From Kushneria pakistanensis (GTDB taxonomy: Bacteria; Pseudomonadota; Gammaproteobacteria; Pseudomonadales; Halomonadaceae), in contig NZ_BMZM01000006.1 of the NCBI RefSeq assembly GCF_014652795.1, positions 1 to 36,554 on the forward strand: DNA of 36,554 nucleotides. The letters are read 5' to 3'. Below are positions 1-36,554 of the stretch, one piece after another (within the stretch, counting starts at the first letter, position 1; every line of letters begins with the position of its first letter). The position numbers and the translations under genes are program-made. The notes beneath the pieces were generated by a model. It saw nothing but the letters and a program-made list of their open reading frames with translations. It made no database searches and was not told the DNA's origin.

Positions 1-9
1 CTTTTTCGT

Positions 10-351
10 TCAGCTTTCGTCGTTTGCAGATTGATCAGGGAACAAGTTCAGCTGCATTGCCTGGTATTTTTGCTCCATGTCCTGCCGCAGGGCGTGCTTT
101 TCATACTTCCAGCGGTTCAGCTTGCGTCCGCATTGGCTTGCCTCCCTTGCCGCCGTTTGGTATCTGGCAATAGATTCCAAGCACTCACGCTCAGGGCTTA
201 CGGGCTTCTGACTGGTCACGACGCTTTGTCGATTCATCTTTTCACCATGATGAAGGTGCGGAAGATGGTCGCCATGAGCCGAATATTTTTCACCACCCTC
301 AATTGTCAAAATGTTTGACAGTATGAGCGTGCCAATAATAGTATTGCTCAT
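10..351 (-). CDS. Hypothetical protein, 113 aa
   Basis: I do not recognise this protein. It is 113 residues long, with a hydrophobic N-terminus (about residues 5-17), a His-rich stretch (about 27-35) and a charged, probably helical C-terminal half. A start at Met39 (codon ending at 237) is also possible. In that case the perfect palindrome at 304-320 would lie in the promoter region rather than inside the gene, which would make better regulatory sense. The gene points leftward into the terminator that spans the two ends of the window, and no gene lies between it and that hairpin. Coding status is moderately likely from length and composition; function is unknown. Confidence 0.5.
   Translation of the reverse strand: MSNTIIGTLILSNILTIEGGEKYSAHGDHLPHLHHGEKMNRQSVVTSQKPVSPERECLESIARYQTAAREASQCGRKLNRWKYEKHALRQDMEQKYQAMQLNLFPDQSANDES
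304..320. promoter_or_regulatory. Operator-like palindrome
   Basis: The sequence TGTCAAAATGTTTGACA has perfect 7-bp arms around a 3-bp centre. It resembles the phage operator family seen at 4991, 5760, 5825 and 32852, but with AAA/TTT inner arms. It may control the leftward gene next to it. Confidence 0.45.
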
Positions 352-641
352 GCGGTAAGGTTACCTTACGCAAAGAAGCCAGCCTCTCAGTCAAGTGCAG
401 CAAACACTTGTACAAGCAAAAGAGTCTGAGCTTTTTTTGTGTCTATAGGTTCCTTACAACGACCAAGCCGCTTTAGGTTTGAAGACGAGGGGAAACTGTG
501 GAAGGTGCCCCCCTCGTCTAGCTCAAATGTCTGAATAAAGACAGACATCGCGGATTGTAACACACAATTTGTGTCATGATGTCAAACTTTCCTTTCTTAT
601 CAGTTGCTTCTTTCTCCTTTCGATAATCCCTCTAACTAGTT
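352..641. other. Intergenic region with hairpin and operator-like site
   Basis: No convincing gene is seen. The region holds a stem-loop at 484-518 (9-bp perfect stem GACGAGGGG/CCCCTCGTC, 17-nt loop) and a palindrome ACACAATTTGTGT at 562-574. The right half of that palindrome continues as TCA and so matches the TTTGTGTCA half of the phage operator. Another half-site, TGTCAAA, follows at about 580. The segment could carry a small RNA or a regulated promoter. Confidence 0.4.
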
Positions 642-908
642 CTATCGAAAAGTTTTCCTTTCTGGCAGGCGCCGTCGCTCGATCATGTAGCGCCAGACCC
701 TTTCTGCCGTCTGGGGCTTGTTAATGCCAAAGCGCATCATTCGTTCGTAATAGTCAAGGCCCAGCAGATTCTGAAGGCGTTTATCACCGTTGCGGGCGTC
801 GGCCTGCATCACATCGATAAGCCATGCGCCGATGCGCGCAGTTTGCGATCGCATCGCTTGTGCTTGGGCATGTCCGCGCCATTTTTCCGCGATCGTGCGT
901 GGTGGCAT
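642..908 (-). CDS. Hypothetical protein, 88 aa
   Basis: Unrecognised basic protein of 88 residues, predicted mostly helical, with many Arg and Lys residues and a C-terminal segment of the type WRYMIERRRLPERK. It has no membrane segment or cysteine motif. The start at 908 follows a CGGTATACCG palindrome but has no good Shine-Dalgarno sequence, so the start is uncertain. It is separated from the par operon on its right by the leftward terminator at 981-1011, so it probably has its own promoter in the 909-980 gap. Its position beside partition genes hints at plasmid maintenance, but nothing in the sequence shows it. Confidence 0.45.
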   Translation of the reverse strand: MPPRTIAEKWRGHAQAQAMRSQTARIGAWLIDVMQADARNGDKRLQNLLGLDYYERMMRFGINKPQTAERVWRYMIERRRLPERKTFR

Positions 909-978
909 GTCGGTATACCGTTATCAAAAGGCTTTAACGAGACAACCATGTCCGTTCAACACGGTTGATTTTCGCCCA

Positions 979-1012
979 CAAAAAAACGAGGCGCCAATAG
1001 CGCCCCGTTTTG
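979..1012 (-). terminator. Rho-independent terminator of the par operon
   Basis: A hairpin with arms AAAACG-GGCGC and GCGCC-CGTTTT (one A/C mismatch, loop CAATA) is followed, on the minus strand, by a run of T residues. It closes the leftward transcript coming from parA. Confidence 0.75.
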
Positions 1013-1029
1013 TTTGTTGACCGCCTACC

Positions 1030-1170
1030 CTACCTGAGTAGTGATCGGTAGACCGTGCTGCGCACGAGTGGCGTGCAGCTTTCAAGGAAAGCGATCAGCT
1101 GCGCAGTTGGCAGTTCGCGGATGCGGGTTAGAGGCGTGCGCGCAACAGTGCTATAGTCTCGTTCTGACAT
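1030..1170 (-). CDS. Small hypothetical protein, 46 aa
   Basis: A short open frame of 46 codons reading leftward between the par genes and their terminator. The translation starts MSERDYSTVARTPLTRIREL and ends in VRSTVYRSLLR. It is preceded by a purine-rich GGGGATGGA. Residues 15-45 look like one or two amphipathic helices, perhaps a small DNA-binding or accessory protein. It lies 78 bases downstream of the preceding gene in the same direction and just before the terminator, consistent with being the last cistron of the operon. No family is recognised and it may be spurious. Confidence 0.45.
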   Translation of the reverse strand: MSERDYSTVARTPLTRIRELPTAQLIAFLESCTPLVRSTVYRSLLR

Positions 1171-1248
1171 GATTAATCCATCCCCATGGTGAGTTGTGTC
1201 GCGGCCGTCGGGAGGTGAGAGTCCTGGCGGCCACTTTCTTTCCTGTGC

Positions 1249-1476
1249 TTACAACCAGTCCTTTAATGGGACTCTCGGTGGCTTTCCCCCTCCCCTTTGA
1301 GTGCCTTCTTCGTACGCTACGTTCATCAAGTACATGACGTCATATACTTGTTCATCGGTCAGATCGTTGAGCCCTGGCGGAAAGAACGCTACTGCCTTCC
1401 CTTCTTTTGTCAGCACTATCCCTTCGGGATCGTCGCGGGAAATAGTGATATCTTCTGGTATCAATACATCGTTCAT
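1249..1476 (-). CDS. Third gene of the partition operon, 75 aa, unknown
   Basis: Acidic protein of 75 residues with a KEGKAVAFFPPG segment in the first half and a helical DLTDEQVYDVMYLMNVAYEEG segment in the second. It starts 3 bases after the stop of the ribbon-helix-helix gene, and the Shine-Dalgarno sequence AAGGGGG lies over the end of that gene, so translation is probably coupled. This places it in the par operon. It could be an accessory segregation factor or an unrelated passenger. I do not recognise a family. Confidence 0.6.
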   Translation of the reverse strand: MNDVLIPEDITISRDDPEGIVLTKEGKAVAFFPPGLNDLTDEQVYDVMYLMNVAYEEGTQRGGGKPPRVPLKDWL

Positions 1477-1479
1477 TTG

Positions 1480-1713
1480 TTATGCCCCCTTCTGCTTTAG
1501 CCACGCATCGAGCGCCTGCTCGGCAATTTCCTGCTGGCTGATGTCGTTCTCGACGGCGTAGATCTTGATCCGCTTGATCAGTGCCGGCGGCAGTCGTGCG
1601 TTAAACAGTACCCGATCGGTGTCAGACGGTGTGCGGGTGTTGGTGTTTGCCGTGTGGCTTTGTGAGAGTGACGGCGGCGCGCCCTTCCCGGGCTTGCGTG
1701 TGGGTCCGACCAT
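1480..1713 (-). CDS. Ribbon-helix-helix centromere-binding protein, ParG-like
   Basis: A 77-residue protein with a flexible, Ser/Thr/Pro-rich basic N-terminal tail (residues 1-33) and a C-terminal ribbon-helix-helix fold. The strand is VLFNARLPPALIKRIKIYAV, followed by a second helix ending DAWLKQKG. Length, layout and position directly downstream of a small ParA match the ParG partner of ParF-type ATPases, which binds the centromere and represses its own operon. The start at 1713 is chosen because an AGGAGG sits 6 bases upstream; the frame extends further up but without a ribosome site. An antitoxin-type RHH regulator is the alternative. The CATGAAAGCATG repeats on both sides of parA are its likely binding sites. 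Confidence 0.75.
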   Translation of the reverse strand: MVGPTRKPGKGAPPSLSQSHTANTNTRTPSDTDRVLFNARLPPALIKRIKIYAVENDISQQEIAEQALDAWLKQKGA

Positions 1714-1738
1714 GATGGCCTCCTGAAATATGAAATAT

Positions 1739-1762
1739 TGAAAGCATGAAAACATGCTTTCA
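1739..1762. repeat. Inverted repeat, par site 1
   Basis: TGAAAGCATG and CATGCTTTCA flank an AAAA loop, placed in the gap between parA and the RHH gene. It belongs to the dispersed CATGAAAGCATG family and is a possible centromere or operator. Confidence 0.65.
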
Positions 1763-1767
1763 TTACA

Positions 1768-2412
1768 TCAAGCGGTGAGCGCTTCGAAGCGATTAATCAC
1801 GGACTGGATAACCGTTTCGGCTTTTTTGCGCGGCGCCGGGTGCTGACATTCGATGATTGACTGGCCCAGATCCTGCGCGCGACGGAATGCCGTTTTTTCG
1901 GGCACTTCGCCGTCGGCAACGTGATAGGGGGTCTGGCTCAGGTATTCGCGGGCCTCGCGGATCTCGACGGCACTGTCGCCTGCCTTGGAAAGTACAAGCA
2001 CGATACGGCTGGCAGGGATGCGGTTTTTCTCGACGAGCGTGTGAGCCAGCAGTACGGCGGGCACCAGATCGTCCAGGGAGAGGCTTGTGGGAATGACGAC
2101 AAGGTCAGCGGCTTTGGCAGCTTCGACCGTGGCCTCGCTGGCATGCGGGGCGCCGTCGATGACCAGCAGGTCATGCTGATCAGCAGTTTTCAGCGCGCGT
2201 TGAACGCTGCCGAATGACTCGACCGCGATGACCGGCTGGATGTTGTTATCCAAACGGCGCTGATGCCAGGCAACTGTGGATGCTTGCTTGATATCCAGAT
2301 CCGCGATCTTGACGTTCCAGTCGCTTTTGGCAAACGCAGTGGCAATAGCGCGAGCGAGTGTTGATTTACCCGGGCCGCCTTTCTGCGAGCAAACGGCGAT
2401 GATATTTCCCAT
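1768..2412 (-). CDS. parA: ParA family partition ATPase
   Basis: A 214-residue deviant-Walker ATPase that would use ATP-driven pattern formation on the nucleoid to segregate plasmid copies. It has Walker A at residues 10-18 (QKGGPGKST, with the signature Lys11 and Lys16), the A' segment DLDIKQAST near 38-46, and the Walker B-like strand LLVIDGAP. It lacks the N-terminal HTH of type Ia proteins, and its short length matches type Ib ParF/ParA. The start at 2412 is preferred over an upstream ATG because AGGA lies 9-10 bases before it and the fold begins at once. It is followed by a ParG-like gene. CATGAAAGCATG repeats lie upstream and downstream, suggesting autoregulation through the RHH partner. 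Confidence 0.92.
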   Translation of the reverse strand: MGNIIAVCSQKGGPGKSTLARAIATAFAKSDWNVKIADLDIKQASTVAWHQRRLDNNIQPVIAVESFGSVQRALKTADQHDLLVIDGAPHASEATVEAAKAADLVVIPTSLSLDDLVPAVLLAHTLVEKNRIPASRIVLVLSKAGDSAVEIREAREYLSQTPYHVADGEVPEKTAFRRAQDLGQSIIECQHPAPRKKAETVIQSVINRFEALTA

Positions 2413-2444
2413 GGTGATGATGTCCTGATGTGAGAGCGGGACAT

Positions 2445-2474
2445 GCAAACATGAAAACATGCTTTCATGTTTGC
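2445..2474. repeat. Inverted repeat, par site 2
   Basis: 12-bp arms GCAAACATGAAA and TTTCATGTTTGC around ACATGC, 33 bases upstream of the parA start. It probably covers the parA promoter, acting as operator and/or centromere. Confidence 0.65.
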
Positions 2475-2529
2475 TGTAGTGTCACGTCAGAATATACGCG
2501 GGTCGGTAGGCGTGCAAGCATGTTTGTTT

Positions 2530-2551
2530 GTTTTCATGTTTTCATGAAAAC
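2530..2551. repeat. Inverted repeat, par site 3
   Basis: 9-bp arms GTTTTCATG and CATGAAAAC around TTTT, just downstream of the next leftward gene. Same repeat family as sites 1 and 2. Confidence 0.6.
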
Positions 2552-2567
2552 AGGCGGCAAGGGAGGA

Positions 2568-2822
2568 TCAGGCGCTGCCTGTTGCGAGCCGGGAACACTC
2601 GTTGTCGAGCGTCTGTAACTGCCGAGTCAGCATCGAAGCAAGGGCAGCGATATGCTGCAGATCATCCGGACTAGCTTCACCATCATCCAGCGCTCGTGAG
2701 GCCAGTGATTCGATGCCGGCAGCAGTGGCCTGAGACTGAATGTTCTGTACGTGGATGCGTCGACGATCGCAGAGCGAGAGGGGCAGGGCGGTAGCGACGG
2801 ATGCGGCTTGATGGTCAGGCAT
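2568..2822 (-). CDS. Hypothetical protein, 84 aa, paralogue of the 4672-4959 product
   Basis: Unknown protein of 84 residues, mostly helical. Its C-terminal half (GIESLASRALDDGEASPDDL, then a helix ending LTRQLQTLDNE) matches the C-terminal half of the 95-residue product at 4672-4959, which reads GLEAITERALDSGEELSGQD and then a similar helix. The two are probably paralogues. The start at 2822 follows GGGGGA at very short spacing; a longer upstream extension is Pro/Gly-rich and looks non-coding. The gene points leftward toward parA, with repeat sites in between. No function is recognised. Confidence 0.6.
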   Translation of the reverse strand: MPDHQAASVATALPLSLCDRRRIHVQNIQSQATAAGIESLASRALDDGEASPDDLQHIAALASMLTRQLQTLDNECSRLATGSA

Positions 2823-3210
2823 GATTCCCCCAGGCAGACGGGGCTCGCCATATGGTGGCGAACCGTGCACGGGTAGCAGACCGGGAGAGATACCGAAACC
2901 CGGCGCGCCCGTGGGCGCCCCGCACACGGCCGCCTCAGCTCAACGGCGGCGCGCAAGTAGGCGCGGCGCGCGATGATGGGCTCGTGCGTCGGTATCTCTG
3001 TTCGGGCTGCTAATCCCGGCCGCTAATGTGTAGCGGCATGGGAAAGGTACGCGCAGGGGAGTGGGGCGTCAACGAAGGCCAGGCGGCAAACAGAGACACT
3101 AAGCGTGCTTAACTCGTTGAATGGTGGATAATAATTTAGCGGTAACGGATTGTTACAAAGGAAGGGAAAACATGCTTTATTGAAAGCATGTTTTCAGGGG
3201 TGGGAGGCCA
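2823..3210. other. Structured G+C-rich intergenic region
   Basis: No gene is seen in these 388 bases. They hold an 11-bp inverted repeat (AGAGATACCGA at 2886-2896, TCGGTATCTCT at 2989-2999) enclosing 92 very G+C-rich bases, a 7-bp stem-loop GCCGCTA/TAGCGGC at 3019-3037, a more A+T-rich patch at 3120-3165, and par-type repeat 4 at its right end. It could be a structured RNA, a replication or transfer site, or the promoter region of the gene on its left. Confidence 0.5.
3166..3195. repeat. Inverted repeat, par site 4
   Basis: Perfect 13-bp arms GAAAACATGCTTT and AAAGCATGTTTTC around ATTG. This is the most perfect inverted member of the dispersed repeat family apart from site 6. Confidence 0.7.
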
Positions 3211-3495
3211 TCACGTGGTAATGCGGTCGGTCTTGTCGAGGGGGCGGGCAGATAGTGCCCGGGATGGATGAAGCAGGCGGCCGCTGTCGTCCCGGATCGG
3301 TGCCGATTGTTCGCGGCAGTATCTGATCGCGCTGGATTCAGCGTGTGTCAGCCCGGTGGCTCTCACGTATACCCGGCGACGTTTTATGATCTTGCGCCCT
3401 GTCGCTCGATAGCCGACCGTCACGACATATGGCCACGGTTTTTCCGGGTCGCTGTGCAGCGGATGGTCAGCGCTCAATCCCTGATGTATTTCCAT
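3211..3495 (-). CDS. Hypothetical protein, 94 aa
   Basis: Unrecognised basic protein. The core WPYVVTVGYRATGRKIIKRRR looks like a beta-rich nucleic-acid-binding or small enzyme-like fold, followed by a helix (GLTHAESSAIRYCRE). I chose the start at 3495 because GGAG lies 10 bases upstream; ATG codons at 3504 and 3519 are too close to, or overlap, that site. It belongs to the leftward chain of small early genes that begins at 4959. The par-type repeat 4 lies just beyond its stop codon. Confidence 0.55.
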   Translation of the reverse strand: MEIHQGLSADHPLHSDPEKPWPYVVTVGYRATGRKIIKRRRVYVRATGLTHAESSAIRYCREQSAPIRDDSGRLLHPSRALSARPLDKTDRITT

Positions 3496-3567
3496 GGTTG
3501 GCATGCTCCAAAATGGCAAAAATTCATGATTATTCTTCTTATCTTGAGTTTTTGAGCAGGAACCTTT

Positions 3568-3891
3568 TCAGGCTGTTTTAGGGCTTGCCCAGACCTGAAC
3601 GGCGCTTTCTTCGGTGAAGTGAACCGAGAGCAGAATCCATCCATCACCAGCCGGTGGCGTCAGAGGCCAGTCACTGATGTTCGGATCGCCCAACTCGAAA
3701 AGGGAGTGAGCGGCGGGGCAATCATCTTCTTCGCCTTCCAGATCTCGCGCCGTCACTTCGATGCCGTGATGGTCTTTCCACGCTTTCCATTCATCTGGGG
3801 GAACGCTTTCACGATCGCCCAGCAATTCATCCATTAGCGGATGCGTCCACTGGCCCATCTCATCGCGTGTCACTGTGGCTGCTTCGATCAT
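3568..3891 (-). CDS. Hypothetical acidic protein, 107 aa
   Basis: Acidic protein of 107 residues. The N-terminal part is helical, the middle is rich in Glu and Asp (LEGEEDDCPAAHSLFELGD), and the C-terminal strand segment reads GWILLSVHFTEESAVQVWAS. The last segment resembles the short WILLSIH-like endings of several small phage proteins of unknown role. The start at 3891 has a good Shine-Dalgarno sequence (AGGAG, spacing about 8), whereas the longer frame to 3924 would overlap the neighbour and lacks one. It lies 20 bases downstream of the zinc-protein gene in the same leftward operon. Confidence 0.6.
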   Translation of the reverse strand: MIEAATVTRDEMGQWTHPLMDELLGDRESVPPDEWKAWKDHHGIEVTARDLEGEEDDCPAAHSLFELGDPNISDWPLTPPAGDGWILLSVHFTEESAVQVWASPKTA

Positions 3892-3911
3892 CGGTGCTGC
3901 TCCTGTGGTGG

Positions 3912-4241
3912 TTAAAACGGGCATGTGCCGTCGGGTGCGTAGAGTTCCTGAAAATCGTCAATGTCGGGGATTGGTTCGACGTAGTGCAGGCAGCCCCGGC
4001 TACCGCGTCGATGCGGCCATGGCTTATGGCCAGGTCTTTCCAGTGCTTGCCCATCGCAATGGCAGGTCTGGTATCGCCAGCCCTTCCGATCGGCCCACTG
4101 ATCAATGCGCAGGGTTCCGGTTTGCCCGCATCGGCGGCAGCGGGGCGGCCGGGTGTATTCGTCCGGCGCTTTCTCTTTCACCTGCCGCGCACCGCAGGCG
4201 CGGCAACGGCAGTAACGGCGACGGTAGATGCGGGCGATCAT
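3912..4241 (-). CDS. Cysteine-rich zinc-ribbon-like phage protein, 109 aa
   Basis: A small basic protein with paired cysteines: Cys11, Cys13 and Cys16 (CRCRACG), Cys35 and Cys38 (CRRCG), Cys60 and Cys62 (CHC), then a WPHRRGSRGC segment ending at Cys84. This arrangement suggests two zinc knuckles and is typical of small phage DNA- or RNA-associated proteins of unknown function. The frame extends further upstream, but the start at 4241 overlaps the stop of the preceding gene, the usual sign of translational coupling in this operon. The first residues MIARIYRRRY are strongly basic. Role inferred only as nucleic-acid binding. Confidence 0.65.
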   Translation of the reverse strand: MIARIYRRRYCRCRACGARQVKEKAPDEYTRPPRCRRCGQTGTLRIDQWADRKGWRYQTCHCDGQALERPGHKPWPHRRGSRGCLHYVEPIPDIDDFQELYAPDGTCPF

Positions 4242-4675
4242 CACGCGTACCTCATCATGACGCTGTCGATATCCGGCAGATCTCCCCCGCCGTTTGTGTT
4301 GTCGCGGCGGATGCGAGTGATACGGGCGGATGACACCGGGGTGCGGCTGCGCTGGGGTACGCGTGTGGCGCTCATGTGGTCTACAAAGCCAGCACCGCCG
4401 GAGGCGATGGCCAGTATCAAACACAGCGCCCGAGGTGCCAGAACGTTCAGAACGAATGCGCGGGCGATCATGTGCGACTTTGAACGGGCGCCGAGTTTGG
4501 CTGTGATGTTCGACTCAATCTGGCGCATCTCGACGCGAGTGATGTTCAGCGCCTGCTCGATCTCGCTGGGCTTGCGACCATCAGCCAGCCATGTCAGCAC
4601 CAGCTGCTCGTCGGGCAGCAGGTTTTGTCCAGGCAGGCCGATGACGTCATCACCGGTCAGGCGTGCATCACTCAT
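4241..4675 (-). CDS. LuxR/GerE-type HTH protein with hydrophobic segment
   Basis: A 144-residue protein with a LuxR-type helix-turn-helix at about residues 19-75. It begins LLPDEQLVLTWLADGRKPSE, has the recognition helix around TRVEMRQIESNI, and then AKLGARSKSHMIARA, which is the usual end of the GerE fold. A hydrophobic stretch follows (about 73-97, including ALCLILAIASGGAGF), then a basic, disordered tail. There is no autoinducer-binding or receiver domain, so it is a stand-alone HTH, possibly membrane-associated. It overlaps its neighbours by 4 bases (ATGA) upstream and by its stop codon downstream. It is likely an early regulator made when the operator at 4991 is free. Confidence 0.75.
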   Translation of the reverse strand: MSDARLTGDDVIGLPGQNLLPDEQLVLTWLADGRKPSEIEQALNITRVEMRQIESNITAKLGARSKSHMIARAFVLNVLAPRALCLILAIASGGAGFVDHMSATRVPQRSRTPVSSARITRIRRDNTNGGGDLPDIDSVMMRYA

Positions 4676-4959
4676 GACTGCGCCCCCTGTGTCAGATGGC
4701 CGACCAGCCCTTCGATTTCCTGATGATGATCATCAATGCGGTTTTTCAGTAGCCCGAGCGCGACACAAAGGTCGCCAAGATCCTGACCGGACAGCTCTTC
4801 GCCGCTATCCAATGCCCGCTCGGTGATCGCTTCGAGCCCGGAGGCGATCGCGCGAGTCTCTTTAAGCATCCCGCAGAGCTGGCGGGTGCCACGGATCAGG
4901 CAGGTCTGTGTTGTGGTGGCCGGCGTCAGCTGGCTGATGGGGGTGATGGCGTTTGACAT
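4672..4959 (-). CDS. Hypothetical helical protein, 95 aa, first gene of leftward early operon
   Basis: Unknown helical protein of 95 residues with a Thr/Gln-rich N-terminus. Its C-terminal part resembles that of the 2568-2822 product (shared pattern G-x-E-x5-RALD-x-GE, then a Leu-rich helix). The start at 4959 has a strong AAGGAG at 7 bases. The perfect phage operator TGACACAAAATGTGTCA lies 31 bases upstream, so this gene heads an operon directly controlled by the repressor. The following LuxR-HTH gene overlaps its stop codon. Confidence 0.65.
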   Translation of the reverse strand: MSNAITPISQLTPATTTQTCLIRGTRQLCGMLKETRAIASGLEAITERALDSGEELSGQDLGDLCVALGLLKNRIDDHHQEIEGLVGHLTQGAQS

Positions 4960-4990
4960 GTGCGGCTCCTTGTCTCGTTATGAGACATAG

Positions 4991-5007
4991 TGACACAAAA
5001 TGTGTCA
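4991..5007. promoter_or_regulatory. Phage repressor operator (leftward early operon)
   Basis: TGACACAAAATGTGTCA has perfect 7-bp arms (TGACACA/TGTGTCA). It lies between the repressor terminator and the first gene of the leftward operon. It matches the sites at 5760, 5825 and 32852 closely and is the best consensus copy. Confidence 0.8.
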
Positions 5008-5018
5008 GAGGCAAGCAC

Positions 5019-5045
5019 AAAAAAACCGCCTCAAGGGCGGCTTTT
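5019..5045 (-). terminator. Rho-independent terminator after the repressor gene
   Basis: CCGCC-TCAAG-GGCGG hairpin followed on the minus strand by seven T residues, 19 bases beyond the repressor stop codon. Confidence 0.8.
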
Positions 5046-5063
5046 GAAGAGCGGGGGGAGGCT

Positions 5064-5702
5064 TTAACGGTCGTGTGCGATGCGTGCAACCCGGCCGATG
5101 ATGCGGATATTCCCGATGTCCGGCGTTTGCCATGGGTCGCCGCGTTCGGCTTTAACCGTGGCGCTGCCGTCCGGATGACGCTCTATCCAACGGATCACGG
5201 CCTGATTGTCGATCAGGATGGCGTAAAGGTCCGTGCCTGTTGGCGTCTGCTGGCTGCGATCGATCAGCGCTTCATCGCCCTGGGCGAAAATGCCGGGCAT
5301 GGCGTCATCGCCGGTATTGCGTATCGACAGGCACTGCGGATCTTTCAAACCGCGTCGGTTTAGATAGTCGATGCTGTAGGCGGTATCGCTGGCGGCGTTA
5401 TCAACGCGAGCGCTACCAGCGTTCGTTGCGATCGTGTGGCGCGCCGCAGTGATATAGCGCCCGCTGACCGCAACACTGTTCTGCCGATCATCGGACCAGC
5501 CCACAATCCATGCCGGTGATACACCGAGACGATCGGCGACCATCGCGATCTCGTCCAGCTTGGGCGAGCGAAACCCCACTTCCCAATTGGCATAACGCCC
5601 GCGTGAGAGCTGAAGAAACTCAGACATCTCCTGCTGGGTCATGTCGTGTTCGCTGCGCAGCTGAGCCAGCCGGCCGGCGATGACATCGGTGGTTGTTGAC
5701 AT
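5064..5702 (-). CDS. Prophage repressor, XRE HTH plus S24-like domain without catalytic dyad
   Basis: A 212-residue CI-type repressor. Residues 8-68 form an XRE helix-turn-helix (MTQQEMSEFLQLSRGRYANW). Residues about 125-212 form a LexA/CI-type S24 domain. In that domain the expected G-D-S-M-x-P motif reads GDDAMPG, so the nucleophile Ser is Ala134, and the general-base Lys position in AVIRWIER appears to be Arg171. An Ala-Gly pair (residues 95-96) remains in the linker. Self-cleavage is therefore unlikely. The start at 5702 has GAGGAAG 5-6 bases upstream; a frame extending to 5747 lacks this. It is transcribed divergently from a Cro-like gene across two operators and should hold the lytic genes off. 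Confidence 0.88.
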   Translation of the reverse strand: MSTTTDVIAGRLAQLRSEHDMTQQEMSEFLQLSRGRYANWEVGFRSPKLDEIAMVADRLGVSPAWIVGWSDDRQNSVAVSGRYITAARHTIATNAGSARVDNAASDTAYSIDYLNRRGLKDPQCLSIRNTGDDAMPGIFAQGDEALIDRSQQTPTGTDLYAILIDNQAVIRWIERHPDGSATVKAERGDPWQTPDIGNIRIIGRVARIAHDR

Positions 5703-5759
5703 GGGCTTCCTCGATTTTTCGTCGGACGCTGTCAATATCGGCGCCATTTTGAGTCTAGT

Positions 5760-5776
5760 TTACACAAAATGTGTCA
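5760..5776. promoter_or_regulatory. Phage operator, repressor-proximal
   Basis: TTACACAAAATGTGTCA differs from the palindromic consensus at 4991 by one base. It lies in the 118-base gap between the divergent repressor and Cro-like genes and probably covers the leftward repressor promoter (TTGACA is read on the minus strand at its edge). Confidence 0.78.
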
Positions 5777-5795
5777 ACGAGAAACCGTCAAAACC

Positions 5796-5825
5796 TTGCA
5801 GATACGGCTGTTCAGGCATTATGCT
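5796..5825 (+). promoter_or_regulatory. Possible rightward early promoter
   Basis: TTGCAG (5796-5801) and TATGCT (5820-5825) are separated by 18 bases. The -10 abuts the operator at 5825-5841, as expected for a repressible PR. If correct, transcription starts near 5832. Confidence 0.4.
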
Positions 5826-6069
5826 GTCACAAAACGTGACAACGGATAATGAAGACGTGACATTTCGCGAATGGGTCGACAACTCTGGCGGCATTGAGCA
5901 GGCGGCAGCCCTGCTGGGTGAAAAGCCGCGCACTGTTCGCAGCTGGTACGAGTGTCGTCGCCGGCCGCGATCTGAAAGCGCAGAGAAAATCATCAGGATC
6001 AGCGGTCATCAGGTCGACTATGCGGGCCTTTATGGCCCGGTCGAGGCGCTAAAGGAGCCTGCCCGATGA
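5821..6069 (+). CDS. Cro-like / CII-like small HTH regulator
   Basis: An 82-residue protein whose core (TFREWVDNSGGIEQAAALLG, then KPRTVRSWYECRRRP) is a short helix-turn-helix typical of phage Cro proteins. It is transcribed divergently from the repressor and heads the rightward early operon, so it should compete for the same operators. The ATG at 5821 has a weak CAGG before it. A GTG at 5857 would give 70 residues and is needed if the promoter at 5796-5825 is right, because the operator would then sit at the transcription start. The last codons overlap the ATG of the next gene (ATGA). Confidence 0.75.
   Translation: MLSQNVTTDNEDVTFREWVDNSGGIEQAAALLGEKPRTVRSWYECRRRPRSESAEKIIRISGHQVDYAGLYGPVEALKEPAR
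5825..5841. promoter_or_regulatory. Phage operator, Cro-proximal
   Basis: TGTCACAAAACGTGACA, arms TGTCAC/GTGACA. It matches the repressor-proximal site in spacing and inner A tract, and it overlaps the start of the Cro-like open frame. Confidence 0.75.
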
Positions 6070-6644
6070 CTGCATTCATTCATCCCGCCAATTTCCATCA
6101 GTTACCCGCAGTACAGCAGGTTTTGGAGCGTTTCGCCCTAACGGGTTATGCGCGTCTGTCGCTGCTGTTGGAGCAGCTGGCGGATGCCGCCGACTCGTTC
6201 ATAGAAGACGCCGACAGTCAGGTCGGAGCGACGTGGGAGCAGTGGGGCGAGCTGCTGCATGCGCCGGAGCCGGAGCAGGTGCTGGGCGAGTTCTTTGAAG
6301 CGCTGGCGGAGGCCGGGCTGATCAAGCTGAACGTGACGGGTGACCGGGCAACGATCGCCAGCCATGCGGTCGCTTGGACGCGTCCGGGGCTATCGCCGGA
6401 GCTTTATACATCGGCCGAGCAGTGGGGCGCATGGTTCGAGCGCGAGATGTCATGCCCGCCGCGCTATGCGCACTCCGAGGGCTACCAGCAGTTTTATCGC
6501 CGCTGGATTGCCTCAAACGTGACCACACCTGAGATGGCCGAGGCCGTTAATCGTGCCATCGCGGCCGCTGCCGGGGTGGAGCCCGCTGCGCTGCAGCGCC
6601 ATCTGTCAGTCATCCGCAAAGAGAAAATCGAGGGGGCACGATGA
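6066..6644 (+). CDS. Hypothetical early protein, 192 aa
   Basis: Unknown helical protein of 192 residues. The N-terminal two-thirds contain an acidic helical segment and a winged-helix-like stretch (FFEALAEAGLIKLNVTGDRA). The C-terminal part (YQQFYRRWIASNVTTPEMAE followed by a helix and RKEKIEGAR) is reminiscent of the C-terminal ssDNA-binding segment of DnaT-like phage replication proteins, but the match is weak. Its place directly after Cro, where many phages keep replication initiators, is compatible with a replication or remodelling role. It is coupled to the genes on both sides by 4-base overlaps. Confidence 0.6.
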   Translation: MTAFIHPANFHQLPAVQQVLERFALTGYARLSLLLEQLADAADSFIEDADSQVGATWEQWGELLHAPEPEQVLGEFFEALAEAGLIKLNVTGDRATIASHAVAWTRPGLSPELYTSAEQWGAWFEREMSCPPRYAHSEGYQQFYRRWIASNVTTPEMAEAVNRAIAAAAGVEPAALQRHLSVIRKEKIEGAR

Positions 6645-7090
6645 ATTTCATTGGCATTGCCGGCAGTCGATGCGACCAGCGCCAGAAGATGGCCGACCAG
6701 ATCACCAGCGCTGCGCGGGAAATGGGCGGCGGACCGCGTCGGATGATATGCCACGCGCTTTATGACCCCAAGCCACGCCATGCGACCAGCGAGAAGATGC
6801 GCGCTGATCGTGTGCGCGAGCTGATCGAAGACATGGTGGGCATGAAGTTTGATGGCTGCGTGTTTTCCCAGGTCTATACCGAGTCCGAGGCGGCAGTCAT
6901 CCGCGAGCATGGCGGGGTGATCTGGCACCTGCAGGGCCAGCCCAGCGATCAGGTCATGATCAGGCGCGGCGATCTGATGATCACGCTGACGCCCGGCGGG
7001 GATCGGCACTATGTCGACGCTATCGAGGCGCTGTCGGAGATCGATCTGCAGGAACAGCGCGCCCATCGCCGTGAAAGGATGACCGCGTAA
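6641..7090 (+). CDS. Hypothetical early protein, 149 aa
   Basis: Unrecognised 149-residue alpha/beta protein. It begins with the strand MNFIGIAG followed by SRCDQRQKMADQI, which recalls the start of phage nucleotide kinases but lacks a Walker A motif (no GxxxxGKS/T). Later strands (FDGCVFSQVYTESEAAVIRE, then GGVIWHLQG) suggest a Rossmann-like fold with a degenerate or different active site. It is coupled by ATGA to the previous gene, and its TAA overlaps the next ATG. A possible relic of a deoxynucleoside monophosphate kinase, or a new family. Confidence 0.6.
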   Translation: MNFIGIAGSRCDQRQKMADQITSAAREMGGGPRRMICHALYDPKPRHATSEKMRADRVRELIEDMVGMKFDGCVFSQVYTESEAAVIREHGGVIWHLQGQPSDQVMIRRGDLMITLTPGGDRHYVDAIEALSEIDLQEQRAHRRERMTA

Positions 7091-7419
7091 TGGGTTCGCC
7101 GATCCGGCACAGCGTCCGGCGCCGCAGCAAGTACGGCAACAAGCCGGCCATGGCTGACGGTATCCGCTTTGATAGCAAGAAGGAGCGGGACTATTACCAG
7201 CGCCTGCGTGTGATGCAGGACTCCGGCGCGGTCGTCATGTTTCTGCGTCAGGTGCCGCTGCATCTGCCGGGCAATATCCGCTACGTGCTGGACTTTCTGG
7301 TGTTCTGGGCTGACGGCACGGTCGAGTGGATCGACGTTAAAGGCATGCGCACGGATACCTACAAGCTGAAGAAGGCGCAGGTCGAGGACATTTACCCCAT
7401 CACGATCACCGAGGTGTGA
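7090..7419 (+). CDS. DUF1064-family nuclease-like protein
   Basis: A 109-residue protein with the DUF1064 signature: KYGNKP near the N-terminus, GIRFDSKKERDYYQRL, then a beta-strand with Asp (YVLDFLVFWADG), VEWIDVKGM and YKLKKAQVEDIYPI. The spaced acidic and Lys residues (E-x-DVKG) are those of the PD-(D/E)XK nuclease superfamily, so this is likely a small endonuclease, perhaps acting on recombination or replication intermediates. Family members commonly sit in phage replication modules. It overlaps the previous gene by one base and is followed one base later by the Q-like gene. Confidence 0.75.
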   Translation: MGSPIRHSVRRRSKYGNKPAMADGIRFDSKKERDYYQRLRVMQDSGAVVMFLRQVPLHLPGNIRYVLDFLVFWADGTVEWIDVKGMRTDTYKLKKAQVEDIYPITITEV

Positions 7420-7420
7420 C

Positions 7421-7840
7421 GTGGCCCGGCGCGCGCGTAGTCGACTCGATGACGTTCTGGATGCGTGGGCCTGCTGGCTCGCCCAGGGCGAAGGCGCGCA
7501 GCTGATCGGTAGCAGTCAGCTGGGGCGTCTGATGGATGGCGCCCTGCCCGGTTCTGGCGGCAGTGCCGATGTGGTGTGTATGGCGGCGTTCCCGATCGAG
7601 GAGCGCGTGGAGGCGGCGGTCATCGGTATTGCGCGCGAGGATCTGTTAACGGCGGACGTGTTGCGCCTGGAATACAACGCTGCGTTTGAGCGCGTTTGCG
7701 ATCGGCGCGGTATCGCCCGATATGAGCCATCCCGGGCGGAGCAGGTACACAAGGCGCTGCTGCTGGATGTCTCGGTGCGCACCTACAAGCGCCGGCTGGC
7801 CAGCGCACGCGAGCTGATCGAGCAGCGGGTGCTGGCGTGA
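7421..7840 (+). CDS. Q-type late antitermination protein
   Basis: A 139-residue protein starting with GTG. It follows the layout of the Phage_antitermQ family: an N-terminal LDDVLDAWACWLAQGEGAQ helix, a short Gly/Ser linker, VVCMAAFPIEERV, then a C-terminal HTH-like part (DVLRLEYNAAF and SVRTYKRRLASARELIEQ) like that of lambdoid Q82/Q21 proteins. It would load on RNA polymerase near the late promoter and allow read-through of the terminator before the holin gene (10905-10932). It lies at the end of the tightly packed early operon, as Q does in lambdoid phages. Start codon and family are fairly well supported; the target is inferred. Confidence 0.68.
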   Translation: MARRARSRLDDVLDAWACWLAQGEGAQLIGSSQLGRLMDGALPGSGGSADVVCMAAFPIEERVEAAVIGIAREDLLTADVLRLEYNAAFERVCDRRGIARYEPSRAEQVHKALLLDVSVRTYKRRLASARELIEQRVLA

Positions 7841-8013
7841 GCGTTAACCGCGTGTTTCGCGTGGAGGTGGTCATGGTGGAGACCGGCGAGGTGCGCGGCT
7901 TCTACATGGTTTCCAGTTCGATCAGCACGCTGGAGGAAGCGCACGAACGCGCGGCATTGCAGTTTGGTCCCGGCCGGGTGCTGGGCGTAAAGAAAGCAAG
8001 TATGAAAACATGA
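7837..8013 (+). CDS. Small hypothetical protein, 58 aa
   Basis: A 58-codon frame starting with GTG and overlapping the stop of the Q-like gene. It has a beta-hairpin-like N-terminus (RVFRVEVVMVETGEVRGFYM), then a helix with EEAHERAALQFG and a short end VLGVKKASMKT. The composition is that of a real small phage protein. Its last codons run into the tandem repeat of par-type units (8002-8041), so part of the repeat array is translated. No function is known. Confidence 0.6.
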   Translation: MSVNRVFRVEVVMVETGEVRGFYMVSSSISTLEEAHERAALQFGPGRVLGVKKASMKT

Positions 8014-8041
8014 AAGCATGAAAGCATGAAAGCATGAAAGC
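8002..8041. repeat. Five tandem 8-bp repeats, par site 5
   Basis: Five head-to-tail units, ATGAAAAC once and ATGAAAGC four times, share the core of the inverted par-type sites. The array begins inside the end of the 58-residue gene. It is a direct-repeat (iteron-like) version of the dispersed family. Confidence 0.8.
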
Positions 8042-8107
8042 AGGCAGGGGCTAAACCGCGCGCCAACGCGCCCTGTCACTGACGAAACCGACACGAGAGG
8101 TAGCCTC

Positions 8108-8248
8108 ATGAGCCGCGAAACCGACATCCAGCGCTGTCAGCAGCGTATTGCCCTGCATACCGATAGCGTCACCGATCCATGGCCCCAGCAGCGTCTAAAG
8201 CCAGCGGCCCACTGGCTGCTGGAGCAGGGAGGACAACCCCATGAATAA
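8108..8248 (+). CDS. Small hypothetical protein, 46 aa
   Basis: A 46-codon frame starting MSRETDIQRCQQRIALHTDS and ending LLEQGGQPHE, with GAGAGG 8 bases before the ATG. It overlaps the start of the next gene by 8 bases. It is hydrophilic and helical, without cysteine pairs or a membrane segment. Its placement and ribosome site make it more likely real than not. No family is recognised. Confidence 0.55.
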   Translation: MSRETDIQRCQQRIALHTDSVTDPWPQQRLKPAAHWLLEQGGQPHE

Positions 8249-9227
8249 GACATATCAGGAGCTTTGCGACGAGATCACTCTGCTACGGGAAGAAAATGCC
8301 GAGCTGAGGGAGGGTAAGGCGTCTGTGAGCAATGGTCAGGATGTGCATCTATCGAAGAAACCAAGAGGGAGTGGCATGGCGTTCGGAGAGTTCAAAAGCT
8401 ATCGAAAGGTTGAGGGTAACGTCACAGCCTTTAAACACTTTGCGTCGGCGCAATCTGGTAAGACGACTCGCGCTGCCGGATTGGTGCGGTTTTGGCTTGA
8501 GCGGGGTATTAAAGGAGCGCTGGCAGTCCCGATCAAACCTTGGTTCTATCGGCACGCGTTCAAATTTTCAGAGGAATACTGCATCGGCGGTCTGGATAGA
8601 CTTTTGCAGCAAGCGGACCAGTTGAACGCACTTGTGATCGATAATCCTGAAAGATTTCCGAACGCAGAAGGGGACGTCGTAGAGCTAATGTTGGCCAGGC
8701 TGCATTCAAGCGAGCAGGCCCGGGTTGTTCATGGCTTTTATCGGTCAGAGCCCGGGCAGCTGGTAGAGCTGACAGAAGGCTGGGAGCCCGTCGAGTATCC
8801 GCTGGCATCCGTTCCTCGTTTTGAATGGCCGCATGAGAAGAAGCCCATTCATGAATTAAGCATCGATCGTCTCGTTACGGCACATGCGCTGGAGGGCGAT
8901 ACGGGCGACATGAATCTGATGGTTTTTGCGCGTGGTGAGTACAGTGCTGGCGGCGCGCAGAACCATTACCAGATTGTCGAAAAGCACCCTGAAGGCTGCC
9001 AGTGGCTGGTCGGGGAAGTCAATTTTCAGGATGGAAACCCGGCGATCAGGGGCGTCAATGGGGTGACATTGGAGGCGGTGCTGGCGTGCTGTCTTGATCG
9101 ACTTGAATGCTTCCAGCGCGGGCCATTCGCCAATAACTACAACGCCGCTGCCTTACAGCATATCGAACAGGCTATGGAGTCGCTTCATGATCGCGTGCGT
9201 GAGCGTGACCAGGAGGTGGCCAAGTGA
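8241..9227 (+). CDS. Accessory protein with C-terminal Acb2/Tad1-like hairpin domain (candidate anti-CBASS)
   Basis: A 328-residue protein in three parts. Residues 3-25 are a short coiled coil (ELCDEITLLREENAELREG). Residues about 45-225 are unrecognised. The C-terminus, from about 250 on, has GEVNFQDGNP, then GVNGVTLEAVLACCLDRLEC, FQRGPFANNYNAAALQHIEQ and a helical end with DRVRERD. This tail follows the pattern of small phage proteins classed as the Acb2/Tad1 hairpin domain, known as cyclic-nucleotide sponges that block CBASS or Thoeris signalling. Stand-alone members are about 70-100 residues; here the domain seems fused to a large N-terminal part. The DNA of the N-terminal half looks more A+T-rich than its neighbours, suggesting acquisition. 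Family call from memory of the motif only. Confidence 0.55.
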   Translation: MNKTYQELCDEITLLREENAELREGKASVSNGQDVHLSKKPRGSGMAFGEFKSYRKVEGNVTAFKHFASAQSGKTTRAAGLVRFWLERGIKGALAVPIKPWFYRHAFKFSEEYCIGGLDRLLQQADQLNALVIDNPERFPNAEGDVVELMLARLHSSEQARVVHGFYRSEPGQLVELTEGWEPVEYPLASVPRFEWPHEKKPIHELSIDRLVTAHALEGDTGDMNLMVFARGEYSAGGAQNHYQIVEKHPEGCQWLVGEVNFQDGNPAIRGVNGVTLEAVLACCLDRLECFQRGPFANNYNAAALQHIEQAMESLHDRVRERDQEVAK

Positions 9228-9388
9228 AAACCATCAAGCACTATCACTGGGGGCTGCCGGGTCCGTTGCGACTGTTCGGGGCGGGTTACTGGCTGGGAAT
9301 GGGCGCGACTCTGGGCGTTGTGACAGGTTCCGGCATCTATGCGCTGCTCGACGTCTTTGTGACGTGGCTGGCACATCTTTTCGCATAA
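9224..9388 (+). CDS. Small membrane protein, 54 aa
   Basis: A 54-residue protein starting with GTG behind a strong AGGAGG, overlapping the previous stop codon by 4 bases. After a basic-aromatic start (MKTIKHYHWGLPGPL) it has a long hydrophobic segment with Gly residues (GYWLGMGATLGVVTGSGIYA) and a second apolar end (VFVTWLAHLFA), so one or two membrane spans are likely. Possible roles are exclusion, lysis timing or membrane anchoring of the preceding protein; none is shown. It is the last gene before the recombinase. Confidence 0.65.
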   Translation: MKTIKHYHWGLPGPLRLFGAGYWLGMGATLGVVTGSGIYALLDVFVTWLAHLFA

Positions 9389-9410
9389 TCCATTAATGAT
9401 CTAACGCAAC

Positions 9411-9476
9411 GGCTCATGCCCGGGCGTTAACGGCACCCGCATGGGGCCGTTGCGCCCGGAGCGCTGCCCATGAGCC
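9411..9476. repeat. Nested inverted repeat upstream of the recombinase
   Basis: The outer arms GGCTCATG (9411-9418) and CATGAGCC (9469-9476) enclose a second pair, CCGGGCG (9420-9426) with CGCCCGG (9453-9459), and an inner pair AACGGC/GCCGTT (9429-9434, 9446-9451). The right outer arm contains the recombinase start codon. It may be a recombination or autoregulatory site, or a transcript structure controlling int translation. Confidence 0.55.
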
Positions 9477-10726
9477 AGACCCTTAGCGTTAACCTGTCCG
9501 ATGCCGTCATTCGCCGGCATATCAATGACCCTTCCATTCGACAGCTGAAAGATCCGCGCTACCCGCTGCGACTGCGCTTCAATGCCGATCGCACCCGGGC
9601 GAGCTGGCATGTCATCAAGTACGCATCCGGCGGGACCCGCTGGCGCAAGGCCGGGGCATGGCCGGATCTATCGACCAAGGCGCTGTTATCGCGTTTACCC
9701 GAGATTCAGGCCGAGCTGGCGGTGAATCCTCATTCCGCGCGTGTGCGGGTATCGACGTGGGAGAGCGTGGGCGACGTACTGCGCTGGTATCAGGAGCGCA
9801 CCGCAAAAAATGCCCGGCTATCGAAGACGCGCAAGGCGACCATCAAAAGCGCCATTCATCGGCACCTATTGCCCCTGCTGGATGAACAGCCGATCCAGAC
9901 CCTGAACCATGCCACGCTGGATGAAGCGCTGATCTGGCCCCTGCAGGCGCGTCTGGCCCTTTCGACCGTTCGTCAGGTACTGGCCGTTTTAAAGCAATCG
10001 TTCAAGCAGGCCCACAAGCTGGGTCTGATCGAGACCAATCCTACCGGCGCCGTTCGCTTTGGTGACTTCATTGATGCGCGCATTGCGCCCAGAGCAGGCG
10101 TGTTTCGTGTTGATCAGCTGACCGATCTGATGGAGCGACTGACCCGAACCGATAACGAGCCGCGCGTGATGATCCTGCTGATGCTGCTGCACGGCACGCG
10201 ATTGGGTGAAACACGGATGGCGCGTTGGCGTGATGTCGATATCGAACGGACAACATGGACCCTGCCCGAGCAGCACACCAAGCCCCGTCGCGAGCATCGT
10301 TTGCCGTTGACCGATATGGCAGTGGATCTATTGACCCGATACCGAGACTGGCAGCGGGAGCGCGGTTATACCGGTGTGTATCTATTCCCATCAGCTGGCA
10401 GGTATCACGGATCGCCCATCACATCAGTGACCGCGTGCCATTGGGTCCAGTCCGTCAGCGATAAACGCTGGTCATCACACGATCTGAGAAAGCTGGCCCG
10501 GACATCATGGGCGGATCTGGGTATCGATTACATGGTGGGCGAGCTGCTGCTGAATCACGCGCTGTCGAAACTGGATCGCACCTACATTCATACCTATGTC
10601 GAGCGGCAGGCGCGGGAAGCACTGGAGCGTTATCACGACTGGCTTTTGGGCTACGGCCTTCATGATGCTTTGGCCGAGACGACGCCGAGACCGACGCGAA
10701 ACCGTAGAGCCATGCGACGACGATAA
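9470..10726 (+). CDS. int: P4-like tyrosine recombinase / integrase
   Basis: A 418-residue tyrosine recombinase. The N-terminal part (residues 20-85, with DPRYPLRLRFNADRTRASWH and WPDLSTKALLSRLPEIQ) resembles the P4-type arm/DUF4102 domain. A core-binding domain follows (about 90-210). The catalytic domain has Arg244 in HGTRLGE, the H-x-x-R box at His337-Arg340 (SSHDLRK), and a nucleophile probably at Tyr372 (DRTYIH). GGAG lies 8 bases before the start. It could integrate the element at a host site or, in a genome that also has par and rep genes, resolve multimers like Cre. The C-terminal tail is Arg-rich. Confidence 0.9.
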   Translation: MSQTLSVNLSDAVIRRHINDPSIRQLKDPRYPLRLRFNADRTRASWHVIKYASGGTRWRKAGAWPDLSTKALLSRLPEIQAELAVNPHSARVRVSTWESVGDVLRWYQERTAKNARLSKTRKATIKSAIHRHLLPLLDEQPIQTLNHATLDEALIWPLQARLALSTVRQVLAVLKQSFKQAHKLGLIETNPTGAVRFGDFIDARIAPRAGVFRVDQLTDLMERLTRTDNEPRVMILLMLLHGTRLGETRMARWRDVDIERTTWTLPEQHTKPRREHRLPLTDMAVDLLTRYRDWQRERGYTGVYLFPSAGRYHGSPITSVTACHWVQSVSDKRWSSHDLRKLARTSWADLGIDYMVGELLLNHALSKLDRTYIHTYVERQAREALERYHDWLLGYGLHDALAETTPRPTRNRRAMRRR

Positions 10727-10815
10727 CCGCGCTGGCTGAAACGGAATCGGATTATCTATCGCAGAGGAGTATATTTCGGGCACTCAAAAACAAGCGTGAC
10801 AAATTGTTGCAAAAC

Positions 10816-10844
10816 GTGGCACTTAGGTTTATCGTTCGCGTCAT
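10816..10844 (+). promoter_or_regulatory. Candidate late promoter (PR'-like)
   Basis: TTGCAA (10816-10821) and TATCGT (10839-10844) with 17-bp spacing, starting a short leader of about 55 bases that runs into the terminator at 10905-10932. This promoter-leader-terminator order before the lysis genes is that of lambda PR'-tR'. Confidence 0.4.
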
Positions 10845-10904
10845 GGTGGTTTGGTGCGTCAGGCACGGCCGTCTGTTCCCTTGAATCCTGCAAGTCTCCT
10901 TGTC

Positions 10905-10932
10905 ACCCGGTCCATTTGGATCGGGTTTTTTT
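10905..10932 (+). terminator. Terminator before the lysis genes (tR'-like)
   Basis: ACCCGGTCC and GGATCGGGT form a 9-bp stem (one G-T pair) around ATTT, followed by seven T residues. It sits 23 bases before the holin start codon, so late transcription must read through it, presumably with the Q-like protein. Confidence 0.8.
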
Positions 10933-10955
10933 ATGCCTGTCATTTGGAGCAGCAA

Positions 10956-11246
10956 ATGAAGATCGACTCGGGCCGCGTGATCGCATATGGCGGCGGCAGT
11001 GGCATAACGGCGGTGTCGTCGAGCGCCAAGGCCGCTGACATTGGCATCACCCCAACCCCGGGCGATGTCATGACGCTGTTGAATGCGCCACTGGTGCAGT
11101 TCGGAGGGGTGCAGGTTGTAGTAGCAGACATTGTCAGCATCGCAGGTGTGGTGCTGGTTCTGGCCCGGCTGTCGTTTGACGTCTGGAAATACATCGATAT
11201 GCGGCGGCAGGTGCGCAGGCAGGGTGGCCAGAATGAGATTCAGTAA
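10956..11246 (+). CDS. Putative holin
   Basis: A 96-residue protein with a polar N-terminus, one clear hydrophobic span (VQVVVADIVSIAGVVLVLA, about residues 52-72) and a basic C-terminus (DMRRQVRRQGGQ). It lies directly before the endolysin and overlaps it by 14 bases, the usual place of a holin. Only one strong membrane span is seen, with a weaker apolar region around residues 40-50, so the topology is either class III-like or pinholin-like. The latter would fit the SAR endolysin next door. The start at 10956 has TTGGAGC upstream; the longer frame would run through the terminator. Confidence 0.65.
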   Translation: MKIDSGRVIAYGGGSGITAVSSSAKAADIGITPTPGDVMTLLNAPLVQFGGVQVVVADIVSIAGVVLVLARLSFDVWKYIDMRRQVRRQGGQNEIQ

Positions 11247-11703
11247 AACGCTAAGCGGTGCCGCTGGTGCTGGTGTGATCGCACTGGCCATGACGATCGT
11301 GCCCTATTACGAGGGCACGGAGCTGAAAAGCTATCAGGATGCAGTCGGGAAGTGGACGGTCTGCACCGGGCATACGGAGACCGCCGCACCGGGTCAAACG
11401 AAAACGCCCAAGGAGTGCGAGGCGCTACTGGCCAGCGATCTGGGCACGGCGCTGGCTGCTGTTGATCGACAGATTGATGCAGACATCCCCGACACGACCC
11501 GTGCGGCGCTCGTGTCGTTCACGTTCAATGTGGGCGAGGGGCAGCTGCAGCGCTCGACGCTGCGCAAACTCATGAATCAGGGGCGCATCGTTGAGGCCTG
11601 TCACCAGCTGCCCCGCTGGGTTTATGCCGGCGGGCAGCGTCTGCGTGGTTTAGTAAAGCGCCGGGCAGATGAAACCAAGATGTGCCTGGAGGGTGTCGAG
11701 TGA
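11233..11703 (+). CDS. SAR endolysin, GH24 lysozyme
   Basis: A 156-residue T4/P21-type lysozyme that cleaves the glycan backbone of peptidoglycan. The N-terminus is a weakly hydrophobic, Gly/Ala-rich segment (GAAGAGVIALAMTIV), typical of a signal-anchor-release domain. It is followed by the catalytic E-x8-D-x-x-x-x-x-T pattern: Glu in YYEGTELKSY, Asp in QDAVGKW, and Thr in VCTGHT. The Cys within TVCTGHT could take part in the disulfide isomerisation known for SAR lysozymes. The start at 11233 fits the SAR segment; upstream codons lie inside the holin gene. Secretion would be through Sec, with activation on release from the membrane. Confidence 0.9.
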   Translation: MRFSKTLSGAAGAGVIALAMTIVPYYEGTELKSYQDAVGKWTVCTGHTETAAPGQTKTPKECEALLASDLGTALAAVDRQIDADIPDTTRAALVSFTFNVGEGQLQRSTLRKLMNQGRIVEACHQLPRWVYAGGQRLRGLVKRRADETKMCLEGVE

Positions 11704-12149
11704 GACTGCAAATTATCGGGGGTGGCGTGCTGATGCTCGCCACCCTTTTTGCGTGTTGGCGCTGGGACGTTGCCAGCACCGAGCGTGACGCGGCGCAGCG
11801 GGAAGCGCAGCAGGCAAACGACAGGATCGCCGAGCAGGCGCAGTCGCTGTCGATGCGGGACGGGGTGATCGAGCAACAGCAACAGCAGGCGGCCCGGCTG
11901 GTCGAGATCGACCGAGGCATACAGTCATTACGCCAGACCGTCGACAAGCAGGGGGCGGGTCATCGGGCGGCAATTGAGGAGCTGAAGCGCAATGATGCGA
12001 ACGTTCGGGACTATCTGCGCGGGGGCGTGCCTGATGCTCTCGGGATGCACTACCAGCGCCCCGGTACAACAGACCCGGCCGCTTATCGTCGAGACGGGGG
12101 CGGCATGTCCTCTAACGCCATGCCATCTGCCAGCGCGGTCGCCGATTGA
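11700..12149 (+). CDS. Rz-like inner-membrane spanin
   Basis: A 149-residue protein with one N-terminal membrane anchor (IIGGGVLMLATLFACW) and a long periplasmic coiled coil rich in Gln, Glu and Arg (ERDAAQREAQQANDRIAEQA and following). This is the i-spanin layout: it would bridge to the outer-membrane lipoprotein and fuse the membranes in the last step of lysis. The GTG at 11700 is preferred because it overlaps the endolysin stop (GTGA) and has GGAGGG six bases upstream. The o-spanin gene is embedded in another frame at its 3' end. Confidence 0.85.
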   Translation: MRLQIIGGGVLMLATLFACWRWDVASTERDAAQREAQQANDRIAEQAQSLSMRDGVIEQQQQQAARLVEIDRGIQSLRQTVDKQGAGHRAAIEELKRNDANVRDYLRGGVPDALGMHYQRPGTTDPAAYRRDGGGMSSNAMPSASAVAD

Positions 12150-12285
12150 GTCGAACGACGATTGGCCCGCTGCTGTAGATGATCTGGAAGACGCGCTGTT
12201 GACCTGCGCTATTCAAGTGCGGGGGTGCATCGACCGGCAAAACAGCGGCAAAGAATCAGAGCAAGACCAAGGCGCCGGGCAATGA
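11992..12285 (+). CDS. Rz1-like outer-membrane lipoprotein spanin
   Basis: A 97-residue protein read in a different frame, starting inside Rz and extending beyond it. It has a lipoprotein signal peptide (MMRTFGTICAGACLMLSGC) with the lipobox L-S-G-C, so Cys19 would be lipidated after cleavage. Pro residues and further Cys follow. The nested-overlapping arrangement and lipobox identify the o-spanin partner of Rz. The second ATG (11995) is an equally good start. Its last codons run into the terminator at 12274-12298. At 97 residues it is longer than lambda Rz1 (60). Confidence 0.82.
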   Translation: MMRTFGTICAGACLMLSGCTTSAPVQQTRPLIVETGAACPLTPCHLPARSPIESNDDWPAAVDDLEDALLTCAIQVRGCIDRQNSGKESEQDQGAGQ

Positions 12286-12298
12286 TGCCCGGCTTTTT
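12274..12298 (+). terminator. Terminator after the lysis cassette
   Basis: GCCGGGC-AATGAT-GCCCGGC followed by five T residues. The stem begins inside the Rz1 gene end. Confidence 0.8.
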
Positions 12299-12596
12299 AT
12301 GCGTTCGCTCAACCATAAGTGACTGTTCTGAAATGACAAATAAAAGGCGCGATGCACGGCCGGCGGCGGTCACGGGTCCCTCTGGCGCCACAAATTGAAC
12401 GCACGGTCGTCAGGCCCGCGCGGTTTGCGTGTTTTTCGGTTTTCGGATTTTGGGTCCTTTCTTCCATGAATATTGCCAGTTTTTCACGCGGTGGAATTTG
12501 TCGGAGTCCGCATGGCATCTGAAAAGTGCCACCGACGGAAAAGCTGGAATGGCTGGAAATTACCGGTCATCCAACCCTGAACGGTGATGCGCTCCC
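12299..12596. other. Non-coding region before terminase, candidate cos
   Basis: About 300 bases without a gene, between the lysis terminator and the small terminase. A G+C-rich stretch at about 12354-12388 (with GGCCGGCGGCGGTCACGGG) recalls a lambda-type cosN core. Downstream come T-rich segments (12430-12485) that could be cosB-like binding sites. Its position directly before a Nu1/A-type terminase supports a cos site. The exact cut is not visible. Confidence 0.5.
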
Positions 12597-13148
12597 ATGA
12601 AGCTAAACAAACGCGAGTACGCGGAAGCCCGGGGCGTGTCCGAACGAACAGTCACCAACTGGATCAAGCAGGGCCTGCCATGTGAGGGCAGCGGCAAGAA
12701 AGGCGATCCGCTGCGCATCACGCTGGGCGATGCGATCGCATGGGAAATCGAGCGCGAAGTCTCCAAGCAGGTCGGCGGTGGTGAGGAAGGCGAAACCACG
12801 TTCGACCAGGAAGAGCTGATGAAGCTGCGTGCCGAGCGCCGGGACCGCGAATACAGCGCCGAGCTGCGCAAGATGGAGCTGGCAGTGAAGCAGGGTCAGC
12901 TGATCGATCTGGACATGACCGAGCGCGTGCTGGTCGAGGCCATGACCCAGCTGGCCATGATCCTGCGGCCGGTGGGGCGCAAGGTCATTCCCAAGGTCAT
13001 CACCGCGCGCAACGAGGCCGAAGGACTCCAGATATGGGACGGCGAAGTCACCCGGGCGCTGAACGTCTGCGCCGACATGCTGGAGAGCATAGAAATTCAT
13101 GCCATACCGGATTCGCAGGATTCTGAAGTCGTCGAGCCGGGCGCTTAG
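12597..13148 (+). CDS. Terminase small subunit, Nu1-like
   Basis: A 183-residue protein with an N-terminal winged HTH (LNKREYAEARGVSERTVTNW) like that of lambda Nu1. A linker (GGGEEGETTFDQ) leads to a long, charged helical region (ELMKLRAERRDREYSAELRK) and a C-terminal part that should contact the large subunit. It binds the packaging site and starts DNA packaging. It follows the candidate cos region and overlaps the large-subunit gene by 50 bases in another frame. Family members with the terminase_2/Nu1 layout are of similar size. Confidence 0.85.
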   Translation: MKLNKREYAEARGVSERTVTNWIKQGLPCEGSGKKGDPLRITLGDAIAWEIEREVSKQVGGGEEGETTFDQEELMKLRAERRDREYSAELRKMELAVKQGQLIDLDMTERVLVEAMTQLAMILRPVGRKVIPKVITARNEAEGLQIWDGEVTRALNVCADMLESIEIHAIPDSQDSEVVEPGA

Positions 13149-15159
13149 ACCGCCGCCGATGCGCGATGCGTGGGAGTGGGCCGATGCCAACCGGGTGCTG
13201 CCCCCGGGTAGTCCAGAGCCCGGCCAATGGAACAGCGGCCGCGCGCCATGGGTGAAGGGCATCACGCACGCCATACGTGATCCGCTCTATTCGGCGGTAT
13301 CGGCGGTCATGGGCGCGCAGATGTCGAAAACCGACGGCGTGCTGTTGAACGGCATTGGCTGGCGAATGGACGACGACCCCGGCCCGGTGCTGTACATCGG
13401 GCCGACCCGTAAAAACGTCGAATCAGTTTCAAAGGATCGTTTCACCAAGCTGCTGAAGTCGGTCCCGCGTCTGTGGGAGGCACTGGCCAAGGGCAAGAAG
13501 GAAACGATCAACGAGAAGTTCATCAACGGGCAGCGCATCGGCTTTGGCTGGGCCGGATCTGCCACCGAGCTGGCGTCGCACCCGTCGCGTGATGTCTTTC
13601 TGGACGAACGCGACCGCATGGGTAACAACGTTGGCGGCGAGGGTGACCCCCGGGCGCTGGCCGAAGCCCGTGTCTCCAACTTCATCGACGGCTGCGTCAC
13701 ATCGGTATCGACGCCCACCGTGGGCACGCTGGAAACCGAGACTGACGCCGATGCCGAGCTGACTCGCTGGAAGCCCAGCGACTCGGTGCATTCACCGATC
13801 TGGCGCTTGTGGCAGGAAGGCACGCGGCATGAATGGGCGGTGCCCTGTCCGCATTGTCAGCGCTATTTCGTGCCCCGGTTTGAGCTTCTGTGGTTTCCGG
13901 ACGATTGCACCCCGGGTGAGGCGCTGAAGCAGGCGTATCTGACCTGCCCGCATGATGGCGATCCGATCCTGGAGGACTCGAAAGAGTGGATGAATGATCG
14001 GGGCGTGTTCGTCGCCCCCGGTCAGAAGATCACCGGCTTTACCGATGCCGGCGCGCTGATCGAGCAGGCAGGCGAGACCCACACGGTAGCTTTCGGACTG
14101 TACCTGTCACCGGATGATGGCAACCCGGAGGCGTCTTTCTGGGTTTCTGGTCTGTGCTCGCCGTGGCGATCGTTTGGCCATCGGGCCAAAACCTACGTGG
14201 CTGCGAAGCGCTCGGGCGATCCGGGCCGCATTCAGGCTGCCGTGAATACCGGCTTTGGCGAGCTGTACTCGGTGCAGGGCGATGCCCCGCCGTGGGAGAA
14301 GGTCGCGGAGCTGCGCCGGCCATTCGCGTTTGGCGATCTGCCACGCGGTGCCCAACTGGTCATCGCCGGTGTCGACGTACAGGGCGACCGGCTGGTCTAC
14401 GTGGTGCGCGCCTTTGGCTACAACGCCACGTCGTGGCTGATCGATGCCGGGGAGATCTGGGGTGATACCGAGCATGAACCCGTCTGGCAAGCGCTGGGGG
14501 ATCTGCTGGAGACCCGCTATCAGCGCATGCCGATTCATCGCATGTTGGTGGATTCCGGCTACAAGCCGGGCGGCAAGTCAGCACCGGTACACATGGTCTA
14601 TCAGTTCTGCCGACGCCACTACGGCCGGGCGATCCCGGCCAAGGGGCGCCGCCGACAGGACAAGCCGTACAAATTCAGCGACATCGACCAGAAGGGCCAC
14701 GAGCGACAGCCGCTCAAGCTGATGCTGGTGCATACCCACCATTTCAAATCGTGGGTGCATGCGCGCATTGACTGGCCGGTCGATCAGCCCGGCGCGTGGT
14801 TCGTCTCCCAGGATGCGACCGACGACTACTGCCAGCAGGTGGTGTCGGAGGCGCGCATGGTCACGCAGTCCGGCGAGGTGTTCTGGCAGAAGCTGCGCAC
14901 CGACAACCATTTCTTTGATGCCGAGGTGCTGGCGGCTGCCGGTGCGCATCTGGAGCAGGTCCACCGACTCCCCGACAAGGGCGACATGATGATCGATGAC
15001 CAGGACCCCGGCGACGGTAACCCGCCGTCAGATGATGACGGCGGCGAACCCGTAACGCCCCGGAAACCGAAACCGAAACCACGCCCCGAACCCGACGCGC
15101 CGCCACGATCACGCAAGCGGCGTCGACGGCGTGGGGCGCTCAGCGAGTGCGAGCTATGA
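13099..15159 (+). CDS. Terminase large subunit, GpA family
   Basis: A 686-residue packaging ATPase/nuclease of the lambda gpA type. The ATPase part has a deviant Walker A at about residues 72-79 (GAQMSKTD) and Walker B at 165-174 (DVFLDERDRM). The nuclease part starts near residue 415 with VIAGVDVQGDRLVYVVRAFG, carrying the first metal-binding Asp, and continues with RMLVDSGYKPG. A Cys pair (CPHCQRYF) and another (LTCPHDGD) may form the zinc element seen in this family. The start at 13099 has GGAGAG upstream; an internal ATG at 13159 has no ribosome site. The C-terminal tail is highly basic (RSRKRRRRR), as expected for portal or DNA contact. Confidence 0.95.
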   Translation: MPYRIRRILKSSSRALRPPPMRDAWEWADANRVLPPGSPEPGQWNSGRAPWVKGITHAIRDPLYSAVSAVMGAQMSKTDGVLLNGIGWRMDDDPGPVLYIGPTRKNVESVSKDRFTKLLKSVPRLWEALAKGKKETINEKFINGQRIGFGWAGSATELASHPSRDVFLDERDRMGNNVGGEGDPRALAEARVSNFIDGCVTSVSTPTVGTLETETDADAELTRWKPSDSVHSPIWRLWQEGTRHEWAVPCPHCQRYFVPRFELLWFPDDCTPGEALKQAYLTCPHDGDPILEDSKEWMNDRGVFVAPGQKITGFTDAGALIEQAGETHTVAFGLYLSPDDGNPEASFWVSGLCSPWRSFGHRAKTYVAAKRSGDPGRIQAAVNTGFGELYSVQGDAPPWEKVAELRRPFAFGDLPRGAQLVIAGVDVQGDRLVYVVRAFGYNATSWLIDAGEIWGDTEHEPVWQALGDLLETRYQRMPIHRMLVDSGYKPGGKSAPVHMVYQFCRRHYGRAIPAKGRRRQDKPYKFSDIDQKGHERQPLKLMLVHTHHFKSWVHARIDWPVDQPGAWFVSQDATDDYCQQVVSEARMVTQSGEVFWQKLRTDNHFFDAEVLAAAGAHLEQVHRLPDKGDMMIDDQDPGDGNPPSDDDGGEPVTPRKPKPKPRPEPDAPPRSRKRRRRRGALSECEL

Positions 15160-15374
15160 CGCGACAGGAGCGAGAGCGCATCAGGCGCGAGTTGGCGGCC
15201 CTTGAGACAGCGATTCACGACATTCTCGAAGGTGGCCAGAGCGTCACGATCACCACGGCCGGCGGCACACGTCAGGTCACGATGGCCAGTCTGAAAGAAC
15301 TGTATGCCCGGCAGGCGTATCTGGAACGACGCTTGCGCAGCGGGCCACGGTTTCGGCAAGGGGTCCCGGTATGA
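15156..15374 (+). CDS. Head-tail connector, gpW-like
   Basis: A 72-residue helical protein (RQERERIRRELAALETAIHD, a short beta-hairpin with GGQSVTITTAGGTRQVT, then a second helix). This helix-hairpin-helix plan is that of lambda gpW, which joins the filled head to further connector proteins. The start at 15156 overlaps the terminase stop (ATGA); an upstream in-frame ATG (15147) exists but is less likely. It overlaps the portal gene by 4 bases. Lambda has the same gene order A-W-B. Confidence 0.85.
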   Translation: MTRQERERIRRELAALETAIHDILEGGQSVTITTAGGTRQVTMASLKELYARQAYLERRLRSGPRFRQGVPV

Positions 15375-16990
15375 AAATGAATCTGGTGGATCGGGCGATT
15401 GCCTATTTCGACCCGTCCGCCGGGCGCGAGCGTGCGGTGGCACGAATGCAGATCGAGGCATCGGGCGCCTATGCCGGTGCCAGCCGGTCGCGCCCGTCGC
15501 TGAAAAGCTGGTGGACCAGCAGGAAAAGCGCGGACGAGGATCTGAACCCGGAGCTGAACACGCTGCGCTCCAGATCGCGCGATCTTGAGCGTAACAACCC
15601 GCTGGCCCATGGCGCACTCAAGACCAAAACGACGTATGTGATCGGCACCGGTCTGCGGCCCGAGCCCAACATCGATGCCGATTATCTGGGGCTGACATCG
15701 GAGCAGGCCGAGAAACTACAGGCACAGATTCTGCGCGAGTTCGAGCTGGTGGCCACGTCACCGGAAGGCGACGCCGCGCGGCGGAAAACCTTCTACCAGA
15801 AACAGGCGGAGATCTATCACTCCAGCCGCACCAACGGTGATGCGTTTTTGCTGCTGCCGCACTTCGAGCGCGGCGACTGGCCCTACCACACGCGGTTTCA
15901 GTCGGTGGAATCCGACCGAGTCTGCAATCCCAACAACAAGCCGGACACCGACAGCATGTCGGGCGGCTTCGAGCTGGACCAGCACGGCGCAACGGATGCC
16001 CTGCACATTCTGCAGTGCAGCCCGACCCGGCGATTCGGCAAAGGCAGCAACGCGTGGCAGCGGGTGCCGGTCTATCGCGACAACGGCGCGCGCAACGTAC
16101 TGATTCTGTCCAATCACAACCTGCGCGCCGGGCAGACGCGCGGCGTGCCGGATCTGGCCCCGGTCATTGAAGTGATCAAGCAGGCCGGCCGCTACGTCGA
16201 CGCCGAGCTGATGGCGTCGGTCATCTCCAGCAAGTTCACGGTGTTCATTAAGAGCGAGGGCGGCGGCTCGCGTGATCCCTACGCCCCCGGCGGCGCCGGT
16301 GATGAAGATTACGACGACGCTGGAAGTGACGACCCGGAAGAGCGCGACCTGCGGCTGGGCGACGGTCTGGTCACCGAGTTGGACGAAGGCGAAAGCATCG
16401 AGACCGCGAACCCCGGGCGACCCAACGCGCAGTTTGACCCGTTCGTGACGGCGCTGTGGCGACAGATCGGCGGCGCACTGGGTATTCCGTTCGAGGTGTT
16501 GCTGAAGCATTTCACGGCCAGCTATTCAGCCAGCCGTGCCGCGCTGCTGCAGTTTTCGTCCTACATCCTTGTCGATCGGGCCGATGTGGTGGTCAGCATC
16601 TGTCAGCCGTATTACGAAGCGATCATCGCCGAGGCTGTTGCTCGGGGCCGGCTGCACATGCCGGGGTTTTTCAAGGACCCGATGATTCGACGCGCTTACT
16701 GCCGTGCACTGTGGCACGGCCCGGTGATGGGAGAAATCGACGAGCTGAAAGCGGCCAACGCCGCCGAGAAGCGCCTGAAAATCGGCATCACGACCAACGA
16801 GCGCGAAGCCCGGCGCAACGTCGGCGAGAGCTGGTCGCAGATGAACGAGCAACGGCGCATCGAGGAGCGGCGCAAATGGCAGCCATCTGCCCAGGGTGAC
16901 GGGGCAGAGCCCGATCCGGAGGAAGACCCGGACGACAACGACAACCGCGAAAGCCCGGCCCAGCGCCGGGCTTCTCATTATGGAGGCTGA
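15371..16990 (+). CDS. Portal protein, lambda gpB family
   Basis: A 539-residue portal protein. The N-terminal YFDPSAGRERAVARMQIEAS and the motif RSRDLERNNPLAHGALKTKT are typical of the Phage_portal_2 (lambda B) family. Later GIPFEVLLKHFTASYSASRA is the conserved stem segment of this family. The acidic insert GGAGDEDYDDAGSDDPEERD (about residues 310-330) and the acidic C-terminus (EPDPEEDPDDNDN) are low-complexity. It forms the dodecameric ring through which DNA is packaged. It lies between the W-like connector and the protease, as in lambda. Confidence 0.93.
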   Translation: MKMNLVDRAIAYFDPSAGRERAVARMQIEASGAYAGASRSRPSLKSWWTSRKSADEDLNPELNTLRSRSRDLERNNPLAHGALKTKTTYVIGTGLRPEPNIDADYLGLTSEQAEKLQAQILREFELVATSPEGDAARRKTFYQKQAEIYHSSRTNGDAFLLLPHFERGDWPYHTRFQSVESDRVCNPNNKPDTDSMSGGFELDQHGATDALHILQCSPTRRFGKGSNAWQRVPVYRDNGARNVLILSNHNLRAGQTRGVPDLAPVIEVIKQAGRYVDAELMASVISSKFTVFIKSEGGGSRDPYAPGGAGDEDYDDAGSDDPEERDLRLGDGLVTELDEGESIETANPGRPNAQFDPFVTALWRQIGGALGIPFEVLLKHFTASYSASRAALLQFSSYILVDRADVVVSICQPYYEAIIAEAVARGRLHMPGFFKDPMIRRAYCRALWHGPVMGEIDELKAANAAEKRLKIGITTNEREARRNVGESWSQMNEQRRIEERRKWQPSAQGDGAEPDPEEDPDDNDNRESPAQRRASHYGG

Positions 16991-16993
16991 GCC

Positions 16994-18367
16994 ATGAGCT
17001 TTTACGCCTTGCAGTATCTGGCCGGGCAGCAGTGGGCGCTGCAACCCAGCGTGCTGGAGGACATGGCCGCGATCGCCCGGCGCGATGGCCCCAGCGGCAT
17101 CGAAGCGGTGCTCAAGCGCGACGGCCTGCCCGTCAACGGCACCCGCTCGGTGGTCAATCGCGACGGTGTCGCGGTGATCCCTGTCACCGGTGTGATCTCG
17201 CGCTATGCGTCGATGTTCACCGATGTCTGTGGTGGCGCGACCGTTCAGCGACTCTCGACCGAGATCACCACCGCGCTGGAAGACAAGCAGATCAAGGCGT
17301 TGGTGCTGGAGATCGACTCGCCCGGCGGGCAGGTCACCGGCATCAACGAGCTGGCGGATCAGATCCACGCCGCACGCGGAACCAAGCCGATCATTGCCTA
17401 TGGCGGCGGCAACGTGGCGTCCGGTGCCTACTGGCTGGCCAGCGCCTGCGACGAGATCGTGGTGGATGACACCGCGCAGGTCGGGTCGATCGGTGTGGTG
17501 GCCACCTACCGCATCGTGAAAGACACCGACCAGATCCAGACCATCGAGCTGGTATCGAGCCGATCCAAAAACAAGCGCCCCGACATGACCAGCGCCGAGG
17601 GTCAGGCCAAGGCCATGGAGTCTGTCGACGCCATGGCGGATGTCTTCATCGGCCGTGTGGCGCGCAATCGCGGCATCACCGCCGATGACGTGGTCACCGG
17701 CGGCGACAGCGGCGGCCTGCGGGTTGGTCAGCAGGCCGTTGATGCCGGGCTGGCGGATCGTCTGGGCAGTCTCGAAGGCGTCATTGCCGAGCTTTCCCGG
17801 GGAAACACCACCACGGGCCGTGCGGCCCATCGAGCAACGAAAGAGGACAAAACCATGTGTCTGACCATTGAGCAGGGCGCCACGGCCGAAGCCGTCGCCG
17901 AGTCGCTGAAAGCGCAGCACCCGGAGGCGTACAACGCGATTACTCAGCAGGGCGTTGACCAGGCCAAGGCCGAGCAGGCCGGCGCGATCGAGCAGGCAAA
18001 ACTGGAAGGCTACGCCGAGGGGCATGCCGCCGAGACTGCCCGTGTGGCGGCAGTATTCGAGCAGTCCATGCCGGGCCATGAAGCGCTGATCCAGTCGCTG
18101 GCCATCGACGGTAAGACCGATGGCAACGCCGCCGCAGCGCAGGTGCTGGCGGCAGAGCGCGGCAGCATGTCGGACTATCTCCAAAGTGCCGGGCAGTCCG
18201 AGGCCAACGGTGTAAAGGACGTCGCCTCTAAAGACGGCGGCAAAACAACCATCAATTCCAAACAGGTCGGCAACGACGCTCGGGCACTGGTTCGTGAAGC
18301 CGCTGCCCGGGGCGAGAAGCTGTCCTATTCCGCTGCCGTTCGTCAGATCACAGGAGCTGCGAAATGA
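16994..18367 (+). CDS. S49 head-maturation protease with fused scaffold
   Basis: A 457-residue protein. Residues about 50-270 are a SppA/S49-type serine protease, with VLEIDSPGGQVTG, then AYGGGNVASGAYWLASACDE where Ser143 is the predicted nucleophile, then VGSIGVVATYRIVKD. The C-terminal third (about 288-457) is Ala/Glu/Gln-rich and helical, as expected for a scaffold. This is the lambda C/Nu3 arrangement. A separate start for the scaffold alone is seen at 17855. It should cleave scaffold and portal or capsid termini during prohead maturation. Confidence 0.92.
   Translation: MSFYALQYLAGQQWALQPSVLEDMAAIARRDGPSGIEAVLKRDGLPVNGTRSVVNRDGVAVIPVTGVISRYASMFTDVCGGATVQRLSTEITTALEDKQIKALVLEIDSPGGQVTGINELADQIHAARGTKPIIAYGGGNVASGAYWLASACDEIVVDDTAQVGSIGVVATYRIVKDTDQIQTIELVSSRSKNKRPDMTSAEGQAKAMESVDAMADVFIGRVARNRGITADDVVTGGDSGGLRVGQQAVDAGLADRLGSLEGVIAELSRGNTTTGRAAHRATKEDKTMCLTIEQGATAEAVAESLKAQHPEAYNAITQQGVDQAKAEQAGAIEQAKLEGYAEGHAAETARVAAVFEQSMPGHEALIQSLAIDGKTDGNAAAAQVLAAERGSMSDYLQSAGQSEANGVKDVASKDGGKTTINSKQVGNDARALVREAAARGEKLSYSAAVRQITGAAK
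17855..18367 (+). CDS. Internal in-frame scaffold protein, Nu3-like
   Basis: In frame with the protease, an ATG at codon 288 (MCLTIEQGATAEAVAESLKA) has AGAGGAC 6-10 bases upstream. It would give a 170-residue protein that is Ala/Glu/Gln-rich, helical and without protease motifs. In lambda, the scaffold Nu3 is made in this way from within gene C. The sequence just before this ATG (TTTGRAAHRATKEDKT) looks like a linker between protease and scaffold. The separate product is inferred from the ribosome site and precedent. Confidence 0.7.
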   Translation: MCLTIEQGATAEAVAESLKAQHPEAYNAITQQGVDQAKAEQAGAIEQAKLEGYAEGHAAETARVAAVFEQSMPGHEALIQSLAIDGKTDGNAAAAQVLAAERGSMSDYLQSAGQSEANGVKDVASKDGGKTTINSKQVGNDARALVREAAARGEKLSYSAAVRQITGAAK

Positions 18368-18756
18368 AACCAACGTTCATCAAGGGCTATCGAGCCACCG
18401 CGGCCATCGCGCCGCATCGATTCATCACATACGGCGATGAGCCCGGTGTGGCCGCGCAGGCCAGCGGCCCCGAACAGACGCTGATGGGCGTCTCGGACTC
18501 GCTGGGCGCGAAAGCCGGCGAGCTGGCGGACGTGATCCGGGCTGGTATCAGCGAGGTCGAGTTTGCCGACGACATCACCGTGGGGGATCGATTGACCACC
18601 GACGGCGACGGCCGCGCCGTAGTTGCGGCATCGGGTCAGCCCTACCGCGCGATCGCCGAGCACGATGGCGACGAAGGGGTCATCGGTCATGTCTGGCTAG
18701 AGGCGGGCGTTGTGCCGGGCGATCCGGTCGCCACCGACACCACCACGGGGGCCTGA
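18364..18756 (+). CDS. Head decoration protein, DUF2190-like
   Basis: A 130-residue beta-rich protein (MKPTFIKGYRATAAIAPHRF, later ITVGDRLTTDGDGRAVVAAS and GVIGHVWLEAGVVPGDPVAT). This is the DUF2190/capsid-stabilising type often found between protease and major capsid genes, where lambda has gpD. It probably forms trimers on the capsid surface. It overlaps the protease stop by 4 bases and is followed by a G+C hairpin (18746-18766) before the capsid gene. Confidence 0.75.
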   Translation: MKPTFIKGYRATAAIAPHRFITYGDEPGVAAQASGPEQTLMGVSDSLGAKAGELADVIRAGISEVEFADDITVGDRLTTDGDGRAVVAASGQPYRAIAEHDGDEGVIGHVWLEAGVVPGDPVATDTTTGA

Positions 18757-18799
18757 CAGGCCCCCGCTTCATTTCTGATTTTGCCTGGAGTAACCGAGT

Positions 18800-19717
18800 A
18801 TGCCTCGCCCCTTTCCGTATGATGCTGCACGCACGGCCATTGCCATTGCGTACACCAATAACCGTCTGATTGCCGACTCGGTGCTGCCCCGCGTGCCGGT
18901 CGGTGCTGAGACTTTCAAATGGATGAAATTCAGCAAGACCGAGCGTCTGGAGCTGGTCAATGACAGCGTGTCGCGTAAGGGTCTGACGCCTGAAGTCGAG
19001 TTCAGCGCTACCGAGGAAACGGCCAAAACCGAGGACCACGGTCTGCAGGACGGTATCCCGCAAAGCGACATCGACAACGCCCCGGAAAACTATGACCCGC
19101 TCGATCACGCCACCGAGGGGCTGACGGACCTGATCCTGCTGAACCGCGAAGTACGCGCCGCGAAAGTGCTGTTTGATCCGCGCAACTACGGCAGCGTCCA
19201 AGAGCTGGAAGCGGCCATGAAGTTCAGCAACAAGGACGCGGATCTGCTGGCGTATTTGCTGGAGCTGCTGGACAGACCGATGATGCGTCCCAATACGCTG
19301 ACGATCGGCCGTGCCGAGTGGACCCAGCTGCGTACCAACCGCGCTTTTGTTGCAGCCATGCACGGTAACAGCGGTGACCGGGGCACGCTGACCACCCAAC
19401 AGGTCGCCGAGCTGCTGGAGCTGGAGAACGTGTTCGTCGGCGAGGCGCGTTTCAACAAGGCGCAAAAGGGCAAACCGCCTGAGATCGCCCGGGCATGGAC
19501 CGATCACGCCGCGTTCACCTATCTCGACGGACAGGCCGACACGATGAATGGCCGCATGACGTGGGGGCTGACGGCAGAATTTGGCGAGCGTTTTACCGGC
19601 ACCTGGTGGGACAAGGACATTGGCCTGCGCGGCGGCGAAGTCGTCCGCGTCGGTGAGTCCGTCAAGGAGCTGGGAGTGGCGCCGGACTGCGGTCTGCTGC
19701 TGAAAAACGTGCTGTAA
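18800..19717 (+). CDS. Major capsid protein
   Basis: A 305-residue protein in the capsid position. The N-terminus is MPRPFPYDAARTAIAIAYTN; FKWMKFSKTERLELVNDSVS resembles the early strand region of HK97-fold capsid proteins. In the middle, NREVRAAKVLFDPRNYGSV matches the spine-helix region, and the C-terminal TWWDKDIGLRGGEVVRVGES fits a capsid P-domain end. It is not obviously of the lambda gpE family despite the lambda-like neighbours. It has its own spacing and a strong terminator behind it, compatible with high expression. Confidence 0.85.
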   Translation: MPRPFPYDAARTAIAIAYTNNRLIADSVLPRVPVGAETFKWMKFSKTERLELVNDSVSRKGLTPEVEFSATEETAKTEDHGLQDGIPQSDIDNAPENYDPLDHATEGLTDLILLNREVRAAKVLFDPRNYGSVQELEAAMKFSNKDADLLAYLLELLDRPMMRPNTLTIGRAEWTQLRTNRAFVAAMHGNSGDRGTLTTQQVAELLELENVFVGEARFNKAQKGKPPEIARAWTDHAAFTYLDGQADTMNGRMTWGLTAEFGERFTGTWWDKDIGLRGGEVVRVGESVKELGVAPDCGLLLKNVL

Positions 19718-19730
19718 CCCATGACCCTGT

Positions 19731-19783
19731 GCCCTGCCATCCGGCAGGGCATAACCGAAAGCCCACCACCCGGTGGGCTTTTT
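19731..19783 (+). terminator. Hairpin pair and terminator after the capsid gene
   Basis: A first hairpin, GCCCTGCC-ATCC-GGCAGGGC (19731-19750), is followed by a second, AAAGCCCACC-ACCC-GGTGGGCTTT (19758-19781), with a T run to 19783. The second is a good partial terminator; late antitermination would let transcription continue. Confidence 0.75.
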
Positions 19784-19799
19784 GTTATGCGAGGAGCCC

Positions 19800-20180
19800 A
19801 TGGCCAGACGTCTGAACCGTTTCACCGAGCGCGCCTTTGCCATGGCATCGGATTCCAGCGGCTGGCTGCTGCCGCCGAATGGCGATCGCATCCCGGTGGA
19901 CGGCATTTTCGATAATGCCGTGCTGGAAACATCGGCCGAGCGCAAGGGCACCGGGCGTGGCGGGCTGACGCTTAACCGTCGCCGCCCGATTTTCACCGTG
20001 CCGTCGAGCAAGTGCCGTGGCATCAGCACCGCGTGGCAGGTCGAGATCGTCGGTGTGGATGCCATCTACTACGTCGCTGATCACCACCCGGACGGTCAGG
20101 GGTTCATGACCCTGTGGCTGGCCAACAGCGACGGACCACCGACGCAGGAGGGAGACTCCGATGGCCCAGGCTGGCGTTAG
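19800..20180 (+). CDS. Head-tail joining protein, FII-like
   Basis: A 126-residue protein. It has IPVDGIFDNAVLETSAERKG, a beta segment with RRPIFTVPSSKCRG, and then WQVEIVGVDAIYYVADHHPD ending in a LWLAN strand. The plan (VxGIFDxA ... PxFxVPS ... YxVxxxxPDGxGxxxLxL) is that of the lambda gpFII / Phage_attach family, which completes the head-tail connector. GAGGAG lies just before the ATG at 19800. It follows the capsid terminator and precedes the Z-like gene, with which it overlaps by 20 bases. Confidence 0.72.
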   Translation: MARRLNRFTERAFAMASDSSGWLLPPNGDRIPVDGIFDNAVLETSAERKGTGRGGLTLNRRRPIFTVPSSKCRGISTAWQVEIVGVDAIYYVADHHPDGQGFMTLWLANSDGPPTQEGDSDGPGWR

Positions 20181-20790
20181 CGTTCAACTGAATTTCGCTC
20201 GGGAGATTACTCGGGCCACGGCGGCCATACAGGCCACTCCGGCGCAGATCGAAAAAGCCGGTGATCGCGCCATCAAAAAAACCATCCGCTGGCTGAAAAC
20301 ACGTATCGCCCGCGAAGTCGGCGCCGCGCTTCGTGTCCCGCAGAAGGCGCTGAAGCCCCGCATGTCGACCACCGTGGTCGGCAAGGGGCGCGATCGCGCG
20401 CACATCCTGTGGTTCGGCTCCCTGCCGCTGGCGGCCGAGCAGGCCGGCAAGGCCCGGCAGACCAAGCGGGGCACCACGACGGGCAAGCACCGCTTTGACG
20501 GTGCGTTCGTGGCGAAAATCTACAACCCCGAGGAAAACGTCTGGATCAGAACCCGGCGCAATGCCACGGCAGGGCATTTCACGCTGGGCAAGGCGCGCAA
20601 GCCGGGCGCCGGGCGCGTGCCCCGGGAGCTGGCCGGGCGCTTTCCGGTCCAGCGTGTGGGCATTGAGCTGGATGATCTGGTGGGCGATATCTTCAGGCGC
20701 TACCAGAAGCGGGCCGAGGCCCGTTTCGGGGAGCTTATCGAGCAAGAGCTGAACTACGCGGTGAATCATGAAAACGCAAAACGTCGTTGA
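20161..20790 (+). CDS. Minor tail protein Z-like
   Basis: A 209-residue basic protein. It has RAIKKTIRWLKTRIAREVGA, a segment with RVPQKALKPR and later IYNPEENVWIRTRRNATAGH, matching the lambda gpZ family (prophage minor tail protein Z). Members act at the head-proximal end of the tail, helping tails terminate and join heads. The abundance of Lys and Arg is typical. It overlaps the FII-like gene before and the next gene after (23 bases), suggesting coupled translation. Confidence 0.8.
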   Translation: MAQAGVSVQLNFAREITRATAAIQATPAQIEKAGDRAIKKTIRWLKTRIAREVGAALRVPQKALKPRMSTTVVGKGRDRAHILWFGSLPLAAEQAGKARQTKRGTTTGKHRFDGAFVAKIYNPEENVWIRTRRNATAGHFTLGKARKPGAGRVPRELAGRFPVQRVGIELDDLVGDIFRRYQKRAEARFGELIEQELNYAVNHENAKRR

Positions 20791-21301
20791 TGGCCTGACG
20801 GCCTGCCATGACGCCATGGTCGCAGAATTTAAAAGGCAGATGCCGTGGCTGGCCACGGTCGATGCCTACCAGCCGCTGGGCGGCGGTCTGGCGGTCACGT
20901 CGCCGGCCATTCTGATCGAGGCGGTCGAGATGCACCCGGGCAGGCGTATCACCGACGGGCGAACGCCGGTCGAGGTCGAGTTTGCCGCGCACTGCGTGCT
21001 GAGTGTGAACACGCCCAGGGTAGCGCTGGAGATCCGCAACTTTGCCGCGCTGGTGCTGCAGATCGTCGACGGCAATCGCTGGGGGCTGGGCGAATCGGTC
21101 GAGCGTCCCGAGGCGCTGTCGGCCTATCCCGGCATGTTCAAGCCCGATGACAAGGGGTTCGAGAGCTGGGTAGCCAGCTGGAAACAGACCATTCATCTGG
21201 GCCGCCCTGAAGTGCCGCCGGATTATCTGCCCATCGAGGTGTTCATGGGCGAATACCCGGCCGTGGGCGCTGACCACGCAGACGACTACACGCAGGGCTG
21301 A
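20768..21301 (+). CDS. Putative tail completion / terminator protein
   Basis: A 177-residue protein of mixed alpha/beta content. It has an N-terminal helical part (VVDGLTACHDAMVAEFKRQM), then ILIEAVEMHPGRRITDGRTP, VEVEFAAHCVLSVNTPRVAL, and a later WGLGESVERPEAL. No family is recognised with certainty. Its place between the Z-like gene and the first baseplate gene is where P2-like phages carry tail completion proteins (R/S), and the strand-helix pattern would suit a tail terminator. The function is therefore assigned only by position. Confidence 0.5.
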   Translation: MKTQNVVDGLTACHDAMVAEFKRQMPWLATVDAYQPLGGGLAVTSPAILIEAVEMHPGRRITDGRTPVEVEFAAHCVLSVNTPRVALEIRNFAALVLQIVDGNRWGLGESVERPEALSAYPGMFKPDDKGFESWVASWKQTIHLGRPEVPPDYLPIEVFMGEYPAVGADHADDYTQG

Positions 21302-21303
21302 CC

Positions 21304-21861
21304 ATGAGCGATGTGCTGTCACGGCTGGAGGAGCTGGAGCGCCGCGTGGCGCAAATGGTCGTGCGCGGCAGGATCGTGGCCGTCAACCACGCGCGCCACG
21401 TCGCCCGGGTCAGCTACGGCGGCGGCATGACCACCGGCTGGCTGCAATGGAAGCCGATCCGCACCGGCCGGGCCACGGTCTGGTGGGCACCGGAGGTCGG
21501 CGAGGGTGTGACCGTCATCAGCGATGGTGACCTGACGATGGGCGAGATCCTGCCCGGCAGCTACCACCGGGCCATGCCGGCACCGTCAAGTGATCCGGAT
21601 CTGTTCCTGGTCGAATTCGGCGACGGGTCGGCCATGTCGCACCACCAAAAGCAAAAGCACTTCGATCTGAACGTGGCCGGTCCCGGCACGGCCACGATCA
21701 CCGCCAAGGGCGGCGTGCGCATCATCGGTGATTTGACCGTCCAGGGTGACATCAAGGCCACCGGTGATGTCTCTGACAGCACGCGCAGCATGCAGGGCGA
21801 CCGCGATATCTATAACGGCCACGACCACCCGAACGTCGGCAAGGTCAATCAGCAGCAGTAA
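21304..21861 (+). CDS. V: Baseplate spike protein V, P2-like
   Basis: A 185-residue protein of the P2 gpV family. It has an N-terminal helix (MSDVLSRLEELERRVAQMVV), then an OB-fold (GRIVAVNHARHVARVSYGGG, WWAPEVGEGVTVISDGD). After this come a beta-helix stem (GVRIIGDLTVQGDIKATGDV) and the tip with the metal-binding His motif NGHDHPN. The trimer forms the membrane-piercing tip below the tail tube. It opens the P2-like tail block (V-W-J-I). Confidence 0.9.
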   Translation: MSDVLSRLEELERRVAQMVVRGRIVAVNHARHVARVSYGGGMTTGWLQWKPIRTGRATVWWAPEVGEGVTVISDGDLTMGEILPGSYHRAMPAPSSDPDLFLVEFGDGSAMSHHQKQKHFDLNVAGPGTATITAKGGVRIIGDLTVQGDIKATGDVSDSTRSMQGDRDIYNGHDHPNVGKVNQQQ

Positions 21862-21870
21862 GGACTCAGT

Positions 21871-22245
21871 ATGAAACAGGGCATGTGCCGCGTGACCGGT
21901 GCGCTGATCAGCGGCGTGCCCTATCTGCGTCAGCGTCTCGAGGACGTGATCAATACGCCGATTGGCTCGCTGGTTGGCCGGCGCGACTTTGGGTCACGGA
22001 TGCACGAGATACAGGACCGCAACGTCAACGAGGCATTCCACATGGACGCCTATATCCGACTGGCGGAAGCGATCAGCGACCCGGCCAACGGGCTCGACGA
22101 CTTCCGGCTGCAGAACCTGCAGCTATCACAGCCTGAATCAAATCAGGTGGAGCTGGCCGTGTCTGGTCTGCTGCTGATCGATGGCCAGCCCCGCAGCATT
22201 ACTACCGACGATACACACGGGATCATGTGGAATGGACGGAATTAA
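21871..22245 (+). CDS. W: Baseplate protein W, gp25-like
   Basis: A 124-residue baseplate wedge protein of the T4 gp25/P2 gpW family, with VINTPIGSLVGRRDFGSRMH, then AEAISDPANGLDDFRLQNLQ and a beta end (ELAVSGLLLIDGQ). The conserved TxxGSxxxRRxFGS motif is clear. It initiates sheath assembly at the baseplate. It overlaps the J gene by 14 bases. Confidence 0.88.
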   Translation: MKQGMCRVTGALISGVPYLRQRLEDVINTPIGSLVGRRDFGSRMHEIQDRNVNEAFHMDAYIRLAEAISDPANGLDDFRLQNLQLSQPESNQVELAVSGLLLIDGQPRSITTDDTHGIMWNGRN

Positions 22246-23071
22246 CCTGTCACTGCTGCCGGCCCTGACGGTCGTCGAGCAGGTCGATTATGAGGCCATC
22301 GTTGCCGATATCGCCGAGCGGGCCGCGCTCGACAATGCCAGCCCATCTGATCCCGCCTACCGCGTGGCGTTGGCCGGTGCCTACCGGGAAATGCTGCTGC
22401 GGCAGGACGCCAACGAGCAGGCACGCGGCCTGATGCTGGCCTATGCCAAGGGCAGCGAGCTGGACCATATCGGCTCGACCTATTACCGCAATGCCGATGG
22501 CAGCCCGGTAACCCGTCTTGAGGGGGAGGCCGACGAGGATTACGCCGAGCGCCTGCAGCTGTCCCCCGAGGGGCTGTCGGTGGCCGGCCCGGAAGGGGCT
22601 TACGAGTACAACGCTCGGTCAGCCGATCCGGATGTGAAGGATGCGAAAGCGACCTGCCCGGCGCCCTGCGAGGGCATTATCTACGTGTTGAGCCGTACCG
22701 GCGATGGCACGGCCAGCCCCGAGCTGTGCGCCCGGGTGTATGCCTCGCTGTGGGGCAAGGCCCCGATGGGCGATCTGATCACCGTCAATAGCGGCGAGAT
22801 CCTGCGTTATCAGGTCACGGCGCGGCTGATCATGAAGGAAGGCCCGGACCCCGAGGTCGCGCGTCAGGTTGCCCAGGACGCCTGCCGCGTCTATGTCGAA
22901 TCGCGCCACCGGTTTCATCGCACTGTCGTGCGCAGCGCGCTGGATGCGGCGCTGACCGTGGAAGGCGTCGAGGAGGTGGTGCTGGAGGGCTGGGAGGATA
23001 TCCGGCCCGAGGTCCACCAGGTGCCGTACTGCACAGCGCTGGACGTGACCTATCAGATCGGGAGCGGATGA
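22232..23071 (+). CDS. J: Baseplate assembly protein J, P2-like
   Basis: A 279-residue protein of the Baseplate_J family (P2 gpJ / T4 gp6). It has VDYEAIVADIAERAALDNAS, then YREMLLRQDANEQARGLMLA, the conserved KGSELDHIGSTYYRN, and AEPDEDYAERLQLSPEGLSV-like residues (actual: GEADEDYAERLQL). It forms the baseplate outer ring. I place the start at 22232 inside W; an earlier in-frame start at 22181 would overlap W by 65 bases. The stop overlaps the I gene by 4 bases. Confidence 0.9.
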   Translation: MDGINLSLLPALTVVEQVDYEAIVADIAERAALDNASPSDPAYRVALAGAYREMLLRQDANEQARGLMLAYAKGSELDHIGSTYYRNADGSPVTRLEGEADEDYAERLQLSPEGLSVAGPEGAYEYNARSADPDVKDAKATCPAPCEGIIYVLSRTGDGTASPELCARVYASLWGKAPMGDLITVNSGEILRYQVTARLIMKEGPDPEVARQVAQDACRVYVESRHRFHRTVVRSALDAALTVEGVEEVVLEGWEDIRPEVHQVPYCTALDVTYQIGSG

Positions 23072-23697
23072 TGGCCAAGACCATTTTACCCCCGCATCTG
23101 AGCGAGCTGGAGCGCGAGCTGGACGAAGCGCTGTCCCGTATCGATACCGTGGAGATCCCGATCGCCACCCTGTGGGACCCGTGGGCCTGCCCGTTGATCG
23201 TGCTGCCCTATCTGGCGTGGGCGCTGTCGGTCGATGTCTGGCGCACGCACTGGAGCGAGCAGAAAAAGCGGCAGGTGGTGGCGGCCAGTCTCGACGTGCA
23301 TCGCGCCAAGGGCACACGCCCGGCCATCCGGCAGGCGCTGGCGGCGGTCAATGTCGACATCGAGCTGATCGAATGGTGGGAGACAGAGCCACGCCGGCAG
23401 CGCGGCACGTTCCGTATGCGGGCCAGCGTCCGCGATGAGGGCGTCACCGAGGAGATGCAGGACGATCTGCTGGCCATTCTCAACGACACCAAGCCCCTGA
23501 CACGGGTGCTGGAGCAATTCGACGTGATGGGCGAGGTGCGCGGCGGGCTCTATATCGGTGCGGCGACCTACTGCGGCGATATCACGGCCGTCTATCCCCC
23601 GACCCCTGAAGACATGACATCCAGCGGCGCGCTGTTCATCGGCGCAGTGATCGAGACCCGCGACATCACTACGGTTTACCCCCTGCAGGAATCCTGA
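23068..23697 (+). CDS. I: Tail protein I, P2-like
   Basis: A 209-residue protein of the phage tail protein I family. It has LSELERELDEALSRIDTVEI, then LWDPWACPLIVLPYLAWALS, VDVWRTHWSEQKKRQVVAAS and HRAKGTRPAIRQAL, all hallmarks of the family. It connects baseplate and fibre. The C-terminal end carries two repeated segments (GLYIGAATYCGDITAVYPPT and ALFIGAVIETRDITTVYPLQ), a short internal duplication of about 20 residues. It overlaps J by 4 bases and is 2 bases from H. Confidence 0.9.
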   Translation: MMAKTILPPHLSELERELDEALSRIDTVEIPIATLWDPWACPLIVLPYLAWALSVDVWRTHWSEQKKRQVVAASLDVHRAKGTRPAIRQALAAVNVDIELIEWWETEPRRQRGTFRMRASVRDEGVTEEMQDDLLAILNDTKPLTRVLEQFDVMGEVRGGLYIGAATYCGDITAVYPPTPEDMTSSGALFIGAVIETRDITTVYPLQES

Positions 23698-23699
23698 CC

Positions 23700-25097
23700 A
23701 TGGCACAAAAATTCTATACCCGGCTGACCAAGATCGGTCAGGCGAAGTACGCCAACGCGAAAGGCGTTGGCGAGCAGATCAACATGACGCAGATGGTCGT
23801 CGGTGATGCCAATGGCCGGCAGCTGACACCGGATCAGGTACAGCAGCAGGAGGCCATGATCAACCAGGTGCGCGTCGGCCCGATCAATCATGCGTACAAG
23901 GACGCCGACAACCCTAACTGGCTGGTGCTGGAACAGATCCTCCCCCCGGCGGTTGGCGGCTGGACCATCCGCGAGGTGGGCATCTATGACGACCAGGGCG
24001 ATCTGGTCGCGTATGGCAACTACCCCGAGACCTACAAGCCAATACTGGACGAGGGCAGTTCACGCACGTCAACCGTGCGATTCGTGCTCATGGTGTCGGA
24101 TACCAGCGCGGTGACGCTCAAGATCGACCCGTCGGTGGTGCTGGCCACACGTCAGTACGTTGACGACCGCGACGCCGAGCACGCCAAAAGCCGCAATCAC
24201 CCCGACGCGGATACCAAAAACAAGGGTTTCGCACGCTACGCCACGCTGGCCGAGTCAAAAAAGGGGGAAGAATCGAAAGCGGCTCAAACGCCCGCAGGCG
24301 GCAAGGCTCAGCTCGATGATCACCGGACGGAGAAGGAAGCGCATAAAGCCGGTCAGATCGCACTAACTGAAGCGCTCGAAAAGTTCGCCGGTGCCGGTAC
24401 GGTGCAGGCGGTGCTCGCCATGCTGGGCACCGGTGCACTTAAAAATATCGGCAATGCAGCCGGCGAACTGCTATCGGTGGGCGACTTCGGGGTCGGTATC
24501 TCGCCGTCGCAGCGGCCCTGTCACGATATCGATGCCCTCGATTTACTCGGGCGTTATTACGCGCGCGGTGATTGGGACGAATACAAGGGCGACCATCCGT
24601 TTAACGGTGGCTATGCCCTTGATGTCATTGCAAAGGGTAGTAACAACATCACGCAAACGGCGCGTGTGGATTACGCCGAGGGTTTCGCCCAGCGGGTCTA
24701 TAACAACGGCTGGCGCGCGTGGGAATATTTTGCGGGTGTGACAGGGGCGTTCGGCAGCACTGGATCGGGCAGCATTACCATTCCGTACTACGATGGCAAG
24801 ACTCGAAGAAAACTGATTATTCAAATGTTTCAGCGAGTCGTAGGCGGCCCGGGCACGAATCTGCATGACGTCGCCTCTCGTTACTTCAATTATCCAATAG
24901 CGTTTCCGTCGCGCTGTCACAAGCTGCTTGTAGAGCCCCTTGATGATCCCGACAGCGCGGTCGAGGGAAGCGAGATGTCGAGCGCCTTGGAGTCGTACGG
25001 TCGCGCGTCGGGCTCCGTCAAGCTGACGCGTGTAAGAGGGAGCAACACGTCAGGCACTGAAACCCTGATTCTCGACTGTTTGGCCATAGGGGAATGA
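23700..25097 (+). CDS. H: Tail fibre protein H-like
   Basis: A 465-residue tail fibre. The N-terminal 150 residues (YTRLTKIGQAKYANAKGVGE, then GGWTIREVGIYDDQGDLVAY) are the conserved P2-type baseplate-attachment domain. Residues about 160-235 are charged and repetitive (EHAKSRNHPDADTKNKGFAR, then KKGEESKAAQTPAGGKAQLD). The C-terminal part from about 270 is a receptor-binding tip with no family seen. The DNA from about 24540 to 25090 looks less G+C-rich than the surrounding tail genes, as is common where fibre tips are exchanged. The stop overlaps the chaperone gene by 4 bases. Confidence 0.88.
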   Translation: MAQKFYTRLTKIGQAKYANAKGVGEQINMTQMVVGDANGRQLTPDQVQQQEAMINQVRVGPINHAYKDADNPNWLVLEQILPPAVGGWTIREVGIYDDQGDLVAYGNYPETYKPILDEGSSRTSTVRFVLMVSDTSAVTLKIDPSVVLATRQYVDDRDAEHAKSRNHPDADTKNKGFARYATLAESKKGEESKAAQTPAGGKAQLDDHRTEKEAHKAGQIALTEALEKFAGAGTVQAVLAMLGTGALKNIGNAAGELLSVGDFGVGISPSQRPCHDIDALDLLGRYYARGDWDEYKGDHPFNGGYALDVIAKGSNNITQTARVDYAEGFAQRVYNNGWRAWEYFAGVTGAFGSTGSGSITIPYYDGKTRRKLIIQMFQRVVGGPGTNLHDVASRYFNYPIAFPSRCHKLLVEPLDDPDSAVEGSEMSSALESYGRASGSVKLTRVRGSNTSGTETLILDCLAIGE

Positions 25098-25699
25098 TGA
25101 TGCTGTTTAGTGCGTCAGAAGGTGTTTTTTATGATCCCGCGCATGAAGCGTCGTACCGCGAAGCAGGCAACTGGCCGTCTGATTTAATTGCAGTCACTGC
25201 TGAGGTGTTCGAGCAATACGGGCGTGCGGGGGCGGCGGTAGGCAAGCGGCTGTCGAGTGGGCGTGATGGTCAGCCTTGTTGGATCGATATTGAGCCTGAG
25301 TCGCCCGAAACCCGTCGCGATGGGGCGATCAACTGGATCGACGCCACCGCCGACCGCATCCGCGCGGCTGACCGCTCGGTCGGCCAGTATCTCGACGCGG
25401 AGTATCAGATCGTCGCCGAGGCTTTGGTCGCCTACCGCAACGACCCCGATGGCGAAGTGCCCGAAGCGGTGCAGAGCTACGCCGACGCCGAGGGCCTGAC
25501 CGTAAAGGCTGCGGCTGAGCAGATCGCCGAGGCCGCCGCGCGAGCTGTCGAGCTGCTGCAAACCGTGCGCCGCGTTCGTCTCGCCGGCAAGGCGGCCGTG
25601 CGCGATGCCACTGACGACGCCGACATGCTCGAAGTCGCCCAGCCATACATCAACGAGCTGGAAGCGCTGGCCAAGCCGGCTGAACCTGCCGAGCTGTAA
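25094..25699 (+). CDS. Tail fibre assembly chaperone
   Basis: A 201-residue protein of the Caudo_TAP (tail fibre assembly) type. It has LFSASEGVFYDPAHEASYRE and WPSDLIAVTAEVFEQYG, a short conserved segment with DGQPCWIDIEPES, then a long helical Ala/Glu-rich C-terminus. It directly follows the fibre gene and would assist its folding. The first part is A+T-richer like the fibre tip, and the second half is G+C-rich like the rest of the phage. The hand-over near position 25320 suggests the fibre tip and the chaperone N-terminus were exchanged together. Confidence 0.85.
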   Translation: MMMLFSASEGVFYDPAHEASYREAGNWPSDLIAVTAEVFEQYGRAGAAVGKRLSSGRDGQPCWIDIEPESPETRRDGAINWIDATADRIRAADRSVGQYLDAEYQIVAEALVAYRNDPDGEVPEAVQSYADAEGLTVKAAAEQIAEAAARAVELLQTVRRVRLAGKAAVRDATDDADMLEVAQPYINELEALAKPAEPAEL

Positions 25700-25790
25700 C
25701 GGCGTGTTTTACAACGTCCACCGCTAACGCCTCAACTTGTCGTGACAACATTGTAAAGGGCAGCCGAATCCACCGGAGAGGTTGCCAACA

Positions 25791-25895
25791 ATGCGACACA
25801 TCGAACGACTGCACATCATCATTGAAACACTGGCCACACTGATCGACCTGCTGACCCAGCTGGCCGATTACTGGCACCTGCTGCCCTTGCAGTAA
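25791..25895 (+). CDS. Leucine-rich miniprotein, 34 aa
   Basis: A 34-codon frame with a good ribosome site (GGAGAGG about 9 bases before ATG), starting MRHIERLHIIIETLATLIDL and ending in a Leu-rich, aromatic tail (LADYWHLLPLQ). Hydrophobic residues fall on one face of a single amphipathic helix. It lies alone between the chaperone gene and a strong terminator, so it looks like a complete small cistron. It could be a membrane-active or regulatory peptide. No homologue comes to mind. Confidence 0.5.
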   Translation: MRHIERLHIIIETLATLIDLLTQLADYWHLLPLQ

Positions 25896-25903
25896 CCCAC
25901 ACG

Positions 25904-25926
25904 ACCCGCCGCTGGCGGGTTTTTTT
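25904..25926 (+). terminator. Terminator before the sheath gene
   Basis: ACCCGCC-GCT-GGCGGGT followed by seven T residues. The sequence after it (TTTATGCCTGT, then a GGAGC) is repeated almost exactly after the terminator in front of the holin gene at 10926-10950. Confidence 0.82.
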
Positions 25927-25948
25927 ATGCCTGTATGGAGCGCCTGAC

Positions 25949-27091
25949 ATGGCTGGAGACTATTTGCACGGCGTCGAGCATTTCTGGCTCGACAACAACG
26001 ACAAGCCGATCGAGATTCTGGCGGCATCGACGATCGGGCTGGTGGCCACAGCCGATGATGCCGACGCGGCCACCTTCCCGCTGGATACGCCCACGCTGGT
26101 CAACAGCGACAAGCTGCTGGCCAAGGCCGGCGAGCAGGGCACGCTGAAATGGGCGCTTAAGGATATCTATGCCCAGACCGGCGCCGTGGTCGTGGTCGTG
26201 CGTGTGGCGTCAGACGCCGACGACGCGCAGGAGATGGCCAACGTGATCGGCAGCGTCGATGACGAGACCGGCAAGTACACCGGCATGCAGGCGATGCTGG
26301 CAGCCGAGACCCTGCTGGGTGTGCGCCCGCGCCTGATTCTGGCCCCGGACTACTCGCAGCGCGACGAGGTGCGCCCGGCGATGGAAACGCTGGGCAAGAA
26401 GCTGCGCGCCATCCCGATCATCGACGGCAGCGAAAGCGGCTATTCGGCGGTGATCAACGAAGCCCAGGCACTCGACGAGGTGTTTTTCGTCAACGGTGGC
26501 GTGAAGGTGTTTGATGCGGATCTGGCCGAGAGCGTCGGCCGCTGGATGTCGCCGACCATCGCTGGCCACATCGTGCGCGTCGACAACGAGGAGGGCTACT
26601 GGAACAGCCCGTCGAGCCGGAAGATCTACAACATTCAGGGTTCGCGCGAGGTCATCGACCACGCCATCGGTTCCACGACCAGCAAGGCCAATCTGTACAA
26701 CAGCAACAACGTGTCCGTGATCGCCGGCATGCAGGGCGGCCAGTACCTGTACGGCAACCGGCTGTGCAACGGCACCATGCTGCCCCATCAGCGCATCCGC
26801 TACATCGTGGGCGATTCGATCATGGTGGCGCATCAGGAGATGGTCGATCGCAACATCACGAAGGCGTATGTCGACGGCGTCATCAAACGGGTCAACAAGC
26901 TGCTGCGCCGGCTCAAGCTGCGCGGCGTCATCCGTGACGGGGAAGTGTGGGTCGACAAGGAGCTGAACGAGGCATCGACCGGTACCGGTCAGGTCTATGT
27001 CGATTATTCACTCGGGTTTTACGACATCGCCGAGCGCCTGACTTTCAGGCAGCACGTGATGACCGAGTTCAACGAATCCATTTTCGCATAA
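25949..27091 (+). CDS. FI: Tail sheath protein FI
   Basis: A 380-residue contractile sheath protein. It has EHFWLDNNDKPIEILAASTI and later LIIDG-type strands (actual: LRAIPIIDGSESGYSAVINE). The conserved C-terminal domain includes VYVDYSLGFYDIAERLTFRQ and NESIFA. The N-terminal segment around GLVATADDADAATFPLDTPT is typical of P2 FI. Many copies form the outer tube that shortens during injection. GGAGC lies 8 bases before the start, behind the terminator at 25904. Confidence 0.93.
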   Translation: MAGDYLHGVEHFWLDNNDKPIEILAASTIGLVATADDADAATFPLDTPTLVNSDKLLAKAGEQGTLKWALKDIYAQTGAVVVVVRVASDADDAQEMANVIGSVDDETGKYTGMQAMLAAETLLGVRPRLILAPDYSQRDEVRPAMETLGKKLRAIPIIDGSESGYSAVINEAQALDEVFFVNGGVKVFDADLAESVGRWMSPTIAGHIVRVDNEEGYWNSPSSRKIYNIQGSREVIDHAIGSTTSKANLYNSNNVSVIAGMQGGQYLYGNRLCNGTMLPHQRIRYIVGDSIMVAHQEMVDRNITKAYVDGVIKRVNKLLRRLKLRGVIRDGEVWVDKELNEASTGTGQVYVDYSLGFYDIAERLTFRQHVMTEFNESIFA

Positions 27092-27104
27092 GGGCGGGTG
27101 AATC

Positions 27105-27614
27105 ATGGCAAAAATGCCGAGTGTCCTGGTGGACATTAATTGCTTTTTCAAGGACGAGTCGTTCGCGGGGCTGGCCAACACCATGACCCTGCCCAAGATC
27201 GCGACCAAGATGATCGACGTGGCGATGGCGGGCGTGGCCGGCGACATTGCGCGCGACACGGGCCGGCTGGAAAAGCTGGAATGCGAGGTGACCATCTCGC
27301 ACTATGCCAGCCGTGTGATCGGGCTGGTTGGTGATCGGGAAAGCCGCGAGGAGGTATTCATCGCGCGCGGGGCCGTCGACGTCGACGGGGTGATCAAGAC
27401 CGTGGTGGTGCGTCAGCAGGGATTCTGGCGCGAGGTCGAGTTCAACGAATGGGCGCCTGAGAAGGAGTCGACCACCAAGTTTGCCATCGATGTCGAGATG
27501 TTCGAGTTCGAGCTGGACGGCAAGGAGATCATCCACATCGACAAGCTGGCCAACATTTACCGTGTCAACGGCAAGGACCGTAACGAGGCGATCCGCACCG
27601 CGCTGGCGCAGTAA
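27105..27614 (+). CDS. FII: Tail tube protein FII
   Basis: A 169-residue tail tube protein of the P2 FII family (MPSVLVDINCFFKDESFAGL, then TLPKIATKMIDVAMAGVAGD, then KLECEVTISHY and a C-terminal FELDGKEIIHIDKLANIYRV). It forms the inner tube. It lies 13 bases after FI and is followed by a terminator, so FI and FII form one highly expressed unit. Confidence 0.93.
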   Translation: MAKMPSVLVDINCFFKDESFAGLANTMTLPKIATKMIDVAMAGVAGDIARDTGRLEKLECEVTISHYASRVIGLVGDRESREEVFIARGAVDVDGVIKTVVVRQQGFWREVEFNEWAPEKESTTKFAIDVEMFEFELDGKEIIHIDKLANIYRVNGKDRNEAIRTALAQ

Positions 27615-27641
27615 CGCAGCAGTATTTCAGACCCCGATAAC

Positions 27642-27665
27642 GCCGGCCATCGCGCCGGCTTTTTT
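27642..27665 (+). terminator. Terminator after FII
   Basis: GCCGGC-CATCGC-GCCGGC followed by six T residues, 28 bases beyond the FII stop codon. Confidence 0.78.
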
Positions 27666-27691
27666 ACGCCTTCAATCAAGGAAGCAACATC

Positions 27692-27958
27692 ATGGAAACC
27701 CGTACCGTACCGCTGGCCAACCCGATCACACGCGGCAAGGATGACAGCGCCCAGACTATCGACACAGTGACCCTGCGCGAGCCGACCAGCGGCGAGCTGC
27801 GCGGGCTCGACAACTTTTCGATCCTGCGCATGGACATCAACGCCCATCGCACGCTGGTGCCCCGGCTGTCGAATATCACGGTCAACGAGTTTGACGCACT
27901 CCGGCCCAAGGACCTGCTGGCAGTACAGCAGGAGGTGGTCGCTTTTTTCACGGAATGA
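27692..27958 (+). CDS. E: Tail protein E (tape-measure chaperone, short form)
   Basis: An 88-residue protein of the phage tail assembly E family (VTLREPTSGELRGLDNFSIL, then NITVNEFDALRPKDLLAVQQ), found between the tube and tape-measure genes. In P2 this product and its frameshifted extension E+E' act as chaperones of the tape measure. The last codons contain GCT TTT TTC, a T-TTT-TTC slippery heptamer, five codons before the end of the frame. The stop TGA overlaps an ATG in the -1 frame. Confidence 0.88.
   Translation: METRTVPLANPITRGKDDSAQTIDTVTLREPTSGELRGLDNFSILRMDINAHRTLVPRLSNITVNEFDALRPKDLLAVQQEVVAFFTE
27943..27949 (+). promoter_or_regulatory. -1 ribosomal slippery site for E+E'
   Basis: TTTTTTC is read T-TTT-TTC in the E frame and fits X-XXY-YYZ. 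A -1 slip gives a fusion of about 147 residues ending at 28134. P2 uses a T-run heptamer at the same place. Confidence 0.85.
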
Positions 27959-28134
27959 CGGCGCTGCCGCCGGACATCATGGAAGCCGAAGCGGACATAT
28001 TCCTGGTGTTTACGGGCTGGGATGCCGGCACGACGGCGGCAATGTCGGTCGATGAGCTGATGCGCTGGCACGCCATCGCCATCAAGCGGCACGAAAAGAG
28101 CAAAGAGAACATCGGGCAAGGTCACGGCGGGTAA
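27955..28134 (+). CDS. E' segment (GpE-like), -1 frame extension of E
   Basis: An open frame of 59 codons, lying -1 relative to E. Its sequence MEAEADIFLVFTGWDAGTTA ... AMSVDELMRWHAIAIKRHEK is the GpE-type tail segment found in P2 E+E'. It is reached through the slippery site at 27943-27949, giving the long chaperone form. An ATG overlaps the E stop (ATGA), so a separate small protein is also possible. It ends 39 bases before the tape-measure gene. Confidence 0.85.
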   Translation: MTALPPDIMEAEADIFLVFTGWDAGTTAAMSVDELMRWHAIAIKRHEKSKENIGQGHGG

Positions 28135-28173
28135 CCCAAGGGGTGCCCGCCTTTTGTCGTTTGAGGGGGCAGC

Positions 28174-30765
28174 ATGGCCGATAGCAACATGCGTCTGAAT
28201 GTCATCATGGGGCTGGTCGACAAGATCACATCGCCCATGCAGAAGGTGACCGGCCAGACCGAGCGCATGTCGGAGCGGGTCAAAAAGAGCCAGAAGGAGC
28301 TGGAGCGGCTGGGCGCGACCAGCAAGGACATCGAGCATTTCAAGCAGCTAAAGCGCAGCGTCGGTGACGCATCAAAGCAGATCGGGACCGCCCAGCAGCG
28401 GGTCGATGATCTGGCCCGTCACATGCGCAATGCAGAAAAGCCATCAAAGTCACTGACCCGGGAGTTCAACAAGGCCAAGCGCGAGGTGGAGTCGCTGCGC
28501 GACTCTCACCAGCGCGAAACCCGCGAGCTGCAGGACATGCGCCGGCGGCTCAATGATGCTGGCGTTTCCACGCGCAATCTCAACGATGCGACCCATCGCA
28601 TCCGACAGGAAACCCAGAAATACACGCAGGATCTGGAGCGGCAGCAAAAGGCGCTCGATGACACTGCCAACCGCCAAAAGCGCATGGCAGATGCCCAGGA
28701 ACGCAACCGCGGCTTGCGCTCAAGCGCCCTGATGGATACCGCAAAGCTGACAGCGGGTGCATTCGCTGTATCCCGCTTTACCAAAGCCTATGGGGATCTG
28801 ACTGACGCCCAGGGCGAGATCCGCTCGCTGGGGATCGATGCGGCCGGTATCGATGCGATTACGAAAAAGGCAAAGGAGTTTTCGAACGAGTTCGCGGGCA
28901 CCACCGCGCCCGAGTTCATCCGCGCGTCATACGACATCAAATCGGGCATCTCGTCGCTATCTGACGAGGCTGTGGGCGAGTTCACCAGGATCGCCGGCAT
29001 GACCGCTGCGGCGACCAAGTCGACAACGGAACAGATGACCGGGCTATTTGCCACCGGCTATGGCATCTATCGCCAGCAGTTCGATGCGTTCGGTGCCGAG
29101 ATGATCGACGGCTGGCATGCGCTATCGGACCAGGAACGCGACATGCGCTTTGGCGAGTATTTCAGCGCAGGTATCGCATCGGCGGTCAAGGCATACAAGA
29201 CCAACGGTTCGGAGATGTCGGCGGCCATTTCCAATCTGGGCTCGACAGCGACATCCGCGAATGTGCCGTTCGAGGAGCAGCTGGCGATATTGGGCGAGCT
29301 GCAGCGCACCATGTCCGGGTCGGAGTCGGCCACCAAATACCGGGCGTTTCTCAACGCAGCCAGCGGGGCTGGTGAAAAGCTGGGCCTGACGTTCACGGAT
29401 GCCAACAATCAGCTGCTGTCGACGCCGGAGATACTGGATCAGCTGCGCAGCAAGTACGGCGACACCATCGACGCCGTGGAAGCCCAGGAGCTGAAAAAAG
29501 CGTTCGGCACGGACGAGGCCGTGTCGATGATCAAGCTGCTGTACGGCAACATTGATGGGCTGCGAGACGGCATCGACGGCATGGGCGAGTCAGTCAGGCG
29601 AGGAACCGAAGACACCCGGGAAATGGCGCAAGCCATGCAGGATGGTCCGAACAAGGCCACCGAGCGCATGAGCCAGAAGATTCAGAATGCCACAGCCGCG
29701 CTGGGCAAGGGCTTTGCCCCTGTGGTGATTACCGTGGCCGGCATCATCGGGGATATGGCCCTTGGTGTGGCGGATCTGACCGAGCGGTTCCCGATTCTGG
29801 GGCAAGTGCTCGGGATTGTCGCGGTAGCGATGATGGCATTGATGGCCACCTCGATTCTGAGTCGGTTTGCGTTTGCCGGGCTGTCTGATGCGGTGATCCT
29901 CGCCCGTAAGGCATTCGACTTTCTGCGATGGTCGACCATCAAGGCGAACGTGGCCATGGCGGTATCAAAAACCCGCGCGATCGCTACGGCCACCGGCATG
30001 GTGATCATGGGCGCGGCGCAGAAAGCCACCGCAGCAGGTATGGCAGTCATGACCGGCGCTCAGTGGGCGCTGAACGCGGCAATGAACGCTAACCCGATCG
30101 GGCTGGTGATTGCAGGTATTGCCCTGCTGGTAGCAGCTGTGGCGCTGATCTATCGCTATTGGGAACCCCTTTCGGGCTTCTTCATGGGGCTGTGGGACAG
30201 CATCAAGGGGGCCTTTTCGGCCGGCTGGGAATACATCACCGGTCTGCTGGGGTTCAATCCGCTGTCGCTGGTTACAGGTGCATGGTCCGGCATCCCGGAC
30301 TTTTTCGCCGGTATGTGGGAAAGCGTCATGGGCATTTTCGGCCGCGCGCTCGACTGGATCACCAGCAGCGTGCTGGGGCCGATCAGCAAGATCAAGGACA
30401 CGCTGGGCAGTGCCTGGAGTTCGCTGTTCGGGGATGACGACGCAAAACAGGTCGAAGTCACCCGGCGGGTCTCCGAGATATCGGCAGCGGTGCCCCCCGA
30501 TCTGCGCAGTGATCCGGAGTTTGCCCGCAATGCCGAGCAGGCTGGCAATGCGACTGGCACGGTGCCGGCATCGGCAGTCGGCAGTGTGGCGGCAGCCAGC
30601 GGCGGCACCACTGTGGTCGATCAGTCAGACCGGCGATCGGAGATCCACATCACGCAGCAGCCGGGGCAATCCGCGCAGGACGTTGGCGAGGAAGTGCGCA
30701 AGCAACTGGATGCGCGCGACCGTCAGCAGGCCCGGCGTGAGCGTGGCCGGCTGGTGGATGGGTAA
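28174..30765 (+). CDS. T: Tail tape measure protein T
   Basis: An 863-residue tape measure. The N-terminal 190 residues are a long charged coiled coil (KITSPMQKVTGQTERMSERV, then repeats rich in Arg, Glu and Gln). Next comes the phage-tape-measure core domain (about 200-470, with GAFAVSRFTKAYGDLTDAQG and FARGTTAPEFIRAS-like residues (actual: NEFAGTTAPEFIRASYDIKS)). Hydrophobic segments follow at about 500-720 (VAVAMMALMATSILSRFAFA and GLVIAGIALLVAAVALIYRY). The C-terminus is polar. It sets tail length and is ejected during infection. The stop codon is part of a strong hairpin. Confidence 0.93.
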   Translation: MADSNMRLNVIMGLVDKITSPMQKVTGQTERMSERVKKSQKELERLGATSKDIEHFKQLKRSVGDASKQIGTAQQRVDDLARHMRNAEKPSKSLTREFNKAKREVESLRDSHQRETRELQDMRRRLNDAGVSTRNLNDATHRIRQETQKYTQDLERQQKALDDTANRQKRMADAQERNRGLRSSALMDTAKLTAGAFAVSRFTKAYGDLTDAQGEIRSLGIDAAGIDAITKKAKEFSNEFAGTTAPEFIRASYDIKSGISSLSDEAVGEFTRIAGMTAAATKSTTEQMTGLFATGYGIYRQQFDAFGAEMIDGWHALSDQERDMRFGEYFSAGIASAVKAYKTNGSEMSAAISNLGSTATSANVPFEEQLAILGELQRTMSGSESATKYRAFLNAASGAGEKLGLTFTDANNQLLSTPEILDQLRSKYGDTIDAVEAQELKKAFGTDEAVSMIKLLYGNIDGLRDGIDGMGESVRRGTEDTREMAQAMQDGPNKATERMSQKIQNATAALGKGFAPVVITVAGIIGDMALGVADLTERFPILGQVLGIVAVAMMALMATSILSRFAFAGLSDAVILARKAFDFLRWSTIKANVAMAVSKTRAIATATGMVIMGAAQKATAAGMAVMTGAQWALNAAMNANPIGLVIAGIALLVAAVALIYRYWEPLSGFFMGLWDSIKGAFSAGWEYITGLLGFNPLSLVTGAWSGIPDFFAGMWESVMGIFGRALDWITSSVLGPISKIKDTLGSAWSSLFGDDDAKQVEVTRRVSEISAAVPPDLRSDPEFARNAEQAGNATGTVPASAVGSVAAASGGTTVVDQSDRRSEIHITQQPGQSAQDVGEEVRKQLDARDRQQARRERGRLVDG

Positions 30766-30798
30766 AGGGGCAGGCCCGTTTCGGCGGGCCTGCCCCTT
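30765..30798 (+). terminator. Strong hairpin after the tape measure gene
   Basis: Perfect 14-bp arms, AAGGGGCAGGCCCG and CGGGCCTGCCCCTT, around TTTCGG. There is no continuous T run beyond TTAT, so it may be an RNA-stability or attenuating element rather than a full terminator. Confidence 0.6.
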
Positions 30799-30867
30799 AT
30801 GATTTTTAGACAAAGTGGCCAGATTTCGGGCGTTTTGGGCGACCCGGTAAAATAAGGGAAAACGGCG

Positions 30868-31305
30868 ATGGCGGCGGAAGTGATGATGGCGCTGGGCGAT
30901 TTTCAGTTTTCGATCACGGGGCCGCAGTACCAGCAGCTGCAGACATCGATGTCGTGGCGCTGGGCGCAAAAGGACCGTTACCGGCGCAAGCCCGGCCTGC
31001 AGTTTCACGGGGCCGACGCGGTGACCAAAAAGCTATCGATCGCGGTTTATCCGGAGCGCAATCGTGACCTGCAGGTGATGGGGCGGCTGAAGGCCATGGG
31101 CGACGCCGGTCAGCCGGTGCGGCTGGTCGCTGGCGGATCGCGCTGGGTCATGGGGCTGATCGTGCCGGCGGGTACGGATCTGGGCCTGTGGGTGGTCAAT
31201 CAGCTGGACGTGACCGAGGAGCTGTTCATGGGCGACGGCACGCCCATGTCGATACAGGGCACGCTGTCGATTACGGAATACGGCGATGACGGGGTGTTTG
31301 CATGA
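30868..31305 (+). CDS. U: Tail protein U, P2-like
   Basis: A 145-residue protein of the P2 gpU family (MALGDFQFSITGPQYQQLQT, then RWAQKDRYRRKPGLQFHGAD, then SIAVYPERNRDLQ and a C-terminal EYGDDGVFA). It is needed for tail and baseplate completion. It overlaps the X gene by 4 bases. Confidence 0.9.
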   Translation: MAAEVMMALGDFQFSITGPQYQQLQTSMSWRWAQKDRYRRKPGLQFHGADAVTKKLSIAVYPERNRDLQVMGRLKAMGDAGQPVRLVAGGSRWVMGLIVPAGTDLGLWVVNQLDVTEELFMGDGTPMSIQGTLSITEYGDDGVFA

Positions 31306-31508
31306 AGTATCGAACGAAGCCGGGCGACATGCTTGATGCCATCTGTCACCAGTATTACGGCGGCAAAAAGAAGAACGCCACCGAGCTGGTGCTGGAGGCA
31401 AACCCGGGGCTAGCTCGACAGGGGGCGGTGATTCCGGAGCATACGATCATCGAGCTGCCGGATCTGCCAGAGCCTGAAGACAACGCGAAAGTGTCGCTGT
31501 GGGACTGA
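31302..31508 (+). CDS. X: Tail protein X, LysM-like
   Basis: A 68-residue protein with the LysM-like fold of P2 gpX (RTKPGDMLDAICHQYYGGKK, then ELVLEANPGLARQGAVIPEH and IIELPDLP). It acts in baseplate assembly. It sits between U and D with a 4-base overlap upstream, in the standard P2 order. Confidence 0.9.
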   Translation: MKYRTKPGDMLDAICHQYYGGKKKNATELVLEANPGLARQGAVIPEHTIIELPDLPEPEDNAKVSLWD

Positions 31509-31518
31509 GGAAAACGAC

Positions 31519-32499
31519 ATGAAACAGGCGGCATACATGGTCCTGGCCAACGGTGTCGACATCACGGCGAAGATCCGCGACCGGCTGATATCGCTGCGTG
31601 TGCATGATGCGGCCGGTATCGATTCGGATACGGTCACGATCGAGCTGGATAATCGGGATGATGCCATCGCCCTGCCGCCGACCGGGGCCGCGCTGCGGGT
31701 CTGGATTGGGCCGGATGACGGCCTGACGTTCAAGGGCGTTTATGAGGTCGACGAACTGGAGGAGCCACTGGACGATCAGGCGCTGGTGATTCATGCGAAA
31801 GCCGCAAAGATGACCAGCGCGTTCAAGGCCCCGCGCGATCGGACTTATGACGATATCACCCTAGGGGATCTGGTCGGCCAGATTGCAAAGTCCAACGGCT
31901 ATGAATCGGCCGTTTCGGAGGCGCTGGCGGGGGTGCTGTTTGAGCATATCGACCAGCGCGGCGAGTCGGATATGTCACTGCTGACGCGTCTGGCAAAGGA
32001 CCGGGACGCGGTGTTCAAGCCCGTCGCCGACCGGCTGGTGATCGTGCCCAAGGCCGAGGCCAAAAGCGTCAGCGGCAAGGATCTTCCCGACGTCACAATC
32101 ACTGATGCGGCCAACAGTTCCGGGCGCGTGACGATCACCGAGCACAACGACTATCAGTCCGTGGTCGCGTACTGGTTCGACGAGGACGCCCAGGAGCGTG
32201 TCGCGGTAACGATCGGCGCAGGTGAGCCGGTATTTACCATGCGGCAGAACCACAAGAGCGAGGACGCGGCACAGAAGGCCGCCGAGTCAAAGCTGGGAAC
32301 GCTACAGCGGGGCACTGCCTCACTGAGCCTGACGCGGCCGCTGTCGCCGCAGATCATGGCCGAGGGCCACATCGTGTTGTCCGGTCACAAGGCCAGCGCC
32401 AATCGGCGGTGGCTGGTCGAGACCGCCGAGCACGTTATCGAAAGCGGGTCGGTGTCCTACACGACGGTGTCGTGTGTGACGCCGAAAAAGGAGGAATGA
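31519..32499 (+). CDS. D: Tail protein D (late control-type, baseplate hub)
   Basis: A 326-residue protein of the Phage_GPD family, the P2 gpD baseplate hub related to T4 gp27. It has an N-terminal ITAKIRDRLISLRVHDAAGI, then a DSDTVTIELDNRDDAIALPP beta segment. Later segments read YDDITLGDLVGQIAKSNGYE and GESDMSLLTRLAKDRDAVFK, followed by GHIVLSGHKASANRRWLVET. Together with V it forms the central spike complex. It is the last gene of the late operon that begins at the holin gene. Confidence 0.92.
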   Translation: MKQAAYMVLANGVDITAKIRDRLISLRVHDAAGIDSDTVTIELDNRDDAIALPPTGAALRVWIGPDDGLTFKGVYEVDELEEPLDDQALVIHAKAAKMTSAFKAPRDRTYDDITLGDLVGQIAKSNGYESAVSEALAGVLFEHIDQRGESDMSLLTRLAKDRDAVFKPVADRLVIVPKAEAKSVSGKDLPDVTITDAANSSGRVTITEHNDYQSVVAYWFDEDAQERVAVTIGAGEPVFTMRQNHKSEDAAQKAAESKLGTLQRGTASLSLTRPLSPQIMAEGHIVLSGHKASANRRWLVETAEHVIESGSVSYTTVSCVTPKKEE

Positions 32500-32640
32500 T
32501 TATAGAGACAGATCAAAAAAGCATTAACGAAACACGATGTAACAAATGCATAAGGTACTGTTTAAATGTACAGTATGGATAATTCAGGTTAAGACCAGCG
32601 CCCCGATAGAGGGCAGGTAAGCGACGGGAGGTTTTGGTAG

Positions 32641-32874
32641 ATGATGGCAGGCAGCACCCAGGTCCACGGGAAAAACCCTTTAGTGGGATCGAGCGCGCGT
32701 GATACTCTCGCTGGAATCGATGACCAGCTCGCATATCTCATCGGTTGTGACGATCGAGACCATCCCGGGTTCGCTCACGGACTGATGATGGTTAAAAATG
32801 CAGTACCGATAGCGGCCGAGCAAAAGCGCTTGGAGCAACAAGAAAAAATGTTGTCACAAAACGTGTCAAAATAG
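32641..32874 (+). CDS. Hypothetical protein, 77 aa
   Basis: A 77-codon frame with GGGAGGT 9 bases before the ATG. It has a charged, mostly polar sequence (STQVHGKNPLVGSSARDTLA, then a helix with EQKRLEQQEKMLSQ). It ends over the operator at 32852-32868, so its 3' end overlaps the rep control region. It lies alone between the late operon and the replication module. No family is recognised; it is plausible but unproven. Confidence 0.5.
   Translation: MMAGSTQVHGKNPLVGSSARDTLAGIDDQLAYLIGCDDRDHPGFAHGLMMVKNAVPIAAEQKRLEQQEKMLSQNVSK
32852..32868. promoter_or_regulatory. Phage operator at the rep promoter
   Basis: TGTCACAAAACGTGTCA combines the left half of the Cro-proximal site with a right half close to the consensus. 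It overlaps the -35 of the predicted rep promoter, which suggests that the phage repressor or Cro controls plasmid replication. Confidence 0.7.
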
Positions 32875-32891
32875 AATTGAAGTGATATGCT
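32863..32891 (+). promoter_or_regulatory. Predicted rep mRNA promoter
   Basis: GTGTCA and TATGCT with 17-bp spacing, overlapping the operator. The predicted start is near 32898, giving a leader of about 190 bases that contains the hairpin and the counter-transcribed region. Confidence 0.5.
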
Positions 32892-32949
32892 GGTGGTCAT
32901 TCGACATCGCAGAGCGCGATGATAGGTAAGGAATTCAACAATTTAGATA

Positions 32950-33021
32950 ATGGCTGCACAAAAAGAAACCGCCGGGGCGCCAACCCCAGCGGTTTCGGAT
33001 GTTCGTTCAGCAGGTCACTGA
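32950..33021 (+). CDS. Possible leader peptide, 23 aa
   Basis: A short frame (MAAQKETAGAPTPAVSDVRS and three more residues) runs across the hairpin that is the target of the counter-transcript. Leader peptides whose translation opens or closes rep mRNA structure are known for IncFII and IncI-type plasmids. The ribosome site is weak. A second short frame at 33052-33132 overlaps the rep start and is an alternative. Confidence 0.3.
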   Translation: MAAQKETAGAPTPAVSDVRSAGH

Positions 33022-33031
33022 CGAAATCGAC
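32958..33031 (-). ncRNA. Counter-transcribed copy-control RNA (CopA/Inc-like)
   Basis: A minus-strand RNA of about 75 bases is predicted. It starts near 33031 from the promoter at 33038-33066 and ends at a hairpin followed by five T residues. The terminal stem is GAAACCGC/GCGGTTTC plus CCCC/GGGG with one internal mismatch (32965-32996). In this RNA the six-base loop reads UUGGCG, which contains a YUNR U-turn motif. It lies fully inside the leader of the rep mRNA. This is the arrangement of the antisense RNAs that set the copy number of IncFII, IncI and IncB plasmids. Confidence 0.75.
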
Positions 33032-33037
33032 AAATTC

Positions 33038-33066
33038 AGTGTACCTGCTGCATGAGCCTTGGGCAA
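33038..33066 (-). promoter_or_regulatory. Promoter of the counter-transcribed RNA
   Basis: Read leftward, TTGCCC (33061-33066) and TACACT (33038-33043) are 17 bases apart, each with four of six consensus bases. The predicted transcript ends at the terminator hairpin about 75 bases on. Confidence 0.6.
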
Positions 33067-33085
33067 GCCGTCAAGGCGTTTTTGC

Positions 33086-34054
33086 ATGGAATCAGCAGGT
33101 ATGCTGCAGGGCTTCCCCCTGCGCTGGGGTAAATCCCCGTATAAGCACCCCGGGCGCTTTTTGGGTACCGGTAATCGTTGTGGCCACAATCCTGAAAAGG
33201 GCGAGGCCGACCGATTCCAGGCCCCTACGTCGCGGCGCTTGTCCCGCACTCATCAGCAGTTGCTTGATGCCGCCGCCGACTATTACTGGTCGCCGACGAT
33301 CCTTCCTACGCTTTCAAACCTGAATGGCCGTGCCAAGACTGATGGTGACCCGCGCTGCAATCGCAGTGAGGGGCGTGCTGCCGAGTCGCTGGTGCTGCGC
33401 GCCATCATCCAATGCATCGACTTTGCGTCCATGCGCGTGGGCACGCCCAGGGCCGACGGCAGCTTCATCCCGCGATCATGCGGTTATCTGGCCAAGCTGG
33501 CGGGTCTGATGGCCCCGGGCTGTGATCCTGACTACCCGCAGCCCTCGCAGCGCTTTGTGCGCGCATGGCGGCGGCTCAAGCTGGCGGGCGCATTCACCGT
33601 GCATCGTGTTGCCGAGACGCTGGCTGATGGTCGCGTGCGCGCCCGTCCGGCTATCAAGCACGTCAATATGGACTTTCTGGTGTCCATGGCGCGCGTGGGA
33701 TATCAAGCGCTCAAGGATCTGCGCACGTGGGCCAGCAACAAGCTCAAAAAGGCGAAGAAGAAGCACCGCGAGCAGTTTCCTGCCGAGACTGACGCAGAAA
33801 AGGCCCGTCGTAATCTGGTGGCAGGCAAAGCGGCCGGCGGTGGCGTTCGATCGCTACTGCCCAAGAAGCGCCGAGGCGTAAAAGACATTGCCGACGCCGA
33901 CCCGGAGAAGGAAAAGCAGCGGCACTATAGCCAGGCGCGCAATGCACGCTTTGTCGAGATAGTGGCCAACAACCCGAACGCCACGGCGGCACAGATCCGG
34001 CAGTTGCTCGATATAGAATTCCCGCCGTATCACGAGCGCCGACAGCTGCAATAA
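33086..34054 (+). CDS. repA: Plasmid replication initiator, IncFII RepA-like
   Basis: A 322-residue basic protein. A winged-helix-like core (about residues 80-190) includes VLRAIIQCIDFASMRVGTPR, SFIPRSCGYLAKLAGLM, FVRAWRRLKLAGAFTVHRVA and VNMDFLVSMARVGYQALKDL. It is followed by a Lys/Arg-rich segment (KLKKAKKKHREQF) and the end EKQRHYSQARNARF, which resembles the C-terminus of IncFII RepA (SRNRNYSRL). With the antisense RNA upstream and an origin-like region downstream, this is the element's replication initiator. The start is uncertain: ATG 33086 has AAGG upstream; ATG 33101 and TTG 33059 are alternatives. Translation is likely limited by leader structure. Confidence 0.78.
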   Translation: MESAGMLQGFPLRWGKSPYKHPGRFLGTGNRCGHNPEKGEADRFQAPTSRRLSRTHQQLLDAAADYYWSPTILPTLSNLNGRAKTDGDPRCNRSEGRAAESLVLRAIIQCIDFASMRVGTPRADGSFIPRSCGYLAKLAGLMAPGCDPDYPQPSQRFVRAWRRLKLAGAFTVHRVAETLADGRVRARPAIKHVNMDFLVSMARVGYQALKDLRTWASNKLKKAKKKHREQFPAETDAEKARRNLVAGKAAGGGVRSLLPKKRRGVKDIADADPEKEKQRHYSQARNARFVEIVANNPNATAAQIRQLLDIEFPPYHERRQLQ

Positions 34055-34590
34055 TCCCTACCCCTCCTCTCGCTTTCTCGCCTGCCTTTCTGGCGGCTTC
34101 CTCATGCCTGCCATCTATATTCCTTGCTCCTAAGCCCATCTCACGCCTCTATTAAACCGGCATTTGTCATTTCTCGTGCCAATTTTGAGTCTTTGTGGCC
34201 GACCATCCTGCCTATGTCCCTTTCCCATCTAAAATTAAGTGATTTATAGATAGCTTTATCTGATACCACAGTTTTTTAACTGTCCCCTGTTCATATGTAC
34301 TTCTTATGAAAAACCGTAGTACGTCTAACACCCGGTACCCGGGCGTTATCCCCACCCCTCTTTAAAATGCCTCGACAAGTCGAGTAACCGCACTTCTATA
34401 CTGCGCAGGCGCTAAAGCGCCTTTGCTGACGGGGCTTCGCCCCTAAACCCGTTAATCAGTAATGATGAATGGCGACGACTCAATGTCGAGCGCCTACGGC
34501 GCGTTTACGGCGTGAACGCTTGGTGATTCAGCCCGGCATGGGAGAGCGCCTTACATATCGCTGCGCGATATAACACCGTATTATTCAAGC
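34055..34590. other. Origin-like non-coding region downstream of rep
   Basis: No gene is seen in 536 bases. It contains an A+T-rich stretch (about 34215-34320), a palindrome ACAGTT-TTTT-AACTGT (34268-34283), and TTATCCCCA (34346-34354), which differs by one base from the DnaA box TTATCCACA. Four short hairpins follow: 34407-34422, 34431-34443, 34490-34502 and 34555-34571. IncFII-like plasmids have oriR just downstream of repA, so this is the best origin candidate in the window. Confidence 0.6.
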
Positions 34591-34845
34591 ATGACTGACA
34601 CTCTCATCACTCTGGGCGCTACGCCCTGCCCTCACTGCCACGGCGCTGGCACCACGCGTGGATTGTTTCATCGCTTCCACTGCGATCCGTGCGCCGGCGT
34701 TGGCTATCTCCAGCGCGACAACAGTCAGCCGGTGGATCTGCTGGCGGCCGGCATCCTTTCCAGGCATCGCCAATCAAGCAGTCGGCAGCAATTCGAAACC
34801 ACCCCTGATACCTGGACGCTGCGCGGCGACTATCGCGGCGACTGA
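34591..34845 (+). CDS. Small DnaJ-type zinc-finger protein, 84 aa
   Basis: An 84-residue protein with two CxxCxGxG-like motifs, CPHCHGAG (residues 13-20) and CDPCAGVG (about 31-38), which would bind one zinc ion as in the Cys-rich domain of DnaJ. The rest is polar and probably disordered. Such single-zinc-centre proteins are common in phages and plasmids, but their roles are unknown. It follows the origin-like region and is 5 bases before the next small gene. Confidence 0.65.
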   Translation: MTDTLITLGATPCPHCHGAGTTRGLFHRFHCDPCAGVGYLQRDNSQPVDLLAAGILSRHRQSSSRQQFETTPDTWTLRGDYRGD

Positions 34846-34850
34846 CTCCG

Positions 34851-34982
34851 ATGAAACGCGTCGTGAAGGCTGTTTACAGGTGGACCCAAGTCGGCAGCTT
34901 TCCTGAGCGCCGTGTCCGAACGGCTCTGATCATTGCCCCGATCGCTGGCGGCCTGGCCGTGGCCATCGCCCGACTGTTCTGA
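34851..34982 (+). CDS. Small membrane protein, 43 aa
   Basis: A 43-codon frame with a basic N-terminal half (MKRVVKAVYRWTQVGSFPER, then RRVRT) and one hydrophobic helix (ALIIAPIAGGLAVAIARLF). It could be a membrane-inserted peptide. It lies 5 bases after the zinc-finger gene and is probably co-transcribed. There is no strong ribosome site, so translation may be coupled. Function unknown. Confidence 0.5.
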   Translation: MKRVVKAVYRWTQVGSFPERRVRTALIIAPIAGGLAVAIARLF

Positions 34983-35053
34983 TGTCATCCCGTGGTGCTG
35001 TATCGCATTGGCTCGATTACTATGGGAGCAAATAACAGCAGGGGCTGATTGAT

Positions 35054-35404
35054 ATGCGGTTAATGAAGTGTGGCGCGTTGGTCATGGCGGCTGCGATCCT
35101 GTCGGGCTGTGGCGATGACCGCCCGGAGTGGATGCAGGACGCGTGGGAGCATGATGTTGATCAGAAGCGCTGGCAGGAATCCCGGGACTACATGAAGGTG
35201 GCCACCGCCGGGCTGTGGCTGGAGCGGCTGCAGGAAGAGGACAAGCTGTCACTCGACAAGCCTGTCGAAGACATGGAGCCCGAGGCCAAACAGCTGGCAG
35301 CGTGCATAGATGGTGCCCTAAAACACAGCAAGGTTTCGTTGCGCTCTGACGGTGTCAGCCACTACGCGGCTATGTGTGTAAGCCTGCTGGGATATGGAGC
35401 GTAA
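35054..35404 (+). CDS. Putative lipoprotein, 116 aa
   Basis: A 116-residue protein with a lipoprotein signal peptide (MRLMKCGALVMAAAILSGC) and lipobox L-S-G-C, giving a lipidated Cys19 followed by GDDRPEW. The Asp at +3 rather than +2 fits outer-membrane sorting less clearly, so location is uncertain. The mature part is helical and acidic, with a Cys pair (Cys84 and Cys108 approx.) that could form a disulfide in the periplasm. It may be a lysogenic-conversion or superinfection-exclusion protein, but no family is recognised. Confidence 0.7.
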   Translation: MRLMKCGALVMAAAILSGCGDDRPEWMQDAWEHDVDQKRWQESRDYMKVATAGLWLERLQEEDKLSLDKPVEDMEPEAKQLAACIDGALKHSKVSLRSDGVSHYAAMCVSLLGYGA

Positions 35405-35408
35405 AGAA

Positions 35409-35440
35409 AACATGAAAGCATGTTTTCATGCTTTCATGTT
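35409..35440. repeat. Inverted repeat, par site 6
   Basis: Perfect 14-bp arms AACATGAAAGCATG and CATGCTTTCATGTT around TTTT, between the convergent lipoprotein and hicB genes. It is the most complete copy of the par-type repeat. Confidence 0.72.
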
Positions 35441-35451
35441 GTGAGGCAGGA

Positions 35452-35877
35452 TCAGGCGACAGCAACATCCAAGAGGATGCGGCGGCCCAGTACGTTGAGC
35501 GCCCGCTCGACGTTTTCCAGTTTCGAATGATGGAGCAGATCCACCAGGCGACCGGCAGCGGCGGCGCTAATACCGAGCTGTTGGGCGAGATTTGAGCGCG
35601 TCACGCCCTGATCACACATGGCGTTCCACAGTGCGATTTTGGCCATGGTCAGTGCCGGTAGATAAACTCCAGCGCCATCCGGTGCCCGATCGGGCACTGG
35701 CACCTTTTTACCCTGGTCGACGTAGATAGATAGCGCGGCAATCATCGCGTCTTCTGCCTCGTTATTCAGCAGATCCGCAACGTCATCACCGGCACAGTTA
35801 AACGGTGGCACCAGCGGGCTGGACGCCCAGACGCTGGGGTCTACGTCAGTGTGTATATCGATCGGATATGCGTGCAT
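35452..35877 (-). CDS. hicB: HicB antitoxin
   Basis: A 141-residue HicB-type antitoxin. The N-terminal half (MHAYPIDIHTDVDPSVWASS, then AGDDVADLLNNEAEDAMIAA) has the partial RNase H-like fold that covers the HicA active site. The C-terminal part has a helix-turn-helix (RSNLAQQLGISAAAAGRLVD) for binding its own promoter. I place the start at 35877, the first Met fitting the fold; the frame extends to 35934. It lies 53 bases downstream of hicA in the same direction. Confidence 0.88.
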   Translation of the reverse strand: MHAYPIDIHTDVDPSVWASSPLVPPFNCAGDDVADLLNNEAEDAMIAALSIYVDQGKKVPVPDRAPDGAGVYLPALTMAKIALWNAMCDQGVTRSNLAQQLGISAAAAGRLVDLLHHSKLENVERALNVLGRRILLDVAVA

Positions 35878-35930
35878 TTTGCCTCCGTGGCGACGTGTAC
35901 AGCGTGTCAGGCGTGAAATACAAGGGGCTT

Positions 35931-36107
35931 TCACAGCCCCAGGTCCTTGATGATTTTCTTTCTCAGGGGCTCTTTTATCTCTTTCGAGCCGTGGTAAGGG
36001 ACGATGGTGGTGTTTTCACCGTGGGTCACCTTGAAGTGGCTCCCCTTGCCCTTTTCTATCGTGACCCCCTGAGCCTTGAGCCATCTCCAGAATTCACTGT
36101 ATTTCAT
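35931..36107 (-). CDS. hicA: HicA mRNA interferase toxin
   Basis: A 58-residue HicA toxin (MKYSEFWRWLKAQGVTIEKG, then SHFKVTHGENTTIVPYHGSK, then EIKEPLRKKIIKDLGL). The dsRNA-binding-like fold and the catalytic His in GSHFKV match the family, as does the EIKEPLR-x-IIKDLGL end. It would cleave mRNA when HicB is lost, stabilising the element after segregation failure. The start at 36107 matches the usual HicA length; the longer frame to 36167 would run into the operator. A long palindrome lies upstream. Confidence 0.9.
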   Translation of the reverse strand: MKYSEFWRWLKAQGVTIEKGKGSHFKVTHGENTTIVPYHGSKEIKEPLRKKIIKDLGL

Positions 36108-36140
36108 CGCCCTCCCTCGTTGATTCGATAAAGTCATTGT

Positions 36141-36177
36141 ATAAACAAAAGTGTTTAAAGTAAACACTTTTGTTTAT
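36141..36177. promoter_or_regulatory. HicAB operator, long palindrome
   Basis: Perfect inverted repeat with 17-bp arms around AAG (each arm contains TAAACAAAAGTGTTTA or its complement), 34 bases before the hicA start. It is probably the autoregulatory HicB binding site covering the promoter. Confidence 0.8.
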
Positions 36178-36342
36178 TTGCGGCTGGATTGGTCAGGGCA
36201 AGATGAACGGGAGGTGGGACAGTAAGGCCAAAAAACATCCAAAATTAAGATAAAAATAAGTTTCAGGGCCATTTTTCACCCCAAACAAGCCTTGTTACAT
36301 AGCTCCGAAAACTAAATAAGAAAAAACATAAGGAGCATAAAA

Positions 36343-36522
36343 ATGAAGTACCTGTTCGGAATTTTGGCTGTGCTTGATGGCATGAAATGGCTGTATCTAC
36401 TGGCTACCAATGTCCACGTCATTGCAATACTCGCAGCAGTACCATGCCTGCAATTTCTATTGATTCTTGTCGTGATGATGATGGTGTGGTGGCACTACAA
36501 GCGCCGCCTATTCAGGCATTAA
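36343..36522 (+). CDS. Small hydrophobic membrane protein, 59 aa
   Basis: A 59-residue protein with a strong AAGGAG 8 bases before the ATG. The N-terminal part (MKYLFGILAVLDGMKWLYLL) and the central part (ATNVHVIAILAAVPCLQFLL followed by ILVVMMMVWW) form two membrane spans, ending in a basic HYKRRLFRH tail inside the cytoplasm. The DNA is noticeably A+T-richer than the phage genes. It could be a small toxin, an exclusion protein or a holin-like peptide. No family is recognised. It ends 12 bases before the terminator at the window junction. Confidence 0.6.
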   Translation: MKYLFGILAVLDGMKWLYLLATNVHVIAILAAVPCLQFLLILVVMMMVWWHYKRRLFRH

Positions 36523-36532
36523 ACGCATGATG

Positions 36533-36554
36533 TAAAAAGCCGCCCAAAAGGGCG
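36533..36554. terminator. Bidirectional terminator across the window ends
   Basis: The last bases AAAAAGCCGCCCAAAAGGGCG continue with CTTTTT at positions 1-6. The joined sequence forms stems AAAAAG/CTTTTT and CGCCC/GGGCG (one bulged C) with an AAAA loop. It would terminate both the rightward gene at 36343 and the leftward gene at 10-351. Confidence 0.8.

Follow-up and report, generated by a model that had tools for sequence, protein, structure and literature searches.

A predicted repressor operator at the probable rep promoter of a phage-plasmid and its probable role in linking dormancy to copy number

Introduction

Control of a plasmid replication gene by a phage repressor has been described in N15 and phiKO2. 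The N15 repressor CB binds operators that overlap the predicted repA promoter and lowers both repA transcription and copy number, and the phiKO2 CB binds sites corresponding to those at the N15 repA (PMC4997575). The principle is therefore not new. The N15 repressor is without self-cleavage features and its antirepressor is under SOS control (PMC10432266, PMC3121763, PMC11652158). Non-cleaved repressors paired with small LexA-controlled antirepressors are a known arrangement, N15 included (PMC3121763).

The locus described here is like those of N15 and phiKO2 in that predicted repressor operators are found both at the immunity switch and upstream of a plasmid repA (PMC4997575). However, there is one operator at rep, used as a candidate -35, where N15 and phiKO2 have two; the gene order differs; immediately upstream of rep stands a LexA-box gene whose last codons contain the operator; an antisense-type hairpin is present in the rep leader; and natural co-divergence of the operators is seen. 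A protelomerase (PF16684) was sought and gave no match in the host genome (0/1) or in relatives (0/8). The circuit would work like that of N15, but the element is not a telomere phage of the N15 type.

Tum of phage 186, AntC of N15 and GfoA/GftA of the Gifsy phages are likewise encoded by small LexA-box genes outside the immunity region, and they act in systems whose repressor lacks the usual cleavage residues (PMC3121763). The small gene of the present locus, a putative antirepressor, differs in having no sequence relation to them in family scans and in its place at rep, where its coding end doubles as an operator. Small proteins encoded near a plasmid-prophage repA are also known from the TF-smORF modules and from Qtip of VP882, which inactivate the phage repressor; the TF-smORF modules, first found between repA and telN, are SOS-independent (PMC10432266), whereas the small gene studied here is upstream of rep and preceded by a LexA box. 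Among the open PMC matches listed, titles and the starts of abstracts gave no description of this rep-operator/small-gene locus.

Results

The element and its replication gene

The window, that is, the whole stretch of 36,554 nucleotides that was analysed, is an entire contig, one of 10 in a 3.5 Mb genome. A hairpin with flanking A and T runs, seen by eye, bridges the junction between its end and its start. Because the ends look contiguous, the window was treated as circular, and it is probably a phage-plasmid of about 36.5 kb whose host belongs to the halomonad family. The family name follows from two genomes of the same family, whose matches score exactly as those of the Salinicola loci L046 and L047. 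It encodes ParA, a tyrosine recombinase, and lysis, terminase, portal, capsid, sheath, tape-measure and gpD-type tail proteins, so that virion genes stand alongside plasmid replication and partition genes, the combination by which phage-plasmids are recognised. The replication gene is as follows.

33086-34054, plus strand: repA, many relatives of which are named plasmid replication protein repA (phrog_20951)

The reading frame is open from a TTG at 33059, and the likely start, chosen by eye, is the ATG at 33086. The Rep protein matched no Pfam family (E<=0.01) and no NCBIfam family (E<=0.1), and a structure search returned no match at E<=0.001.

The immunity region

5064-5747, minus strand: cI repressor, with a helix-turn-helix (HTH) and an S24-like domain in which the usual Ser/Lys pair is absent (DDAM, IRWI)
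5821-6069, plus strand: cro-like gene, 82 aa (the family scan was done on a longer ORF from 5680)
5760-5776, plus strand: predicted immunity operator between cI and cro, a sequence match with a counterpart in Salinicola
5825-5841, plus strand: predicted immunity operator at the cro start, the same letters encoding the beginning of cro (MLSQNV), with a counterpart in Salinicola
4991-5007, plus strand: predicted fourth operator, preceding the minus-strand ORFs 4672-4959 and 4241-4675

The CI protein of the window has Ala in place of the catalytic Ser and Arg in place of the catalytic Lys, at positions assigned from the LexA/CI motifs, since the alignments to known proteins span only the HTH part. 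Arg takes the place of the catalytic Lys in every one of the 38 CI sequences that were aligned, a set with some redundancy. The Ser is retained in 28 of 37 and replaced in 9, therefore the loss of cleavage would rest on the Lys in most members. Judged from these protease residues, self-cleavage of CI is unlikely to be the inducing event.

The predicted operator at rep

32852-32868, plus strand: predicted CI-type operator at the rep promoter, TGTCACAAAACGTGTCA (17/17), which also encodes LSQNVS near the end of the small ORF described below

The first-pass annotation had described this site as a close match to the operators of the immunity switch, which is confirmed. When compared with the three sites near cI (4991, 5760 and 5825), it differs from 5825-5841 by a single mismatch, while the next-best places in the window (560, 4971 and 10805) have three, and the best match in 300 Markov-shuffled windows never fell below three. 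At up to three mismatches from the rep site, the window contains five matches compared with a mean of 0.02 in 100 shuffles, and the rest of the 3.5 Mb host genome contains one more, at three mismatches. A looser half-site pattern, TGACAC-N5-GTGTCA with up to three mismatches, was not above chance (16 matches, 13.6 expected).

The rep site is identical in two Salinicola phage-plasmids, each of which has exactly four matches at up to three mismatches: one at the rep promoter, two at cI-cro and one beyond cI. Four of the five window matches, 4991, 5760, 5825 and 32852, look real. The earlier count of five operators thus holds for the four conserved in Salinicola but not for the fifth, 10805, which has no counterpart among the Salinicola matches and is probably a chance occurrence. 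A sixth candidate, at 560, also lacks a counterpart there and was set aside.

The probable rep promoter

32863-32891, plus strand: probable rep promoter, read from the sequence, with a layout conserved across relatives

By eye, the promoter consists of a -35 hexamer GTGTCA (32863-32868), a 17-nt spacer and TATGCT (32886-32891), which forms part of an extended -10, TGaTATGCT, with the TG at 32883-32884. The right half of the operator doubles as the candidate -35. A scan of 32480-33200 for the sigma-70 consensus found no promoter, each of the rep hexamers matching at 4/6 positions, and the promoter claim therefore rests on conservation. The layout of an operator half, 16-18 nt and an extended -10, a pattern defined after the sequences had been read, scores in 15 of the 22 cluster representatives, where 0.11 would be expected from shuffles, and fails in the other 7. 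It also scores in 30/43 loci, a count that leaves out L028 and nineteen named loci (13 redundant or nearly so and 6 plasmid controls), and in 0/6 ordinary plasmids. In the Aeromonas members the operator appears, by eye, to lie over the -10 and not the -35. The recurrence among the representatives supports the proposal made in the first-pass annotation that the site overlaps the -35 of a likely rep promoter.

Co-divergence of the operators

Relatives of Rep were gathered from plasmids, phages, viral contigs and genomes, and the pairing of each rep-upstream region with the cI region of the same element was tested in 36 loci (21 clusters) that have both. The set leaves out Rep loci below 150 bits (L052-L056, L058-L077, L101-L107), copies of the window (L001, L098, L108), loci whose cI region was not available, L028, which has a short upstream stretch, and L049, in which cI is cut. 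The rep zone matched its own cI-cro region better than shuffled pairings did, with 0/20,000 permutations as high and an own-pair excess of 1.36 matches per cluster (Wilcoxon p=6e-5). The best own match lay between -300 and -225 of rep, a zone chosen after the best-match positions had been inspected, in 13/21 clusters by tie majority (p=3e-9 vs uniform) and in 18/21 if any tie is counted, both against an expectation of 9%. It was outside the zone in 3/21 clusters (L012, L020 and L038), and five ambiguous clusters (L017, L018, L026, L036 and L057) had less than half of their ties inside. Foreign cI regions scored above the own region in, for example, 7/20 comparisons for L012, 6/20 for L017 and 4/20 for L015, and the rep zone of L026 matched the cI region of another lineage at 17/17 compared with 13/17 for its own.

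The operators vary by lineage, being ATCACAGATAGTGGAAA in Pseudomonas phage PARCL1pr, TAACACAGTTCGTGTCA in the Halomonas qaidamensis plasmid and TAAACACTTTTAGTGTA in L016; the best own 17-mers of the rep and cI regions agree at 17/17, 14/17 and 16/17 positions, respectively. These comparisons support the conclusion that the pairing of a lineage's own operator with its own rep persists across lineages better than chance, and they make a chance origin of the rep site unlikely. The co-divergence also supplies a ready test set of natural operator/repressor pairs.

Six ordinary plasmids with a homologous RepA, picked from the top of the list among 171 matching records (two A. caviae, one A. media, one A. 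veronii, one Aeromonas sp. and one P. antarctica), served as controls. Against the 22 phage cI regions their rep zones scored no better than background (means 11.95-12.45 and maxima 13-14 of 17), and the phage own pairs average 14.2 of 17. Because the six plasmids show background only, the operator appears to have been added by the phage to a plasmid replicon. No match to the small ORF was found in the six. At least three of them (L110, L112 and L114) show a hairpin leader on inspection by eye. LexA-like boxes occur upstream of rep in 3/6, with exact half-sites in L110 and one mismatch in L109 and L114. The palindromes of L110 and L114, at about -540 to -570 from rep, precede small ORFs without a profile match, and these ordinary Aeromonas plasmids suggest that an SOS input near rep may be more general.

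The LexA box and the small ORF

32556-32575, plus strand: LexA-type box, TACTGTTTAAATGTACAGTA, 0 mismatches (0.24 matches expected at <=2 mismatches)
32641-32874, plus strand: small ORF, 77 aa, a proposed SOS-controlled antirepressor with a predicted two-helix hairpin

Nowhere else does the window come within two mismatches of TACTGT-N8-ACAGTA, and downstream of the box the small ORF has a plausible ribosome-binding site. Homologues of the ORF, detected with a profile built from five sequences, were found upstream of rep in 13/22 clusters. The LexA box is present in 13/13 of these clusters and in 0/9 of the others (Fisher p=2e-6), a count that leaves out six redundant or short loci and tallies the controls apart. 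All 13 include a locus in which the box has at most one half-site mismatch, a tolerance reached by 5.6% of shuffles, and in 9 it is exact; the single locus L014 has two half-site mismatches. The catalytic residues of CI showed no contrast between loci with and without the small ORF, the Lys being absent in both.

The small ORF behaves as a coding sequence, third-position changes being the most numerous in 11/11 close pairs, which were hand-picked. AlphaFold gave a confident two-helix hairpin (mean pLDDT 85). The model had no structural relatives at E<=0.001, and family scans that included known antirepressors gave no convincing match. The operator lies near the end of the ORF in the window and in Salinicola, and over its stop codon in several Aeromonas and Pseudomonas members. 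The ORF and operator occur together in records named Halomonas, Salinicola, Aeromonas, Edwardsiella, Pseudomonas and Delftia.

A search by CI instead of Rep returned 36 loci, 10 of them with a small-ORF match, of which three (L128, L142 and L148) are contigs already in the set. In six other related loci (L121, L123, L125, L136, L138 and L139), the cassette stands in front of a Rep without a match to the rep profile (E<=1e-3), and a seventh, L146, has a weak Rep match and is probably a V. parahaemolyticus plasmid. All seven have a site like their own operator within 20 nt of the small-ORF stop, at 13-15 of 17, scores that are near background for such a search, so that the position is what counts. 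By eye, each has a hairpin ahead of rep. Six of the seven have a LexA box with no more than one half-site mismatch, and the remaining one, L136, is cut off at the contig edge. This check is partly independent and adds about two lineages. The other 26 loci from the CI search gave no small-ORF match; the sequence of many may stop before rep.

The rep leader

32965-32996, minus strand: terminator-like hairpin with GGTTGGCGCC around the apex, probably the 3' end of an RNA antisense to the rep leader

RepA leaders of the IncFII/IncB/IncI type carry an antisense RNA, and the antisense RNA terminators of IncFII/IncI-type replicons resemble the hairpin found here. On the minus strand, 32996-32965 forms 14 pairs followed by TTTTT. 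The opposite-strand terminator hairpin and its TTGGCG-containing apex are shared with the IncFII/IncB/IncI leaders; the phage-type operator added at the promoter is not. In 11 leaders, hand-picked out of 20, the consensus stem has 7 pairs, 5 of which show double changes that keep the pair, although certain pairs are disrupted in part of the sequences and the folding energy is weak (-5.3 kcal/mol). The scan of 32480-33200 showed no promoter-like site for the antisense RNA. The RNA is a probable second brake on rep, derived from the plasmid replicon, and on account of this hairpin CI is argued not to be the sole control of copy number. The first-pass annotation of the operator mentions neither this hairpin nor the LexA box, the small ORF or the non-canonical protease residues of CI.

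Discussion

It is likely, in our judgement, that CI holds both the lytic switch and rep, and that a small SOS-induced protein disarms CI and thereby raises both. Starting from the elements observed, their conservation and the own-operator pairing, the proposed circuit would run from binding and repression through antirepression to a rise in copy number. In the lysogen, CI would occupy the lytic-switch sites at 5760 and 5825 as well as the site at 32852-32868, which covers the -35 of the probable rep promoter, and binding at the latter would keep rep transcription low. Upon DNA damage, LexA would leave the box at 32556-32575 and the 77-aa protein would be made, which would then disable CI. The cro gene, the ORFs behind 4991 and rep would rise together, and the increase in rep would give more plasmid copies as the lytic programme begins. 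Transcripts from the LexA-controlled promoter may also continue into rep. If the antisense brake exists, CI would set the amount of rep mRNA and the antisense RNA would correct the copy number, a correction that induction would overwhelm. The layout is kept by many relatives, each with a variant of the site that is its own, and a coupling of dormancy to copy number is therefore probable. If true, the circuit would explain how copy number stays compatible with immunity in a phage that has taken up a plasmid replicon; copy number would be raised at induction, and a single protein is predicted to serve both superinfection immunity and copy control.

We also considered whether the operator at rep serves chiefly Cro, or acts in long-range looping of the lambda OL kind to stabilise repression at cI-cro, control of rep then being secondary. 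CI-type and Cro-type proteins often share operators, and a single distant site could loop, the distance to cI-cro being about 9.5 kb on the circular map. However, the operator is found together with the promoter layout in most of the cluster representatives, and in phiKO2 it is CB, not Cro, that binds the repA operators (PMC4997575), which makes this explanation improbable. A match that arose by chance or as a relic, with no regulatory role, would be compatible with a site of 17 bp and with weak promoter hexamers, but the shuffled windows never approach the match, the site is identical in the two Salinicola phage-plasmids and the co-divergence test argues the same way, so that we regard it as most improbable.

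The identity of the small ORF is less firmly placed than control of rep by CI. An antirepressor of CI seems somewhat the better assignment, because CI is without the usual self-cleavage residues. The ORF may instead encode a factor for replication or host takeover that is induced by SOS and simply happens to sit at this locus, while CI represses rep. The lack of any convincing homology or fold match, antirepressors included, would fit such a factor, as would the fact that the ORF travels with rep. The nine clusters of 22 without a small-ORF match or LexA box point in the same direction, for those with a CI sequence are likewise non-canonical, with Arg for Lys; the small ORF cannot, therefore, be the general inducer, and those loci must have another. 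Nevertheless, the ORF is also found in front of a Rep missed by the rep profile and is therefore linked with the phage switch no less than with a single rep family, and its size and LexA control are like those of known antirepressors (PMC3121763). On balance a replication or takeover factor is rather unlikely, and assignment as an antirepressor is retained in the circuit proposed above.

A broader reading is put forward tentatively. The LexA box, the antirepressor gene, the CI operator and the rep promoter may form one compact cassette of about 350 bp that sets SOS response, immunity and copy number. It is conceivable, if somewhat doubtful, that such a cassette is used in several genera, also before an unrecognised Rep, and that its operator is re-tuned when repressor specificity changes. 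The antirepressor gene could then end inside the operator of the very repressor it disarms, a suggestion to be held with similar reserve.

Several other features of the element and its relatives were observed. C4 RNA is known from anti-immunity of the P1/N15 type, and an Rfam C4 antisense RNA lies at 2851-2940 on the minus strand of the window (54.3 bits). Among 22 other records searched, 7 have a C4 RNA and the remaining 15 gave none. Close relatives of the window or of the H. qaidamensis plasmid account for six of the carriers (W01, G001-G005), and the seventh is the whole Pseudomonas genome behind L057, with 25 matches. The ORF that follows the C4 RNA, 2568-2822 (minus strand), weakly resembles ORF 4672-4959 (minus strand), with 33% identity over 42 aa (E=1e-5); perhaps they encode paralogous early proteins, one under C4 and one under CI. 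In the H. qaidamensis phage-plasmid (L002), a C4 RNA at 17453-17541 is followed by a gene with an ORF6N domain (17592-18374), a domain that occurs in phage antirepressors. At 25638-27319 of the same element, a reverse transcriptase gene adjoins that of a protein annotated as a four-helix bundle, which is suggestive of a diversity-generating retroelement.

Repeats of the TGAAAGCATG/TGAAAACATG type are present in many copies around parA and elsewhere in the window (1731-1763, 2444-2546, 3168-3196, 7995-8051 and 35409-35440) and are perhaps partition (centromere) sites. The region 35452-36177 encodes a toxin-family protein (phrog_353), whose neighbour is weakly HicB-like (E=0.015, below the Pfam cut-off), and a perfect 17-nt inverted repeat at 36141-36177 covers the start.
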